Shown: piece after piece, positions 1 to 64,000 of the stretch
Numbering within the stretch: the stretch's first letter is position 1
How the letters are laid out: every line of letters begins with the position of its first letter
NCBI GenBank assembly: GCA_006738865.1
Contig: AP019701.1
Coordinates: forward strand, 2,538,001-2,602,000
DNA: 64,000 nucleotides
Reading direction: 5' to 3'
Origin: Allostella sp. ATCC 35155
GTDB taxonomy: Bacteria > Pseudomonadota > Alphaproteobacteria > ATCC43930 > Allostellaceae
Translations under genes and position numbers: made by a program
The notes under the pieces: generated by a model
What the model was told of the DNA's origin: nothing
The model's input: the letters and a program-made list of their open reading frames with translations, nothing else
The model's database searches: none

Positions 1-1323
1 AACGAAAAGCGGCGCGCCGAGACGGTCGTCGTGCCCCGGTCGCTCTTCCCGGACGTCGGGACACCCGACGATGCCGCCCTGGAGGCGACCCTGAAGCGGC
101 TCGAGGACCGGTTCTCGACGCCGGAAATGCGCCGCGCGACCGCGATCGTCCTCAGCCCCGACGCCCTGATGGAGAGCGTCGCCGTCGGGGATGCCGAGGT
201 TGCGGCGGAGTACGAGCGTCGCAAGGCCGAATACACCCGGCCCGAACAGCGCCGGCTGCAGCAGATCCTGGTATCCGACGAGGCGGTCGCCAAGCAGGTG
301 TCCGAGGCCCTGGCGGCGGGTCAGGATTTCGCCACCGTCGCCCGCGACATCGCCAAGCAGGATCCCGCCATGCTCGACATCGGACTGACCGAGCGCGCCG
401 GCCTGCCCGAGGAACTGGCACCCGTGTTCGATACGCCGGTCGGTCAGGCGACCGCGCCGTTGCGCAGCGCGCTCGGCTGGCATGTCGTCCGCGTTGCGGA
501 AATCGTCCCCGAAGCGGTTCGGCCCCTTGCGGAGGTTCGCGACGAGATCGCCCGGTCATTGCGCCGGGACCGCGCGCTCGACGCATTGGCCGACCAGGCG
601 ACCAAGCTCGAGGACGCGCTCGCCGGCGGCGCCGGCATGGACGAGGCCGCCGCCGCGGTCGGCGTCGCGCCGCTCGCCCTGCCGCCGCTCGACCGCCAGG
701 GCCGGGGCGCCGACGGACAGCCGGTCACGCCGCTGCCCGGCGGCCCGGAACTGCCCCGGATCGCCTTCGACACCGCCAGCGGGGAGACCGCCCCGCTGGT
801 CGAGATGCCCGAGGGCGGCTACCTCGTCGTCCATGTCGACGAGGTGATCCAGCCCCGCATCCGGCGCCTGGAGGAGGTTCGCGACGCGGTGGCCCAGGCC
901 TGGACCGAGCAGCAGCAGGCCGAAGCCGCCGACAAGCTGGCCGACGAGATCCTGGCCGCGGTCAAGGCCGGCCGGAGCTTGGCCGAGGCGGTCGCCGATC
1001 GCAGCCTCGAGGTCAAGCCGGTGGGCCCGTTCACCCGGGCCGGCGGCCGTGAGGCGGTGCCCCTGCCCCAGTCGGCCGTGACGGCACTGTTCGCCGGGCC
1101 GGTCGGAACGGCCGCAAAGGGCCCCGTCGGCGAGGGTGTGGCGGTCGGCGTGCTGACGGCGATCGAGCCCGTCGATCCGGCCCAGGATCAGGCCGCCGTC
1201 GATACCCTGCGGGAGACGCTGGAGCGCGACATCGCGGCCGAGCTCGGCCAGGAACTGAGCCAGGCCCTGCGCGGCCGCGTCCCCGTCGAGATCGATCGCG
1301 CCGCGATCGACCGCCTGCTCTAG
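1..1323 (+). CDS. ppiD: Peptidyl-prolyl cis-trans isomerase, PpiD/SurA type (5' end missing)
   Basis: The reading frame is open from base 1, so the gene starts before the window and only its C-terminal part of about 440 residues is present. After a linker, residues roughly 70-165 of the visible protein form a parvulin rotamase domain (QILVSDE, then GWHVVRV). A second, weaker parvulin-like segment follows. PpiD proteins are inner-membrane-anchored periplasmic chaperones that assist outer-membrane protein folding; the N-terminal membrane anchor would lie outside the window. The stop codon is 11 bp before trpE, so the two are probably co-transcribed, as is common in alphaproteobacteria. The assignment to PpiD instead of a SurA-like protein rests on this context. 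Confidence 0.85.
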   Translation, partial: NEKRRAETVVVPRSLFPDVGTPDDAALEATLKRLEDRFSTPEMRRATAIVLSPDALMESVAVGDAEVAAEYERRKAEYTRPEQRRLQQILVSDEAVAKQVSEALAAGQDFATVARDIAKQDPAMLDIGLTERAGLPEELAPVFDTPVGQATAPLRSALGWHVVRVAEIVPEAVRPLAEVRDEIARSLRRDRALDALADQATKLEDALAGGAGMDEAAAAVGVAPLALPPLDRQGRGADGQPVTPLPGGPELPRIAFDTASGETAPLVEMPEGGYLVVHVDEVIQPRIRRLEEVRDAVAQAWTEQQQAEAADKLADEILAAVKAGRSLAEAVADRSLEVKPVGPFTRAGGREAVPLPQSAVTALFAGPVGTAAKGPVGEGVAVGVLTAIEPVDPAQDQAAVDTLRETLERDIAAELGQELSQALRGRVPVEIDRAAIDRLL

Positions 1324-1334
1324 GGTCGGCCGCC

Positions 1335-2840
1335 ATGGAGGCATCCCCGCAGTTCGACGCGTTCTCGGTCGCCTACGAGGCGGGACGGCCGCAGGTCGTG
1401 TGGTGCGACTTCGTGGCCGACCTGGAGACGCCGGTGTCGGCCTTCCTCAAGATGGCCGACCGGCAGCCGCTGAGCTTCCTCTTCGAGTCCGTGGAAGGCG
1501 GTGCGGTGCGGGGCCGCTATTCCGTGATCGGGCTGAAGCCCGACCTCGTCTGGCGCTACCGCGACGGCGTGGCCGAGATCAACCGGTCGGCGCGCTTCGA
1601 CCGCGATGCCTTTTCCGCCATGGACATGGGCGGGCTGGAGGCGCTGCGCGCCGTCGTCGAGGAATCGCAGATCGCCCTGCCGCCCGAATTGCCGCCCATG
1701 GCGGCCGGGGTGTTCGGCTATCTCTCCTACGACATGGTCCGGCTGATGGAACGCCTGCCGGACAAGAACCCCAACACCTTGGGGGTGCCGGATTCGATCT
1801 TCGTCCGGCCGACGATCGTCGCCATCTTCGACAACATCCTCGATCGCGTGACGCTGGTGACGCCGGTCTGGCCGGAGGGTGGGATCGCCGCGCGGGCCGC
1901 CTACGACCGGGCGCGCGAACGCCTCTCCGACGTGCTGGCCGATCTCGAACGCAGCCTGCCGCATCGCCGCGAGCCGGCGGCCGCCGCCGGGGAAATGCCC
2001 CAGCCGACCTCCAACATGCCGCCCGAGCGCTTCAAGTGGATGGTCGAACGCTGCAAGGAGTACATCCGCGCCGGCGACGCCTTCCAGGTCGTCCCGTCCC
2101 AGCGCTTCCAGGCCCCCTTCCGACTGCCGCCGATCGCGCTCTACCGCGCGCTGCGCCGGCTCAATCCCTCGCCCTTCCTCTTCTACCTCGATTTCGACGG
2201 TTTCGCCGTGGTCGGCTCCAGCCCCGAGATCCTGGTGCGCCTGCGCGACGGCACGGTGACCATCCGGCCGCTCGCCGGCACCCGCCGCCGCGGCGCCGAC
2301 GCGGCCGAGGACCAGGCGCTGGCCGCCGAACTGCTGGCCGACCCCAAGGAGCGGGCCGAGCATCTGATGCTGCTCGATCTCGGCCGCAACGACGTCGGAC
2401 GGGTGTCGCAGATCGGCTCCGTCGCGGTGAAGGAGCAGTTCGCGATCGAGTTCTATTCCCACGTCATGCATATCTCCTCGCATGTCGAGGGACGCATCTC
2501 GCCGGACTACGATGCGCTCTCCGCGCTCGTCGCCGGGTTCCCGGCCGGCACCGTGTCGGGGGCGCCCAAGGTGCGCGCCATGGAGATCATCGAGGAGGTC
2601 GAGGAGGAGCGTCGGGGCATCTATGCCGGCTGCGTCGGCTATTTCTCCGCCAACGGCTCGATGGACACCTGCATCGCGCTGCGCACCGCCGTGGTCAAGG
2701 ACGGCACCATGTATGTCCAGGCCGGCGGCGGCGTGGTCGCCGACAGCGATCCGGAATCGGAATACCAGGAGACGGTGAACAAGGCCCGCGCCCTCTTCCG
2801 CGCGGCCGAAGAGGCCGTCCGCTTCGCCCGGCGGGGATAG
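1335..2840 (+). CDS. trpE: Anthranilate synthase component I
   Basis: This 501-residue protein converts chorismate and ammonia (from TrpG) to anthranilate, the first step of tryptophan synthesis. The N-terminal regulatory half carries the LFES version of the feedback-binding motif (about residue 50). The C-terminal half is the chorismate-binding domain with PLAGTRRRG, DLGRNDVGRV and TVSGAPKVRAMEII. Length is normal for an unfused TrpE, unlike the fused TrpEG of many Rhizobiales. It starts 11 bp after the ppiD stop, leaving no room for a leader-peptide attenuator. It is separated from trpG by two genes on the opposite strand, so it cannot be in the trpGDC transcript. Confidence 0.97.
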   Translation: MEASPQFDAFSVAYEAGRPQVVWCDFVADLETPVSAFLKMADRQPLSFLFESVEGGAVRGRYSVIGLKPDLVWRYRDGVAEINRSARFDRDAFSAMDMGGLEALRAVVEESQIALPPELPPMAAGVFGYLSYDMVRLMERLPDKNPNTLGVPDSIFVRPTIVAIFDNILDRVTLVTPVWPEGGIAARAAYDRARERLSDVLADLERSLPHRREPAAAAGEMPQPTSNMPPERFKWMVERCKEYIRAGDAFQVVPSQRFQAPFRLPPIALYRALRRLNPSPFLFYLDFDGFAVVGSSPEILVRLRDGTVTIRPLAGTRRRGADAAEDQALAAELLADPKERAEHLMLLDLGRNDVGRVSQIGSVAVKEQFAIEFYSHVMHISSHVEGRISPDYDALSALVAGFPAGTVSGAPKVRAMEIIEEVEEERRGIYAGCVGYFSANGSMDTCIALRTAVVKDGTMYVQAGGGVVADSDPESEYQETVNKARALFRAAEEAVRFARRG

Positions 2841-2841
2841 C

Positions 2842-3636
2842 CTACCCCTCGGCGACGACGCTCCAGCGCTCCGGCAGGATATCCGGCGCCTGCCAGGCCG
2901 CCTGATGCCGGGCGAACCATTGCGCCGGCGCGACGACTTCGACGTTGGGCCGCCGCGCAAGCCAGGCCCCCCACCAGGAAAATGAGCTGTTGGCGATAAT
3001 GTGTCCGTCGCACAGGCTCATCACGCAAAGATCCAGCACGTTGCTGCCGGACGCCGACACCCGGAAGCGGGGCCGCTGGAACATCGGCTGGCCCCGGCAC
3101 CAGTCCGGGTCGTCGGAGAAGACAACGACGCTGCGCTCCGGGGCGAAGCGACGCAGCGCCGCCGCATAGTAGGCGCCCTTCAAGACATGGTGTTTCGAGC
3201 TGTTTGCAAGGTAGTCGGTCCGCCGGACGTGCAGGGCGATCGGCCGGTCCAGCCCGTCGATCGCGCGCCGGGCGCGCGCCTGGACCGGATCGCGGAAGGT
3301 GAAATCCACCGCGACCGCGTCCGCCACATGCGCGAAGTACCGCTCGCTCTGAAAAAAGCCGAACAGGCTGACCTCGTCGGGGCAGTTGCGCACCCACTCC
3401 GCGTCGAAGGCCAGGGTCCGTTCCTGGTAGAAGCGCCGGATCTTCCGGCCGCCTCGGGTGACGCTGGGCATGGCGAAGGCATCGAAGAGCTGATGGTTCC
3501 GACGCGAGTCCTCGAACCGGCTGTCGGGAATGCAGATCTCGTAGCCATGAACGGCCGCCACGCCCTTCAGCGCTGCGAACTGGAACATCTGATTGCCGAG
3601 GCGACCAAGGCGACCAAGATGATTGAAGCCGATCAT
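2842..3636 (-). CDS. Glycosyltransferase family 11 (alpha-1,2-fucosyltransferase-like)
   Basis: This 264-residue protein has the GT11 hallmarks: GRLGNQMFQFAAL at the N-terminus (about residues 8-20), the donor-binding motif HVRRTDY in the middle, FSDD, and SSFSWWGAWL near the C-terminus. GT11 enzymes transfer L-fucose from GDP-fucose to galactose in surface glycans, and the acceptor here is unknown. The ATG at 3636 was chosen because the family motif begins a few residues later; the frame is open further upstream but that part is low-complexity and overlaps the deacetylase gene. It ends 1 bp from the trpE stop, tail to tail. Codon use looks less GC-rich than its neighbours, suggesting acquisition. 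No GDP-fucose synthesis genes are in view. Confidence 0.85.
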   Translation of the reverse strand: MIGFNHLGRLGRLGNQMFQFAALKGVAAVHGYEICIPDSRFEDSRRNHQLFDAFAMPSVTRGGRKIRRFYQERTLAFDAEWVRNCPDEVSLFGFFQSERYFAHVADAVAVDFTFRDPVQARARRAIDGLDRPIALHVRRTDYLANSSKHHVLKGAYYAAALRRFAPERSVVVFSDDPDWCRGQPMFQRPRFRVSASGSNVLDLCVMSLCDGHIIANSSFSWWGAWLARRPNVEVVAPAQWFARHQAAWQAPDILPERWSVVAEG

Positions 3637-3691
3637 AGCGGCATGACCTTGCCGGCAAGCAGAGCAAGCGGCAAGCACGAGCGGAGACGCC

Positions 3692-4837
3692 TCAGCGCCG
3701 AGCCTCGGCGATCGGCAGGATGCGGGCGAGGTTGCTGATGGGCACGAGTTGGATGCCGCGGCGCCGGGCCTGCGGCAGCCAGGCGGCCAACGCATCGCGG
3801 GTGCCGGCATGCGGGTGTCCGATCGCGACGGCGAAGCCCTTGCGCCGGGCGACCCGTTCGGTTTCGGCCAGTTTCGCCTCGACCTTGTCGGCGGACTGGT
3901 CATTGTCGAGGAACACGTCGCGGGCGACGAACGGCACGCCCCGCGCCCGCGCCTGGATTTCGGCGACCGTTTCCACGGTCGTGCGCGAATCGAGGAAGAG
4001 AAGGCCGCGCCGCGAGACCTCGTCCATCAGCACGGCCATGGCGCGCGGATCCGCGGTGAAACGACTGCCCATATGGTTGTTGAGGCCGACATGGCCGGAG
4101 ATGCGTCCGAGGCCGTCGGCGATCCGATGGCGCAGGGCATCGGCCGGAAGCACCACCCGAAGCGCCCCGGGACCGGGGTCGACGCTGGCGGCGACCGGCT
4201 CCATCGGCATGTGCACGAGCACCTCGTGGCCGGCGCGGCGCGCCTGCTCCGCCATCCGGGCGACCTCGCCGGCATAGGGCAGGAAGGCCAGCGTCAGCGG
4301 TGCCGGCAGGGCGATGACGGCGTGGCTCCCGCGGCTGTTGGGGCCGAGATCGTCGATGACGATGGCGATGCGCGGCGTTCCCGCAGGCACTGACGGAACC
4401 GCGACGGCGTTGCGGCGCCAGGGCGCCGGATCGGCCGAGGACCGGCCGGGTGTCGGCGGGACGGCGGGACGCGGGGCGGCATGTGGTGGGGGCGCCGGCG
4501 CAGGTTCTGGCGCGGGAAGCGCCGCGACCGCCACAGGCTGCTGCGGTGGATCCCGCGCCACGTCGACGGGTGCCGCCGGCTCGACAATTGGGGTTGGAAC
4601 AGGCGCTGCGATCGGACGATCGCCGGCCGGCGGCGCCGGGCGGGCGCTCCGCACGGTCACCGGCGCTGCCGGCGCGCGCTCGCGGCCGGGCCAGGCCAGC
4701 CAGCTCCCGACCGCGGCGAGGGTGATCGCGACGCCGACGCCGATGCCGACCATCAGGCCGCCCAGGTCCATCCGCCGGCGCGCGGAGCGTGCGGCCGGGC
4801 GGCGGCGGACGGGGCGTTTGACGGTTCGGCTGGCCAT
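3692..4837 (-). CDS. Divergent polysaccharide deacetylase family protein (YibQ-like)
   Basis: This 381-residue protein has a basic cytoplasmic start and one membrane segment at about residues 25-48 ([20 protein letters not shown]). A proline/alanine-rich linker follows to about residue 150, then a divergent polysaccharide deacetylase domain begins with IAIVIDDLG and continues with [31 protein letters not shown] and IGHPHAGT. The domain is probably periplasmic. The family resembles carbohydrate esterases but its substrate is not established. It is divergent from trpG, with 131 bp between the starts, and lies upstream of the fucosyltransferase on the same strand (55 bp gap), so the two may share a transcript. 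Confidence 0.88.
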
Positions 4838-4968
4838 GGGGCGCTTCGGTACGGACGCGGCTCGACTCGGGAAAAAGGGGCCGGATGATAGCGACTGCCG
4901 GCAGCCGCGCCTTCATCGCCGCCACCACCCCGTGCTATAGCATTCCCAGCGGAGGCACTGGCCGGCAG

Positions 4969-5571
4969 ATGTTCCTACTGATCGACAATTACGACAGTTT
5001 CACCTTCAATCTCTGGCACTTCCTGGGCGAACTTGGCGCCGAGGTGGTGGTCCGGCGCAACGACGCCCTGACGGTGGACGAAGCGCTCGGGATGCGACCC
5101 GACGGCGTCGTGATCTCGCCGGGGCCCTGCGATCCGGACCGGGCCGGCATTTGTCTCGACCTCGTCCGGCGCGCCGGACGGATGCCGATCCTCGGCGTTT
5201 GTCTGGGCCATCAGACCATCGGTCAGGCCTATGGCGGGCGCGTGATCCGGGCGCCCGAGCCCATGCACGGCAAGCTGAGCCGCATGCGGCACGATGGAAC
5301 GGGCCTCTTCGCCGGCCTGCCCTCGCCTTTCACGGCGACCCGCTACCACTCCCTGATCGTCGAACGCCAGGGACTGCCGGACGCACTCCAGGTGACGGCG
5401 GAAACCGACGACGGGCTGATCATGGGCCTCGCCCATCGCGAATTGCCCGTCCATGGCGTGCAGTTCCATCCCGAGAGCATCGTGTCGGAATGGGGGCACA
5501 ACATCCTCGGCAACTTCCTTTCGATCGCCACCGGCCGCCCGGTCGTCTGGCCGCGGCCAATCGCGGCATGA
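4969..5571 (+). CDS. trpG: Anthranilate synthase component II (glutamine amidotransferase)
   Basis: This 200-residue class I glutamine amidotransferase supplies ammonia to TrpE. It begins [13 protein letters not shown], carries the nucleophile Cys78 in GVCLGHQ and the catalytic His-Glu in VQFHPESI. The ATG at 4969 was chosen over an upstream in-frame ATG because it matches the conserved N-terminus; GGAGG lies 13 bp before it. A TATAGC element at 4936-4941 is a possible -10 box for the downstream operon. The stop overlaps the trpD start (ATGA). The stand-alone subunit could also serve p-aminobenzoate synthesis. Confidence 0.96.
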
Positions 5572-6623
5572 GCGGGCCCGCCGCCGCCACACCCGGCACC
5601 CTCGACCTCAAGCCGTTCATCGCCAGGGTCGCCGCCGGCCAGACGCTGAGCGAGGCCGAGGCCGGGCAGGCGTTCGAGATCATCATGTCGGGCAACGCCA
5701 CCCCCTCGCAGATGGGCGGCTTCCTGATGGCGCTGCGCGTGCGCGGCGAGACGGTCGAGGAGATCGCCGCCGCCGCACGGGTCATGCGCGCGAAGTCGCT
5801 CAAGGTCGCCGCCCCGGCCGACGCGGTCGATACCTGCGGCACCGGCGGCGACGGCACCGGCACCTTCAACGTCTCGACCGGCGCGGCGATCGTCGTCGCC
5901 GCCTGCGGCGTACCGGTCGCCAAGCACGGCAACCGCGCGCTCTCTTCCCGCTCCGGCTCGGCCGACGTGCTGGCGCGCCTCGGGGTCAATCTCGACTGCG
6001 AGATGGCGCTGGTCGAGGAAGCCATCCGCGAGGTCGGAGTGGGCTTCCTCATGGCGCCGCGCCACCACGCGGCCACCCGCCACGTCGCGCCGACCCGGGT
6101 CGAGCTCGGCACCCGTACCGTCTTCAACCTGCTGGGACCGCTGAGCAGCCCGGCCGGCGCACGCCGGCAGCTCATCGGCGTGTTCGCGCAGGAATGGGTG
6201 CGCCCCCTGGCCGAAGTCCTGCAGCGTCTCGGCAGCGAGCGGGTCTGGGTCGTCCATGGCTCCGACGGCAGCGACGAGATGACCACGACCGGTCCGTCGC
6301 ACGTCGCGGAGCTGCGCGACGGAGCCATCCGCACCTTCGAGGTGACGCCCGAGGAAGCCGGCATCTTCCGGGCCAGGCCCTCCGACCTGCGCGGCGGCGA
6401 TCCCGAGACCAATGCCGAAGCGATGCGCGCCATGCTCGGCGGCGCGCCCGGCGCCTTCCGCGACATCGTGCTCTACAACGCGGCCGCCACGCTGATCATC
6501 GCCGGTCGCGCGGACACGCTGCCGGATGGTGTGAAGATCGCCTCGCAAGCCATTGATTCCGGTGCTGCCTTGACGACGCTCGAGGGCCTCGTCGCGATCA
6601 CCAACAAGGGAACCCGCGCGTGA
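5568..6623 (+). CDS. trpD: Anthranilate phosphoribosyltransferase
   Basis: This 351-residue enzyme joins anthranilate to PRPP, giving phosphoribosyl-anthranilate (step 2 of tryptophan synthesis). Family motifs are [12 protein letters not shown] in the helical N-domain, the glycine-rich [13 protein letters not shown] loop, [17 protein letters not shown] and [11 protein letters not shown]. Length is typical. The start ATG overlaps the trpG stop by 4 bp and its own stop overlaps the trpC GTG start by 4 bp, implying translational coupling. Confidence 0.97.
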
Positions 6624-7429
6624 GCGACGTCCTCTCCCGCATCAACGACGACAAGCGCCGCCACGTCGCCGAGTGCCGGCGCGCGCGGCCACTCGCTGCG
6701 GTCGAGGCTGCAGCCCGCGCGGCCGAGCCGCCACGCGGCTTCGCCCGACGCCTCGCCGCGACCGCTGCGGCCGGGCGCCACGCCCTGATCGCCGAGATCA
6801 AGAAGGCGAGCCCGAGCAAGGGGCTGATCCGGCCGGACTTCGATCCGCCGGCGCTGGCGCGGGCCTATCGCGACGGCGGCGCCGCATGCCTCTCCGTGCT
6901 GACCGACACGCCGTATTTCCAGGGCCGCGACGAGGATCTCGTGGCGGCACGGGCGGCCGTCGACCTGCCGGTGCTGCGCAAGGACTTCATGGTCGACGCG
7001 TACCAGGTGGCCGAAGCGCGGGCCCTGGGCGCCGACTGCATTCTCCTGATCCTGGCGGCGCTCGACGACGCCCTGGCAGGCGAGCTTGCCGAGGCGGCGC
7101 GTGACTGGGGAATGGATGTGCTGATCGAGGTCCATGACGGCGAGGAGCTCGATCGCGCGCTCCGGATGCCGTTCGGGATCGTCGGAATAAACAATCGTAA
7201 TCTCAAGACGTTGGAAGTCGATATTCATACGACGGAAGAGCTTGCGCCACGCGTTCCGGCCGAGCGCTTCCTGGTGGCGGAGAGCGGTCTCTTCACGCCG
7301 GCCGACCTGGAACGGATGGCGGCGGTCGGTGCCCGGGCGTTCCTCATCGGCGAATCGCTCATGCGGCAGGCGGACGTGGCGGCCGCCACCCGGGCGCTGC
7401 TGGCCCGGCCGGGGAGCCGCGCGGCATGA
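6620..7429 (+). CDS. trpC: Indole-3-glycerol phosphate synthase
   Basis: This 269-residue TIM-barrel enzyme converts carboxyphenylamino-deoxyribulose phosphate to indole-3-glycerol phosphate. It shows [48 protein letters not shown] and VAESGLFT. It is the monofunctional form, without a fused TrpF. The GTG start lies inside the trpD stop (GTGA overlap) and the stop overlaps moaC (ATGA). trpF, trpB and trpA are not in this window. Confidence 0.97.
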
Positions 7430-7902
7430 GCGGCCTGACCCACTTCGACGCCGAAGGCCGCGCGGTGATGGTCGATGTCTCGGCAAAGGACGAGACCGAC
7501 CGCGTCGCGACCGCCCGTGGCCACGTCCGCATGGCACCGGCCACCCTGGCGCGGATCATGGACCGGGCCGTCGAGAAGGGCGACGTGCTGGCGATCGCCC
7601 GGCTGGCCGGCATCATGGCGAGCAAGCGGACCGCCGACCTCATTCCGCTCTGCCATCCGCTGCCGTTGTCCGCAGTCACCGTCGACCTCCACTGCGAGCC
7701 CGAGCACAACCGTGTCGAGATCACCGCGACCTGCCGCACGCGGGGCCGCACGGGCGTCGAGATGGAGGCGATGACGGCCGTCACCGTCGCTGCGCTCACC
7801 GTCTACGACATGTGCAAGGCGGTCGACCGGGCGATGGTCATCGGAGAGGTTCGCCTGACGCACAAGTCTGGCGGTAAATCCGGTACTTACGAGGCATTGT
7901 GA
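7426..7902 (+). CDS. moaC: Cyclic pyranopterin monophosphate synthase
   Basis: This 158-residue protein acts in molybdenum cofactor synthesis, converting 3',8-cyclo-7,8-dihydro-GTP (made by MoaA) to cyclic pyranopterin monophosphate. Typical motifs are [31 protein letters not shown] and [11 protein letters not shown]. Length matches the family. It overlaps trpC by 4 bp and is followed directly by moeA, so this cofactor pair rides on the tryptophan transcript. No moaA is present nearby. Confidence 0.97.
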
Positions 7903-9116
7903 TGATTTCGGTTGAGGAGGCCCGCAACCGGGTTCTCGCCGGGATTCAGCCACTGCCGGCCGAACAGGTGGTGCTGACGGACGCGCTCGGGCGGGTGCTG
8001 GCCGAAGATCTGGTGGCCCGGACGACCCAGCCGCCGGCCGCCGTCTCGGCGATGGATGGCTGGGCCGTCCGTGCAGAGGACGTCGCCACGGTGCCGGCCC
8101 GCCTGCGGATCACCGGCTACGTCGCGGCCGGACGTCCGTTCGACGGCGCCGTCGGTCCCGGAGAGGCCGCCCGGATCTTCACCGGCGCCCCGGTGCCGGC
8201 GGGAGCCGATGCCATCGTCATCCAGGAGGATGCGGACCGCGACGGGGATTTCGTTCGCGTCCGCGAGGGTGCGACGGCCGGTCGCTATGTCCGGCCGGCC
8301 GGTCTGGACTTCCGGGCCGGCGATGTCGGCGCCCGCGCCGGCAGCCGCGTCGGTCCCCGTCTCGTCGGCCTGGCCGCAGCGATGAACGTGCCCTGGCTGA
8401 AGGTGCACCGGCGGCCGCGCGTCGCGATCCTGCCGACGGGCGACGAGATCGTCATGCCGGGCGAGCCCATCGCGCCCGGCCAGATCGTGAGTTCGAACGC
8501 ATTGGCGCTGGCCGCCTTCGTGCGCCAGATGGGCGGCGAGCCGATCGACCTCGGGATCGCCCGCGACGACCGCGCCTCGCTCGTCGCGCTGGCCGAGGGC
8601 GCGCGCGGCGCGGACCTGCTGGTCACGACGGGTGGCGCATCGGTCGGCGAGCATGACCTCGTCCGCAGCGTGCTCGGCGAGGCAGGACTCCAGCTCGATT
8701 TCTGGCAGATCGCCATGCGCCCGGGAAAGCCGCTGATGTTCGGCGCCCTGCGCGGCACGCCGATGCTGGGGCTGCCGGGCAACCCCGTCTCGGCACTCGT
8801 CTGCGCGGTCCTGTTCCTGCGTCCGGCGATGGCCAGGCTGGCCGGCCTCGAGGATCCCGGGTCGATCGAGGAGACGGCCGTGCTCGGGGCCGATCTCGGC
8901 GCCAACGACCGGCGCGAGGACTATCTCCGGGCGAGGCTGGAGCCCGGAACCGACGGGCGTCTCCTCGCCTGCCCTTTCCCGACCCAGGACAGCTCCAACC
9001 TGGCGCGTCTGGCCGCGGCCGACTGCCTCGTCGTCCGCGCGCCGCACGCGCCGCCGGCCCGGTGCGGCGATCCCGTCCGCATCGTGCGGCTCGGCACCGC
9101 CTTCGGCGGCCTATGA
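7902..9116 (+). CDS. moeA: Molybdopterin molybdenumtransferase
   Basis: This 404-residue protein inserts molybdate into adenylated molybdopterin, the last common step of Moco synthesis. It shows SAMDGWAVRAEDV, GAPVPAGADAIVIQED, ILPTGDEIV, TTGGASVGEHDLV, MRPGKPLMFG and GLPGNPVSALVC, followed by the small C-terminal beta domain. ATG at 7902 shares one base with the moaC stop (TGATG); a GTG at 7899 is an alternative that would add one residue. It overlaps mepA by 4 bp (ATGA). Confidence 0.96.
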   Translation: MISVEEARNRVLAGIQPLPAEQVVLTDALGRVLAEDLVARTTQPPAAVSAMDGWAVRAEDVATVPARLRITGYVAAGRPFDGAVGPGEAARIFTGAPVPAGADAIVIQEDADRDGDFVRVREGATAGRYVRPAGLDFRAGDVGARAGSRVGPRLVGLAAAMNVPWLKVHRRPRVAILPTGDEIVMPGEPIAPGQIVSSNALALAAFVRQMGGEPIDLGIARDDRASLVALAEGARGADLLVTTGGASVGEHDLVRSVLGEAGLQLDFWQIAMRPGKPLMFGALRGTPMLGLPGNPVSALVCAVLFLRPAMARLAGLEDPGSIEETAVLGADLGANDRREDYLRARLEPGTDGRLLACPFPTQDSSNLARLAAADCLVVRAPHAPPARCGDPVRIVRLGTAFGGL

Positions 9117-9970
9117 AGGGCGTTCTGATCGCCGCGCTGGCGGCGCTTCTGGTCGTCCCCGCCGCCGCGCAGCAGCCCAAGGCCGCGGCACGGGTCTCCT
9201 GGTCGACCGTCGGCAAGCCCTCGCCGGGGCCAACCCAGATCATCGGCAAGGCGGCCCAGGGCTGCATCGGCGGCGCCATGGCGCTGCCGCTGACGGGGCC
9301 GGGCTATCAGGTGCTGCGACCGCAGAATCGGCGCTATTTCGGCCACCCGGACACGGTGCGCCTGGTCGAAATGCTCGGACGCTGGGCCGTGCTCGGCGGG
9401 CACGGCCATCTTCTGATCGGCGACATGGCGCAACCCCGCGGCGGGCCCATGCCGTCCGGCCATGTCAGCCACCAGTCCGGCCTCGACATCGACATCTGGT
9501 TCCGGCGCAGCCGGGCGCCGCTCTCCACCGCCGATCTGGCGCGGCCAATCGCGCTCGACATGCTGCGTCCCGACGGCCGGGCGGCCGATCCGGAGCGGTT
9601 CGGCCCAGTCGAGGTCGAACTCCTGAAGCTCGTCGCCACGCGCACCAATGTCGAGCGCATCCTGGTCAATCCCGCCCTCAAGCGGGCAGCCTGCGGCATG
9701 GCGGCCGGCGACCGGTCCTGGCTGCGCCGCCTCCGCCCGTGGTGGGGCCACAACATGCATTTCCACGTCCGCCTCGCCTGTCCGGCCGGCCAGGACCAGT
9801 GCGAGCCGGGACCACCGATCCCGCCCGGCGACGGCTGCGGACCCGACCTCGATTGGTGGCTGTCGGACGAGGCCGTCGAGGCGCTGCGCCAGCGCCTGCT
9901 CAAGGCGCGCGAACCGGTCCCGCCGAGGACTTTGCCCGCCACCTGCGCCTCGGTGCTGCGGGCACGCTGA
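9113..9970 (+). CDS. mepA: Penicillin-insensitive murein endopeptidase (M74)
   Basis: This 285-residue protein has a clear signal peptide (MKGVLIAALAALLVVPAAAQ, cleavage near residue 20) and is periplasmic. MepA cleaves D-alanyl-meso-diaminopimelate crosslinks in peptidoglycan. Zinc-ligand motifs are visible: PSGHVSHQSGLDIDIWF and WWGHNMHFHVRLAC. Cysteines such as those in GCIGG, RAACGM and ACPAG probably form disulfides. The start overlaps moeA (ATGA); a longer upstream frame runs through moeA and lacks the signal peptide, so it was rejected. It is the last gene of the trpG-mepA operon. Confidence 0.95.
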   Translation: MKGVLIAALAALLVVPAAAQQPKAAARVSWSTVGKPSPGPTQIIGKAAQGCIGGAMALPLTGPGYQVLRPQNRRYFGHPDTVRLVEMLGRWAVLGGHGHLLIGDMAQPRGGPMPSGHVSHQSGLDIDIWFRRSRAPLSTADLARPIALDMLRPDGRAADPERFGPVEVELLKLVATRTNVERILVNPALKRAACGMAAGDRSWLRRLRPWWGHNMHFHVRLACPAGQDQCEPGPPIPPGDGCGPDLDWWLSDEAVEALRQRLLKAREPVPPRTLPATCASVLRAR

Positions 9971-10108
9971 TCTCCCCCGCCCCGATTGCGGGAAAGGCTG
10001 CGGAATGGATTTGCACGCCCTGCCGGCGCACGGTGAGGCGGCGACCGCCCGGATCGTTCGGCTGGTTCTCGCCAGCGGGCGAATTGCGTCCCGGCCGCTC
10101 GCACTTTC

Positions 10109-10137
10109 TTGACGAATCTGCGGAACCAAACTAGAAC
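10109..10137 (+). promoter_or_regulatory. Putative lexA promoter
   Basis: TTGACG (10109-10114) and TAGAAC (10132-10137) are separated by exactly 17 bp, a good match to a sigma-70 promoter about 80 bp before the lexA start. The second LexA half-site coincides with the -10 element, so bound repressor would block RNA polymerase. The assignment is from spacing and consensus only. Confidence 0.6.
10123..10137. promoter_or_regulatory. SOS box (LexA operator), alphaproteobacterial type
   Basis: GAAC at 10123-10126 and GAAC at 10134-10137 are separated by 7 bp, the direct-repeat operator of alphaproteobacterial LexA (GTTC-N7-GTTC on the other strand), which differs from the CTG-N10-CAG box of gammaproteobacteria. 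It overlaps the predicted lexA promoter, so lexA is probably autoregulated. No second box was seen in this intergenic region. Confidence 0.82.
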
Positions 10138-10218
10138 AAGCGTCGTCGTTTCGGTTTTGTTCCATATCTTGGGGCGACGCGACAACGCCACCCCAACCGT
10201 GGAACCGGGGGCCCGGGA

Positions 10219-10944
10219 ATGCTCACGCGCAAGCAGTTCGAACTGCTGTCCTTCATCAATGACCGTCTTCGCGAAAGCGGGGTTTCGCCCTCCTTCGACG
10301 AGATGAAGGAGGCACTCAACCTGCGCTCCAAGTCCGGCATCCACCGCCTGATCACGGGGCTGGAGGAGCGCGGCTTCATCCGCCGCCTGCCCCATCGCGC
10401 GCGGGCACTCGAGGTTCTTCGCCTCCCCGACGATCTCTCCGCGGAAACCGCGGCGCAGCGGGCCGGTGCGCCCCGGCGCGGGTTCCGACCGACGGTGATC
10501 AAGGGCGATTTCCGCCCCAGCCTGGCCGGCGCCCCGGCGGAGACGGCCGGCGGTTCGGGCGACGCGGTGTCGGTGCCCCTCTATGGGCGGATCGCCGCCG
10601 GCACCCCGATCGAGGCGCTGCGCGAGCACCAGCGCGCCATCGACGTTCCGGGGATCCTGCTCGGCCGCGGCGAGCATTACGCGCTCGAGGTGGCCGGCGA
10701 CTCCATGGCCGAGGCGGGCATCGTCGACGGCGACACCGTCATCGTGCAGCGTTGCGACACGGCCGAGAACGGCACGATCGTGGTCGCGCTCATCGACGAC
10801 AGCGAGGTCACCCTGAAGCGCCTGCGGCGCAAGGGCGCGTCGATCGCGCTGGAGCCGGCCAACAAGCGCTACGAGACGCGGATATTCGGCCCCGATCGTG
10901 TCCAGGTGCAGGGCCGCCTCGTCGGGTTGATGCGCCGCTACTGA
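10219..10944 (+). CDS. lexA: LexA repressor, SOS regulator
   Basis: This 241-residue repressor/protease represses SOS genes and self-cleaves on RecA-ssDNA filaments. The N-terminal winged helix (about residues 1-65, [30 protein letters not shown]) binds the operator. A linker longer than in E. coli LexA leads to the S24 protease domain, with the Ala-Gly cleavage site in GRIAAGTP, the Ser nucleophile in GDSMAEAG and the Lys in VTLKRLRR. The length is usual for alphaproteobacteria. The stop overlaps the comEC-like stop by 7 bp, tail to tail. Confidence 0.97.
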
Positions 10945-13064
10945 GCGGCGTCGCGCGCCTCCTCGTCGAGGACGCCGAGATCGACGGTGGTCCATGGGCG
11001 TCGCCCCCGCCCCTCCGCGACCGTCTCGACGCGCGGTCGCCCACCGCCGAGATAGATGGCGTGCGCGCCGCTGCGCGCCAGATCGCGCCGGTCGATCGAG
11101 ACCACGCCCCGCCCGCATTCCCAACGCATGGGAACCAGTGCGACGACCACGTCCGAGGTGCGGCACGCCTCGGTGAGGCCGCCGCGGTGGCGGACGACGG
11201 CAATGCGCTCTCCGCCCGCTCGCAGGCGGCATATTCGGTAGCTGCAGTGCTGCGGCGCGCCGTCGCGCGGCGGCCACTCCTGGCGATCCGATGCCGTCCG
11301 CCGGAGCCAGGTATCGACCGCGAACTCGGCGCCGCGCCCTTCGATCAGCCGGTACCCCTCCGGTCCCCGGACGGCGACCGCCCGGGCGCCGCCGTCGATC
11401 AGGATGTCGGCCGGCCGGTTCCAGCCGATCGACAGCAATCCCAGCGCGACCGGGACCACGCCGGCCCAGCGGACGCCGCCCCGCCACAGGCAGAGCCAAA
11501 GGCCGCCCAGAGCGCAGGCAGCGAGGCCGGCGGCCGGCATCGCCGGGACCGTCCAGGCGGCGCCGGGCCAGCCGGCGATCCGTTCGGCCGTCGCGATGAT
11601 GATCTCGACGCCCCATCCCATCGCCGCCAGCGGCCAGGCGTCCAGTCCGAACGGCATGGCAGCTGCGGCAATGACGGCCCAGGGCATGACCCAGAAGCTG
11701 GTGAGCGGTACCGCGACCAGGTTGGCCGGGATCGCGAAGAGCGCGATGCGGTTGAAGTGGTAGAGCGCGAAGGGTGTCGTCGCCGCCGTCGCCACGACGG
11801 TGGTGAAACAGACGAGCGCGACATAGAGCGCGGCTTTGCCGATGGGCCCGGCACCGGCCCGCAGGCTGCGGATTCGCTCCCGTCCGGCCTCGTAGGCGGC
11901 GACCAGGGCGAGGACGGCGGCGAAGGACATCTGGAAGCTGGCGCCGATCAGCGCCTCGGGCAGGAACAACAGGATCGCCGCCGCCGCCCAGGCGACGAGC
12001 CGCAGCGAGATCGCCTCGCGATCGACCAGGATCGCCAGGAAGACGATGGCGGCCATCAGGAAGGCGCGCTGGGTCGGCACCTCGGCACCGGAGAGGAGCA
12101 TGTAGAAGAAGGCGGCCGGCACGGCGACCGCAACCGCCCACTTCTTGATCGGGTGCCGCAGCGCCAGGCCCGGGATTGCGGCGAGCAGGCTGCGCACGGC
12201 GAGGAACACGATGCCGGCGACGAGGCTGATATGCAGGCCGGAGATCGAGAGCAGATGGGCAAGGCCGGTGTCGCGCCAAGCGGCATTGACCGCTTCCGGG
12301 ATGGCGCCGCGCTCGCCCGTGACGAGGGCCGCCGCGACGGCACCGGCGGCGCCGCCGATGGCGGTGCGGATGCGCCCGCTCATCCCCTCGCGCAGTTGCT
12401 CGAGCCAGTCCGATCCGCCGCCGGGAGGGCCGCCTGGCGCCGGTTCGGGTGCGACCGTGGCGTATCCGAGGCCGCCCAACCGGTCGAAATAGGCGTGACG
12501 CGGAAAGTCGAAGGCTCCAGGCATCGCGGGGGGCGGCAACGGCAACAGCACCGCCCGCACCGCAAGCCGCTGACCCGGGCCCCCCGGCAGCGCGCCGAAG
12601 CGGGCGGCGACGGTGATGCGCAGCCGTTGCGGCAGCGGCCCACGCCAGCCCTCGATCCGTTCGGGCGCGATCAGGACGCGAAAGCCGGCTTCGCGGGGGC
12701 TCACCTGGAGGATGCGGCCCGTGACGGTCGTGACCGGCATGCGCACCTCGACCTTCGGCGCGTCGGCCAGCCATGCCGAGGTCTGGACGGCGGCGAAGCC
12801 CAATGCGGCACAAGCGCCGGCCAGAAGCAGATTGCGCAGCAGTTCCTGCCGGCGCAACGCCCAGGCGGCAGCGAGCAGAAGCCCCAGAACAGCCGCGCCG
12901 AGCCAACCGACCGGCTCCTCCCGGAGCAGGAAATAGCCCGCAATGCCGCATCCCATCGCGACGGGCAGCCAGAGCGGCCAGCGGTCGGCGTCGGCCCGCA
13001 GTTCCTCGAGCCGTCGCCGCCACCAGTCCCCCTGCTGCGCCGTGGCATCGTCGATCGCGCTCAT
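10938..13064 (-). CDS. comEC: ComEC/Rec2-family membrane protein
   Basis: This 708-residue protein has an N-terminal membrane pair (about residues 28-110), a soluble OB-like segment (DUF4131 region, about 110-230), and then the competence domain with about eight membrane segments and the signature [15 protein letters not shown]. ComEC forms the inner-membrane channel for transforming DNA. The C-terminal about 170 residues lack a recognisable metallo-beta-lactamase HxHxDH motif, which full ComEC proteins carry, so nuclease activity is doubtful. No other competence gene is nearby. It is divergent from gltX with a gap of about 116 bp. Confidence 0.9.
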
Positions 13065-13180
13065 CCCCCCGCCCGCATGGCGATCCTAGCCCGCCGCGGC
13101 CAATGTGATCCAAGCCGATTGGAGCCGACGCCGTCCTTGTGGTAAGCGAGGCCTCCCTTTCGCCAGACAAGTTTCCGACA

Positions 13181-14587
13181 ATGACGGTCGTAACCCGGTT
13201 CGCGCCCTCGCCGACCGGCTATCTGCACATCGGCGGCGCCCGCACGGCGCTCTTCAACTGGCTGTTCTCCCGCCATCATGGCGGGGTGTTCCGCCTGCGC
13301 ATCGAGGACACCGACCGACAGCGATCGACCGATGCCGCCGTGCAGGCGATCATCGACGGCCTCGGCTGGCTGGGGCTCGCCTGGGACGACGCGATCGTCT
13401 TCCAGTTCGCCCGCGCGCCCCGCCATGCCGAGGTCGCCCTGCGCATGCTGGAGCAGGGCCAGGCCTACCGCTGCTGGGCATCGCCCGAGGAGCTCGAGGC
13501 GATGCGGGCCGCGGCCAAGGCCGAGGGCCGCCCGATCCGGTATGACGGCCGTTGGCGGGACCGCGACCCCGCCGAGGCCCCGCCCGGCGTCAGCCCGGTC
13601 ATCCGTCTGCGGGCGCCGCAGAGCGGCGAGACGGTGATCCGCGATCTCGTGCAGGGCGAGGTGCGGGTCGCCAACGAGCAGCTCGACGACATGGTGCTGC
13701 TGCGCGCCGACGGGACGCCGACCTACATGCTGTCGGTCGTCGTCGACGACCACGACATGGCCGTGACCCACGTCATCCGCGGCGACGACCATCTGACCAA
13801 CGCCTTCCGCCAGACCCAGATCTACCGGGCCATGGGCTGGGGGGTACCGGAGTTCGCCCATATCCCGCTGATCCACGGCCCGGACGGCGCGAAGCTGTCG
13901 AAGCGGCATGGCGCCCTCGGCGTCGAGGCCTATCGCGACATGGGCTACCTGCCGGAGGCCCTCTGCAACTATCTGCTGCGGCTCGGCTGGGGACATGGCG
14001 ACGAGGAGATCATCCCCGTCGAGCAGGCGATCCGGTGGTTCGACCTCGATGCCGTCGGCCGCTCGCCCTCTCGCCTGGATTTCGACAAGCTCGACAATCT
14101 CAACGGACATTATCTGCGGCAGGCCGACGACGGTCACCTGCTGCGGCTGGTAACGCCCTTCGTCACGGCCGCTGCCGGTACAGCCCCCGACGCTGCCGGC
14201 CTGGACCGGCTGGCGCGCGGCATGGGCGGTCTCAAGGTCCGCGCCAAGACCTTGAAGGAACTTGCGGAGCTGGCGGCGTTCTATGTCCGTCAGCGGCCGA
14301 TCGCGATGGACGACAAGGCCTCCCGGATTCTGACCGACGATGCCAGAGCGCTGCTGCGGCGCCTCGCGGACGGACTCCGGGAACTGGAGGCGTGGTCCGC
14401 CGCCGCGATCGAGTCCGCCGTGCGCAGCTTTGCCGAACAGGCGGGCGTGAAGCTCGGAAACGTCGCCCAGCCGCTGCGGGCGGCGCTGGCCGGATCGTCG
14501 GTTTCGCCCGGAATTTTCGAGGTGATGGAGGTCCTCGGCCGCGACGAGACACTGGGCCGGCTGAGCGACGCGGCCCCGCCGGTTTGA
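13181..14587 (+). CDS. gltX: Glutamyl-tRNA synthetase
   Basis: This 468-residue class I aminoacyl-tRNA synthetase shows the HIGH motif as HIGG near residue 16 ([20 protein letters not shown]), [18 protein letters not shown] and the KMSKS motif as [11 protein letters not shown] at 13181 was preferred to an in-frame GTG at 13139 because it places the family N-terminus correctly. The ending GRDETLGRL matches the C-terminal anticodon-binding domain. Alphaproteobacteria often carry two gltX copies, one of which charges tRNA-Gln non-discriminatingly; which one this is cannot be told here. Confidence 0.96.
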
Positions 14588-14695
14588 CGATGCTAGCCAT
14601 TCGCGCCAATTGATAGGCGGACCCCCGCCAACTATCCTGCGGCCACCCCGCCGCGACCACGGCCCGACCCCCGGCCGTACCAAGGAGTCGCCTGC

Positions 14696-16012
14696 ATGAG
14701 CACCACCGCCGCCCGTCCCAATACCCAGACCGCGAAGCTGACCGATCCGTCGGGCCACACCGTCGAGCTGCCGTTGATGGACGGCTCGGTCGGGCCGCAG
14801 GTCATCGACATCCGCAAGCTCTACGGCGCCACCGGGATGTTCACCTACGATCCCGGCTTCACATCGACGGCCAGCTGCGAATCCCGCATCACCTACATCG
14901 ACGGCGACAAGGGCGAACTCCTCTATCGCGGCTATCCCATCGAGGAGATCGCCGAGCACAGCGACTTCATGGAGGTCTGCTACCTGCTGCTGTTCGGCGA
15001 ACTGCCGACCGCGGAGCAGAAGACCAAGTTCGTGCACGACGTCACCCACCACACGATGGTGCACGAGCAGATCACCCATTTCTTCCGCGGCTTCCGCCGC
15101 GACGCCCACCCGATGGCGGTGATGTGCGGCGTCGTCGGCGCGCTGTCGGCCTTCTATCACGACAGCCTCGACATCAACGATCCGCACCAGCGGCTGATCG
15201 CCTCCTACCGGCTGATCGCCAAGATTCCGACGATCGCGGCCATGGCCTACAAGTATTCGGTCGGCCAGCCCTTCATGTATCCGCGCAACGACCTGGGATA
15301 CGCGGAAAACTTCCTCTACATGACCTTCGCGGTTCCCTGCGAGGACTACAAGCCGAACCCGGTCCTGGCCCGCGCCATGGACCGCATCTTCGTGCTGCAT
15401 GCGGACCATGAGCAGAACGCCTCGACCTCGACGGTCCGGCTGGCCGGGTCGAGCGGCGCCAATCCCTTCGCCTGCATCGCCGCCGGCATCGCCTCCCTGT
15501 GGGGTCCGGCGCATGGCGGTGCCAACGAAGCGGTCCTCAAGATGTTGGCCGAGATCGGCACCAAGGACCGCATCCCCGAGTTCCTGGAGCGGGCGAAGGA
15601 CAAGAACGACCCCTTCCGCCTGATGGGCTTCGGACATCGGGTCTACAAGAACTACGATCCGCGCGCCGCCGTCATCCGCCAGAGCTGCTACGAGGTCCTG
15701 GAGGAACTGGGCGTCAAGGACGAGCCGCTCCTGGCGCTCGCCATGGAGCTCGAGAAGATCGCGCTCGAGGACCAGTATTTCGTCGACCGCAAGCTCTATC
15801 CCAACGTCGACTTCTATTCGGGTATCATCCTGCGGGCGATGGGCTTCCCGGTCAGCATGTTCACCGCACTGTTCGCGCTCGCGCGTACGGTCGGCTGGAT
15901 CGCCCAGTGGGCGGAGATGATCGAGGATCCGGAGCAGAAGATCGGCCGGCCGCGGCAGCTCTATGTCGGCGAGCCGCGCCGCACCTACGTCCCGATCGGG
16001 CAGCGTCGCTGA
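14696..16012 (+). CDS. gltA: Citrate synthase (type II)
   Basis: This 438-residue citrate synthase condenses oxaloacetate and acetyl-CoA at the entry of the TCA cycle. It has the type II N-terminal extension, then [39 protein letters not shown] and NVDFYSGII, which contain the catalytic His and Asp residues. AAGGAG at 14682-14687 lies 8 bp before the ATG. A 108-bp gap from gltX suggests its own promoter. Type II enzymes are hexameric and typically inhibited by NADH. Confidence 0.98.
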
Positions 16013-16058
16013 CGCGGCGCGGCCGGGACATTCGCGAAGGACGGCGAGGATCGATCCG

Positions 16059-16250
16059 ATGACGGGGGGCGCGATCGTGCGACAGCTTCCGCTGACGGGC
16101 AAGCCGCATAGCGCTCCCCCGCCCCGCCGCCGGGTGCTCGTTCCGGTCAACGACAATCGGCCGCCGCTGCCGGTCCGGCTGCGGCGGCCGTTGATACTGG
16201 CCGGGCTGACGGTACTGGCCGTCGCCGCGGCGTTCCACTGGCTGCTCTAG
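16059..16250 (+). CDS. Small hypothetical protein with C-terminal membrane segment
   Basis: This possible 63-residue protein has a basic, proline-rich N-terminus (PPPRRRVLVPVNDNRPPLPV) and one hydrophobic segment at the extreme C-terminus (LILAGLTVLAVAAAFHWLL), a tail-anchor layout. GCGAGGA at 16044-16050 lies 8 bp before the ATG. It starts 46 bp after gltA. A longer frame would begin inside gltA, but that part is out-of-frame gltA sequence. No family is recognised. The VNDNRPPLP motif recalls short membrane proteins in alphaproteobacteria, but this is not an identification. Confidence 0.5.
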   Translation: MTGGAIVRQLPLTGKPHSAPPPRRRVLVPVNDNRPPLPVRLRRPLILAGLTVLAVAAAFHWLL

Positions 16251-16281
16251 GCCCGCCGGCGCCGGCGGGCCCGGACGCCCG

Positions 16282-16719
16282 TCAGCCCTTCTGGATCAGT
16301 TCGATCTTGTAGCCGTCGGGGTCTTCCACGAAGGCGATGACGCTGCCGCCATGCTTCATCGGCCCCGGCGGCCGCGGGATCTTGACGCCGGCCTTGGCCA
16401 GGCGGTCGCAGACGCCATAGATGTCGGCGACGCCGATGGCGATGTGCCCGAATGCGTTGCCGATCGTATAGGGCTCCTTCTGACCCCAGTTGTGGGTCAG
16501 CTCCAGGACCGTCTGGTCGCTCTCGTCGCCATATCCGACGAATGCGAGGGTGAACTCGCCGGTCGGATAGTCCTTCTTGCGCAGCAGCTTCATCCCGAGA
16601 TGATCGGTGTAGAAGGCGAGCGAGGCATCGAGGTCGAAGACGCGCAGCATCGTGTGCAGGAAGCGCGGTCCGGTGGTGGCGGTTGCGCCGGCGGCGGCAG
16701 CGGCGGATACGTCGTTCAT
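16282..16719 (-). CDS. gloA: Lactoylglutathione lyase (glyoxalase I)
   Basis: This 145-residue vicinal-oxygen-chelate enzyme isomerises the methylglyoxal-glutathione hemithioacetal to S-lactoylglutathione. Motifs are FLHTMLRVFDLDASLAFY (first metal His), VLELTHNWG (Glu), FGHIAIGV (second His) and FVEDPDGYKIELI (Glu). The ATG at 16719 has AGGAG 8 bp upstream; a further upstream in-frame ATG has no ribosome site. The first ~15 residues are an alanine-rich extension. It is divergent from the gnnA-like gene across 186 bp. Confidence 0.95.
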   Translation of the reverse strand: MNDVSAAAAAGATATTGPRFLHTMLRVFDLDASLAFYTDHLGMKLLRKKDYPTGEFTLAFVGYGDESDQTVLELTHNWGQKEPYTIGNAFGHIAIGVADIYGVCDRLAKAGVKIPRPPGPMKHGGSVIAFVEDPDGYKIELIQKG

Positions 16720-16905
16720 GGCAGGGGCTCCTGATCGTGCCGAATGCCGCATGGTAGCGTTCCGGGTGCCGACGATAAACCGCGCATCGCCGTTCCCGCC
16801 CCCCGGTCACGGACCGACACAATCTTTGACCCCGCCCCGGCTTACCCCCGCGTCGGCCAGCGGCTAGATTGCCGCCTCCCACAAAGGTCACCAATTCGCG
16901 ATTCG

Positions 16906-17865
16906 ATGCCCCTCCCCGTTCGCTGCGCCGTGATCGGCGCCGGACATATCGGCCGCTTCCACGCCGAGAAATATGCCCGTCATCCCTCCGCCAGGCTCGT
17001 GGCCGTGGTCGATCCGCATCCCGAACGCGCCCGCGCGGTCGCCCACCAGCATGGCGCCGAGGCCAGGGCCGACTTGGCGGGACTGGGCGGCAGCATCGAT
17101 GCCGTCAGCATCTGCGCGCCGACGCCGTTCCATTTCGCCATCGCCCGGGAGTGCATCGCCGCGGGCATCCATGTCCTGGTGGAGAAGCCGATCGCGGTGA
17201 CCCTGGACGAGGCGGACGCCATGGTCACGGCCGCGGTCGATGCCGGTGTCGTCCTTCAGGTCGGCCACCTCGAACGCTTCTCCATGACCGGCCTCGGAAT
17301 CGCGGCCGTGCTCGAGCGGCCGGCCTTCGTCGAGGCGCGCCGGATGACGGCCTTCCGCGGCCGCGGGGCCGACGTTTCGGTGGTCCTCGACCTGATGATC
17401 CACGACATCGACCTCGTCACGGCCATCGTCGGCGCTCCGGTCATCTCGGCGTCCGGGATCGGCCGCCGCGTCGTCTCTGAGACCGAGGACGTGGCCGCCG
17501 CACAGCTGCGCTTTGCCGGCGGCGCGGCGGCAACCCTGGTCGCCAGCCGCGTCAGCCCCCAGCCCGAGCGCACCCTTCGTGTCCTCCAGGGATCCGGCGA
17601 AGTGGCGATCGACCTCCAGGCCCGCCGGCTGACGGCGACGCGCGCCTCGGTTCCGGGCGACGCGCCGACCACGATCGAGGCCGCCCAGCCGGATGCCGAC
17701 CCGCTCGGCGCCCAGATCGACTCCTTCCTTGCCTGCATCGCCGGCGGCGGGCGCCCCCTGGTCGACGGCCGGGCCGGCCGCAATGCCCTCGCGACGGCGC
17801 TGGCCGTCATCCGTTCCATCCACAGCGACGGCACCGCCGTCCCGATCGAGATGTCCGATGCCTGA
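16906..17865 (+). CDS. gnnA: Gfo/Idh/MocA oxidoreductase, probable UDP-GlcNAc 3-dehydrogenase
   Basis: This 319-residue protein has a Rossmann fold (VIGAGHIGRFHAEKYA), the EKPIAVT motif, GHLERF, and the active-site His in LMIHDIDLV. GnnA oxidises the 3-hydroxyl of UDP-GlcNAc so that GnnB can aminate it, giving a UDP-GlcNAc3N precursor for lipid A. The specific function is inferred from the adjacent DegT aminotransferase and the lpx genes just beyond; the family alone would allow other sugar dehydrogenases. TTACCC (16842-16847) and TAGATT (16865-16870), 17 bp apart, may be its promoter. It overlaps gnnB by 8 bp. Confidence 0.75.
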   Translation: MPLPVRCAVIGAGHIGRFHAEKYARHPSARLVAVVDPHPERARAVAHQHGAEARADLAGLGGSIDAVSICAPTPFHFAIARECIAAGIHVLVEKPIAVTLDEADAMVTAAVDAGVVLQVGHLERFSMTGLGIAAVLERPAFVEARRMTAFRGRGADVSVVLDLMIHDIDLVTAIVGAPVISASGIGRRVVSETEDVAAAQLRFAGGAAATLVASRVSPQPERTLRVLQGSGEVAIDLQARRLTATRASVPGDAPTTIEAAQPDADPLGAQIDSFLACIAGGGRPLVDGRAGRNALATALAVIRSIHSDGTAVPIEMSDA

Positions 17866-19000
17866 CACGTCCCCCGGCCCCGCGCCGATCGCCTTCGTCG
17901 ACATCCCCGGCCAGATTCGCCGGCTGCGCGACCGCATCGACGAACGCGTGCGCCGTGTCTTCGACCATGGCCAGTTCATCCTCGGGCCCGAGGTGCGGGA
18001 ACTCGAGGAGGCGCTGGCGGCCTATGTCGGCGGCGGCCATGTGGTGACGACCGGCAGCGGCCACGACGCGATCCTCATCGCCCTGATGGCCGAGGGCATC
18101 GGCCCGGGCGACGCGGTGTTCGTGCCGGCCTTCACCTTCGTCTCGACCGCCGAAGCGGTCCTCGCGATCGGTGCAGCGCCGATATTCGTCGATGTCGACG
18201 AGCGCACCTTCACGATGGATGCGGCCGATCTCGAGCGCCGCATCGCGGCGGTCCGGCGCGCGGGAACCTGGCGCCCGCGCGCGGTCATGCCGGTCGACAT
18301 CTTCGGCCTGCCGGCGGACTACGCCGCCCTCGGCGCCATTGCCGAGACGGAGGGGCTGTTCCTCCTCTCGGACGCGGCGCAGAGCTTCGGCGGCATGATC
18401 GGGAATCGCCGGGTCGGTCGCCTTGCCCCCGCGACCATGACGAGCTTCTTTCCGGCCAAGCCGCTGGGTGCCGCCGGCGACGGCGGCGCGCTCTTCACCG
18501 ACGATGCCGAGCGCGCGGCTACCTACCGCCGGCTCCGGGTGCATGGACAGGACGCTTCCGGCGAGTGCCTGTCGGTCGGCATGACCGGCCGTCTCGACAC
18601 GCTCCAGGCGGCCGTGCTGCTGGTGAAGCTGGAAGCCTTTCCGGACGATCTGCAGCGCCGCGACGCGGCAGCACGGCGCTATGACGAGCGGCTGGCGCAG
18701 CTGGTCCAGGTGCCGCACCGTCCGGCGGGTCACGTGCCGGCCTGGGCGCTGTATACGATCCTGTCCGAGCGGCGCGACCGCATCCGCGCCGCGCTGGCCG
18801 CCGCAAACATCCCCAGCCGCTCCTACTACGAGCAGGCGCTCCATCTGCACGCCGCATTCCGTGCCACCTCGGAAGGCCCCGGTTCCCTGCCGGTGACCGA
18901 GCGGCTTGGGCGGATCAACCTGTCGCTGCCGATGCACTCGGAGCTCGACGTCGCCACGGTGGACCGCATCTGCGACATCGTCGCGACGGCGGCCGGCTGA
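17858..19000 (+). CDS. gnnB: DegT/DnrJ/EryC1 aminotransferase, probable UDP-3-keto-GlcNAc aminotransferase
   Basis: This 380-residue PLP enzyme shows GSGHDAI (cofactor phosphate binding), PAFTFVSTAEA, PVDIFGLPADY, SDAAQSFGG (Asp to the pyridine nitrogen) and SFFPAKPLG, in which Lys forms the Schiff base. The C-terminal NLSLPMHSEL is typical of sugar aminotransferases. Coupled to the preceding oxidoreductase by an 8-bp overlap, it would transfer an amino group from glutamate to the 3-keto sugar nucleotide. The role in lipid A is inferred from context; WbpE/Per-type enzymes share the fold. Confidence 0.75.
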   Translation: MPDTSPGPAPIAFVDIPGQIRRLRDRIDERVRRVFDHGQFILGPEVRELEEALAAYVGGGHVVTTGSGHDAILIALMAEGIGPGDAVFVPAFTFVSTAEAVLAIGAAPIFVDVDERTFTMDAADLERRIAAVRRAGTWRPRAVMPVDIFGLPADYAALGAIAETEGLFLLSDAAQSFGGMIGNRRVGRLAPATMTSFFPAKPLGAAGDGGALFTDDAERAATYRRLRVHGQDASGECLSVGMTGRLDTLQAAVLLVKLEAFPDDLQRRDAAARRYDERLAQLVQVPHRPAGHVPAWALYTILSERRDRIRAALAAANIPSRSYYEQALHLHAAFRATSEGPGSLPVTERLGRINLSLPMHSELDVATVDRICDIVATAAG

Positions 19001-19001
19001 G

Positions 19002-20270
19002 GTGACGCCGGGCGCCCGCGCGCTTCTGCTCGTCCCGACCCTGGGGCTGGTCTACGTCGCCAGCCAGTTCTACCGCGCGACCAACGCCGTCATCGCGCCC
19101 GACCTGATGCGGGAACTCGGCCTCTCGTCGGATGCCATGGGCACGCTGACCGGCGCCTTCTTCTTCGCCTTTGCGCTGTCCCAGGTGCCGGTCGGCATCC
19201 TGCTCGACCATTACGGGCCGCGCCGTACCAACATCGGCCTGCTGCTGGTCGCGGTCGCCGGCGCCCTCGTCTTCGCCGCCAGCGACAGCCTGCCGGGGCT
19301 GACCCTCGGACGGATTCTCCTCGGCATCGGCTCTTCCGGCGTCCTGATGGGCGCGATCATGACCTTCGCCCGCTGGTTCCCGCCCGACCGTCTGGCATCG
19401 GCGATCAGCGTCATGGTGGCGGTCGGTGCCGGCGGCATCATCCTGGCCACCTGGCCGCTGGCGCTGGCCGTGGAACAGTTCGGATGGCGCAGTGCCTTCG
19501 CCGGATCGGCCGTTCTCACCGGCCTGCTCATCCTGCCGCTCGTCCTCTTCGTCCGCGATGGCCCGCCCGGCTGGCAGGCCGCGGGCGTGGGCACACAGAC
19601 GCTGGGAGCGGTCCTCCGCGGCCTGCCCCAGGTCTGGCGGATCGGGCCCATCAAGTATTTCTTCGTCGTCCAGGCGACAACGCTGTCGGCGGTGCTGACC
19701 ATCCTCGGTCTCTGGGGTGGGCCCTACCTCGCCGACGTCCACGGCCTCGACGCGGTCGGGCGTGGCCAGATCCTGTTCGCCATGAGCGCCGCCTCGATCT
19801 GCGGCAACCTCTCCTACGGGCCGATGGACCGGCTGCTCGATACGCGCAAGCGCCTCGTCCTCGGCGGCGGGCTCACGACGGCGACGACGCTACTGGTCCT
19901 GGCCCTGCTCCCGACGCCGCCGCTGTGGCTCGCCACCCTGCTATTCATGGCGGTGGCCTATGCCGGGTCGATCACCATCATCCTGCAGACGCACAGCCGC
20001 GCCCTGATGCCGGACCGACTGGCCGGACGCGGACTGACACTGCTCAACATGGCGACCATGCTGGGCGTGGCGGTGGGCCAGACGGTGTCCGGAATTATCG
20101 TCGGCGCCTTTCCGGACACCGATGGCGCCTATCCGGAAGCCGCATATCGGGCAGTCTTCGCCTATCTCGGCTGCGCGCTGCTGCTCGGCCTGGCCGCCTA
20201 TACCCGCGTGCCGGACGTGCGCCCGAGCGACCAGCGGACCGGGCGCGTCAGTGGCGACGATCGCCGATGA
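19002..20270 (+). CDS. MFS transporter
   Basis: This 422-residue protein has about 12 membrane segments. The conserved loop between helices 2 and 3 is DHYGPRRTN (a variant of the MFS motif A), and the mid-loop duplicate reads GPMDRLLDTRKR. The GTG at 19002 starts 1 bp after the gnnB stop with no clear ribosome site, so it may be coupled to gnnB. The substrate is unknown; no link to lipid A can be shown beyond co-orientation. Its 3' end overlaps the lpxB 3' end by 23 bp, tail to tail. Confidence 0.85.
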   Translation: MTPGARALLLVPTLGLVYVASQFYRATNAVIAPDLMRELGLSSDAMGTLTGAFFFAFALSQVPVGILLDHYGPRRTNIGLLLVAVAGALVFAASDSLPGLTLGRILLGIGSSGVLMGAIMTFARWFPPDRLASAISVMVAVGAGGIILATWPLALAVEQFGWRSAFAGSAVLTGLLILPLVLFVRDGPPGWQAAGVGTQTLGAVLRGLPQVWRIGPIKYFFVVQATTLSAVLTILGLWGGPYLADVHGLDAVGRGQILFAMSAASICGNLSYGPMDRLLDTRKRLVLGGGLTTATTLLVLALLPTPPLWLATLLFMAVAYAGSITIILQTHSRALMPDRLAGRGLTLLNMATMLGVAVGQTVSGIIVGAFPDTDGAYPEAAYRAVFAYLGCALLLGLAAYTRVPDVRPSDQRTGRVSGDDRR

Positions 20271-21420
20271 GGCCCAGCACCTCCGCGGCAGCACGCTCGC
20301 TCGGCGGCCGACCATCGAGCCCCAGCCTGCCGAGCGCGACCTCCAGATCCCGCCGCTGCCGACGCCGCTCGTCCTCGTCGAGCAGGAGGCGTTCCACCGC
20401 CGGCGTCAGCTCTTCGGGTGTGCAGTCCGTCTGCAGCCGCTCCGGTGCAATCTCCCGGTCCATCAGCAGGTTCACGATCGTCGCGAAGCGGACCGTCACC
20501 CGCCGCCGTACCAGCCACGCCGTGAGGCGGTTGACGCGATAGGCGACGACGAAGGGCGTGCCCGCCAGCGCCAGTTCCAGCGTCACGGTCCCCGAAGCGG
20601 CGAGGGCCGCCCGGCTGTCCGCGAATGCCGCGGCCTTCTCGCCGCGATCCCGCAGCACGGTGACCGCCACCGGCCAGCCGGCGACCGCCGCCGCGACCCG
20701 GTCGGCCACCGTCGGCACGGTCGGGATCACGACGTGCAGATCGGGGATGCGCGCGGCCAGACGCGCCACCGTCTCGGCGAAGACCGGTAGGAGACGCTTC
20801 ACCTCCGACCCGCGGCTACCGGGCAGGACGGCCAGCAGCGATGCCTGCGGCGGGATGCCGTGTCGCGCGCGGAACTGCGGATCGTGCCCGGCCCCATAAC
20901 CTTCCTCGACCGCCGGATGCCCGACGAAGCGGCATTCGATGCCGTGGCCGGCGAAGAAGTCGGGCTCGAACGGGAACAGGGCCAGCACCCGGTCGTACCA
21001 GCGCCGCAGGGCGGCAGCCTTGGCCGGGCGCCACCAGGCCCAGAGCTGGGGCGCGACATAGTGGACGAGCGGGCCGTCATAGCCGAGGCGCCGCAGCTGG
21101 CGGGCGAGGCGAAAATTGAAGCCCGAAGAGTCGATGGTGACGACGCAGGCAGGCTTTGCAGCGACGATCTCCTCCGCCGTCTCGCGGACGAGCCGGAGGA
21201 TGCGAAGGGCCTGGGGCAGCACCTCGAAGACGCCGAAGAGCGAAAGCTGCGACAGCGGCACGCGGCTGGCGAGGCCGGCCGCCGTCATGCGCTCGCCGCC
21301 GATGCCGGCGAAGCGGACCTTGCCGCCGAGCGCGCGCGTCAGGGCCACCATCAGCCGCCCGCCGATGACGTCCCCGGACGGCTCCGCCGCGACGAGGACG
21401 ATGGCGGGCAGGTCGTTCAC
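20248..21420 (-). CDS. lpxB: Lipid-A-disaccharide synthase
   Basis: This 390-residue GT19 enzyme joins lipid X and UDP-2,3-diacylglucosamine to make the tetraacyl disaccharide of lipid A. It begins with VLVAAEPSGDVIGGRL and has GIGGERM, ELSLFGVFEVLP-like SQLSLFGVFEVLP, HYVAPQLWAWW, LFPFEPDFF, VGHPAVEE and LAVLPGSRGSEV. It is peripheral to the inner membrane. The start is the GTG at 21420, overlapping the lpxI stop by 4 bp (GTGA). Confidence 0.97.
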   Translation of the reverse strand: MNDLPAIVLVAAEPSGDVIGGRLMVALTRALGGKVRFAGIGGERMTAAGLASRVPLSQLSLFGVFEVLPQALRILRLVRETAEEIVAAKPACVVTIDSSGFNFRLARQLRRLGYDGPLVHYVAPQLWAWWRPAKAAALRRWYDRVLALFPFEPDFFAGHGIECRFVGHPAVEEGYGAGHDPQFRARHGIPPQASLLAVLPGSRGSEVKRLLPVFAETVARLAARIPDLHVVIPTVPTVADRVAAAVAGWPVAVTVLRDRGEKAAAFADSRAALAASGTVTLELALAGTPFVVAYRVNRLTAWLVRRRVTVRFATIVNLLMDREIAPERLQTDCTPEELTPAVERLLLDEDERRRQRRDLEVALGRLGLDGRPPSERAAAEVLGLIGDRRH

Positions 21421-22244
21421 GGCGCGGCCAGCGGCGGAATGCCGACGACGAAGAGGCCGGCCGCATCGGCCGCAGCCGCGACCGCCGCCCGGTCGACCAC
21501 CAGCGCACCGCCGGCCTCCACCGCGATGCCGGCCAGGCCGGCAGCGGCAGCGGACGCCACGGTCGATTCCCCGACCGTCGGCAGATCGACGCGACGCTCC
21601 TGCTGCGGCTTGCGCATCTTGACCAGCACCCCGCCCTTCCCCTGCAGGCGAAACCGTGCCGCCCGTTCCAGCATCGCGTCCGTCCCCTCGATGGCCTCGA
21701 CCGCAAGGACCGTTCCGGCCTGCACGACGACCGCCTGCCCGATGTCGAGACGGCCGATCGCGGTCGCGACCTCCCGGCCCCGGGCGATGTCCTGCTCGGC
21801 CAACGCGTCCGGACGGAGATGCCCGACAGCTCCCTCCCCGATCAGCAGCGACTGCAGGATCTGGTCGATGCCGACGACGCGAAAGCCCTCCCGCTCGAGT
21901 TCGCCGACCACGGCCGACAGCAGGCCGTCGTCGCCGGCGGCCCTGAGGCCAATCCGGGCCAGGAGTTGCGTGCCACGCCAATCGGGGCGTAGGGCCGCCA
22001 TCGACGGGCGCCGCACCCGGCCGACCATCACGATCTCCTCCACGCCTTCCCGGCGCAGGATGTCGATCGCACGGCCAGCGGCACCCAGCCGCACAGTGGT
22101 ACTCGGAGCGGCCGTCAGCGTTTCGGGGTCGACGGCACCCTCGAGACCCAGGATGAAGCAGGGGCGTCCATCGCTGCGGCAGGCGGCGGCCGCGTGGCGC
22201 GGCAGAGGTCCGCCGCCGGCGATGATGCCGAGCCTACCCGCCAT
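21417..22244 (-). CDS. lpxI: UDP-2,3-diacylglucosamine pyrophosphatase LpxI
   Basis: This 275-residue protein begins with LGIIAGGGPLP and carries MVGRVRRP, GDDGLLSAV, GKGGVLVKM and DLPTVGEST, the LpxI (DUF1009) features. LpxI hydrolyses UDP-2,3-diacylglucosamine to lipid X and UMP. It replaces the unrelated LpxH of enterobacteria, as is usual in alphaproteobacteria. It overlaps lpxA by 11 bp and lpxB by 4 bp. Confidence 0.95.
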   Translation of the reverse strand: MAGRLGIIAGGGPLPRHAAAACRSDGRPCFILGLEGAVDPETLTAAPSTTVRLGAAGRAIDILRREGVEEIVMVGRVRRPSMAALRPDWRGTQLLARIGLRAAGDDGLLSAVVGELEREGFRVVGIDQILQSLLIGEGAVGHLRPDALAEQDIARGREVATAIGRLDIGQAVVVQAGTVLAVEAIEGTDAMLERAARFRLQGKGGVLVKMRKPQQERRVDLPTVGESTVASAAAAGLAGIAVEAGGALVVDRAAVAAAADAAGLFVVGIPPLAAP

Positions 22245-23031
22245 TCGCCCTGGGCTGGCAGATCGCCCGGGTCGAATCCTCGCGGATGAAGTTGACGATG
22301 TCCATGACGGGGCGATGGTCGGAGAAGAGTTCGGCCACGTCGACGATGCGCTCGGCCATCGTGCCCTCCTGTGCGAAGAGCAGGCGATAGGCGCTGCGCA
22401 GGCGATGCACGTCCTCGCGCGAGAAGCCGTGCCGCCGTAGGCCGACGATGTTCAGGCCGGACAGCCGCCCGCGATCGCCCATCACCGAGCCATAGGGGAT
22501 GACGTCGCTTTCGACGCCGGACATGCCGCCGATCATGGCGTGATGCCCGATGCGCACGAACTGGTGTACGGCACACAGTCCGCCGAGATAGGCGTGGTCG
22601 TCGACATGGACATGGCCGCCGAGCGTGGCGTTGTTGGCCATGACCACATGGTCACCGATCGCGCAGTCATGGGCGACGTGGGTTCCGACCATGAACAGGC
22701 CATGGTCGCCGACCCGGGTAGCACCGCTCCCGAGCGGTGTCCCGGGATGCATGGTGACATGCTCGCGGATCTGGTTGTGGCGACCGATTTCCAGGATGAC
22801 CCGCTCACCCTTGTAGCGCAGGTGCTGCGGCGGCAGCCCGAGGGCGGCGAACGGGTAGACCTTCGTGCCTTCGCCGATGCTCGTATAGCCGTCGATGACG
22901 ACGTGCGAGACCAGGGTGACGCCGTCGCCGAGCCGGACGTTCTCGCCGATGCAGCAGAACGGCCCGATTGTCACGCCTGTGCCGACCTCGGCCCCCGCTG
23001 CGACGACCGCTGTCGGATGGATATTGTTCAT
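22234..23031 (-). CDS. lpxA: UDP-N-acetylglucosamine acyltransferase
   Basis: This 265-residue left-handed beta-helix acyltransferase starts with IHPTAVVAAGAEVGTGVTIGPF hexad repeats and has the catalytic His in THVAHDCAIG. A C-terminal helical domain follows (GLRRHGFSREDVHRLRSAY). LpxA transfers 3-hydroxyacyl from ACP to the 3-position of UDP-GlcNAc, or to the 3-amino group of UDP-GlcNAc3N where GnnA/B operate. The nearby gnnAB pair makes the second substrate plausible, but the sequence alone does not decide it. Confidence 0.97.
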   Translation of the reverse strand: MNNIHPTAVVAAGAEVGTGVTIGPFCCIGENVRLGDGVTLVSHVVIDGYTSIGEGTKVYPFAALGLPPQHLRYKGERVILEIGRHNQIREHVTMHPGTPLGSGATRVGDHGLFMVGTHVAHDCAIGDHVVMANNATLGGHVHVDDHAYLGGLCAVHQFVRIGHHAMIGGMSGVESDVIPYGSVMGDRGRLSGLNIVGLRRHGFSREDVHRLRSAYRLLFAQEGTMAERIVDVAELFSDHRPVMDIVNFIREDSTRAICQPRANGG

Positions 23032-23052
23032 CGGGTTCGGGAACCGCGCTCT

Positions 23053-23517
23053 CTAGTCGAGGATCATCGCCGCATAAGTCGCCTCGGCGACGAGTTGCCC
23101 GTCGACCTTGGCCTCGGCCGAGAACTTCCACACGTTGCCGCGGCTGCGCTCCTTGCGGACATGGACACGGAGCTGGTCGCCCGGGCCCACGGGCTTGCGG
23201 AAGCGGGCCCCGTCGACGGTCATGAAATAGACGAGCTTGCCCTCGGATGCCGCACCGAGGGTGTGCACCACCAGCACGGCGGACGTCTGCGCCATCGCCT
23301 CGATGATGAGAACCCCGGGCATCACCGGGCGCGTCGGGAAATGTCCCTGGAAGAACGGCTCGTTGATGGAGACGTTCTTGATGCCGACGCAGCCTTCGCC
23401 GGCCACGACATCGACCACCCGATCGATCATGAGGAAGGGATAGCGATGCGGAATCATCGCCATCACGCGCTCGATGTCGATGGTCACGCCGGTGACCGCC
23501 GCGTCGTTCCCGTCCAT
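23053..23517 (-). CDS. fabZ: 3-hydroxyacyl-ACP dehydratase FabZ
   Basis: This 154-residue hot-dog-fold dehydratase of fatty acid synthesis has [13 protein letters not shown], the catalytic-His motif [11 protein letters not shown] and the nearby Glu in [10 protein letters not shown]. The start ATG at 23517 lies 4 bp after lpxD; upstream frame is unconserved. The lpxD-fabZ-lpxA order lets the cell balance use of 3-hydroxyacyl-ACP between lipid A and phospholipids. Confidence 0.97.
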
Positions 23518-23521
23518 GCTC

Positions 23522-24541
23522 CTAAGCGCCTTTCCCTTTCGCCAGGCGGCGCAGCACGACGGCCTGCCGCAGATGCTCGGCAATGGGCATGCTCGGGCTT
23601 CCGCCCACGGAGTGCCCCGGCTCGACATCGCGCATGACACCGGCCTGCGCCGCGATGCGCGCGCCGTCGCCGATATGGAGATGTCCGGTCAATCCGGCCT
23701 GCCCGCCCATCATCACGAAGTCGCCCACCACCGTGCTGCCGGAAATCCCGACCTGGCCGGCGATGATGCAGCCCCGCCCGAGACGGACGTTGTGCCCGAT
23801 CTGCACCAGATTATCAATGAAGCAGCCCGGCCCGATCACCGTGTCGCCGAGCGCGCCGCGGTCGATCGTCGTGTTCGCGCCGATGTCGGCGCCGTCATGG
23901 ATGACGACCCGTCCGAGCTGCGGGATGGCGACGTGTCCGTCCCGGCCGGGCACGACCCCGAACCCGTCCTCGCCGATGCGCGCCCCGGCATGGATCGTCA
24001 CCCGCGCGCCGATGATGGCGTTGGCGATGCTGACGCACGGACCGATCCGGCAGCCCTCGCCGATCCGGCAACCGGCGCCCACGACGCTGTTGGGGCCCAG
24101 GACGACGCCGGCGCCGATCTCCGCCCGCGCGGCCACCACGGCACCCGGCCCGATCTCGCTGGACGGCGCGACCCTGGCCGTCGGATCGACGATGGCCCCG
24201 GCGGCGATGCCTGGGCTTGGCGGAGGCGGCGGGTGAAGGGCGGCGGCGGCAAGCGCGAAACCGCGCTGCGGGGCCCGCGTCAGCAGCAGGGCCATGCCCG
24301 GCGGCGCCGCCTCGGCCGCATCGGGATGAATGAGACAGGCGCCCGCGCCACAACTGGCGAGCCGTTCGAGATAGCTGCGGTTCTCGACGAAGACGAGGTG
24401 TTCCGGCCCAGCCTCCGCCAGCGGCGCGACGGCGACGAAGCGGTCGCCGCGCGTGCCGCTGCGTGCCTGCGCGCCGGTGATCCGCTCCAGCTCGGACAGC
24501 GTGAGCGGTTCGCCCGCCGGGTAGAAGCGCGCGTCGACCAC
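23522..24541 (-). CDS. lpxD: UDP-3-O-(3-hydroxyacyl)glucosamine N-acyltransferase
   Basis: This 339-residue enzyme adds the N-linked acyl chain at position 2 of the lipid A precursor. The N-terminal nucleotide-binding domain (about residues 1-100) is followed by hexad repeats of a left-handed beta helix (for example [26 protein letters not shown]) and the catalytic His in [11 protein letters not shown]. It starts with GTG at 24541, 19 bp after skp. Length is normal. Confidence 0.97.
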
Positions 24542-24560
24542 GCCGTTCGCTCGCGTACCG

Positions 24561-25133
24561 CTACTTGCGCGCCGGCAGCTTCACGCTGACCTGGGTGACG
24601 GCCGCATCGAGGCGCTTGAGGGCTTCGTCGGATGCGTCGTACCGCTTGTCGACGAGGACGACCAGCGTCTTGGGCAGCACGATGGTGGCGCCACGCTCTT
24701 CGGCGAGCTTGCTGACGACCTGCAGCAGATGGCGCTGGACCTGCTGCATCGCGTCGTTGAAGCCCTCTTCCAGCTGGCGTCGCCGCGACTGCGCGTTCCG
24801 CTGGACGCCGCTCACCCGCTCCTGGAACTCGCGCTGCTTCTGGGCGAAGGCATCGGGCGACAGGATCGTGCGCTGCCGCTGCAATTCCTGCTCGGCGCTG
24901 CGCAACTGGGCCTCCTGGTCGCTGATCTCCTTCTGGAAGGTCTGCCGATGCGTCTGCATCTGTGCCTGGATGTTCTTGAAGGCGCGTGACCCCTGCTGCA
25001 CGCCCTGCACGTCGACGATCATGATGATCGGCGCGGGCTGGGTCTGGGCCGCGGCCGGAGCGGTCGTCAGCGGCACGGACAGGGTCAGCATCGCGGCCGT
25101 CGCAGCCGCCCGCAGGAAAACTGGGTAGTTCAT
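24561..25133 (-). CDS. skp: Periplasmic chaperone Skp/OmpH family
   Basis: This 190-residue protein has a signal peptide ([20 protein letters not shown], cleavage near AAAQ at about residue 30). A beta strand ([10 protein letters not shown]) is followed by a long charged, Gln/Arg/Glu-rich coiled coil (about residues 50-150) and a C-terminal strand. This is the Skp jellyfish arrangement. Skp holds unfolded outer-membrane proteins in the periplasm for delivery to BamA, whose gene ends 1 bp upstream. Confidence 0.92.
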
Positions 25134-25134
25134 G

Positions 25135-27441
25135 TCAGAACCTCGTTCCGAAGCTGATCCGGAAATTCTCGGACCGATCGGAATCCTCTTTCAGGACGGG
25201 CACCGCGAAGTCGATGCGGATCGGCCCGAGCGGTGACTTCCAGGACAGCCCGACGCCGGTCGCAAAGCGCAGGGAGGGGCTGTCGGCGACTTCCGGGCCC
25301 TTCGAATCGGAGTCCCAGAGGCTGCAGGCGTCGCCGAATACGCGCCCCGTCAGCCCGAATTCCTGCGGCAGGCCGAGCGGAAAGCTGAGTTCGGTGGTCG
25401 CCGCATAGTAGGTGTTGCCGCCGAGCGCGTCGCGGGTCGTCGTATCCCGCGGTCCGACGCCCGAGTTGCGGAATCCCCGGCAGTTGTCGCCGCCGAGGAA
25501 GAACCGGTCCGTCAGTCGGACCTCGTCGTCGAAGTTGAGGATGTGGCCGACCTCGCCGCGGACGCTGAGAACCCAGGGCAACGCGATCGGGTAGTAGTAG
25601 CCGGCGGTGATCTTCGGCTTCAGGAAATGCCGGTCGCCGCCGAGGCCTGCGAGATCGGCCGAGAGCGTCAGGTAGTAGCCGTCGGTCGGATCGACCCGGC
25701 TGTCGCGGCGATCGTATGTCAGCGTGGTGCCGATGATCGAGGCGATCGAGGAGCCCTCCAGTTCCTTGATGAAGCGCGAGGCCGTCGTCGGCACGCTCTT
25801 GATCTCGTCCTGGCGCAGCGTATAGCGAACCGACTGTCGCAGGTTCTCCCGGAGCTGAAACCCGGTGCGCAGCGAAAGTCCGGTGATCGCCTCGTCGTAG
25901 GAACTCTCGTCCTGCAGGTCACGGACGATGCGGAAGATGTCGAAGCCCGCCGCCACGTTCCGGTCGAGGAAGTAAGGCTCGGTGAAGCTGAGGTCGACCT
26001 CCTGGGAGCGCTCCGAGATGGAGAAGCCGACCCGCAGATCCTGGCCACGGCCAAGGAGGTTGCGCTCGCGCAGGCTGACGTCGCCAAGCACGCCGACGCT
26101 GGTCGAGAAGCCGGCGCCGAACGCGATCTCGCCGGTCGACTGCTCTTCGACCTCGACCGTCACCACGGTGCGATCGGGGGCCGTGCCGGGGACGTTCGCG
26201 ACATCGACCTTCTTGAAGTAGCCGAGGTCTCGCACCCGCTGCCGCGACCGCCGCAGCTTGGCGGCATTGAACGCATCGCCCTCGACCACCTGGAACTCGC
26301 GGCGGATGACCTTGTCGAGGGTACGGACGTTGCCGACGATGTCGATGCGCTCGACGAAGACCCGCGGCCCCTCCTGGATCTCGAAGGTGACCGCGATCTC
26401 CTTGTTCTCGCGATCACGGCGGATCTGCGGCCGCACGTCGACGAAGGCGTAGCCGCGATTGCCGACGGCGTCGGTCAGGCGGGTGATCGTCGTCTCGATC
26501 TGGTCGGCATTGTAGTCCCGGCCTTCGACGGTCGCGACCAGGCCGCGGACGGACTCCGGATCGAGATCCTTCAGGTTCGATACGACGTCGATCGTCCCGT
26601 ACTTGTACTTCTCGCCCTCCTCGATCGTCACGGTGACGACGAAGCCCTCGCGATCGGGCGTCAGCTCGGCGACGGACGAGACGACGCGGAAGTCGGCATA
26701 GCCTTCCGAGAGATAGAATTTCCGCAGGAGTTCCCGGTCGAAGGTCAGGCGATCGGGATCATAGCTGTCGTCCGACGTCAGGAAGCGCCACCAGCGGGTC
26801 TCCTTGGTCTGGATGACCTCGCGCAGGCGCCCGTCGCTGAACTGCTTGTTGCCGACGAAGTTGATGCGGCGGATGCCCGTCAGGTCGCCTTCCTGGATCT
26901 CGAACACGAGATCGACGCGGTTCTGTTCGCGCTGGATGACCTTCGGCTCGACCGTCGCGGCGAAGCGGCCGGACCGGCGGTAGAGTTCGAGGATCCGCTT
27001 CACGTCGTTCTGGATCTTGGTCCGCGTGTAGACGGTGCGGGGCCGAAGCTGCACCTCGTTGTTGAGAATCTCCGTCGTGATGCGGCGATTCCCCTCGAAC
27101 GCGATGCGGTTGATGATCGGGTTCTCGACCACCCGGACGATCAGCGCCTGGCCTTCGCGGCGCAGCGTGACGTCGGCGAAGAGCCCGGTCGCGAACAGCG
27201 CCTTCAGCGACCGGTCGACCTGCTGGGAGTCGAACTGCTCGCCCGGCTGAACCGCGAGATACGAACGGACCGTCTCCGGCTCGATCCGCTGGGTGCCCTC
27301 GATGCGCACCTCCTGGATCACGCCCTGGCCGAACTGGGCCTGGGCCCGGACCGAAACGACGAGGGCGCTTGTCAGCAGCGCCGAAGCGATCACGAACTTT
27401 CGAAGCACCCCATGCCCTTTCTCGGAGGCCGCCCCGCTCAC
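25135..27441 (-). CDS. bamA: Outer membrane protein assembly factor BamA
   Basis: This 768-residue Omp85 protein has a signal peptide (about residues 15-34), five POTRA domains (starting IQEVRIEGTQRIEPETV, with repeats near residues 110, 190, 265 and 340) and a C-terminal 16-strand barrel ending in GTRF. It contains the VRGF-like motif as CRGFRNSG. BamA inserts beta-barrel proteins into the outer membrane. The GTG start at 27441 overlaps the rseP stop (GTGA). Confidence 0.97.
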   Translation of the reverse strand: MSGAASEKGHGVLRKFVIASALLTSALVVSVRAQAQFGQGVIQEVRIEGTQRIEPETVRSYLAVQPGEQFDSQQVDRSLKALFATGLFADVTLRREGQALIVRVVENPIINRIAFEGNRRITTEILNNEVQLRPRTVYTRTKIQNDVKRILELYRRSGRFAATVEPKVIQREQNRVDLVFEIQEGDLTGIRRINFVGNKQFSDGRLREVIQTKETRWWRFLTSDDSYDPDRLTFDRELLRKFYLSEGYADFRVVSSVAELTPDREGFVVTVTIEEGEKYKYGTIDVVSNLKDLDPESVRGLVATVEGRDYNADQIETTITRLTDAVGNRGYAFVDVRPQIRRDRENKEIAVTFEIQEGPRVFVERIDIVGNVRTLDKVIRREFQVVEGDAFNAAKLRRSRQRVRDLGYFKKVDVANVPGTAPDRTVVTVEVEEQSTGEIAFGAGFSTSVGVLGDVSLRERNLLGRGQDLRVGFSISERSQEVDLSFTEPYFLDRNVAAGFDIFRIVRDLQDESSYDEAITGLSLRTGFQLRENLRQSVRYTLRQDEIKSVPTTASRFIKELEGSSIASIIGTTLTYDRRDSRVDPTDGYYLTLSADLAGLGGDRHFLKPKITAGYYYPIALPWVLSVRGEVGHILNFDDEVRLTDRFFLGGDNCRGFRNSGVGPRDTTTRDALGGNTYYAATTELSFPLGLPQEFGLTGRVFGDACSLWDSDSKGPEVADSPSLRFATGVGLSWKSPLGPIRIDFAVPVLKEDSDRSENFRISFGTRF

Positions 27442-28571
27442 GTTACGAGCCCTCTGAGGAAGGAGAACACCCGGAGCTGTACCAGGTCGTTCCAGGTCGA
27501 AAACAGCATCAGCGTCAGGACCAAAGCGAGCCCGATGCGGAAGCCGTACTCCTGTGCTCGTTCGCCAAGCGGTTTTCCCCGGACCGCCTCCGCTGCGTAG
27601 AACAGCAGGTGCCCCCCGTCAAGCACGGGGATCGGGAAAAGGTTGATAAGCCCTAGATTGATCGAAAGAATCGCCGCGAACCAGAGAAAGCCGGTCGCGC
27701 CGGAACGCGTCGCCTCGCCGGACATCTGGGCGATTCGCAGCGGCCCCCCGAGTTCTTCGGTCGTGCGCGTGCCGGTGATCATCTGCCAGACGGCGGTCAG
27801 CGTCCCGGCGGTCAGCGTCCAGGTCTCCTCGACACCGGCGACGACGGCGGTGAACGGATCGCGGCGCACGAACTCGACCCCGCTGCGCCCGACGCCGAGC
27901 TGCCCCACGCGCTGGGTTCCGCCGATGCGGTCGGTGAGTTCCACCACCCGCGGGGTGACCGACAGCGTGATGTTGCGGCCGTCGCGCAGCACCTCGACCG
28001 CCATCGGCGTGCCCTGGTTCAGGCGGACGATGAGCTGCACCGCCTCGAACCGCTCCACCCGGGAGCCGTCGATGGCGACAATGCGGTCGCCCGGCATCAG
28101 CCCCGCCTCGGCGGCCGCGCTGTCCGGGCGCACGGTCCCGATCTCCGGCGGCGTGAAGGGCTGGCCCTGGGTCATGAAGATGCCGGCCAGCAGGACGATC
28201 GCAAACAGGAAGTTGGCCGCGGGACCGGCGGCGACGATGGCCGCGCGCTGGCCCAGCCGCTTGTGGTGGAACGCCACCGCCTTGTCTTCGGCGGACATCC
28301 GGTCGATGCCTTCGGCCGGATTGCTCGCGGCGCCGGCATCGCCGAACATCTTCACATAGCCGCCGAGCGGCAGGAGGCTGAACTTCCACCGCGTGCCGGT
28401 GCGGTCGTTCCACCCGAACAGTTCGGGCCCGAAGCCGATCGAGAACACCTCGACGCGAACCCCGTTGCGCCGCGCCACCCAGAAGTGGCCGAACTCGTGC
28501 ACGAATACGAGGATCGTCAGCAGCACCAGGAAGGAAAGGCCGTAGTGGGGAATCTGCAGGATGGCGTCCAT
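27438..28571 (-). CDS. rseP: Site-2 intramembrane metalloprotease RseP
   Basis: This 377-residue M50 protease has the zinc motif HEFGH in its first membrane helix, a PDZ domain (about residues 125-200, GLMPGDRIVAIDG), and the third ligand in NLFPIPVLDGGHL. RseP cleaves anti-sigma factors within the membrane in the envelope stress response. An upstream in-frame GTG (28577) would add two residues. A 112-bp gap from dxr is the largest break in this cluster between rpsB and lpxB, so a separate promoter for rseP-bamA is possible. Confidence 0.95.
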   Translation of the reverse strand: MDAILQIPHYGLSFLVLLTILVFVHEFGHFWVARRNGVRVEVFSIGFGPELFGWNDRTGTRWKFSLLPLGGYVKMFGDAGAASNPAEGIDRMSAEDKAVAFHHKRLGQRAAIVAAGPAANFLFAIVLLAGIFMTQGQPFTPPEIGTVRPDSAAAEAGLMPGDRIVAIDGSRVERFEAVQLIVRLNQGTPMAVEVLRDGRNITLSVTPRVVELTDRIGGTQRVGQLGVGRSGVEFVRRDPFTAVVAGVEETWTLTAGTLTAVWQMITGTRTTEELGGPLRIAQMSGEATRSGATGFLWFAAILSINLGLINLFPIPVLDGGHLLFYAAEAVRGKPLGERAQEYGFRIGLALVLTLMLFSTWNDLVQLRVFSFLRGLVT

Positions 28572-28683
28572 GATCACTCGGTTCTGAGGCGGCCGGTGGG
28601 CATTTTGAGCCCGACCTGCGGCAAGATGAGGGCGACGGGCCGGCCGCTCCAGTCGATGAAGCGGAATTCATGCCGCGCCCGCC

Positions 28684-29883
28684 TCATCGGCCGGCTCCTG
28701 GAATCAGTTCCGTGGCGACCCGGCGCGCCTCGCGATCGAGTGCGACGACCTCCTCGATCGTCGCCGGTGCCGGCGCCGGCACCCGGTCCAGCGTCGCCGC
28801 CACCAACGCGACGATGTCGAGGAAACCGATGCGACGCTGCAGGAAGGCGGCGACAGCCACCTCGTTGGCGGCGTTGAGCACGGCCGGCGTACCGCCGCCC
28901 GCCACCATCGCTTGCCGACAGAGGCCGAGCGCGGGAAACTGTTCCGGATCTGGTGCTTCGAACGACAAGCTACCGATCCGGGCGAGGTCGAGACGCGGCG
29001 ACGGCGTCGCGATACGGTCCGGCCAGGCGAGCGTGTGGGCGATCGGCGTCCGCATGTCGGGCGAGCCGAGCTGCGCCAGGACGGAGCCGTCGACATAGGC
29101 CACGAGGCTGTGGACGATCGACTGCGGATGGATCACGACCTCGATCCGCGACGGCGGCATGGCGAACAGATGATGGGCCTCGATCACCTCCAGCCCCTTG
29201 TTCATCATGGTGGCCGAATCGACGGAGATCTTGGCACCCATCCGCCAGTTCGGGTGTGCGACCGCCTGCTCCGGCGTCACGTCGGCGAGGCTGGCGCGGC
29301 TCGCCCCCCGGAACGGCCCGCCCGAAGCCGTCAGGATGATGCGCTCGACCGTCTCCGGCCGCGCGAAGTCGAAGACCTGGAAGATGGCATTATGCTCGGA
29401 ATCTACCGGCAGCAGGGTGGCCCCATGGCGGCGGATCGCGGCCATCATCACCGACCCGGCCGCGACCAGACATTCCTTGCTGGCGAATGCGACGGTCGCC
29501 CCGGAGCGGATGGCCGCCATCGTCGGGGCGAGGCCGGCCATGCCGACGATCGCCGCCATCACCCAGTCGGCCGGACGCGCCGCCGCCTCGGCCACGGCCG
29601 CCGGCCCGGCGGCGACCGCGATGCCGGTTCCGGACAGCGCGCGGTGCAGCGCGGCATAGCCCGCAGGGTCGGCGATCACCGCCAGGCGCGGCCGCAGTTC
29701 CCGGGCGAGCGCGGCCAGCCCGTCGGCATCGCGGTGGGCCGTCAGGGCCACGACCTCGTAGCGGTCGCGATGGCGCACGAGAAGGTCGGCCGTGCTGCGG
29801 CCGACCGACCCGGTGGCACCCAGGATGCTGACCCTGCGCCGACCGGGCGACGCCTGCGCCAGCGGCAGGGCCGCCTCGCTCAT
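28684..29883 (-). CDS. dxr: 1-deoxy-D-xylulose 5-phosphate reductoisomerase
   Basis: This 399-residue NADPH enzyme makes 2-C-methylerythritol 4-phosphate, the committed step of the MEP isoprenoid pathway. Motifs are ILGATGSVGRST, ASKECLVAAG, PVDSEHNAIFQ, LTASGGPFRG, MGAKISVDSATMMNKGLE and VIHPQSIVHSLV. The ATG at 29883 overlaps the cdsA stop (ATGA); an ATG two codons upstream is an alternative. It sits next to uppS, which uses the isoprenoid product. Confidence 0.96.
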   Translation of the reverse strand: MSEAALPLAQASPGRRRVSILGATGSVGRSTADLLVRHRDRYEVVALTAHRDADGLAALARELRPRLAVIADPAGYAALHRALSGTGIAVAAGPAAVAEAAARPADWVMAAIVGMAGLAPTMAAIRSGATVAFASKECLVAAGSVMMAAIRRHGATLLPVDSEHNAIFQVFDFARPETVERIILTASGGPFRGASRASLADVTPEQAVAHPNWRMGAKISVDSATMMNKGLEVIEAHHLFAMPPSRIEVVIHPQSIVHSLVAYVDGSVLAQLGSPDMRTPIAHTLAWPDRIATPSPRLDLARIGSLSFEAPDPEQFPALGLCRQAMVAGGGTPAVLNAANEVAVAAFLQRRIGFLDIVALVAATLDRVPAPAPATIEEVVALDREARRVATELIPGAGR

Positions 29884-30689
29884 CGCCATCCGAGCAGATC
29901 CTCTCCCATCCACAGCCGCAGGAGCGCAAACGCCAGGGCGGCGGCCATCAGGCCGTCCAACCGGTCGAGCACGCCCCCATGCCCGGGAATCAGGGCGCTC
30001 GCGTCCTTGATGCCAGCGTAGCGCTTCGCCGCAGATTCCGCGAGGTCCCCGGCCTGGGCCACGAACGCCAGGGCAAAGCCCAGGAAGGCGGCGATCGCCG
30101 GCGACTGGCCGCCGAACGCCGCCGACACCGCCAGCGCGGCCAGGGCGGCCGCCACGGCGCCGCCCGCCATTCCCGACCAGGTCTTGCGCGGGCTGAAGCG
30201 CGGCGCGAGCAGCGGTCCGCCGAAGGTGCGTCCGGCCGCGTAGGCCGCGATGTCCGTCGCCCAGACGACCGCGAAGAGCCAGATCGTCGGCCGGGCGTCG
30301 GCTCCGGACGTGCCGCGGATGTCGAGCACCGCGAGAATGGCGGCGGCTATGTAGAACGCGCCGACCGGAGCCATCCAGTAGACCGGCTTCCCGAACCCGC
30401 GCGCCAGCACGGCCGTCAGCCCTGCACCGGTCGCGGCCGCCGCCAGCCCTTGCGCGACCAGCGAGGCCGACCCGAACGCAGTCGCCACCCCGATGGTCAG
30501 GAGGATCACCGCCGCCAGCGATGGCCGGCGCGTGCCCGGGTCACAGATGCGCCCCCACTCCCACGCCATCCCCAGCGCGAAGACGCCGACGACGGCCGCG
30601 AACCAGAGGCCGCCCGCCCAGGCGGCTGCGAGCGCGACCGGAATCAACAGGGCCGCGGACAGGATGCGGAGCAGCAGCGATCGGCTCAT
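29880..30689 (-). CDS. cdsA: Phosphatidate cytidylyltransferase
   Basis: This 269-residue polytopic membrane enzyme makes CDP-diacylglycerol from phosphatidate and CTP. About seven membrane segments are visible. The C-terminal signature appears as DLAESAAKRYAGIKD followed by IPGHGGVLDRLD, which binds CTP and metal. Its stop overlaps the dxr start. The 46-bp gap to uppS contains a small perfect hairpin. Confidence 0.96.
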   Translation of the reverse strand: MSRSLLLRILSAALLIPVALAAAWAGGLWFAAVVGVFALGMAWEWGRICDPGTRRPSLAAVILLTIGVATAFGSASLVAQGLAAAATGAGLTAVLARGFGKPVYWMAPVGAFYIAAAILAVLDIRGTSGADARPTIWLFAVVWATDIAAYAAGRTFGGPLLAPRFSPRKTWSGMAGGAVAAALAALAVSAAFGGQSPAIAAFLGFALAFVAQAGDLAESAAKRYAGIKDASALIPGHGGVLDRLDGLMAAALAFALLRLWMGEDLLGWR

Positions 30690-30712
30690 GGCGGGGGGTG
30701 ATCGCGAGGCAT

Positions 30713-30730
30713 GGGCGGCAACGGCCGCCC
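30713..30730 (-). other. Intergenic hairpin between uppS and cdsA
   Basis: GGGCGGC (30713-30719) and GCCGCCC (30724-30730) form a perfect 7-bp stem with a 4-base loop in the 46-bp gap between uppS and cdsA. No U-run follows on the minus strand, so it is not a typical intrinsic terminator. It may affect mRNA stability or processing, or be chance in GC-rich DNA. Confidence 0.35.
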
Positions 30731-30735
30731 CCGCC

Positions 30736-31467
<732 letters not shown>

Positions 31468-31477
31468 CGCCGGTATC

Positions 31478-32035
31478 TCAGACCTGGAGAATGTCCTTCT
31501 CCTTGGACTGCAACAGTTCGTCGATCTTCTTGATGTACTCGTCCGTCAGGCCCTGGACGTCGGTCCCGGCCTTGCGCTGCTCGTCCTGGGAAATGGTGCC
31601 GTCCTTCTCGAGCTTCTTCAGATGATCCATCGCGTCACGCCGGATGTTGCGCACGGAGACGCGCCCCGCCTCGGCATACTTGTGGGCCACCTTCGTCAGT
31701 TCCTTGCGTCGGTCGGCCGTCAGGTCGGGCAGCGGCACCCGGATCGTCTGGCCCTCCGCGACGGGGTTCAGGCCGAGGCCGGAATCGCGAATCGCCTTGT
31801 CGACCGCCTTCACCATGCCGCGATCCCACACCTGGACGGTGATCATCCGCGGCTCCGGCACGTTGACGGTGCCGATGCGGGAGATCGGCATGTGCTGGCC
31901 ATACGCGTCGACCATCACCGGATTGAGGAGGTCGGCCGAGGCGCGCCCGGTGCGCAGTCCCGAGAACTCCTTGCGGAGCACTTCCAGGGCGCCGTCCATC
32001 CGTCGCCGGTATTCGTCGAGCGTCACCATAGACAT
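31478..32035 (-). CDS. frr: Ribosome recycling factor
   Basis: This 185-residue factor splits post-termination ribosomes together with EF-G. Typical motifs are [59 protein letters not shown] and [12 protein letters not shown]. The start has a strong GGAGG about 6 bp upstream. It is in the usual rpsB-tsf-pyrH-frr order. Confidence 0.98.
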
Positions 32036-32049
32036 CCGTCGTTCCTCCC

Positions 32050-32763
32050 TCAGTCGCCGATGATCGTGAAGCGTCCCCGGCCCTGCACCACCTCGGCGAA
32101 CGCGCCGTGGGTGTAGATCGAGAAGACCACGATCGGGATCCCGTTCTCGCGCGCCAGCGAGATCGCCGATGCGTCCATGACCTTCAGATCCCGCGACAGT
32201 ACCTCCATGTAGGACAGCCTATCATAGCGTTCGGCGTCCTTCACCTTGACCGGATCGGCGGAATAGACGCCGTCGACCTTGGTCGCCTTCAGCAGCGCAT
32301 CGCAACCCATCTCCGACGCCCGCAGCGCAGCGGCGGTGTCGGTGGTGAAGAAGGGGTTGCCCGTGCCGGCGGCAAAGATCACGACCCGCTTCTTCTCCAT
32401 GTGCCGGATGGCTCGGCGCCGGATGTAGGGTTCGCAGACCGACGCCATCGGAATGGCCGACTGGACCCGGGTGCTGACCCCCGCCCGCTCCAGGGCATTC
32501 TGCAGCGACAGCGCGTTGATGACGGTCGCCAGCATGCCCATGTAGTCGGCGCTGGCCCGCTCCATGCCGGCGGCGGCGCCGGACACGCCGCGGAAGATGT
32601 TGCCGCCGCCGATCACCGCGCAGATCTCGACCCCGAGATCGTGGACTTGCCGAACTTCCCGCGCGATCCGTCCGATGGTGTCCCCATCGAGGCCGTATTC
32701 GCGGTTTCCGAGCAGCGCCTCTCCCGAGATTTTCAGAAGAACGCGGCGATATGCGGCGGTCAT
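32050..32763 (-). CDS. pyrH: Uridylate kinase
   Basis: This 237-residue amino-acid-kinase-family enzyme phosphorylates UMP to UDP. Motifs are [63 protein letters not shown] and [20 protein letters not shown]. The ATG at 32763 was chosen because the frame upstream is unconserved and runs into tsf. Length is typical. Confidence 0.97.
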
Positions 32764-32785
32764 GGCGCCGGATCCGGGCTTGCGG

Positions 32786-33709
32786 TCAGCGGCCGAGCTG
32801 GGCCGCGACCTCTGCCGCGAAGTCCGACTGCGCCTTCTCGATGCCCTCGCCGAGAGCGAAGCGGGCGAATCCCGCCACCTTGATCGGCTTGCCGATCTCC
32901 TTGGCGACGCCTTCCACGACCTTCGAGACGCGGCTCTCGCCGTCGACGACGAAGACCTGCTCGACGAGCACCGTCTCCTCGTAGAACTTGCGCAGCCGGC
33001 CCTCGACCATCTTGTCGATGATGGCTTCGGCCTTGCCGCTGGCGCGCGCCTGCTCCCGCAGCACGTCCCGCTCGCGGTCGAGCGACGAGGTGTCGACCGA
33101 CGCCACGTCGAGGAACTGCGGGTTTGCGGCGGCGACATGCATGGCGAGCTGGCGGCCGAGCGCCTCCAGCCTGGCGGTGTCGCCGGCCGACTCCAGCGCG
33201 ACCAGGACGCCGATCTTGCCGAGGCCCGTCGCCGTCGCATTGTGGATGTAGGTCGCGACGACGCCCTGCGAGACTTCGAGCCGCAGCGCGCGACGCAGCG
33301 CCATGTTCTCGCCGATCGTGGCGATCAGATGCGTCAGCTCGTCGGCGAGGTTGCGACCCGACGGCAGCGTCTCGCCCTTGAGCGCTTCGATGTCGGCGCC
33401 GCTCGCCAGCGCCCGATCCGCCACCTGCCGCACGAATGCCTGGAAGGTCTCGTTGCGCGCGACGAAGTCGGTCTCGGCGTTGACCTCGACGATCGCGCCG
33501 CGGGTGCCCGAGGCGGCGACGCCGACGAGCCCTTCGGCCGCCACGCGGCCGGCCTTCTTGGCGGCGGCCGACAGGCCCTTCTTGCGCAGCCAGTCGATGG
33601 CGGCCTCGATGTCCCCGCCCGTCTCGGCCAGCGCCTTCTTGCAGTCCATCATGCCGGCGCCGGTCTTCTCCCGCAGTTCCTTCACCAGGGCGGCAGTGAT
33701 CTCGGCCAT
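32786..33709 (-). CDS. tsf: Elongation factor Ts
   Basis: This 307-residue guanine-nucleotide exchange factor regenerates EF-Tu-GTP. Its N-terminal UBA-like domain reads [19 protein letters not shown], and the core contains the TDFVARNE motif that contacts EF-Tu. AAGGAGAG lies just before the ATG at 33709. It follows rpsB across a 103-bp gap that can form competing hairpins. Confidence 0.98.
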
Positions 33710-33721
33710 CGGACTCTCCTT

Positions 33722-33784
33722 CGTTCGCTTGTTCGTAACAATTCGTTGTCTCGTTAAGCGAACGGCGGCAGGTGCCTGCCGCCG
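33722..33784 (-). promoter_or_regulatory. rpsB-tsf intergenic stem-loops
   Basis: Two inverted repeats lie between rpsB and tsf. One is a 10-bp perfect arm pair (33763-33772 with 33775-33784) around TG. The other pairs CGTTCGCTT (33722-33730) with AAGCGAACG (33756-33764). They share bases 33763-33764, so they largely exclude each other. The first stem is not followed by a U-run. The location matches the place where E. coli attenuates tsf relative to rpsB. A regulatory role is inferred. Confidence 0.45.
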
Positions 33785-33812
33785 TCGCCCGTCAGTTCGT
33801 TCGGCCGGAAGG

Positions 33813-34700
33813 TCAGGCAGAGGCCGCCTGCTCCGCTTCCTCCGCCGCAGGCTCGGCCGCGGCCGGCGCCGCTTCCTCGGCAGCCGCCGGCACCGTTTCC
33901 TCGGCCGGGGACGCGGCCGGCTCCTCGGACACGACCATCTCCTCATCCTCGGCCGCGACATCGGCCTCGGGGGCGTCCATCTGCGCGCCGATATCGACAC
34001 CGGCAGCGGTCAGCTCGGCCTGAATGCCGTCCAGCACCGCGCCCGAGATCAGGTCGCAATAGAGGTTGATCGCGCGGATTGCGTCGTCGTTGCCGGGAAT
34101 CGGCAGCAGCACGCCTTGCGGATCGGAATTGCTGTCGATCACCGCCACCACGGGGATGTTGAGGCGGTTAGCCTCCTGCACGGCGATCGACTCCTTGTTC
34201 GTGTCGATCACGAACAGCATGTCCGGCAGACCGCCCATCTCCTTGATGCCGCCCAGCGCGCGGTCGAGCTTGTCGCGGTCGCGGGTCAGCTCCAGGCGCT
34301 CGCGCTTGGTGAAGCCGCTGGCATCCTGGGACAGCCGCTCTTCGAGGTCGCGCAGCCGCTTGATCGAATGCGAGATGGTCTTGAAGTTCGTCAGCATCCC
34401 GCCGAGCCAGCGGTGGTTGACGTAATACTGGCCGCATCGCCTGGCTGCGGCCGCCACCGGCTCCTGCGCCTGGCGCTTGGTGCCGACGAACAGCACGCGC
34501 CCGCCGCCGGCGACGACGTCGCGCACGGCCTGCATGGCCCGGTGCAGCATCGGCGAGGACTGCTCGAGGTCGAGGATGTGGACGCCGTTGCGCGTGCCGA
34601 AGATGTACTGCCGCATCTTCGGGTTCCAGCGGCGCGTGTGATGGCCGAAATGTACGCCGGCTTCGAGAAGCTGGCGCATCGTGAAGGTAGGCATCGCCAT
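33813..34700 (-). CDS. rpsB: 30S ribosomal protein S2
   Basis: This 295-residue ribosomal protein has [60 protein letters not shown] and [10 protein letters not shown]. coli S2 has about 241 residues; the extra ~60 here are an acidic Ala/Glu/Pro-rich tail from about residue 235. Such tails occur in alphaproteobacterial S2. The first ATG (34700) is used; ATG at 34694 is possible. It heads the rpsB-tsf-pyrH-frr operon and has a structured leader. Confidence 0.97.
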
Positions 34701-34730
34701 AGGTCGTGGTCCTTTTCCGGTTCAGCCGCC

Positions 34731-34801
34731 GCGGGCCTTGTGATCCGGCAAAGCCGGACACCGGAAGGGAACCGAACGACGTTCGGCTCCCGCTGGCCCG
34801 C
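34731..34801 (-). promoter_or_regulatory. Structured rpsB leader RNA (three-way junction)
   Basis: On the minus strand the 71 nt ending 30 nt before the rpsB start can fold as a three-way junction. The closing stem GCGGGCC/GGCCCGC pairs 34795-34801 with 34731-34737. Arm 2 pairs 34781-34791 with 34767-34777 (one A/C mismatch) around a 3-nt loop. Arm 3 pairs TCCGGC with GCCGGA (34753-34758 and 34744-34749) around TTT. S2 represses its own mRNA in E. coli through a leader element, so feedback by S2 is the leading inference. Confidence 0.55.
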
Positions 34802-34816
34802 GTGAGGAATGGCGCG

Positions 34817-36511
34817 CTAGATAGCTGCCCCGGCCCCGATTTGCAAGCGATCGGCCCCAGATGAACCGTTCTGGCGTTCCGCCGGGCCGTCCATCCGGCC
34901 CGATCCGGCATTCAGTCGGGCCAGTCTCGCCAGCAGGAGTTCGGGCACTTCCTCCACGATCGCCACACGACCGGCAAAAATACGCCCCTCATTGCCGTCC
35001 AGCGTGAGGACGCTGCCTTCGGGAAATGCCTGGTCACCGATGACGATTCGCCTGCCGGGCTCGTCGATCGCCAGCGCCTCGCAACCCACGAGGCATACCT
35101 TGCCGAGCTGGCGAGCGACGACGGCAGCGTGCGAGGTGCGGGCGCCGTGCCGCGTCAGCAGTCCGTCGGCAAGGTCGAGCGCGGCGATGTCTCGCGTCTC
35201 CGCATCGCGCCGGATGAGGATGACGGGGTTGCCGGCATCGCGCTGTCGCCGAACGCCGTCCTCGTCGAAGGCGATCGCCCCCGCCACGACGCCCGACGCG
35301 GCGGAAGCGGCGGAAGCGAGCGGCACGAGCGTGCCGCCGTCGGCCGCCGCAATCCTGTGGACGGTGAGGGTTCGCGCATCGAGCGTCCGGGTGCGTGCGC
35401 GGGCCGTCTCGGCGTCGATCAGTCCCGCATCGAGCATGTCGAGGGCGATGCGCGCGGCCGCGAGCGGGGTCCGCTTGCCGTCGCGCGTCTGCAGGAGATA
35501 GAGGATCCCGTCCTCGATCGTGAACTCGAAATCCTGCATGTCGGCGAACTGTCGTTCCAGGGTGGAGGCCGCCGCTTGCAGTTCGGCCCACACGCCCGGA
35601 GCCAGCGACGGCAGATCACCATTTCCCCGGGCGTCGCGCCGGCCGCTGACGACATCCTCGCCCTGCGCATGGAAGAGAAAGTCGATCCATAGTGCAGGGT
35701 CGCCGGTGCTCGGGTTGCGCGTGAAGCCGACCCCGGCACCGGAGAGCCCCCCGGCGTTGCCGAACACCATGCGCTGCACCGTCACCGCGGTTCCCATGTC
35801 GTGGCGAATGGCGTTTCGGGTGCGATACGCTGCGGCCTTGTCGCTGCTCCACGAGCGGAATACCGCAGCGATAGCCTCCGAAAGCTGCTGCTCGGCAGAT
35901 TGCGGGAACGGGCGGCCGGATTCGCGGGCAAATGTCTCGCCGTGCCGCCGGGCGAGTTCCCGCAGTCGGGCGAAGTCCAGCATCCGCTCGTCGTCGCCGT
36001 TCCGGATCGCAGCGAGGTCCGCTTCGAAGCAGCGGCCATCGACGCCGGCCACGACCTCGCCGAAGCCGGCGATGAGGCGGCGGTATGCGTCCCACGCCAG
36101 GCGCGGGTGGCCGGTCAGCCGGATGAACCCCGGCATCGTCGCATCCGTCAGCCCGATATTCAGAATCGTCTCCATCATGCCCGGCATGGAGACGGGTGCC
36201 CCGGACCGCACGGACAGCAACAGAGGGCGGCGCACGTCGCCCAGCCGCAGGCCGGACACCCGCTCGAGTTCGGCGAGGGAGCCGCTCCAGACATCGCGGG
36301 TGACCATTTCCGGCGCGGCGCAGAACCCGGTACCGATCACGAAGGCCGGAGGAACATTCAGGCCCGCTGCGGCCATTCGGCCGAGGTTGAACGCCTTGGA
36401 CCCGAGGGCGGCCGGGCCGGCGCCCTCGGGCAGAGGGCTGCCGCCGGCAATCGCTACGACGATGAGGGTCGGATCCTCCGGCAGGTCCGGCGGTCGTGAT
36501 CGCTTCCTCAT
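34817..36511 (-). CDS. PPDK-like PEP-synthase family protein lacking the PEP/pyruvate domain
   Basis: This 564-residue protein matches only the N-terminal two-thirds of pyruvate, phosphate dikinase. The ATP-grasp region spans about residues 35-350 (GSKAFNLGRMAAAGL, SVRSGAPVSMPGMMETILNIGL, MVFGNAGG, GFTRNPSTGDP, HAQGEDVVSG, LQTRDGKRT). The swivelling phosphohistidine domain spans about 400-515, with His461 in GARTSHAAVVA. It ends in a ~45-residue tail where a full PPDK (near 880 residues) would continue into the PEP/pyruvate TIM barrel. It could therefore phosphorylate its own His from ATP, but the acceptor is unknown. It overlaps the upstream 645-residue gene by 4 bp (ATGA). Confidence 0.85.
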   Translation of the reverse strand: MRKRSRPPDLPEDPTLIVVAIAGGSPLPEGAGPAALGSKAFNLGRMAAAGLNVPPAFVIGTGFCAAPEMVTRDVWSGSLAELERVSGLRLGDVRRPLLLSVRSGAPVSMPGMMETILNIGLTDATMPGFIRLTGHPRLAWDAYRRLIAGFGEVVAGVDGRCFEADLAAIRNGDDERMLDFARLRELARRHGETFARESGRPFPQSAEQQLSEAIAAVFRSWSSDKAAAYRTRNAIRHDMGTAVTVQRMVFGNAGGLSGAGVGFTRNPSTGDPALWIDFLFHAQGEDVVSGRRDARGNGDLPSLAPGVWAELQAAASTLERQFADMQDFEFTIEDGILYLLQTRDGKRTPLAAARIALDMLDAGLIDAETARARTRTLDARTLTVHRIAAADGGTLVPLASAASAASGVVAGAIAFDEDGVRRQRDAGNPVILIRRDAETRDIAALDLADGLLTRHGARTSHAAVVARQLGKVCLVGCEALAIDEPGRRIVIGDQAFPEGSVLTLDGNEGRIFAGRVAIVEEVPELLLARLARLNAGSGRMDGPAERQNGSSGADRLQIGAGAAI

Positions 36512-38445
36512 CGATGCCCCCCGATCCGGCTGAAGGCAAGCTCGCGCACGCCATAGCTCGTGCCCAGCAATGCATCGGTGGCGGCCTCGATCGCCTGGGC
36601 CAGTTCGGAGGTGAGGGCGAGTGTGACGGGGTCGTCGAGATGACGGGCGGCCGCGCTCCGCACCTCCCGCAGGAGGTCGTCGCACTGCTGCTCCGCTTCC
36701 GCGGCACGCCACGACACGGCAAGGAATGCCTCGTGATCCTCCGCCGTCCCGCCATCACGCAGAATTCCGGCGATCGCCAGGGCACGGACATGATCGTGCA
36801 CGGCCTCGCAGGCCCGATTCGCCAACTGGAACAGACGGTCGCGGATCTCGCCGTTCCACCCCCGGTGGTGGCCTTCGCTGATCAACGACAGCAGGAACGC
36901 ACCCTCTTCGAGCGCATCGGCGATGTCGTCCGCGCGCTCGATGGCGCGCGTGAAAGGCACCCACCCCTGGCTCCGCTCGGCGCGCTCGCGCGAGCGCATG
37001 ACGAGCATATCCGCCTGCCGCTCCCAGCGTTTGGCGCGACGCGCAAACTCCGCCGCAGCCGCGGCCTCGCGCTCCCACCCGTAGGCCAGCGCGTCCCGGA
37101 TGCCCTCGGCCAGTTCCGAGCAGAAGGCGGCATGCTCGCTGAGCAGGCCGAACGCGTCCTGCTGGCGCCCCACATGGCGGAGCAGGAGCAGGCGGATCGA
37201 ATCCGCGATGCGCGGCAGTGGCTGCCGCTGCTCCATCGCCTCGTGGCACGCGCTCAGTGCCTCCAGCATGAAGGCGCGGGCCTGCTCCTCGCCAAGGACG
37301 GTGTCGAGCCGGTCTCCGATGCGGAAATGCTCGCTGCCGACCGCTTCCATCGCTCCGAACAGGAGTTGCGCCCCACCCGCCTCGAGCCAACCCATGTGCC
37401 CGATCCCGCTGCGGGCGCTTTCGGTCAGGAGAGCCGCCGCTCCCCGCTTGCCGAGCAGGAGGCGAAGCCGCTTGCGCGCCCGGTTCCAGTCGATGAGGAA
37501 GACGATGTGCGCGCCGAGGCGCTCGAGCGCCTGGAGCAACCCGACTTCGTCATCGCAATCGAAGACGGCAGTGCCGACCTGATAGGCGCCACCGGCGTTC
37601 AGCCCCGGCGTCGTGCGGGCGGAGACACCGGACCATGTCGCACCATCCTCTACCAGCAGCGCCTGAAAGAAGGCGAAGCGCTGCGGATGGAGATCGGAAT
37701 AGGTCAGCGAGAGGCGCAGCCCCTCAACCTGAATCACGAGCACATGGGCGTCGTTCGTGCCGATGTCGTTCTGGATCAGGAGGCGTTCGCCGTCCCGGGT
37801 CGCGGCGGTGTCCAGGCCAGGATGATCCAGCTTCAACAGCCGGGTGCGGTTCAGCCCGTGCATGAAGGCCACGACACGGGAGCGATCCGCGGGATCGAGC
37901 TGCCAGACCCGCGCGCCCTCGACCAACTCTTCGGCAATGTCGGCCGCCAGCCGGTTGATGGCCTTGTGCAGGTCCATCACGAGGATATGGAGGCTGTCGC
38001 CAACCTCCCTCCGGCCGCTCGTCAGCCTGTCGAGCTGGTGCGAGGCGATCCTGTCGGGATCGAGGTGATCGAGCCAGTCGCACCAAGTCTCGACCCGGGA
38101 CCGCAGTGGTGCCGCAGCTTCGCCGTCCAGCGGCTCGCCCATGCGCCGGAGATCAGCAGCCAGCTGCTTCGCAATCCGGTCAAACCCGTCCAGATGCAGC
38201 ACGGTCCCGTCGAGGCGGCCCGCGCCCGGCATGTCCAGCAGCCAGGGCGCCTCCAGCTGCGCGGCGGCGTATTCCCGGCGGAGGTCGGGGGCGTCCCCGT
38301 GGCCGTTCGCAGCGTGAGTCCAGGCCGCCTGCACGACGGTCAGATAGAACTTCAGACGGTCATTGGCTGCGAGCGCTGCCTTGATCTGGGCAGGACGCAG
38401 CAACTGCGTCCGGCCGAAGGCGGCGACGGCTCCGGTCTTCTCCAT
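36508..38445 (-). CDS. Uncharacterised 645-residue protein with PhoU-like C-terminus
   Basis: No named family is recognised over the full length. Residues 1-230 look helical and charged. Residues about 235-370 look like a compact alpha/beta domain (VLVIQVEGLRLSLTYSDLH, GAHIVFLIDWNRARKRL, GKRGAAALL). The C-terminal ~200 residues are helical with PhoU/DUF47-like acidic heptads (WERQADMLV, IERADDIADALEE, AEQQCDDLL), which in PhoU proteins bind metal clusters. There is no signal peptide or membrane segment, so it is probably cytoplasmic. It lies upstream of the half-PPDK gene with an ATGA overlap, which implies a joint function in phosphoryl transfer or phosphate sensing; that is an inference. 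Confidence 0.7.
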   Translation of the reverse strand: MEKTGAVAAFGRTQLLRPAQIKAALAANDRLKFYLTVVQAAWTHAANGHGDAPDLRREYAAAQLEAPWLLDMPGAGRLDGTVLHLDGFDRIAKQLAADLRRMGEPLDGEAAAPLRSRVETWCDWLDHLDPDRIASHQLDRLTSGRREVGDSLHILVMDLHKAINRLAADIAEELVEGARVWQLDPADRSRVVAFMHGLNRTRLLKLDHPGLDTAATRDGERLLIQNDIGTNDAHVLVIQVEGLRLSLTYSDLHPQRFAFFQALLVEDGATWSGVSARTTPGLNAGGAYQVGTAVFDCDDEVGLLQALERLGAHIVFLIDWNRARKRLRLLLGKRGAAALLTESARSGIGHMGWLEAGGAQLLFGAMEAVGSEHFRIGDRLDTVLGEEQARAFMLEALSACHEAMEQRQPLPRIADSIRLLLLRHVGRQQDAFGLLSEHAAFCSELAEGIRDALAYGWEREAAAAAEFARRAKRWERQADMLVMRSRERAERSQGWVPFTRAIERADDIADALEEGAFLLSLISEGHHRGWNGEIRDRLFQLANRACEAVHDHVRALAIAGILRDGGTAEDHEAFLAVSWRAAEAEQQCDDLLREVRSAAARHLDDPVTLALTSELAQAIEAATDALLGTSYGVRELAFSRIGGHR

Positions 38446-38522
38446 GCCTCAGCGATCCTGCCAGCCTGTCGCGCGCTTGTAGCCCCGGCGTGTGACGGTT
38501 CGATGGCAGGGCCGCCGTCCGG

Positions 38523-39368
38523 TCAGCCGACGCTCGCGCGTTCCGCGACGAATTCCTGGAAGGTGCCGCCGGTCGGCCGGCTGTCTCGCCATGCGGCATA
38601 GGCGCGGTTGAGGGCCCGCTTGTCCTCCAGCGATCGCCGGAACAGTTCGCGGATCGCCGGATCGCGGATGCCGAGCCCGTCCGCGGCGAGGCGGGAGAGG
38701 CAGGTCGCATAGCCCCGGTCGGCACGACGGTCCGAGTCCGGCGCGTGGCAGATCGAGCCGTCGCGCACCCGGTAGTCGTGCAGCGCCTCGGCCGTGACGG
38801 GCAGCCCGCCTGCGCGGTCGATGGCCCGAAGGTTGAACGGCAAGTCGTCGCAGAGTTCGACGTCGGCATCCCAGCCGGCCATGCAGTCGCGGCGCACCAG
38901 CGCCATGATGGGAACCGAAGTGGCGAGAAAGCCGGCAGCGTCCAGGACACGGCCTGGCTCGCCGGGCGGAAATAGGTGACCGACAAGCTCGCCCGTCGCA
39001 TCCGCGACGACGCGGACATTGTCGGCCACGGCACCCCGGGCTTCGGCCGTCGGCACCAGTTGCTCCAGGCGGCGAGGCATCCAGCTGTCGTCGGCGTCGA
39101 GCGGGGCAGCCACTCCGCCGCGCGCGGCAGCCCAGGCGGCATTGCGCGCAGCCGGCGCACCGCTCCGCGGCGCGGGCGTGCGGACATGCCGCAGGCGGCG
39201 GTCGTCGAGTCCCTCGCCGGCCAGGATCGCGCCATAGTCGCGGTCGTCGTCGGCGGCGATCACCGCCTCCCAATCGGTGAAGGTCTGATCAAGCAGGCTC
39301 CGCACGGCCCGGCCGATCGTCGCCTCCGCGTGCCAGGCGGGAATGACGACGGAGACGCGCGGCGGCAC
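38523..39368 (-). CDS. Glycosyltransferase family 2
   Basis: This 281-residue protein has a GT-A fold: VSVVIPAWHAEATIGRAVRSLLDQ at the N-terminus, ARNAAWAAARG, and the metal/nucleotide-binding PLDADD at about residue 92. GT2 enzymes transfer sugars from nucleotide donors to glycans or lipids; the substrate is unknown. There is no membrane segment. The GTG start lies 1 bp after the dnaE stop, so it may be translated from the dnaE transcript, an unusual partner for a glycosyltransferase. Confidence 0.85.
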   Translation of the reverse strand: MPPRVSVVIPAWHAEATIGRAVRSLLDQTFTDWEAVIAADDDRDYGAILAGEGLDDRRLRHVRTPAPRSGAPAARNAAWAAARGGVAAPLDADDSWMPRRLEQLVPTAEARGAVADNVRVVADATGELVGHLFPPGEPGRVLDAAGFLATSVPIMALVRRDCMAGWDADVELCDDLPFNLRAIDRAGGLPVTAEALHDYRVRDGSICHAPDSDRRADRGYATCLSRLAADGLGIRDPAIRELFRRSLEDKRALNRAYAAWRDSRPTGGTFQEFVAERASVG

Positions 39369-39369
39369 G

Positions 39370-42300
39370 TCAGATGTCCTGGACGTCGACGACCCCGACG
39401 AGGCTCTTGACCGCGGCGCGCACCTGCGGCGTCACGCGGTAGAACCCGGGCAGCGCGACCTCGACCTCCTGCACGCGGTCGACGCCGAGGACGAGGCTGA
39501 TCCGGCCCCGCCCGCCCCGGCCGGAGGCCTCCTTCTCGATCAGCCGCCGCAGGCTCTCCAGCGCCGAATCACCGCCGAGATGGATCCGCATGCCGGCCTG
39601 GGCCGAGCTGGTAGCCTTGTCCAGCGCCTCGATCTGCGCGGCACCGAGGCGGATGGTCTCGCCTTCCGCACGGGCATCCGCCGTGACGAGGAGCGGCTGC
39701 CCGCTGTCGAGCAGATCGCGGGCGACGCTCAGCACCTCGGAGAAGACCGCGATCTCGTAGAGGCCGCTCGCATCCGACATCTGGACGAAGGCGAACCGGT
39801 TGCCGCGCGCGGACGTCCGCTCGCGCTTGCCGACCACGATCCCGGCCAGCTTCACGCGGGTCGACCCGCCCATGGCGAGGCGCGCCGGCAGGTCGGCCGA
39901 GCGGATGACGCCGATGCGGTCGAGGCTCTTGCCGTAGGCGTCGAGCGGATGGTTCGAGAGATAGAAGCCGATCGCCTCGAACTCGTTCTGCAGCTTGTCG
40001 AAGAGGTTCCAGTCGGGCACATCCGGCAGGCGCCATTTCGGGGCGCCCGAGCCACCGAACAGCGTCTCCTGCCGGCTGTCGCGGTCGGCGGCGGCCGCGG
40101 CGGCCTCACGCACGACCAGTTCGGCCGCGGCCATGACCCGTGCCCGGCCGATGCCGAACCCGTCGAAGGCACCCGCCCGCGCCAGCACCTCCACCTGCTT
40201 GCGGGTGACGGCGCGCGAATCGATGCGGGCGGCGAAGTCCTCCAGGCCGGCAAAGGGCCGGTCGGCGCGGGAGGCCACCATCGCCTGCATGGCGGGGATG
40301 CCGACCCCCTTGAGGCCGGCCAGCGCATAGCGCACGCAGCCCACACCGTCCAGCCGCGTCTCGACCGAGAACTCGACCTGCGAGCCGTTGACGTCCGGCG
40401 GCAGCAGCGGGATGCCGAGGCGCGACAGCTCCTGGCGGAAGGTGGCGAGCTTGTCGGTGTTGCCGAGGTCGAGCGACATGGACGCGGCGAAGAACTCGAC
40501 CGGATAGTTCGCCTTGAGATAGGCGGTCTGGTACGCGACCAGCGCGTAGGCCGCCGCGTGCGACTTGTTGAAGCCGTAGCCGGCGAACTTCGCCACCTGG
40601 TCGAAGACGTGGCCTGCGGTCGCCTTCTCGACGCCGTTGGCGACCGCCCCGTCGACGAACGCCTGGCGCTGGGCGTCCATCTCTTCCTTGATCTTCTTGC
40701 CCATCGCGCGGCGCAGCAGGTCCGCCCCGCCGAGGCTGTAGCCCGAGAGCGTCCGGGCGATCTGCATGACCTGTTCCTGATAGATCATGATCCCGAAGGT
40801 CTCCTTCAGGATCGGCTCGATCGAGGGGTGCAGGTAGTCCGGCTTCTCCTCGCCGTGCTTGCAGGCGATGTAGCGCGGGATGTTCTCCATCGGGCCGGGG
40901 CGATAGAGCGCGACGACGGCGACGATGTCCTCGAACCGGTCGGGCCGCAGCTTGCGCAGCACGTCGCGCATGCCCTGGCTTTCCAGCTGGAACACGCCCG
41001 TCGCATCGGCCCGGCCCAGCATCTCGAAGGTCGGCCCGTCGTCGAGCGGCAGGTTGGCGAGGTCGATCGTCACCCCGCGACGGCGCAGCAACTCCTCGGC
41101 CTTGGCCAGGACGGTCAAGGTCTTGAGGCCGAGGAAGTCGAACTTCACCAGCCCGGCCGTCTCGACATACTTCATGTTGAACTGGGTGACCGGCATGTCC
41201 GACCGCGGGTCGCGGTAGAGCGGCACCAGTTCATCGAGCGGCCGGTCGCCGATGACGACGCCGGCGGCGTGGGTCGAGGCGTGGCGATAGAGGCCCTCGA
41301 GCTGCAGCGCGATGCCGATCAGGCGCGCCACCTGCTCGTCCTCGTCGCGCATCGACTGCAGCAGCGGCTCGCCGTCGATCGCCTGGCGCAGCGTCACCGG
41401 GTTGGCGGGGTTGTTCGGCACCAGCTTACAGATGCGGTCGACCTGGCCGTAGGGCATCTCCAGCACGCGGCCGACGTCGCGCAGCACGGCCCGCGCCTGC
41501 AGCTTGCCGAAGGTGATGATCTGGGCGACGCGGTCGCGGCCGTAGCGGCCCTGGACGTAGCGGATGACCTCGTCGCGCCGGTCCTGGCAGAAGTCGATGT
41601 CGAAATCCGGCATCGACACGCGCTCGGGATTGAGGAAGCGCTCGAACAGCAGGCCGTGGCGCAGCGGGTCGAGATCGGTGATGGACAGCGCCCAGGCGAC
41701 GACCGACCCGGCGCCGGAACCACGACCAGGGCCGACCGGGATCCCCTGCCGCTTGGCCCACTGGATGAAGTCCGCGACGATGAGGAAGTAGCCGGCGAAG
41801 CCCATCCGCACGATGACGTCGAGTTCGAAGTCGAGTCGCTCGCGATAGGGGCCCGGCTCCGGCTGCTCGGCCATCTGGGCCAGCCGCGCGTCGAGCCCCT
41901 GATGGGCCTGGGCGTGCAGTTCCTCCGGCTCGCCGCGGCCGCTCTCCGTCGCGAAGGGCGGCAGGATGGGCTTGCGCTTCTCCGGCATGTAGGCGCAGCG
42001 CCGCGCCACCACCAGTGTGTTGTCGATCGCCTCGGGAATGTCGGCGAAGAGTTCCCGCATCTCCTGCGCCGACTTGAAGCCATGCTCCGGGGTCAGGCGC
42101 CGACGCTGCTCGATCGATACGGTCACGCCCTCGGCGATGCAGATCAGGGCGTCGTGCGCCTCGTACATCGAGCGGTCGGCGAAATAGGCGTCGTTGGTCG
42201 CGACGAGCGGCAGGCCCGTCGCGTCGGCGAGCGCCAGCAGCTCCGGCTCGATCGCCTCCTCCGCCGCCAGCCCGTGGCGCTGCAACTCGATGTAGAGACG

Positions 42301-42813
42301 GTCGGGAAACAGCGCCCGCAGATCGTCCAGGCACTGCCGCGCGGTGTCCCGCTGGCCCTCGACCAGGAGGCGGCCGACGGGGCTGTCGGTCGCACCGACG
42401 AAGGCCAGAAGCCCGTCGGTGGCACCTGCGAGATCGGACAGGGACAGCTGGGCCTCGCGGGTGCCGTCGCTCTCCATGAAGGCGCGGCTGACGAGCCGCA
42501 GCAGGTTGGCGTAGCCGGTCTCGTCCTGGACCAGCATCACCATGCGATCCGGCGGCGGCGCGAGGCCGTTGACGGACGGCCGGCCGGCGACGCGGGTGAC
42601 GCCGAAGACGCAGCCGACGATCGGCTGCACCCCGGACGCGGCCGCCTCGGACGCGAACTCCAGCGCGCCGAAGAGGTTGCCGGTGTCCGTCACGGCGACG
42701 GCGGGCATGGCGCTCTTCACGCAGAGCTTCACCAGGTCCTTCGTCTTCAGCGCCCCCTCGGACAGCGAGTAGGCGGAATGGACGCGGAGATGGACGAAAT
42801 CGGCGTGCGACAT
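39370..42813 (-). CDS. dnaE: DNA polymerase III subunit alpha
   Basis: This 1147-residue replicative polymerase has the N-terminal PHP domain (FVHLRVHSAYSLSEGAL), the palm with catalytic Asp residues in PDFDIDFCQDRR, GPGRGSGAGS and GYGFNKSHAAAYAL, the HhH region, and a C-terminal OB fold (VKLAGIVVGKRERTSARG). It is the DnaE1 type by length. GGAGGAG lies 11 bp before the ATG. The gene is in the usual alphaproteobacterial neighbourhood of lolCD and proS, although an M20 peptidase gene intervenes. Confidence 0.98.
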   Translation of the reverse strand: MSHADFVHLRVHSAYSLSEGALKTKDLVKLCVKSAMPAVAVTDTGNLFGALEFASEAAASGVQPIVGCVFGVTRVAGRPSVNGLAPPPDRMVMLVQDETGYANLLRLVSRAFMESDGTREAQLSLSDLAGATDGLLAFVGATDSPVGRLLVEGQRDTARQCLDDLRALFPDRLYIELQRHGLAAEEAIEPELLALADATGLPLVATNDAYFADRSMYEAHDALICIAEGVTVSIEQRRRLTPEHGFKSAQEMRELFADIPEAIDNTLVVARRCAYMPEKRKPILPPFATESGRGEPEELHAQAHQGLDARLAQMAEQPEPGPYRERLDFELDVIVRMGFAGYFLIVADFIQWAKRQGIPVGPGRGSGAGSVVAWALSITDLDPLRHGLLFERFLNPERVSMPDFDIDFCQDRRDEVIRYVQGRYGRDRVAQIITFGKLQARAVLRDVGRVLEMPYGQVDRICKLVPNNPANPVTLRQAIDGEPLLQSMRDEDEQVARLIGIALQLEGLYRHASTHAAGVVIGDRPLDELVPLYRDPRSDMPVTQFNMKYVETAGLVKFDFLGLKTLTVLAKAEELLRRRGVTIDLANLPLDDGPTFEMLGRADATGVFQLESQGMRDVLRKLRPDRFEDIVAVVALYRPGPMENIPRYIACKHGEEKPDYLHPSIEPILKETFGIMIYQEQVMQIARTLSGYSLGGADLLRRAMGKKIKEEMDAQRQAFVDGAVANGVEKATAGHVFDQVAKFAGYGFNKSHAAAYALVAYQTAYLKANYPVEFFAASMSLDLGNTDKLATFRQELSRLGIPLLPPDVNGSQVEFSVETRLDGVGCVRYALAGLKGVGIPAMQAMVASRADRPFAGLEDFAARIDSRAVTRKQVEVLARAGAFDGFGIGRARVMAAAELVVREAAAAAADRDSRQETLFGGSGAPKWRLPDVPDWNLFDKLQNEFEAIGFYLSNHPLDAYGKSLDRIGVIRSADLPARLAMGGSTRVKLAGIVVGKRERTSARGNRFAFVQMSDASGLYEIAVFSEVLSVARDLLDSGQPLLVTADARAEGETIRLGAAQIEALDKATSSAQAGMRIHLGGDSALESLRRLIEKEASGRGGRGRISLVLGVDRVQEVEVALPGFYRVTPQVRAAVKSLVGVVDVQDI

Positions 42814-42887
42814 TGGGGCAGCAGCTCCTCCGGTTCCGATCCTCCGGGCGACTCACCCGGCGGGAAGGGTCGCACGGAGGCCGGCGG

Positions 42888-44033
42888 TCAGGCGAGGTCC
42901 TCGAACAGGCGCAGGACGAGGCGGGTGCGGGGTTCGAGCGACGAATAGAGCAGATGCTCGTGCTCGGCATGGGCGCCGGCGCCGAGCACACCGAGCCCGT
43001 CCAGCGTCGGCACGCCGAGGGCGGCGGCGAAGTTGCCGTCGCTGACGCCGCCGGTCGAGGTCTCGGGCAGTTCCATGCCCATGTCGGCGGCTAGGCGGCG
43101 GGCGGTCTCGTAGAGGCGGGCGACGCCCTCGTGCCGCACGAAGGGCGGCCGGTTGATGCCGCCCTCCACCGTCACGGTCACGTCCGGGCCGATGGCGCGC
43201 AGCGACCGGATGCGCTCGACCATCTCGGCCGCGGTCGCCTCGTCCGGCGCGCGCAGGTCGATCTCGGCCGTCGCCAGCGGCGGAACCACGTTGCCCTTGC
43301 CCGGGCCGCCGGCCGTCACCACCCCGACATTCGTCGTGATGCCGCGCGCGTAGTCGGTCATCGCCTCGATCCGCAGGATCTGGCGCGAGAGTTCGACGAC
43401 GGCGCTGCGCCCATGCTCATGCCCGCTGCCGGCATGGGCCGAGACGCCGGTGACCGTCATGACGAAGCGGCCCCAGGCCTTGCGACTGGTGACGACGCCG
43501 TTGCCCGTGCGCCCCGGCTCCAGCACCAGCACATACTTCGCGTCGCGGGCCGCGCGCTCGATGTGCTCGCGCGAGGTCGGGCTGCCGACCTCCTCCTCGG
43601 GGACGAAGAGGAAGGTGATCGGCAGGTTCGTCTCGCGCCCCTGCCGCACGAGATGGCGGTAGGCATAGAAGGCGAGATGGCCCCCGCCCTTCATGTCGTA
43701 GATGCCGGGGCCGTAGACGCGGTCGCCGTCGACCCGGAACGGACGGCGGCCGAGCGTGCCGATGTCCCAGACCGTGTCGAGATGCGCCAGCACCAGGATG
43801 CCCGGCCCCTCGCCGCCCCAGGGCGAGCGCGCCTCGAGCGTGTCGCCGAAGCCGTCGCGGCCGGGATGGCGAACGACCCGCATCCCGAGCTGCCCGAGCT
43901 GCGCCTCGACGCGCGAGACGAGCCGGTTGACCGCCGCGCCGTCACCGCTCGGTGTCTCGACCTCGACCCATTCGCGGATGCCGGCCAGGATTTCGTCCGG
44001 GTCGATCCGCGGCTCGTTCGCTTCAGCCGCCAT
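42888..44033 (-). CDS. M20 family metallopeptidase (carboxypeptidase G2-like)
   Basis: This 381-residue zinc peptidase has [13 protein letters not shown] (first metal His and Asp), [11 protein letters not shown] (bridging Asp), PEEEVGSP (catalytic Glu) and [16 protein letters not shown] from the dimerisation domain. It most resembles glutamate carboxypeptidases of the CPG2 group, which remove C-terminal Glu from folates or peptides. There is no signal peptide. The start overlaps the lolD stop by 11 bp, so it is part of the proS-lolC-lolD transcript; its role there is unknown. Confidence 0.88.
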
Positions 44034-44727
44034 AGGGCACCAGCAATCCGTCGCGCATCTCGACCACCCGGTCCATGCGCCGCGCCAGTTCCAGATTGTG
44101 CGTCGCGACCAGCGCCGCCAGGCCGGTGTCGCGGACGAGGCCGACCAGTTCGGCCATCACGAGGTCGCCCGTCCCGTGGTCGAGGTTGCCGGTCGGCTCG
44201 TCGGCGAGAAGGACGCGGGGATCGTTGGCGAGCGCGCGCATGATCGCCACCCGCTGCTGCTCGCCGCCCGACAGGCGGGCCGGCCGGTGGCTCTCGCGCG
44301 GCAGCAGGCCGACCCGGTCGAGCAGCGCCCGCGCCCGCACGCGCGCCGCGGACCGCGCCACACCCGCCACCATCTGCGGGATCATGACGTTCTCGACGGC
44401 GGAGAACTCCGGCAGCAGGTGGTGGAACTGGTAGACGAAGCCGATCGCCTCCCGGCGCAGCCGGGTGCGCTCGCCATCGTCCATGTTCTCCGCGGCCCGG
44501 CCGTCGACGGCAACCGAACCGCCGTCCGGCTTCTCCAGGAGGCCGGCGACGTGCAGCAGCGTCGACTTGCCGGCGCCGGACGGACCGACCAGCGCCACGA
44601 TCTCGCCGGCATGGAGCGTGAGGGAGGCGCCACGCAGGACCGGCAGCGCGCCGGACGCCTGCTTGTAGGTGCGCACCACCGCGCGCAGTTCGAGCGCGAC
44701 GGTGCCGATGGTGCGGGTGCCGGTCAT
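44023..44727 (-). CDS. lolD: Lipoprotein-releasing ABC transporter ATPase LolD
   Basis: This 234-residue ABC ATPase has Walker [11 protein letters not shown]-loop [10 protein letters not shown], signature [11 protein letters not shown], Walker [13 protein letters not shown] and the H-loop ATHNLEL. LolD drives extraction of outer-membrane lipoproteins from the inner membrane to LolA. It overlaps its permease gene by 4 bp (ATGA). Confidence 0.96.
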
Positions 44728-45971
44728 TCGTAGCGCAGCGCCTCGACGGGATCGAGCCGGCCCGCGCGCCAGGCCGGATAGATGGTGGCCAGGAACGAGA
44801 GCACGATCCCCATGCCCAGCACCTGGGTCACCTCGCGCCAGTCGATGATCGCGGGCAGGCGCGAGAGGAAATAGACCTCGGGCGAGAAGAGCGGCGTGCC
44901 GGTCAGCGTCTGCAGCGCCTGGCGGATCGATTCGATGTTCTGGCAGAAGAGGACGCCGAGCCCGAAGCCGGCGAGCGTGCCGACGACGCCGATGCTGGCG
45001 CCGGTCAGGAAGAAGACGCGCAGGACCATGCCCCGGGTCGCGCCCATGGTGCGCAGGATGGCGATGTCCCGCCCCTTGTCCTTCACCAGCATGATCATCG
45101 ACGAGATGATGTTGAAGGCGGCGACGATGATGATCAGCGTCAGGATCAGGAACATCACGTTGCGCTCGACCTGGAGCGCGTTGACGAAGCTGGAATTGGC
45201 CTGCTGCCAGTCATAGATGCGCAGGCCCGGCCCGGCGGCCGCCACGATCTCCCGACGCAGGCGGCGGACCTGCTCGGCGTCGGTGGCGAAGACTTCGACG
45301 CCCGTCGCCGCGTTCGGCATCTGGAAGAAGAGCTGGGCTGCCTCCAGCGGCATGAAGATGTGCGAGCTGTCATACTCGAACATGCCGACGTTGAAGACGG
45401 CGACCACCTGGTAGGAGCGGATGCGCGGCAGCGTGCCCATCGGCGAGGCCATGCCCTGCGGCGCGATCAGGGTGACGCGGTCGCCGGGCAGCAGGCCGAG
45501 CTTCTGCGCCAGCCGGTAGCCGAGGACGACCGTATCCTCGCCGCCGAACTGGCCGAGGAAGCCACCCTCGATCTTCTCGGCGATGAGCTTGCGGGCCTTG
45601 AGATCGTCGGGCCGCACGCCGCGCACGATGGCGCCGGAGGCCCGGCCCTGGTTCGACGCCATCACCTGCCCCTCGACATGGGGCGTGGCGCTGACGACGC
45701 CGGGGATCTTCCGCACCGCCTCGGCCACGCGATCGAAGTCGCGGAGGTTGCCCTGCGTCGCCAGCACCGTCATGTGGCCGTTGAGGCCGAGGATGCGGCC
45801 CAGCAGTTCCTGCCGGAAGCCGTTCATCACCGACATGACGATGATCAGGGTCGCGACGCCGAGCGCGATGCCGAGAAAGGAGAAGCCGGCGATGACCGAT
45901 ATGAACCCTTCCTGCCGGCGCGACCGCAGGTAGCGGAAGGCCAGCATCCGCTCGAAGGCGGAGAAGATCAT
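44724..45971 (-). CDS. lolC: Lipoprotein-releasing ABC transporter permease LolC/E
   Basis: This 415-residue permease has an N-terminal membrane helix ([23 protein letters not shown]), a periplasmic MacB-PCD-type domain (about residues 50-265) and three C-terminal helices. The start [19 protein letters not shown] is typical. Alphaproteobacteria commonly encode one such protein acting as a homodimer in place of separate LolC and LolE. It lies 7 bp after proS. Confidence 0.95.
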
Positions 45972-45978
45972 CGGACGG

Positions 45979-47304
45979 TCAGGCCGCGGTGAAGCGCGCG
46001 AGGGCGGCGTCGATCGGCAGGTCCTCCTTGGCGCCGGTCCGCCGTTCCTTCAGCTCGACCAGCCCCTGGGCGAGCCCCCGTGGGCCGACCACGAGCTGCC
46101 AGGGCAGACCGATCAGGTCCATGGTCGCGAACTTGGCCCCCGGGCTCTCGTCGCGGTCGTCGTAGAGCACCTCGATCCCGGCCGCACGCAGGGCCGAGTA
46201 GATCTTGCCGGACGCCTCGGAGCAGGCCGCATCGCCGACCCGCAGGTTGACGAGGCCGACCCGGAAGGGCGCGACCGATTCCGGCCAGACGATGCCGCGA
46301 TCGTCGTGGCTCGCCTCGATGATCGCGCCGACCAGGCGCGACACGCCGATGCCGTAGGACCCCATCTCGACCGGCACGGTCTCGCCGTCCGGCTTGGCCA
46401 GCACGGCGCCCAGCGGCTTGGAGTATTTCGAGCCGAAATAGAAGATGTGGCCGACCTCGATGCCGCGGGCCGAGACGCGGCGGCCTTCGGGGATGGCGGC
46501 ATAGGCCGCCTCGTCGTGCTTCTCGTCGGTTGCGGCATAGACGGAAGTCCAGCGGTCGACGATCGACTGGACCCCGGCCCGGTCGTCGAAATCCACCGCC
46601 TCGGCCAGCGGGTCGAACTCGATGGCGTCGCGGTCGCAGTAGACTTGGCTCTCGCCGGTGTCGGCCAGGATGATGAACTCGTGGCTGAGGTCGCCGCCGA
46701 TCGGGCCGGTGTCGGCCTGCATCGGGATCGCCTTCAGGCCCATCCGCGCGAAGGTGCGCAGATAGGCGACGAACATCTTGTTGTAGGAGTGGCGCGCATC
46801 CTCCTTCGTCAGGTCGAAGGAATAGGCGTCCTTCATCAGGAACTCGCGCCCGCGCATCACGCCGAACCGCGGCCGCACCTCGTCCCGGAACTTCCACTGG
46901 ATGTGGTAGAGGTTGCGCGGCACGTCGCGCCAGCTCTTGGAGGCGCCGCGGAAGATGTCCGTGATCAGCTCCTCGTTGGTCGGCCCGTAGAGCATGTCGC
47001 GCTCGTGCCGGTCGACGATCCGCAGCATCTCCTTGCCGTAGTCGTCGTAGCGGCCGCTCTCGCGCCACAGGTCGGCCGACTGGATGGTCGGCATCAGCAG
47101 TTCCTGGGCGCCGGACGCGTCCTGCTCCTCGCGGACGATCTGCTCGATCCGCTTGAGGACGCGGAAACCGAGCGGCAGCCAGCTGTAGATCCCGGCGCTG
47201 GCCTGGCGGACCATGCCGGCGCGCAGCATCAGGCGATGGGACACGATCTGCGCCTCGCTCGGATTCTCGCGGAGCGTGGGCAGGAAGTAGGTGCTGAGGC
47301 GCAT
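45979..47304 (-). CDS. proS: Prolyl-tRNA synthetase, short (alphaproteobacterial) type
   Basis: This 441-residue class II synthetase has motif 1 around [23 protein letters not shown], motif 2 in [23 protein letters not shown] and motif 3 in [14 protein letters not shown], followed by an anticodon-binding domain. It lacks the ~180-residue INS editing domain of E. coli ProS (572 residues), as is usual in alphaproteobacteria, so Ala-tRNA-Pro editing would need a trans-acting factor. Confidence 0.97.
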
Positions 47305-47380
47305 GGCGTCCTGATCGGTGGTTCCGTGGACCGGCGGCCGTTCCGTTTAGCCGATGGCCTCGGCCAAGTCCACCAAGGCC

Positions 47381-48004
47381 CTAGGCGGCATCGGATTCCT
47401 CGGCGAGCGCCTGCCGCACCGCCGGGCGCGCCGCGCAGCGCGCACGATGCGCGATCACCTTGGGGAAGCGGCCGGTGTCGACCCCGTCGGCCTCCATCCA
47501 CTGCGCCAGGGTGAAGAGATAGGGGTCGCAGATCGTGTAGCGGTCGCCCATCACCCACGGGCCGGCGAGTTCGCGCTCGACCGTCGCGAAGCACTGGCCG
47601 ACCGAATCCGGCACCTTGCGCTGCATCGCGGCGATCGCCTCGGGCTCGTCGGCCCAGCGATAGCCGCGCATCCGGTGCGCATGGGCGACGTGCAGGGTGG
47701 CACAGAGATAGCTGTTGAAGGACTGGACGCGCGCGAAGGCGAAGGGGTCGTCGAGCGGCGCCAGGCCAGCCGCCGGAAAGCGCTGCGCGACATAGGCGAG
47801 GAGCGCCGGGGTTTCGGTCAGCACGCCCTCCTCGGTCACGAGCGCGGGCACCCTGCCCTTCGGATTGATCGCCAGATAGTCCGGCTTGCGCTGGTCCTCG
47901 GCGGCGAAGCTGAGGCGGACCAGCTCGTAGGCGGCGCCGACCTCGACCAGGGCGATATGCGTGGCAAGCGCGCAGGTCGACGGTGCGTAGAACAGCTGGA
48001 GCAT
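47381..48004 (-). CDS. Glutathione S-transferase
   Basis: This 207-residue protein has the thioredoxin-fold N-domain (QLFYAPSTCALATHIAL, with KGRVPALVTEEG and the cis-Pro, and LTETPALLAYVA) and an all-helical C-domain (GDRYTICDPYLFTLAQW). The Ser/Cys pair in APSTCALA indicates a beta- or related class. GSTs conjugate or reduce using glutathione; the substrate is unknown. It is divergent from the purine permease gene across about 155 bp. Confidence 0.9.
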   Translation of the reverse strand: MLQLFYAPSTCALATHIALVEVGAAYELVRLSFAAEDQRKPDYLAINPKGRVPALVTEEGVLTETPALLAYVAQRFPAAGLAPLDDPFAFARVQSFNSYLCATLHVAHAHRMRGYRWADEPEAIAAMQRKVPDSVGQCFATVERELAGPWVMGDRYTICDPYLFTLAQWMEADGVDTGRFPKVIAHRARCAARPAVRQALAEESDAA

Positions 48005-48159
48005 CTCGGCACCTCAGGATCCGTCCGGGAAGCGATCCATATCAGACAAGCACATTGCCGCCCATCGCGCGGCGACGAACGGTTGCCGGCGGCCGCGCCA
48101 GCCCGCAGAGTTTCCCGCGCAAGGGCGGGCATCCGGCCGGTCGAGCGATGGGGGAAGCG

Positions 48160-49449
48160 ATGCTGGAGCGGGTGTTCGGGCTGTCGGCGCACGGCACCGA
48201 CCTCAGGACGGAGGTCACGGCCGGCGTCACGACGTTCCTGGCCATGGCCTACATCCTCTTCATCAATCCGCTCATCCTGAAGGATGCGGGGATGGACCAG
48301 GGCGCGGTCTTCGTCGCCACCGCTCTGGCCGCCGCCGCGGGCTCGATCCTGATGGGGCTCTACGCCAACTATCCGATCGCGCTGGCACCCGGCATGGGGA
48401 TCAACGCCTATTTCGCCTATGGCGTGGTCCAGGGCATGGGGCATTCCTGGCAGGTGGCGCTGGGCGCCGTCTTCCTCTCGGGCCTCGCCTTCCTGTTCCT
48501 CAGCCTCGTGCGGGTGCGCGAATGGATCATCGACAGCATTCCGCGCTCGCTGAAGATGGCGATCGCCGGCGGGATCGGACTGCTGCTCGCGGTCATCGCG
48601 CTGCAGAACGCCGGCATCGTCGCCGCCCATCCGGTAACCATGGTGACCGTCGGCAAGCTGACCCAGCCGCCGGCGATCATCGCCGCCATCACCTTCGTCG
48701 TCATCGTCGCGCTCGATGTCCGGCGCGTGCCGGGCGCCCTCATGATCGGGATCGTCGGTGCCACGGCCGCCGGCATGGCCCTGGGCCTCGCCCCCTTCCG
48801 CGGCATCTTCGACCTGCCGCCCAGCATCGCGCCCACCTTTCTGCAGATGGACCTCGCAGGCGCCCTCGACCTCGGGCTGACGACGGTCGTCTTCGCCTTT
48901 CTCTTCGTCGCTCTCTTCGACACCGCCGGCACGCTGATCGGCGTCGCCTGGCGCGGCGGCATGCTGGACGCGGCCGGGCGCCTGCCCCGCCTGCGGCAGG
49001 CGCTGGTCGCCGACAGCACCGCCATCATGGCGGGGGCCGCGCTCGGCACATCGACGACGACGGCGTACATCGAATCCGCCGCCGGCATGAAGGCCGGCGG
49101 CCGTACCGGCCTGACGGCCTGCGTCACCGGTCTCCTCTTCGTCGCGAGCCTCGTCCTCGCGCCGATCGTGCTGGCCGTGCCGCCCTTTGCGACGGCCCCG
49201 GCCCTGCTCTTCGTCGCCTGCATGATGGCGGGCAGCCTCGGCGAGATCGACTGGCAGGACGCGACCGAATACGCCCCGGCGCTGGTCACGGCCGTCGCCA
49301 TGCCCTTCACCTTCTCGATCGCCCATGGGATCGGCTTCGGCTTCCTGACCTATGCCGGAATCAAGCTGCTGGCCGGTCGCGCCGGCGAGGCGTCCGTCAT
49401 GGTCTGGGTGATCGCGGCGCTCTTCGTCCTGAAGTTCGCCGTGACATAG
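48160..49449 (+). CDS. NCS2 family permease (AzgA-like guanine/hypoxanthine transporter)
   Basis: This protein of about 429 residues has 12-14 membrane segments. It begins LSAHGTDLRTEVTAGVTTFLAMAYI and has PGMGINAYFAYG and the family signature GTSTTTAYIESAAG. AzgA-type members import guanine, hypoxanthine or adenine with protons. ATG at 48160 fits the family N-terminus and follows GGGGGA by about 4 bp; ATG at 48148 would add four residues. No purine catabolism genes or purine riboswitch are visible nearby. Confidence 0.9.
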   Translation: MLERVFGLSAHGTDLRTEVTAGVTTFLAMAYILFINPLILKDAGMDQGAVFVATALAAAAGSILMGLYANYPIALAPGMGINAYFAYGVVQGMGHSWQVALGAVFLSGLAFLFLSLVRVREWIIDSIPRSLKMAIAGGIGLLLAVIALQNAGIVAAHPVTMVTVGKLTQPPAIIAAITFVVIVALDVRRVPGALMIGIVGATAAGMALGLAPFRGIFDLPPSIAPTFLQMDLAGALDLGLTTVVFAFLFVALFDTAGTLIGVAWRGGMLDAAGRLPRLRQALVADSTAIMAGAALGTSTTTAYIESAAGMKAGGRTGLTACVTGLLFVASLVLAPIVLAVPPFATAPALLFVACMMAGSLGEIDWQDATEYAPALVTAVAMPFTFSIAHGIGFGFLTYAGIKLLAGRAGEASVMVWVIAALFVLKFAVT

Positions 49450-49784
49450 GGACGCGTTTCATCCCGCGAAGGTGATCGCGTCATGCAAAAAGGTGATGAC
49501 AGCCCCGCGCCGAGCACGTAGTGTCGTCAGTGCAAAGAAGGGGCCGCGCCGATGAAGTTTCGTCGCAGCCCCAAGTTTAGGGAGGAATCGCCATCAGGCG
49601 ACAATCGAGCGGCGAGAGCCGCTCGATTACGTTTAGGATGGTGCGAAACAGGCTCGACCGCAAGGGTCAACTGCGCTGTCTTTTCATGATTCCCATTAAA
49701 ATCAATGACTTGCTCATGGGCACGGCAACTGCACGAAAGAAGGCAGGGTTTTGCCTATTCCTCCGGCGGCCATAGGTGCTCCAG
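49450..49784. other. 335-bp region without a convincing protein gene
   Basis: This is the only stretch over 300 bp without a confident gene. It contains a 12-codon frame with a good ribosome site (49483-49521), a series of stem-loops at 49540-49684 described separately, and an AT-richer segment around 49681-49712 that includes TAAAAT (49697-49702), a possible -10 element for the next gene. A 45-codon frame (49552-49689) overlaps the stem-loops but shows no protein-like features. Confidence 0.6.
49540..49684 (+). ncRNA. Candidate structured RNA
   Basis: Four stem-loops follow one another on the plus strand. A: GGGGC/GCCCC (49540-49544, 49568-49572) enclosing a 6-bp inner stem. B: TCGCC/GGCGA around ATCA (49588-49601). 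C: a perfect 11-bp stem with a GAGA tetraloop (49603-49628). D: ACAG/CTGT plus GACC/GGTC (49648-49679), followed by TTTT. The linkers after A and after C both carry GTTTAGG (49575 and 49631). It could be a small RNA or a leader element; no known family is recognised. Confidence 0.38.
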
Positions 49785-50183
49785 ATGGACCTCGCACCGC
49801 TTCTTGCCGAACCGATCGCGACTCAGATCCACGCCGCAGCCGCCATCCTCGCGTTCGTGCTCGGAATCCTCCAGTTCGCGGCTCCCAAGGGCACGCTGCC
49901 CCACCGCACCGTCGGCTGGATCTGGGTCCTCCTCATGACGGTCGTCGCGGTGACCGCGTTCTTCATTCACGGCATGCGCATGTTCGGGCCCTGGAGCCCC
50001 ATCCACCTGCTGGCGATCCTGGTCCTGGTGATGCTGCCGCTTGCCGTGATCCGCGCCCGCCAGCATCGCGTCCGCACCCATTCCCGCACGATGACCGGCC
50101 TTTTCCTCGGGGCGCTGGTGATCGCCGGCCTGTTCACCCTGGTTCCGGGCCGGGTGATGCACACCGTCCTGTTCGGCGGCTGA
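49785..50183 (+). CDS. DUF2306-like four-helix membrane protein
   Basis: This 132-residue protein has four hydrophobic segments (IHAAAAILAFVLGILQF, VGWIWVLLMTVVAVTAFFI, HLLAILVLVMLPLAVI, GLFLGALVIAGLFTLV) and conserved His residues at membrane borders (QIHA, FFIHGM, THSRTM). This matches the DUF2306 family, whose function is unknown. ATG at 49785 is used; an in-frame GTG at 49776 is possible. It converges on the ABC transporter operon, with 7 bp between the stops. Confidence 0.75.
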   Translation: MDLAPLLAEPIATQIHAAAAILAFVLGILQFAAPKGTLPHRTVGWIWVLLMTVVAVTAFFIHGMRMFGPWSPIHLLAILVLVMLPLAVIRARQHRVRTHSRTMTGLFLGALVIAGLFTLVPGRVMHTVLFGG

Positions 50184-50190
50184 GCCCGCG

Positions 50191-51243
50191 CTACAGCGGC
50201 ATCGCCAGGAGGCGGTCCGGATCGATCGCGATCCGCACGGTATCGCCGATCGCGAACGAAGCCCGCCCGGGCGCATCGATCGACAGTGTCTCGCCCGTTC
50301 CCGTCTCGACGACGAGGCGCGTCCGGTCGCCGAGGAACATCGCCGTCGTCACCTTGGCCTCGGCCTGCCCGGTCACGGCGTCCAGCCGGACATCCTCCGG
50401 CCGCACGAGCACGGCGAGCGGACCCGTTGCCCCCGCCCAGGGGACATCCGCCCCGAGGACGTGGAGGCGACCATCCGCCGCCTGCGCTTGCAGGCGGTTC
50501 GTCGTGCCGACGAAGTCGGCGACGAACGGGTCGGCCGGCCGGAAATAGACGTCCCGGGGCGTGCCGATCTGCACCACCCGGCCGCCGGACATCACCACGA
50601 TGCGGTCGGCCAGGGCCATGGCTTCCCCCTGATCGTGCGTGACATAGATCGCCGTGATCCCCAACTGTCGCAGCAGTCGATCGATCTCGAGGCGCAACCC
50701 GTCGCGCAGCTTGGCGTCGAGCGCCGTCAGAGGCTCGTCGAGCAACAGGATGCGCGGACGGACCACGAGCGCCCGCGCCAGCGCCACCCGCTGCCGTTGC
50801 CCGCCCGACAGCTGGTCGATCCGCCGGCGCGCCAACGCCTCCATCTGCATCATCGCCAGCATCTCGCCGACGCGCGCGTCGCGCCGGCGCCGGTCGATCC
50901 CGCGCACGCGCAGGCCGTAGCCGACATTCTGGGCGACATCCATGTTGGGAAAGAGGGCATAGCTCTGGAAGACCATGCCGACATTTCGCCGCTCGATCGG
51001 CAAAGCGGTCACATCCTCGCTTCCGAAGAAGACGCTGCCGCCGGGATCGGGCTGTTCGAGGCCCGCGATGATGCGCAGCGTCGTTGTCTTGCCGCAGCCG
51101 GAAGGTCCAAGGAAGACCACCGTCTCGCCGCCGGCGATCTCCAGGTCGATCGGCTCCAGCGCGCGCGTGCCGCCGGGGAAGGTCTTGGCGCAAGCGTTCA
51201 GCCGGACCGGGACGGGTTCGAAGCGAAGCGGGTCGCGGCTCAT
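50191..51243 (-). CDS. ABC transporter ATPase (PotA/FbpC-like)
   Basis: This 350-residue ABC ATPase has Walker A GPSGCGKTT, Q-loop FQSYALFPNM, signature LSGGQRQRVALA, Walker B ILLLDEPLTALD and H-loop YVTHDQGEA. A C-terminal TOBE regulatory domain follows (about residues 245-350, LAVLVRPEDVRL). It would energise the two permeases encoded just upstream, with ATGA overlap. The group includes importers of polyamines, Fe(III), thiamine and phosphonates; substrate cannot be read from the ATPase. Confidence 0.93.
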   Translation of the reverse strand: MSRDPLRFEPVPVRLNACAKTFPGGTRALEPIDLEIAGGETVVFLGPSGCGKTTTLRIIAGLEQPDPGGSVFFGSEDVTALPIERRNVGMVFQSYALFPNMDVAQNVGYGLRVRGIDRRRRDARVGEMLAMMQMEALARRRIDQLSGGQRQRVALARALVVRPRILLLDEPLTALDAKLRDGLRLEIDRLLRQLGITAIYVTHDQGEAMALADRIVVMSGGRVVQIGTPRDVYFRPADPFVADFVGTTNRLQAQAADGRLHVLGADVPWAGATGPLAVLVRPEDVRLDAVTGQAEAKVTTAMFLGDRTRLVVETGTGETLSIDAPGRASFAIGDTVRIAIDPDRLLAMPL

Positions 51244-52046
51244 CGAGGGGGCTGTCCGAAGCGGGCCAGCGCCTGCAGAAGGAGCAGCAGGGGGATCACC
51301 ATGACGAAGAAGATCAGGGTATAGGCGCTGCCGATCTCGATACGCAGCGAGGCGTAGCTGTCCGCCAGGCCGACCGGCAGCGTCTTGGTCAGCGGCGTAT
51401 GAAGCAGCCAGGTCAGATTGAACTCCCCGATCGACAGGGTGACCACCATGAGCGAGCCCGAGAGGATCCCGGGCAGGCTGTTGGGCAGGACGATGGTGAA
51501 GAAGCGCCGGGCGAAGCCGGCCCCGAGGCTCGCCGCCCCCTCTTCCAGCGTGCGCAGGTCGACGGCGCTCATGACCGCGAGAACGGACCGCACCATGAAC
51601 GGCAGCGTGAACAGGACGTGGCCGACCAGGATGAACAGCCAGCTCCGCCGGAACTCGCCGACCCCGCCATAGGTGATGATGAGCGCCAGCGCCGTCGCCA
51701 GCCCGGGAACGGCGATGGGCATGGTCAGGAGTTCCTCGAACAGGCGCGTCAGCCAGTTGCCGCGGCGCGCCAGCACATAGGCAACCGGCACGCCGAGGAC
51801 GAGCGTCGCGGCAAGGCAGGCCAGCGCCACCTGCAGCGAAAGCAGGATGGTGTCGGAATAGCCCCGCAGGACCTCTGCGATCCACCGCGTCGTCAGGCCG
51901 CTCTCGATGCCGACCAGATAGTTTTCGGTCACGCCCGCGAGCAGCGAGAGCAGCATCGGCGCGACGAGCAGCATGCAGACCAGCAGCGTGAAGCCGAGTT
52001 GAAGCCAGAAGGCGACACCATGCCGGGCTCCGGTCACGGTCGTCAT
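51240..52046 (-). CDS. ABC transporter permease (PotC-like)
   Basis: This 268-residue inner-membrane protein has about six helices and the EAA loop as EEGAASLGAGFARRFFTIVLP, which contacts the ATPase. It forms a heterodimeric channel with the second permease. The gene overlaps both neighbours by 4 bp (ATGA on each side). Confidence 0.92.
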   Translation of the reverse strand: MTTVTGARHGVAFWLQLGFTLLVCMLLVAPMLLSLLAGVTENYLVGIESGLTTRWIAEVLRGYSDTILLSLQVALACLAATLVLGVPVAYVLARRGNWLTRLFEELLTMPIAVPGLATALALIITYGGVGEFRRSWLFILVGHVLFTLPFMVRSVLAVMSAVDLRTLEEGAASLGAGFARRFFTIVLPNSLPGILSGSLMVVTLSIGEFNLTWLLHTPLTKTLPVGLADSYASLRIEIGSAYTLIFFVMVIPLLLLLQALARFGQPPR

Positions 52047-52873
52047 GCCGCTGCCGCGACGCTGGTTCCGGCCAGGCTGCGCGCCAGGGACAGCGCCAGC
52101 CAGGTCACGATGCCGAGCACGAAGCTGAGGGCCGCCGCCATGGCGATGTTCGCCTGCAGCGTGAACTCGGTATAGATCACCATGGGCAGCACATCGATCC
52201 GGGTGGCGAGGGTGAAGGCCGTGCCGAACGCGCCCATCGCGGTCGCGAAGCAGATGGCGCCGGCCGAGAGGAGCGCCGGCTTCAGTGCCGGCAACACGAC
52301 GTGGACCAGCACCTGCCAGGGCCGTGCGCCCAACGCGCGCGCCGCCTCGGCCTGCTGCGGGTCGAGCTTCTCGGCGGCGGCCATCACGGTCAGGAGCACG
52401 CGCGGAATCGAGAAGTAGACGTAGCCGAGAAACAGGCCGGCCATCGAATAGGCGAAGACGATCCGCTGCCCGGCAACCTGCTCGGAGAGGGTTCCGATCA
52501 GGCCCTGGCGCCCGGCCAGCATGATGACCATGAAGCCGATGACCACCCCGGGAAACACCAGCGGGAAGGTCAGCAGCGCGACCAGGAGAGCGCGGCCGGG
52601 AAATCGGTTTCGCGCCAGGAACAGCCCCGACGTGCCGGCGATCGCAAGCGTGACGGCCGTGACGGCGGCGGCGAGCAGCATCGTGGAGACAAGGCTCTCG
52701 AGATAGCGCGGCTCGACGAGCACGGCCGCATAGGTCCGCCAGCCCTCCGGGCCGCTCAACCCGACGACGAACAGCCGCGCCAACGGCAGGAGAAAGAATG
52801 CGCCGAAGACGGCCACGGCCGGCGCCACGAGCGCCAGCGCGAGAACTCTGCTGCCGATGCCGGACTGGATCAT
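52043..52873 (-). CDS. ABC transporter permease (PotB-like)
   Basis: This 276-residue permease has about six helices and the EAA loop AEAARALGARPWQVLVHVVLP. ATG at 52873 was selected over an upstream in-frame ATG because it precedes the first hydrophobic segment by the usual distance and keeps clear of the strong intergenic hairpin. It pairs with the PotC-like permease. Confidence 0.92.
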   Translation of the reverse strand: MIQSGIGSRVLALALVAPAVAVFGAFFLLPLARLFVVGLSGPEGWRTYAAVLVEPRYLESLVSTMLLAAAVTAVTLAIAGTSGLFLARNRFPGRALLVALLTFPLVFPGVVIGFMVIMLAGRQGLIGTLSEQVAGQRIVFAYSMAGLFLGYVYFSIPRVLLTVMAAAEKLDPQQAEAARALGARPWQVLVHVVLPALKPALLSAGAICFATAMGAFGTAFTLATRIDVLPMVIYTEFTLQANIAMAAALSFVLGIVTWLALSLARSLAGTSVAAAA

Positions 52874-52889
52874 GGCGGTGTGCCGGAGA

Positions 52890-52930
52890 TCACCGCCGCC
52901 CACGCGACGCGCTCGCGTGGGCGGTGGTGA
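52890..52930 (-). repeat. 18-bp inverted repeat between solute-binding protein and permease genes
   Basis: Bases 52890-52907 pair with 52913-52930 over 18 bp with one G-U wobble and a 5-base loop. The stem starts 8 bp after the solute-binding protein stop and ends 17 bp before the permease start. No U-run follows on the minus strand. In other importers (malE-malF in E. coli) such hairpins protect the upstream binding-protein message and reduce read-through, giving excess binding protein. Confidence 0.75.
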
Positions 52931-52937
52931 CGATCCG

Positions 52938-53948
52938 TCAGCGGACCTCGGACTGGTAGCGCGTGACGAAGGCCTTCTCGGCCTGCGCCATCGCCGTCAG
53001 ATCGACGGGGCGCACCCGCGCATAGTCGGCCGCCGGCAGGAACTTGGCAGCCATCTCGGCCGAGAGGGCGCCGGCCAGCACCGGACGCATGAAGGCATTG
53101 CCCCACAGCGCCTGGCCCTTGTCCGAGAGGACGTAGTCGAGAACCTTGCGACCGTTGGCGGGGTTGGGTCCGTTGCGGACCAGCCCCATGACGTAGGGCA
53201 CCGACACCGAACCTTCGGCCGGGATGACGAACTCGACCGGGGCCTTGTCGGTGAACTTCGCCCGGTAGGCATTGAAGTCGTAGTCGAGCAGGATCGGGAT
53301 CTCGCCGGAGAGCACTCGGGCATAGGAGGTCTGCTTCGGCACGATCGGCTGGTTGCGCGCCAGATCCTTGAACCAGGCGATGGCGCGATCGAAGGAACCA
53401 TAGTCCCCGCCGAGCGCCAGGTTTACGGCGACCGCGCCGACATAGCCGACCGCGGCGCTGGTCGGGTCGAGATAGCCGACCATCCCGGAATATTCCGGCT
53501 TCAGCAGATCGGCCCAGGACTTCGGCACCGGCTTGCCGCCCAGCGCCTTGGTGTTGACGAAGAACCCGAGCGTTCCGGAATGGATGGCGAACCAAGCGCC
53601 GTCGGCGTCCTTCATGCCGGCCGGGATCTTGTCCCAGCCCGCCGGCTTGTAGGGCTCGATCACGCCCGCGGCCTTGGCCTGGATGCCGACCGAGCCGCCG
53701 AGATAGACGACGTCGGCCACCGGGCTCGCCTTCTCGGCGATCAGCGCGGCCAGCGACTGGCCGGAGTTCTTGTTGTCCGACGGCACCGTGATGCCGAGGT
53801 CGGCCTTGATCGCGCGGAGCTGCGAGGCCCAGTCCGCCCACTGCGGCGGACAGTTGTAGCAGATGGCGTTGCCCTGGGCCTGCGCCCCGTTGGGGCCGAC
53901 GGCCAGCGCGACGAGCGCAGCCGCGCCCAGCATCAGCGACTTCAGCAT
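52938..53948 (-). CDS. ABC transporter solute-binding protein
   Basis: This 336-residue periplasmic protein has a signal peptide (MLKSLMLGAAALVALAVGP, cleavage after GAQAQ near residue 25). The mature part has a type II binding-protein fold (ITVPSDNKNSGQSLAAL, ADVVYLGGSVG, KSWADLLKPEYSGMVGYLDP, VLSGEIPILLDYDFNA), close to the FbpA/PotD/PhnS groups. Mature residues near 30 contain a C-x-x-C (CYNC). The ligand is unknown. It overlaps the LacI-type regulator gene by 7 bp. Confidence 0.9.
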   Translation of the reverse strand: MLKSLMLGAAALVALAVGPNGAQAQGNAICYNCPPQWADWASQLRAIKADLGITVPSDNKNSGQSLAALIAEKASPVADVVYLGGSVGIQAKAAGVIEPYKPAGWDKIPAGMKDADGAWFAIHSGTLGFFVNTKALGGKPVPKSWADLLKPEYSGMVGYLDPTSAAVGYVGAVAVNLALGGDYGSFDRAIAWFKDLARNQPIVPKQTSYARVLSGEIPILLDYDFNAYRAKFTDKAPVEFVIPAEGSVSVPYVMGLVRNGPNPANGRKVLDYVLSDKGQALWGNAFMRPVLAGALSAEMAAKFLPAADYARVRPVDLTAMAQAEKAFVTRYQSEVR

Positions 53949-54988
53949 GGGATTCTGTCCTCGGTTGGAGAGTGGAGCGGGACGGCATCGGGCCGCGGCC
54001 CAAGGGATTCCCCGGGCCGCAGCGCGAATGGCAGGTAAATCCGGTCGGAGCCGGGATCGCCGGAATCCAGCAGCAGTTCGGCTGCGCGACGACCCATCGC
54101 GCGGGCCGGCTGGATGATCGTGGTCAGCCGAGGCGCGCAGAGTTCCCCGACGGCGATGCCGTCGAAGCCGGCGACCGACACGTCGTCGGGCACCCGCAGC
54201 CCGAGATCGAGCAGAGCCCGCACCGTCGCCAGCGCCAGGAGATCGTTGGAGGCGAAGAGCGCCGTCGGAGGCTCGGGGTGCGCCAGCAGGTCGGCGAGCG
54301 GCGCCGCGAGGCGAAGCTCCGAGAACTCGACCTCCAGCAGTTCGGGGTCACTTGCGCCATGGCCTTCGAGCATGGCTCGGAACCCGGAATGGCGCAGGCG
54401 CGAGCGGTCCGATTGCCGAAAGCGGCCGGCAATCATGGCGACCTTGCGATGGCCGAGCCGCAGCATGCGTTCGGCCACGGCGCCGGCCGCCGCGGCATTG
54501 TCGACCGAGACGAAGCGGCGTCCGCGATCCGAAGGCTCGTTGTAGGCGAGGATGAAGGGCGTCCCCGTCCGCTCCAGCGTGTCGAGGGTCGCGCTGCGGT
54601 CGCCGTCGGCAACGGTCAGGACCAGTCCCTCGACCCGATCGGACAGCAGTGCGTCGATGGCCCGGGATTCGCGGTCGGCGTCGTATTCCGTCGTCGCGAC
54701 CAGAACCGAGTAGCCGCGCTCGGCAGCCGCGTCCTGGACGCCGCCGACGCTCTCGGCGAAGATCGGGTTCGACAGCGACGGGACGAGCACGCCGATCGTC
54801 CGGCTGCGCGCGGCCTTCAGGCTCCGACCGATCGCATTCGGGCGGAAGCCGAGGGCGTCGATCGCGTTGCGAACGCGCGCGGCGCTGTCCGCGCTGACCG
54901 CGCCATTGCCCGTCAGGACTCGCGATACGGTCGCGATGGACAGCCCTGCTTGGGCCGCCACATCCCTGATCGTCGCCGGCCGACCCAC
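53942..54988 (-). CDS. LacI family transcriptional regulator
   Basis: This 348-residue repressor has the N-terminal helix-turn-helix (TIRDVAAQAGLSIATVSRVLTG), hinge helix (AIGRSLKAARSRTIGVLVPS) and periplasmic-binding-protein-like ligand domain ending in TTIIQPARAMGRRAAELLL. The GTG start has GGAGGGAGGGAG just upstream. It leads the importer operon and has operator-like palindromes in its own promoter, so it probably controls itself and the transporter. LacI proteins mostly sense sugars or nucleosides, which hints at the transported ligand. Confidence 0.94.
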   Translation of the reverse strand: MGRPATIRDVAAQAGLSIATVSRVLTGNGAVSADSAARVRNAIDALGFRPNAIGRSLKAARSRTIGVLVPSLSNPIFAESVGGVQDAAAERGYSVLVATTEYDADRESRAIDALLSDRVEGLVLTVADGDRSATLDTLERTGTPFILAYNEPSDRGRRFVSVDNAAAAGAVAERMLRLGHRKVAMIAGRFRQSDRSRLRHSGFRAMLEGHGASDPELLEVEFSELRLAAPLADLLAHPEPPTALFASNDLLALATVRALLDLGLRVPDDVSVAGFDGIAVGELCAPRLTTIIQPARAMGRRAAELLLDSGDPGSDRIYLPFALRPGESLGPRPDAVPLHSPTEDRIPC

Positions 54989-55057
54989 GCGCGCTCCCTC
55001 CCTCCGCTACCTCGCGGAAGGAGGATGGCCGAAGGGGATGGCAGCCGGATTACGCTC

Positions 55058-55071
55058 CGGAAACGGCTCCG
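55058..55071. promoter_or_regulatory. Imperfect LacI-type operator (O2)
   Basis: The core GGAAACGGCTCC at 55059-55070 matches the perfect operator nearby except for two central bases, and flanking C and G extend the symmetry. Its centre is 21 bp from the other site, two turns of the helix, so repressor dimers would sit on the same face. It lies between the perfect site and the regulator start. Confidence 0.6.
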
Positions 55072-55078
55072 TGAAGAT

Positions 55079-55092
55079 TGGAAACGTTTCCA
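55079..55092. promoter_or_regulatory. Perfect LacI-type operator (O1)
   Basis: TGGAAACGTTTCCA is a perfect 14-bp palindrome with a central CpG, the hallmark of LacI/PurR-family operators. It lies 91 bp before the LacI-type gene and 16 bp after the DUF1467 stop. It probably binds the adjacent regulator. Confidence 0.82.
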
Positions 55093-55107
55093 GCGAGCCC
55101 GGGAGGG

Positions 55108-55344
55108 CTACGGCCCGCGGAAGCTGATGAGGTCGGTGGTCGCCAGCCACTCCACGACGAGCCACAGCACCGCCGCCAGGACGGTGGTCACGGCGGCCTT
55201 GAGAAGCAGGCGCGGTCGTTCCGGTGCACTTTCGGCGTGCCCGGGGGCCGCCTTGTCGGGCACGCGGACGCCCCAGGGCAGCACGGCGAACAGCACCGTC
55301 CACCACAGTACCAGGTAGACCGCGATGCCGGTCCCGATCGACAT
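55108..55344 (-). CDS. DUF1467 family membrane protein
   Basis: This 78-residue protein has two membrane segments (GIAVYLVLWWTVLFAVLPW and LKAAVTTVLAAVLWLVVEWL) separated by a short polar loop (GVRVPDKAAPGHAES). This is the DUF1467 layout, found in alphaproteobacteria between mce and proS. Its function is unknown. It starts 5 bp after mce and is the last gene of the nuo-birA-coaX-rnj-mce run. Confidence 0.88.
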   Translation of the reverse strand: MSIGTGIAVYLVLWWTVLFAVLPWGVRVPDKAAPGHAESAPERPRLLLKAAVTTVLAAVLWLVVEWLATTDLISFRGP

Positions 55345-55349
55345 GGCGG

Positions 55350-55754
55350 TCAGACCTGCTCGATCTCGACCAGCGTACCCGCGAAATCCTTGGGATGCAG
55401 GAACAGCACCGGCTTGTCGTGGGCACCGATCTTCGGCTCGCCGTCGCCCAGTACGCGGGCCCCCGTCGCCTTGAGGTGATCGCGCGCGGCGAGGATGTCC
55501 TCGACCTCGTAGCAGACGTGATGCATGCCGCCGGACGGGTTGCGCGCCAGGAAGGCGGCGATCGGCGACTTCTCGCCCAGCGGGTGCAGGAGCTCGATCT
55601 TCGTGTTCGGCAGGGCGACGAAGACGACGGACACGCCGTGCGCCGGCAGTTCGACGGCTTCGGAAACCTCCGCCCCCAGGACATCCCGGTACATGGCGGA
55701 GGCCGCCGCGAGGTCCGGCACGGCGATCGCGACATGGTTGAGGCGGCCAATCAT
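55350..55754 (-). CDS. mce: Methylmalonyl-CoA epimerase
   Basis: This 134-residue vicinal-oxygen-chelate protein interconverts (2R)- and (2S)-methylmalonyl-CoA in propionate metabolism. It has LNHVAIAVPDL, MHHVCYEVEDI and LVEIEQV, with metal ligands in the HVAIAV, HHVCYEV and VEIE strands. The ATG at 55754 fits the family start; a GTG nine bases upstream is the alternative. Location between rnj and DUF1467 is standard in alphaproteobacteria. Confidence 0.93.
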   Translation of the reverse strand: MIGRLNHVAIAVPDLAAASAMYRDVLGAEVSEAVELPAHGVSVVFVALPNTKIELLHPLGEKSPIAAFLARNPSGGMHHVCYEVEDILAARDHLKATGARVLGDGEPKIGAHDKPVLFLHPKDFAGTLVEIEQV

Positions 55755-55775
55755 CGCCGGCACGTTCCCTGAAAA

Positions 55776-57467
55776 TCAGATCCGCATGAGATGTACGGTC
55801 GTCGCCGGACGTTTTCCACGCTGTTCGCGAACATAACGTCGCAGCGCCGTCGCCACGGCAGCCTCGACCGCCGCGTCCTCGCGCCGGTCCTGCCGGCTGA
55901 GCCGGTCGAGCACCGCGGTCGCGGCCCGGCCCATGGCGGCCAGACTGTCCCGGTCGGCCTCCGGATCGAACAGGCCGGGCGCCGACACCTTGGCCGGGGC
56001 CTGCGCCCTGCCCTCGCGGTCCAGCACCAGGGTGGCCACGACGGCCCCTTCGCTGGCGATCCGGTTGCGGGCCTTGAACGACGGTCCCTCGATCGGCAGC
56101 AGCGCCTCGCCCTGCAGTGCCAGCCGGCCGGACGGCACCTGGGCGACGATGGCCGGGGTGCCGGGCGCGAGGCGGATCAGCGAGCCGTTCGCGGTGACGA
56201 GCGCCTGCGGCACCTGGCAGGTGCGGGCGAGTTCGGCATGGGCGACCATGTGGCGATGCTCGCCGTGAACCGGGATCGCCAGCTGCGGGCGCACCCACTG
56301 GTACATGCGCACGAGCTCGTCGCGGCAGGGGTGGCCCGAGACATGGACGAAGTGATCGCGCTCGGTCAGCACCTCCACGCCGAGGCGCAGCAGGTCGTCC
56401 TGCAGCCGCCCGATCGCCTTCTCGTTCCCCGGAATGATGCGCGAGGAGAAAATGCAGGCGTCGCCGCGCTCGAACGTCACCTTCGGATGGTCGCCGCGGG
56501 CGATCCGCGGCAGCGCCGCCCGGGGCTCGCCCTGGCTGCCGGTGCAGACCATCAGCACCCGCTCGCGCGGCAGCCAGGCCGCCTCGCGGTCGTCGACGAA
56601 CGGAATGTCCGGATCGAGATAGCCGCTCTCTCGGGCAGCGGCCACGATCCGCCAGAGCGAGCGCCCGACGAGCGCGATCTCGCGATTGGTCGCCTTTGCG
56701 ACGTCGATCAAGGACTGCAGCCGCGCCACGTTCGAGGCGAAGCAGGCGACGGCGACGCGGGCCTCGCAGCGCTCGACCAGCGCCAGCAGCGCGCTGCGGA
56801 CGTCCGCCTCCGATCCCGCCTCGCCCTCGCGCATGGCATTCGTGGAATCGCCCACCATCGCCAGGACGCCCTCGTCGCCCAGGGCCTTCAGCGCCGCCTC
56901 GTCGGCGACCGGGCCGACGAGCGGGTCGGGATCGAGCTTCCAGTCGCCGGTATGCAGCACCGTCCCCTGCCCCGTCCGGATGACGACCGCGTTGGGCTCG
57001 GGGATCGAATGCGTCAGCGTGATCAGCTCGAGATCGAACGGCCCGACCGAGAACTTGCCGCTCATCGGGATGACCGTGATCGGCAGATCCGACAGCCCGG
57101 TATCGGCCAGCTTGCGGCGCAGCAGCGCCGCCGTGAACGGGGTCGCGTAGACCGGGCACTGCAGCCGCGGCCAGAGATACTGGACCGCGCCGATATGGTC
57201 CTCGTGCGCGTGCGTCAGCACCAGCCCGGCCAGCGCGTCGCGACGATCGGCGATGAAGCCGATGTCCGGCATGATGACGTCGACGCCCGGCGTACTGTCG
57301 TCGCCGAAGGTGACACCGAGATCGATCATCAACCACTGCCCGCGATAGGCATAGAGATTGAGGTTCATCCCGATTTCGCCCGACCCGCCGAGGGCGAGGA
57401 AGTGCAGATCCTGCGGCGCGCCGGGTGGGAAGCTCGCCGGACGCGCCGGAGCGGGCGGCATGTTCAT
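55776..57467 (-). CDS. rnj: Ribonuclease J
   Basis: This 563-residue metallo-beta-lactamase/beta-CASP RNase has LALGGSGEIGMN, the metal motif THAHEDHIGA, HTGDWKLD, GDSTNA and the beta-CASP motifs CTGSQGEPRAAL, SSRIIPGNE and HVSGHPCRDEL. RNase J is a 5' exonuclease/endonuclease for mRNA decay and rRNA maturation, present in alphaproteobacteria alongside RNase E. It overlaps coaX by 4 bp. Confidence 0.96.
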   Translation of the reverse strand: MNMPPAPARPASFPPGAPQDLHFLALGGSGEIGMNLNLYAYRGQWLMIDLGVTFGDDSTPGVDVIMPDIGFIADRRDALAGLVLTHAHEDHIGAVQYLWPRLQCPVYATPFTAALLRRKLADTGLSDLPITVIPMSGKFSVGPFDLELITLTHSIPEPNAVVIRTGQGTVLHTGDWKLDPDPLVGPVADEAALKALGDEGVLAMVGDSTNAMREGEAGSEADVRSALLALVERCEARVAVACFASNVARLQSLIDVAKATNREIALVGRSLWRIVAAARESGYLDPDIPFVDDREAAWLPRERVLMVCTGSQGEPRAALPRIARGDHPKVTFERGDACIFSSRIIPGNEKAIGRLQDDLLRLGVEVLTERDHFVHVSGHPCRDELVRMYQWVRPQLAIPVHGEHRHMVAHAELARTCQVPQALVTANGSLIRLAPGTPAIVAQVPSGRLALQGEALLPIEGPSFKARNRIASEGAVVATLVLDREGRAQAPAKVSAPGLFDPEADRDSLAAMGRAATAVLDRLSRQDRREDAAVEAAVATALRRYVREQRGKRPATTVHLMRI

Positions 57468-58261
57468 CCGCCGGAACCCTCCGGACCGGTCGCCCGGCGG
57501 TTCAGCGCGTGCACCTGGACGAGCCCGTAGAGCGTGAGGTCGCCATCGACATGATCGAACACCTTGGTTGCCTCCGCGAAGAGCGGGACCAGCCCACCCG
57601 TACCGATGACCTTGAGCGGCGCGCCCCATTCCTCGCGGATGCGGGCGACGATGCCTTCGACGAGGCCGATATAGCCCCAGTAGACGCCCGACTGCATGCA
57701 GGGGACGGTGGACCGGCCGATGACCCGCTCCGGCCGCTTGATGTCGACCCGCGGCAGTCGCGCCGCCGCCATGTGCAACGCCTGGAGCGAGAGATTGATC
57801 CCCGGGGCGATGACGCCGCCGTTGTAGTTCCCGCCCTCGTCGATGACGTCGAAGGTGGTGGCGGTGCCGAAATCGACGATGATGGCCGGGCCGCCATAGC
57901 GGCGATGCGCCGCCAGCGCGTTGACCATGCGGTCGGCCCCGACCTCCCGCGGCCGGTCGACATGCGCCTCGACGCCGAGTTCGACCCCGGCATTGCCGAC
58001 GACCAGCGGCTCGCAGCGGAAATAGCGCCGGCACATGCCGACCACGTTGAACAGCGTCTCGGGCACGACCGTGGCGACGACGATGGCCGTCACCCGCTGC
58101 GGCTCGATCCAGTCGAGCCCCATCAGCTGGGTCAGCCAGGCGCCGTACTCGTCCGCGGTCCGGCGGGTGTCGGTGACGCAGCGCCACGTCGCGCGTGCGT
58201 CGTCGCCCTCCATCAGCGCGAAGACACTGTTGGTGTTGCCGATGTCGATGGCAAGCAGCAT
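57464..58261 (-). CDS. coaX: Type III pantothenate kinase
   Basis: This 265-residue ASKHA-fold kinase performs the first step of CoA synthesis. It has LLAIDIGNTNSVFAL (phosphate loop), GADRMVNALAAH (catalytic Asp), DFGTATTFDVID, GGVIAPGINLSLQAL and IGTGGLVPLF. Type III enzymes need a monovalent cation and are not inhibited by CoA. ATG at 58261 is used; the upstream frame belongs to birA sequence read out of frame. Confidence 0.96.
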   Translation of the reverse strand: MLLAIDIGNTNSVFALMEGDDARATWRCVTDTRRTADEYGAWLTQLMGLDWIEPQRVTAIVVATVVPETLFNVVGMCRRYFRCEPLVVGNAGVELGVEAHVDRPREVGADRMVNALAAHRRYGGPAIIVDFGTATTFDVIDEGGNYNGGVIAPGINLSLQALHMAAARLPRVDIKRPERVIGRSTVPCMQSGVYWGYIGLVEGIVARIREEWGAPLKVIGTGGLVPLFAEATKVFDHVDGDLTLYGLVQVHALNRRATGPEGSGG

Positions 58262-58266
58262 GGCCC

Positions 58267-59019
58267 TCACCTCGTCCGCAGCATGACGTCGCCGGCGACG
58301 ATCCGCCGGCGACCGGCCGCCGCGTCGAGCAGCAGCGCCCCGTCGATGTCGATGCCGCCGAAGCCGCCCTCCAGCACTTCCGCTCCGAGCCGGACCTGGA
58401 TCGGCCGGCCGGCGCCGATCGCCACGGCCGTCCAGGCGGCCCGCACCGGCGCGAACCCGTCGGCCAGCCAGACGCCGTACCAGCATGCGAAGCGCTGCGA
58501 CAGCAACTCGCGTACGGTCGCGACCGTGACCGCGGCGTGCCGCGCGAGGGCGGTCACGGCATAGGGCGCATCGGTCGGATCAGTCGCGACATTGATGCCG
58601 ATGCCGGACACGACGTGCCGCAGCCCGTCCGGCGCCGCCTCGGTCTCCGTCAGGATGCCGCAGACCTTGGCGCCCTCGACCAGGATGTCGTTCGGCCACT
58701 TGATCTCGATGCGGCGATCGGCCGGCAGCACGGCCCGGCACGTCTCGGCCGCGGCGAGCGCCGCCACGAAGGCGATGTCGGACAGGCGCGCCCCCGGCCC
58801 TGCCGGCGTCACCAGGAAGGAGCCGTAGAAGTTCCCGGGCGGCGACGCCCAGGCCCGTCCCATGCGCCCGCGACCCGATCCCTGGGACACGGCGGTGACG
58901 AGCGTGATGCCGGAGGCACCCGCCCGCGCCAGCTGGAACGCTTCGTCGTTGGTGCTGCCGACCGCCTCCAGTGCCACATGGCGGACCGCCGGGGGCGGCT
59001 CGCCCGTCGGACAGCTCAT
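58267..59019 (-). CDS. birA: Biotin-[acetyl-CoA-carboxylase] ligase
   Basis: This 250-residue ligase attaches biotin to carboxylases via biotinyl-AMP. It has STNDEAF, the GRGRMGRAW loop, [18 protein letters not shown] and GIGINV, plus the C-terminal SH3-like domain. It lacks the N-terminal winged helix of E. coli BirA (321 residues), so it is not a repressor. It overlaps nuoN by 4 bp, a typical alphaproteobacterial arrangement. Confidence 0.95.
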
Positions 59020-60479
59020 CCCTTGACCAAGGCGGCGGCCGCGGTCGCGGCGGCCGTGAGCAACGGCGCGGGATAGAGGAAGAAGAACATCGTCACCAGG
59101 GCCGAGACGCCGATGATCGCATGGACTTCGCCGGACACGGTGCGGTCGAAACCTTCCGTCGGCTCATCGAAATACATGATCTTGACGATGCGCAGGTAGT
59201 AGTAGGCGCCGACGACGCTCGCCAGGACGCCGACGATGGCGAGCACGTAGAGGATCGGAACCTCCCGCGCGGCCTCGATCGCGGCCATGAAGACGTAGAG
59301 CTTGCTGAAGAACCCGGCGAGCGGCGGGATCCCGGCCATCGAGAACATGAAGATGGCCAGCGCCAGCGCCAGCAGCGGCCGCTGGCGGGACAGGCCGGCC
59401 AGATCGGCGATGCCCTCGACCGCCCGGTCCTTCTGGCGCATGCAGAGGATGATCGCGAAGGTGCCGGCGGTCATGAAGATGTAGATCGCCATGTAGATCA
59501 GCACGCCGCGCACGCCCGAAGCCGTGCCCGCCGCGAGCCCGACCAGCGCATAGCCGACATGGCCGATCGAGCTGTAGGCCATCAGGCGCTTGATGTTGGT
59601 CTGGTTGATGGCGGCGAACGCGCCCAGCACCATCGAGGCGATGGCGATGAAGACGATGATCTGGCGCCACTCGTCGACCAGTCCGCCCAGCGGCTCGATC
59701 ATGACGCGCACGAAGAGCGCGACGGCGGCAACCTTGGGCGCGACGGCGAAGAACGCCGTGACCGGGGTCGGCGCGCCCTCGTAGACGTCGGGCGTCCACA
59801 TGTGGAAGGGCACCGCCGAGACCTTGAAGGCGAGGCCCGCGGCCAGGAAGACGATGCCGAAGATCACGCCGATCGCCGGCTCGCCCTGCTGCAGCGTCGT
59901 CGCGAGCACGTCGAACGACGTCGTCCCGGCGAAGCCGTAGATGAGCGACGCGCCGTAGAGCAGCATGCAGGAGGAGAGCGCGCCCAGCACGAAGTACTTC
60001 AGCCCGGCCTCGGTCGAGCGCACCGTCTCCCGCCGGAACGCGGCCAGGACGTAGAGCGCGAGGCTCTGCAGCTCCAGCCCGAGATAGAGCGCGATGAGGT
60101 CGTTGGCCGACACCATCATCAGCATGCCGAGCGTCGCCAGCAGGATGAGGATGGGATATTCGAACCGGGCCTGGCCGTCGCGCTCGTTCTGGTCGGCGCC
60201 GAGCAGTACCGCCACGACCGATCCCAGCAGGATCAGCATCTTGGCGAAGGACGAGAAGGCGTCGGAGACGAAGGCGCCGAAGAAGGTGACGCGCTCGGCG
60301 CCGCCGCCCGCCGCCACGACGATGCCGGCCAGGATCAGCAGCAGGACGCTGAGCCAGGAGACGGTGCGGGACGAACGGTCGCCCGAGAAGACGCCGAACA
60401 TGAGCAGCGCCATGGCGCCGACGGCGAGCAGGATCTCCGGGAGCGCCGGGGCCAGTTCGGGAAACGCGACGGGAATCAT
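59016..60479 (-). CDS. nuoN: NADH-quinone oxidoreductase subunit N
   Basis: This 487-residue antiporter-like subunit of complex I has about 14 membrane helices. Conserved features are [17 protein letters not shown] (helix Glu), [20 protein letters not shown] (Lys in the proton channel) and [16 protein letters not shown]. It is one of three proton-pumping subunits. It lies 10 bp after nuoM. Confidence 0.97.
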
Positions 60480-60489
60480 CGGGCGGTCC

Positions 60490-62004
60490 TCAGCGCTGCA
60501 CCAGGAAGATCGCCTGGCCGGCGGCCTCGGCGAGCTTCAGCCGATCGACGAGCTGCCCGACCGGGAGCTCCATCAGGTCGAGGAAGGAACTGGGATAGAT
60601 GCCCATCCACAGGACGAGCACGACCAGCGGGGCGAAGATCGCGATCTCGCGGCGGTCGAGGTCGAGCATCGCCTTGAGGTCGTCCCGCGTCAGCTTGCCG
60701 AAGATGACGCGGCGATAGAGATAGAGCATGTAGGTGCAGCCCAGCACCACGCCGGTCGTCGCCAGCAGCGCGACCCAGGTGTTGGCGCGGAAGGCGCCGA
60801 CCAGGACCAGGAACTCGCCGACGAACCCGCTCGTGCCGGGCAGGCCGACCGACGCCATCATGAAGAGCATGAAGACGACGGCGTATTTCGGCATCCGATG
60901 CACGAGGCCGCCATAGCGCGCGATCTCACGCGTGTGCAGCCGGTCGTAGACGACGCCGACGCAGAGGAAGAGCGCGCCCGAGACGATGCCGTGGCTCAGC
61001 ATCTGGAAGATCGCGCCTTCCATGCCCTGCTGCGTGAAGGTGAAGATGCCGAGCGTGACGTAGCCCATATGGGCGACCGACGAGTACGCGATCAGCTTCT
61101 TCATGTCCTCCTGGGCGAGCGCGACCAGCGAGGTGTAGATGATGGCGACGATGCTGAGGGTATAGACGAGCGGCGCGAAATAGACCGAGGCGTCGGGGAA
61201 CATCGGCAGCGAGAAGCGCAGGAACCCGTAGGCGCCCATCTTCAGCAGCACGCCCGCCAGGATGACCGACCCCGCGGTCGGCGCCTCGACATGCGCGTCC
61301 GGCAGCCAGGTATGGACCGGCCACATTGGCACCTTGACCGCGAACGAGGCGAAGAAGGCGAGCCACAGCCAGGTCTGGAGCGCCGGGGCGAAGGCGAACG
61401 CCATGGCCGTCGGGATGTCGGTCGAGCCGATCTGGACGTAGATGGCGAGGATCGCCAGCAGCATCAGGACCGAGCCCAGCAGCGTGTAGAGGAAGAACTT
61501 GAACGCGGCATAGACCCGGCGCTGGCCGCCCCAGATCCCGATGATCAGGAACATCGGGATCAGTACGCCCTCGAAGAAGATGTAGAACATCACGAAATCG
61601 AGGGACGAGAACATCCCGACCATCATGGTCTCGAGGACCAGGAAGGCGATGAGGTACTCCTTCACCCGCTTCTCGACCGCCTCCCACGACGCCAGCACGC
61701 AGATCGGCATCAGGAAGGTGGAGAGCAGGATGAAGAAGACGGAGATGCCGTCGACGCCGAGGTGATAGGTGATGTTGAAGTCGGCGATCCAGTTCGCCTT
61801 CTCGACGAACTGGAAGCCGGCCAGGCCCGGTTCGAAATCGATCCAGAGCAGCAGCGACAGCAGGAAATTGATGCACGTCGTCCACAGGGCGACGTTGCGC
61901 GCGTTGCGCGCGACCGTCTCCGCGTCGCCGCGGATCACGAAGATGAGCGCCGCCCCCACCAGTGGCAGGAAGGTGACGAGCGACAGGATCGGCAGGTCGG
62001 ACAT
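60490..62004 (-). CDS. nuoM: NADH-quinone oxidoreductase subunit M
   Basis: This 504-residue complex I membrane subunit has about 14 helices. It has [20 protein letters not shown] (key Glu), [21 protein letters not shown] and [15 protein letters not shown], typical of proton-translocating antiporter-like subunits. It lies 15 bp after nuoL. Confidence 0.98.
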
Positions 62005-62019
62005 GCGGAACCGGCCCCC

Positions 62020-63948
62020 TCAGATCCGGGCGTAGAGATACCAGCTGACGAGGACGACCACCCCGATCAGCATGGCGAAAGCATAGTGGTAGACATATCC
62101 CGACTGCAGCCGGCTGGCCTGGACCGACAGGCTGCGGGTCGCCGCGGCCACGCCGTCCGGCCCGACGCCGTCGATCAGCGCCCCGTCGCCGGTCTTCCAC
62201 AGGCCGCGGCCGAGATAGAAGGCCGGACGGACGAAGAGCCGGTCGTAGAGCTCGTCGAAGTACCACTTGTTGAAGAAGAAGCGGTGGATCGGCCGCAGCG
62301 CCTCGGCCGTCGCTTCCGGCAGTCCGGGTCGCAGGATGTAGGCGATCCAGGCGACGAGGATGCCGGCGACCGCGACGAAGATCGGCAGCAGCTTCACCCA
62401 GCCGGGAACATGGTGGGCCGCCTCGAGCGGGTCGTGCCGCTCGGCGACGAAGATGGCCGCGCCCCAGAACGCCTTGTGGTCGTGCCCGACGAAGGCCTCG
62501 TAGGCGAGCCAGCCCGAGAAGACCGCACCCAGCGCGAGGACCACGAGCGGGCCGATCATGACCGGCGGCGATTCATGGACATGCGCCATGACGTGCTCGT
62601 TGGCGCGCGGCTTGCCGTGGAAGGTCAGGAAGATCAGACGCCACGAGTAGAAGGCGGTCAGCAGCGCCGCGACGATACCGAGCCAGAAGGCGTATTGGCC
62701 GACGCCGCTGTGGGCGCCGTAGGCCGCCTCGAGGATGATGTCCTTCGAATAGAAGCCGGCGAAGAAGGGCAGCCCCGCCAGCGCAAGGCTGCCGATCCAC
62801 ATCATGGCATAGGTCGTCGGGATGAGGCGCCAGATGCCGCCCATGCGGCGCATGTCCTGCTCGTCCGACATGGCGTGGATGACCGAGCCGGCCCCCAGGA
62901 ACAGCAGCGCCTTGAAGAACGCATGCGTCATCAGGTGGAAGATCGCCGCCTGATAGGCCGAGACGCCGATGGCGAAGAACATGTAGCCGAGCTGGCTGCA
63001 GGTCGAATAGGCGATGACGCGCTTGATGTCGAACTGGGTCATGCCGACGGTGGCCGCGAAGATCGCCGTCGATGCGCCCACCACCGTCACCACCGCGAGC
63101 GCCGCCGGCGCGTACTCGAACACGGGCGACAGGCGGACCAGCATGAAGACGCCGGCCGTGACCATCGTCGCGGCATGGATCAGCGCCGACACCGGGGTCG
63201 GACCTTCCATCGCGTCGGGCAGCCAAGTGTGCAGGCCGAGCTGCGCCGACTTGCCCATCGCGCCGACGAAGAGCAGCAGGCAGGCGGTCGTCAGCGCATC
63301 GACCTCCATGCCGAGGAACTGGAAGGTCTTGCCCGCCATCTGCGGCGCGGCCTGGAACACCGCGTCGAACGACACCGTGCCGAACAGGAAGAAGATGGCC
63401 ATGATGCCGAGGGCGAAGCCGAAATCGCCGACGCGGTTGACGATGAAGGCCTTCATCGCCGCGGCATTGGCCGAGGGCCGGTCGTACCAGAAGCCGATCA
63501 GCAGGTAGGAGGCGACGCCGACGCCCTCCCAGCCGAAGAACATCTGCACGAAGTTGTCGGCGGTCACCAGCATCAGCATGAAGAACGTGAAGATGCTGAG
63601 ATAGGCCATGAAGCGCGGGATCGAGTGATCGTGCGACATGTAGCCCACGGAATAGACGTGGACCATCGCCGACACCGTGGTGACGACGAAGACCATCACC
63701 GCGGTCAGCGTGTCGAAGCGCAACGCCCAGGAGACCTCGAACGAGCCCGACGCCATCCAGGTGAAGAGCTCGACCGTCTGGGCCTGCTGCTGGAACCCGA
63801 TGGCGTAGAGCATCCACCAGCTGATCAGCATGCTGATCAGAAGCCCCCCGCAGGTGACGATCTGCGCCCCGCGGTCGCCGATCCAGCGACCGAAGAAACC
63901 GGCGACGACGGCCGCCAGCAGCGGCAGGAAGATAGCGACGGCGAACAT
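62020..63948 (-). CDS. nuoL: NADH-quinone oxidoreductase subunit L
   Basis: This 642-residue complex I subunit has about 16 helices, including the long lateral helix at the C-terminus. Motifs are [53 protein letters not shown] and [15 protein letters not shown]. Length is typical. It starts 10 bp after nuoK. Confidence 0.98.
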
Positions 63949-63958
63949 CGGCCCGGCC

Positions 63959-64000
63959 TCAGCCCTTCATCAGGTTGATGTCCTCGACCGCGATCGAGCC
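63959..64000 (-). CDS. nuoK: NADH-quinone oxidoreductase subunit K (3' end only)
   Basis: The last 13 codons before a TGA stop read [13 protein letters not shown] on the minus strand. This is the conserved C-terminus of NuoK, just upstream of nuoL in the usual nuoK-L-M-N order. The rest lies beyond the window. Confidence 0.9.

Follow-up and report, generated by a model that had tools for sequence, protein, structure and literature searches.

Two overlapping genes on the minus strand of the window (the whole 64,000-nucleotide stretch of Allostella sp. ATCC 35155 DNA analyzed here) probably encode a new two-part phosphate-transfer enzyme. The reading that we prefer, to which a probability of roughly 0.55 is assigned, is that the two products form a two-protein dikinase, in which P0001 (564 aa, positions 34817..36511) is a half-PPDK and P0002 (645 aa, positions 36508..38445) carries a putative acceptor site in a new domain. 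Sequence comparisons and structural models were used to show the domain content of both proteins, the intact donor site, the linkage of the genes, the new domain and the predicted PhoU fold. The earlier interpretation is partly supported: a dedicated, co-inherited partner goes with a half-PPDK retaining complete donor machinery, and transfer of His-P to or through that partner, like phosphate sensing, is a proposed role. A search of the open-licence literature aimed at the pair found no description of it, in line with the original prediction of an undescribed system. In two annotated plasmid records the partner is named a "phosphate transport regulator" or a "DUF47 family protein", while the half is named a "PEP/pyruvate-binding domain-containing protein", a misleading label given that the PEP/pyruvate barrel is the part that is missing.

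The longest open reading frame of P0001 opens at a GTG at 36712 (631-residue numbering); starting from the ATG at 36511, the frame is intact, yields 564 residues and places the phosphohistidine at residue 461. P0001 consists of an ATP-grasp and a swivelling phosphohistidine domain, with Pfam matches to PPDK_N (2.2e-37) and to the PEP-utilisers mobile (swivel) domain (1.3e-16; residues 429-509, positions 34985..35227 on the minus strand, or 496-576 in the 631-residue numbering), and no Pfam match to the PEP-utilizers_C barrel (PF02896). The protein scores 472.5 bits against the PPDK model TIGR01828, below its cut-off of 843.45 and spanning model positions 17-509 of 865, versus 62.3 bits for the PEP-synthase type, and PPDK 1kbl of C. 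symbiosum aligns with P0001 across residues 17-511 only. The protein ends where the barrel should begin, as first noted. The His461 codon (35129..35131, minus strand) was assigned by alignment with His455 of C. symbiosum PPDK, the phosphohistidine of that enzyme. The swivel TSH phosphohistidine motif is present, as are all of the presumed catalytic Lys, Arg, Asp, Glu, Gln and Arg residues of the ATP-grasp. Conservation was assessed on matches of at least 430 residues, which comprise 73 of the 79 halves from named loci and the window protein. Among these 74 partnered halves, K39, R102, E329, Q341 and R343 are conserved throughout, D327 is found in 72 (E in the other two), and T459 and H461 are found in 72, with gaps in two. 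Judged by its residues, the donor site of P0001 is intact.

In a tree built from 49 of 100 candidate rows, the 26 partnered halves make up one side of a branch with 100/100 support, with 23 other PPDK rows on the other side. Across 190 genomes of the class, the six best matches to P0001 (407-1222 bits; next 373) come from the six genomes that carry the partner. The intact reading frames of both genes, the conserved catalytic residues and the single clade bear out the earlier view that these proteins are not decaying. Short PPDK-like frames without a partner were seen at three loci (L125, L126 and L127), and at two further loci (L035 and L082) the reading frame of the half is broken into two, through either sequencing error or local decay.

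The P0002 and P0001 genes share a 4-base ATGA start/stop overlap (36508..36511, minus strand), confirming the overlap first noted in the window, and this arrangement is conserved in 74 of 79 homologous loci. The half-PPDK gene comes directly after the partner gene at 79 of the 80 named loci, with a contig end accounting for the one exception, and in all 56 regions of a second set, which drew on 51 of 57 positive genomes with at most three candidates scored per genome, so that its counts may be low. The neighbourhood co-occurrence suggested as a check is thus borne out. The pair is found across many proteobacterial genera, in well over 100 genomes, and hence the association exceeds what chance would produce. 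Carriers of the pair include Azotobacter vinelandii and Paraburkholderia xenovorans. When 84,980 species, each represented by a single genome, were scanned with a sequence pattern, 515 stretches were found to code for proteins related to the partner.

The reading frame of P0002 is also intact, and its product divides into a new N-terminal region (residues 1-420, positions 37186..38445, minus strand; model pLDDT 90.2) and a PhoU/DUF47-like C-terminal domain (residues 421-645, positions 36511..37185, minus strand). For the N-terminal region, fold searches with the full P0002 model and with a model of residues 1-420 returned no PDB match at E ≤ 0.001, a profile search of the PDB returned nothing at E ≤ 10, and Pfam and NCBIfam searches with 60 N-domain sequences gave scattered weak matches only (best 0.0013). 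A likeness of residues 181-317 to the C-terminal domain of T4 MotA (Z 9.2, rmsd 3.3, 105 aligned residues, 5% identity) was rejected as near the level usual for unrelated pairs. By these sequence and model comparisons, the N-terminal part of about 420 residues is a new domain with no convincing Pfam, NCBIfam or PDB match, and the claim that two-thirds of the partner are novel holds. It shows no recognisable fold for acceptor binding, a point against the dikinase reading. Fifteen positions are invariant in the 60 N-domain sequences (D150, H153, D158, H160, H208, Q225, N226, D227, H234, H253, R256, D319, N321, R324 and H350), and seven P0002 histidines are kept by 97% or more of the 73 partner sequences in the alignment. 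These invariant polar residues look like a putative catalytic or anion pocket.

The C-terminal part of P0002 is predicted to adopt a PhoU-type fold, and the structural model confirms the earlier assignment: residues 364-641 superimpose on 3l39 with Z 23.3 and rmsd 2.5 over 204 aligned residues, and a PDB profile search matched the same entry (E 2.1e-6). Pfam analysis of the whole protein returned a single, sub-threshold match to DUF47/PhoU_div (PF01865; residues 433-597, 0.0031, 17.4 bits versus a cut-off of 24.4). E/D-xxx-D motifs, which bind metals in PhoU, occur at 475/479, 506/510, 585/589 and 620/624. E475/D479, E585/D589 and E620/D624 are present in all 73 partner sequences, D510 in 72, and position 506 is D in 70 and E in three. 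Some short proteins (frames of 214-341 aa) are matched by the partner profile as well, through its C-terminal part only (best 7e-16); at most three candidates were scored per genome, so that the counts may be low. The likeness of P0002 to PhoU/DUF47 proteins (PF01865; 3l39, 2olt, 4q25) thus lies in the fold and the motifs of its C-terminus; unlike in those proteins, this is one domain of a 645-residue chain and stands behind the new 420-residue domain.

In the proposed mechanism, ATP would be bound by the PPDK-type ATP-grasp of P0001 and, as the conserved residues suggest, the beta-phosphoryl group would pass to His461, leaving AMP; PPi would also be made, with Pi, if PPDK rather than PEP-synthase chemistry has been retained. 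In PPDK the swivel reaches a barrel belonging to its own chain; in the pair, going by the gene structure, the His461 swivel would dock on the N-domain of P0002, which may hold the acceptor in a pocket lined by His, Asp, Arg and Asn side chains that never vary. Candidate pocket positions are H153, H160, H208, D227, H234, D251, H253 and D319. The PhoU-type C-terminus could then tether the reaction or gate it with metal or phosphate status, and the reaction could run towards ATP, as with PPDK. P0001 shares with PPDK the ATP-grasp and swivelling phosphohistidine domains and eight catalytic positions, but differs from it in the absent PEP/pyruvate barrel, in forming a separate clade and in the overlap of its gene with that of a partner at nearly every locus examined. 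The two-component dikinases HpeHI and CreHI and the phenylphosphate synthase PpsAB need both parts (PMC12167813) and resemble the pair in that a dikinase is divided between two proteins and the acceptor has a module of its own, a role that P0002 may fill here. In HpeHI the ATP-grasp makes up one protein and the swivel shares the other with the substrate domain (PMC12167813), whereas here P0001 carries both ATP-grasp and swivel, and the putative acceptor module lies on P0002, joined to a PhoU-type domain. The HpeHI-type enzymes are RPH-like, also in their acceptor domain, whereas P0001 is PPDK-like; the P0002 N-domain has no significant fold match in the PDB, and may or may not be of that RPH-like kind. 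Rifampin phosphotransferase (PMC4844700) likewise combines an ATP-grasp, a swivel histidine and a non-PEP acceptor domain, but as a single chain and with a different acceptor domain. The acceptor, once found, would define a new reaction for the dikinase family. How PhoU-type domains work is still debated, and the acceptor could supply them with a concrete biochemical partner.

Candidate acceptors were sought among neighboring genes. Neighbor themes within five genes were recorded at 32 of 80 loci in the first set and 13 of 56 in the second. The families were picked after inspection, their seed genes were taken from these very loci, and loci that share a genus are not independent of each other, so that P values computed for the themes are illustrative only. 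PHB-synthase genes recur near the pair in both sets, and acetyl-phosphate genes lie near it at 13 of 80 and 8 of 56 loci; in one genus, phosphoketolase, acetate kinase, partner and half follow in that order on the same strand. The acetyl-phosphate theme is not independently confirmed, since all eight loci of the second set belong to one genus (g179) and phosphoketolase was spotted in that set itself. A Pfam scan of immediate neighbors in the first set (positions -2 and +2 being listed only) found PhaC (8) and CHAD (7) to be the commonest of 69 upstream proteins, 8 of 77 having been left out (71-235 aa; one a PhaC fragment in L036), and Pta (5) and MaoC (5) the commonest of 58 downstream proteins, 11 of 69 having been left out (72-327 aa). 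The second-set scan, restricted to proteins of at least 90 aa, was led by DUF155 (6), acetate kinase (5) and GGDEF (4) of 101. At the minority of loci where the neighbors are informative, they favor either a small compound (a phosphate or an acyl-phosphate) from acetyl-phosphate/PHB metabolism or else polyphosphate. A more specific version of the two-protein dikinase, in which the PPDK-derived donor half feeds the new acceptor domain under PhoU-type control and ATP + Pi versus AMP + PPi are exchanged against acetyl-phosphate or polyphosphate pools at low oxygen or energy, is speculative and rather unlikely, and was marked down slightly because all second-set acetyl-phosphate loci fall in one genus. 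If true, it would reveal an unrecognised bioenergetic enzyme across many proteobacterial genera.

Polyphosphate as the main theme was formed on the first 80 loci and was demoted to a rival because the second set did not reproduce it. As a rival, it would be the acceptor (or the donor in reverse) on a His/Arg-rich N-domain, with ATP + Pi ↔ AMP + PPi accompanying chain growth or decay. CHAD/CYTH genes lie at most two genes away in 10 of 80 loci, spanning about seven lineages, against a chance expectation of about 0.07 loci (117 CHAD matches in 150 genomes, assuming 3,800 genes per genome); CHAD is a polyphosphate-binding domain (PMC6537752), and a CYTH-CHAD protein was located on PHB granules (PMC3783465). 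PPK2 is also found near L038 and L067, and the partner has its PhoU-type domain. The second set, however, has CHAD/CYTH in 0 of 56 regions and PPK2 at one locus (position -6), the families were chosen post hoc with seeds from the same loci, and the sole CHAD match of the window genome lies about 87 kb from the pair, which leaves this explanation quite unlikely. A signalling phosphorelay, in which P0001 phosphorylates the partner (for example at an N-domain His or Asp) and the PhoU-type domain relays an ATP/AMP/Pi/PPi signal to other proteins, with no small-molecule product, is possible though unlikely. It would fit the PhoU-type fold with its motifs, the seven conserved histidines and a SixA-like histidine phosphatase gene that lies at most two genes away at 5 of the 80 loci, including three from Halomonas; set against this, such genes occur in 0 of 56 second-set regions, the N-domain matches no receiver or signalling family in Pfam or NCBIfam, and no phosphate-transporter or sensor-kinase family is prominent among the best 25 immediate-neighbor families of each list.

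Two further explanations involve PPDK itself. P0001 is clearly of PPDK descent, and the partnerless short frames and two-frame halves could suit a split or truncated PPDK making PEP with a barrel from elsewhere, or a decaying copy. This is strongly disfavored: the four PEP-barrel matches in the genome all lie in long proteins (a full PPDK, a PEP synthase and two enzyme-I-type proteins, named by eye, each with its own histidine motif). The split PPDK was rejected because the genome encodes a full PPDK and a PEP synthase besides P0001 and no stand-alone barrel protein was found in it, the last having been set beforehand as a refuting test; the decaying copy was rejected on one-clade conservation and intact catalytic residues. 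It is very unlikely that the partner instead controls full-length PPDK or PEP synthase as the PPDK regulatory protein does, P0001 serving as adapter. P0002 has no Pfam or NCBIfam match to a regulatory-protein family, and PPDK-like matches are common without a partner: of the 138 class genomes in which P0001 has a match, 132 lack it, and these matches lie mostly in full-PPDK-sized frames. In favor of such a role, all six partner-carrying genomes of the class sample hold a second, full-PPDK-sized match, and two genomes of genus g172 (G207 and G210) carry the partner without an adjacent half, their one P0001 match per genome being full-PPDK-like. Hence the partner may work without the half, perhaps with full PPDK; all 28 listed key residues are present in the G207 partner.

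The half-PPDK P0001 (window 34817-36511, minus strand; 564 aa, start ATG at 36511) and its partner P0002 (36508-38445, minus strand; 645 aa) are encoded by two intact genes, the partner upstream, and the ATGA at 36508-36511 is common to both, as stated in the original prediction of a 4-bp overlap. The 4-base overlap recurs in 74 of 79 homologous loci. In Pfam searches P0001 presents a PPDK_N and a swivel domain and no trace of the PEP/pyruvate barrel. The PPDK model covers it only at model positions 17-509 of 865 (472.5 bits versus a cut-off of 843.45, and versus 62.3 bits for the best PEP-synthase model), and the alignment with the Clostridium symbiosum PPDK structure 1kbl stops at residue 511. 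The predicted arrangement, a PPDK-type ATP-grasp and swivel domain ending before the barrel, was thus recovered, and P0001, lacking the barrel that PPDK has, is not a PPDK. Eight catalytic positions, identified from the residue numbers and roles in PPDK, were checked in 74 sequences, the window half plus 73 of the 79 named partnered halves: K39, R102, E329, Q341 and R343 are present in 74/74, D327 in 72 (E in the other two), and T459 and H461 in 72, with gaps in the other two.

A tree of 49 sequences separates 26 partnered halves, including that of the window, from 23 other sequences, which are full PPDKs or short forms without a partner; the dividing branch has 100/100 support. The window genome additionally codes for PEP synthase and for a full PPDK. 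A split PPDK, in which the half would be completed by a lone barrel encoded elsewhere, had been named as a finding that would overturn the original prediction; the four PEP barrels of this genome all lie in long proteins with their own histidine domain (two of them enzyme I type by eye), which excludes such a split as far as the genome is assembled. Among the unpartnered short PPDK forms, those at L125:3936-5639 (plus strand) and L126:3950-5647 (minus strand) are frames of 566-568 aa sharing a long tree branch; no partner was found in their genomes, each of about 1.4 Mb. Another PPDK-like frame without a partner (L127:3233-5146, minus strand; 638 aa) lies near a gene resembling acyl-CoA ligases by eye and is possibly a separate dikinase system.

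The whole P0002 model reached a mean pLDDT of 85.3 (10 sequences), and that of residues 1-420 a pLDDT of 90.2 (60 sequences). Both parts of the protein bore out what had been claimed for them, a PhoU-like C-terminus and a novel N-terminal two-thirds. The predicted C-terminal fold matches the PhoU/DUF47-type structure 3l39 (Z 23.3, rmsd 2.5, 204 aligned; profile match E 2.1e-6), and three E-xxx-D motifs are invariant in 73/73 sequences, a fourth nearly so; according to PMC5686610, E(D)XXXD is a hallmark motif of PhoU. Scans of residues 1-420 with Pfam and NCBIfam matched no family in the window protein and gave weak, scattered hits in 60 relatives; a PDB profile search found nothing at E <= 10, and a fold search of the PDB with the model nothing at E <= 0.001. 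The N-domain appears to be an undescribed family. Its relatives are 38-66% identical, yet many polar residues are invariant in all 60 sequences, among others D150, H153, D158, H160, H208, Q225, N226, D227, H234, H253, R256, D319, N321, R324 and H350, a pattern as would be expected for a catalytic or anion-binding pocket.

The swivel histidine of PPDK takes the beta-phosphate of ATP and delivers it to the barrel; the swivelling is described in PMC5556012. Compared with that layout, the pair has lost the barrel and kept the donor half intact, and has instead an overlapping-gene protein with a highly conserved new domain. The simplest reading is that the P0002 N-domain would act as acceptor module in place of the barrel. 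By mechanism the pair would belong with the dikinases, as a new form; that it works like PPDK and the HpeHI dikinases is the best-supported guess. The proteins of HpeHI, a two-component small-molecule dikinase, are split differently, so the pair falls outside that subfamily. Searches of the open-licence literature that combined PPDK with truncated forms, PhoU, DUF47, phosphohistidine or polyphosphate turned up nothing on the pair.

A species-wide scan with a partner alignment (84,980 species, one genome each) yielded 515 relatives; the best 80 come from Mesorhizobium, Azotobacter, Thauera, Halomonas, Paraburkholderia, Cupriavidus, Tistrella and others. The half lies directly downstream in 79 of these 80. 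Several of the 79 halves are truncated at the end of a contig, and those of L035 and L082 are read in two frames; in L072, the one locus without it, the contig stops 157 bases past the partner. The half also adjoins the partner in 56/56 loci of a second set. This set comes from five genomes of the class and from a single distant family (partners 33-39% identical to P0002), in which 57 of 341 genomes were positive and 51 of these were used. The partner is present in 6 of 190 class genomes, which are also the six best for P0001 (407-1222 bits; next 373). In the order sample it matched in 8 of 43 genomes, five with an adjacent half. In G208 a contig end cuts the adjoining region, and a 260-residue P0001-like piece (47% identity) is assignable neither way. 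The other two, G207 (99% complete) and G210 (78%), belong to genus g172, the one real exception met to the linkage: neither has an adjoining half, the G207 contig beginning 1.7 kb downstream of the partner and more than 9 kb being read in G210, and the single P0001 match in each is of full-PPDK type (42% identity). The g172 loci concerned, L147 and L148, carry the partner gene alone, genome searches finding no half-PPDK; the L147 partner keeps its key residues. Among 398 genomes sampled across the phylum, four, the window genome included, have a complete partner, and a further 15 match its PhoU part only. The distribution is patchy, as the window's own genus illustrates (absent in G190, 58% identical in G192, 38% in G191), which suggests that the pair spread as a unit by horizontal transfer. 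The pair also occurs on plasmids in Aquabacterium olei and Methylocella tundrae, where the half is annotated as 'PEP/pyruvate-binding domain-containing protein' though its family lacks the barrel.

Neighbouring genes, with seed genes checked by Pfam, were counted in the first 80 loci within two genes, three to five away and further: CHAD or CYTH 10/2/0, SixA-like histidine phosphatases 5/0/0, PhaC 12/2/2, Pta-MaoC 7/6/0, acetate kinase 4/2/1, FabI 7/3/0 and P-type ATPase 5/2/1. The background CHAD rate is 117 matches in 150 genomes. In three Halomonas loci (L039, L040, L041) the gene divergent from the pair encodes a SixA-like part and a CHAD domain; in the Halomonas seed Pfam gives CHAD alone, the SixA-like part coming from phmmer. 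The second set (n=56) has no CHAD/CYTH or SixA; seven of its loci have acetate kinase and seven phosphoketolase, two have PhaC, three a P-type ATPase and one Pta. At a distance of up to five genes, 13/80 and 8/56 loci have an acetyl-phosphate gene (phosphoketolase, acetate kinase or Pta); the eight are all from genus g179, which holds 10 second-set loci. Six of these eight (L186, L200, L206, L208, L213, L215) show phosphoketolase, acetate kinase, partner and half in a row on one strand, the clearest clue to the pair's function; the acetate kinase-partner gap is 82 bases in L186, L206, L208 and L215, and the kinase of L213 was called as two pieces. In L178 phosphoketolase adjoins the partner, and L181 has acetate kinase and Pta in divergent orientation.

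The acetyl-phosphate and PHB neighbours hint at energy metabolism, perhaps at low oxygen, and the CHAD neighbours at polyphosphate, CHAD being described as polyphosphate-binding in PMC6537752. Since a CYTH-CHAD protein was found on PHB granules, according to PMC3783465, the two themes may touch; neither is general across loci. All neighbour themes together, within five genes, account for 32/80 and 13/56 loci. None of them is seen at the remaining loci or, judged by eye, in the window. The window pair is flanked by what we take, from the translated sequence, to be rpsB and by a family-2 glycosyltransferase gene (38523-39368, on the minus strand like the pair), which lies 77 bases upstream of the partner. 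This family is absent from the top neighbour families listed for both sets; at several g179 loci a gene resembling it by eye lies at +2.
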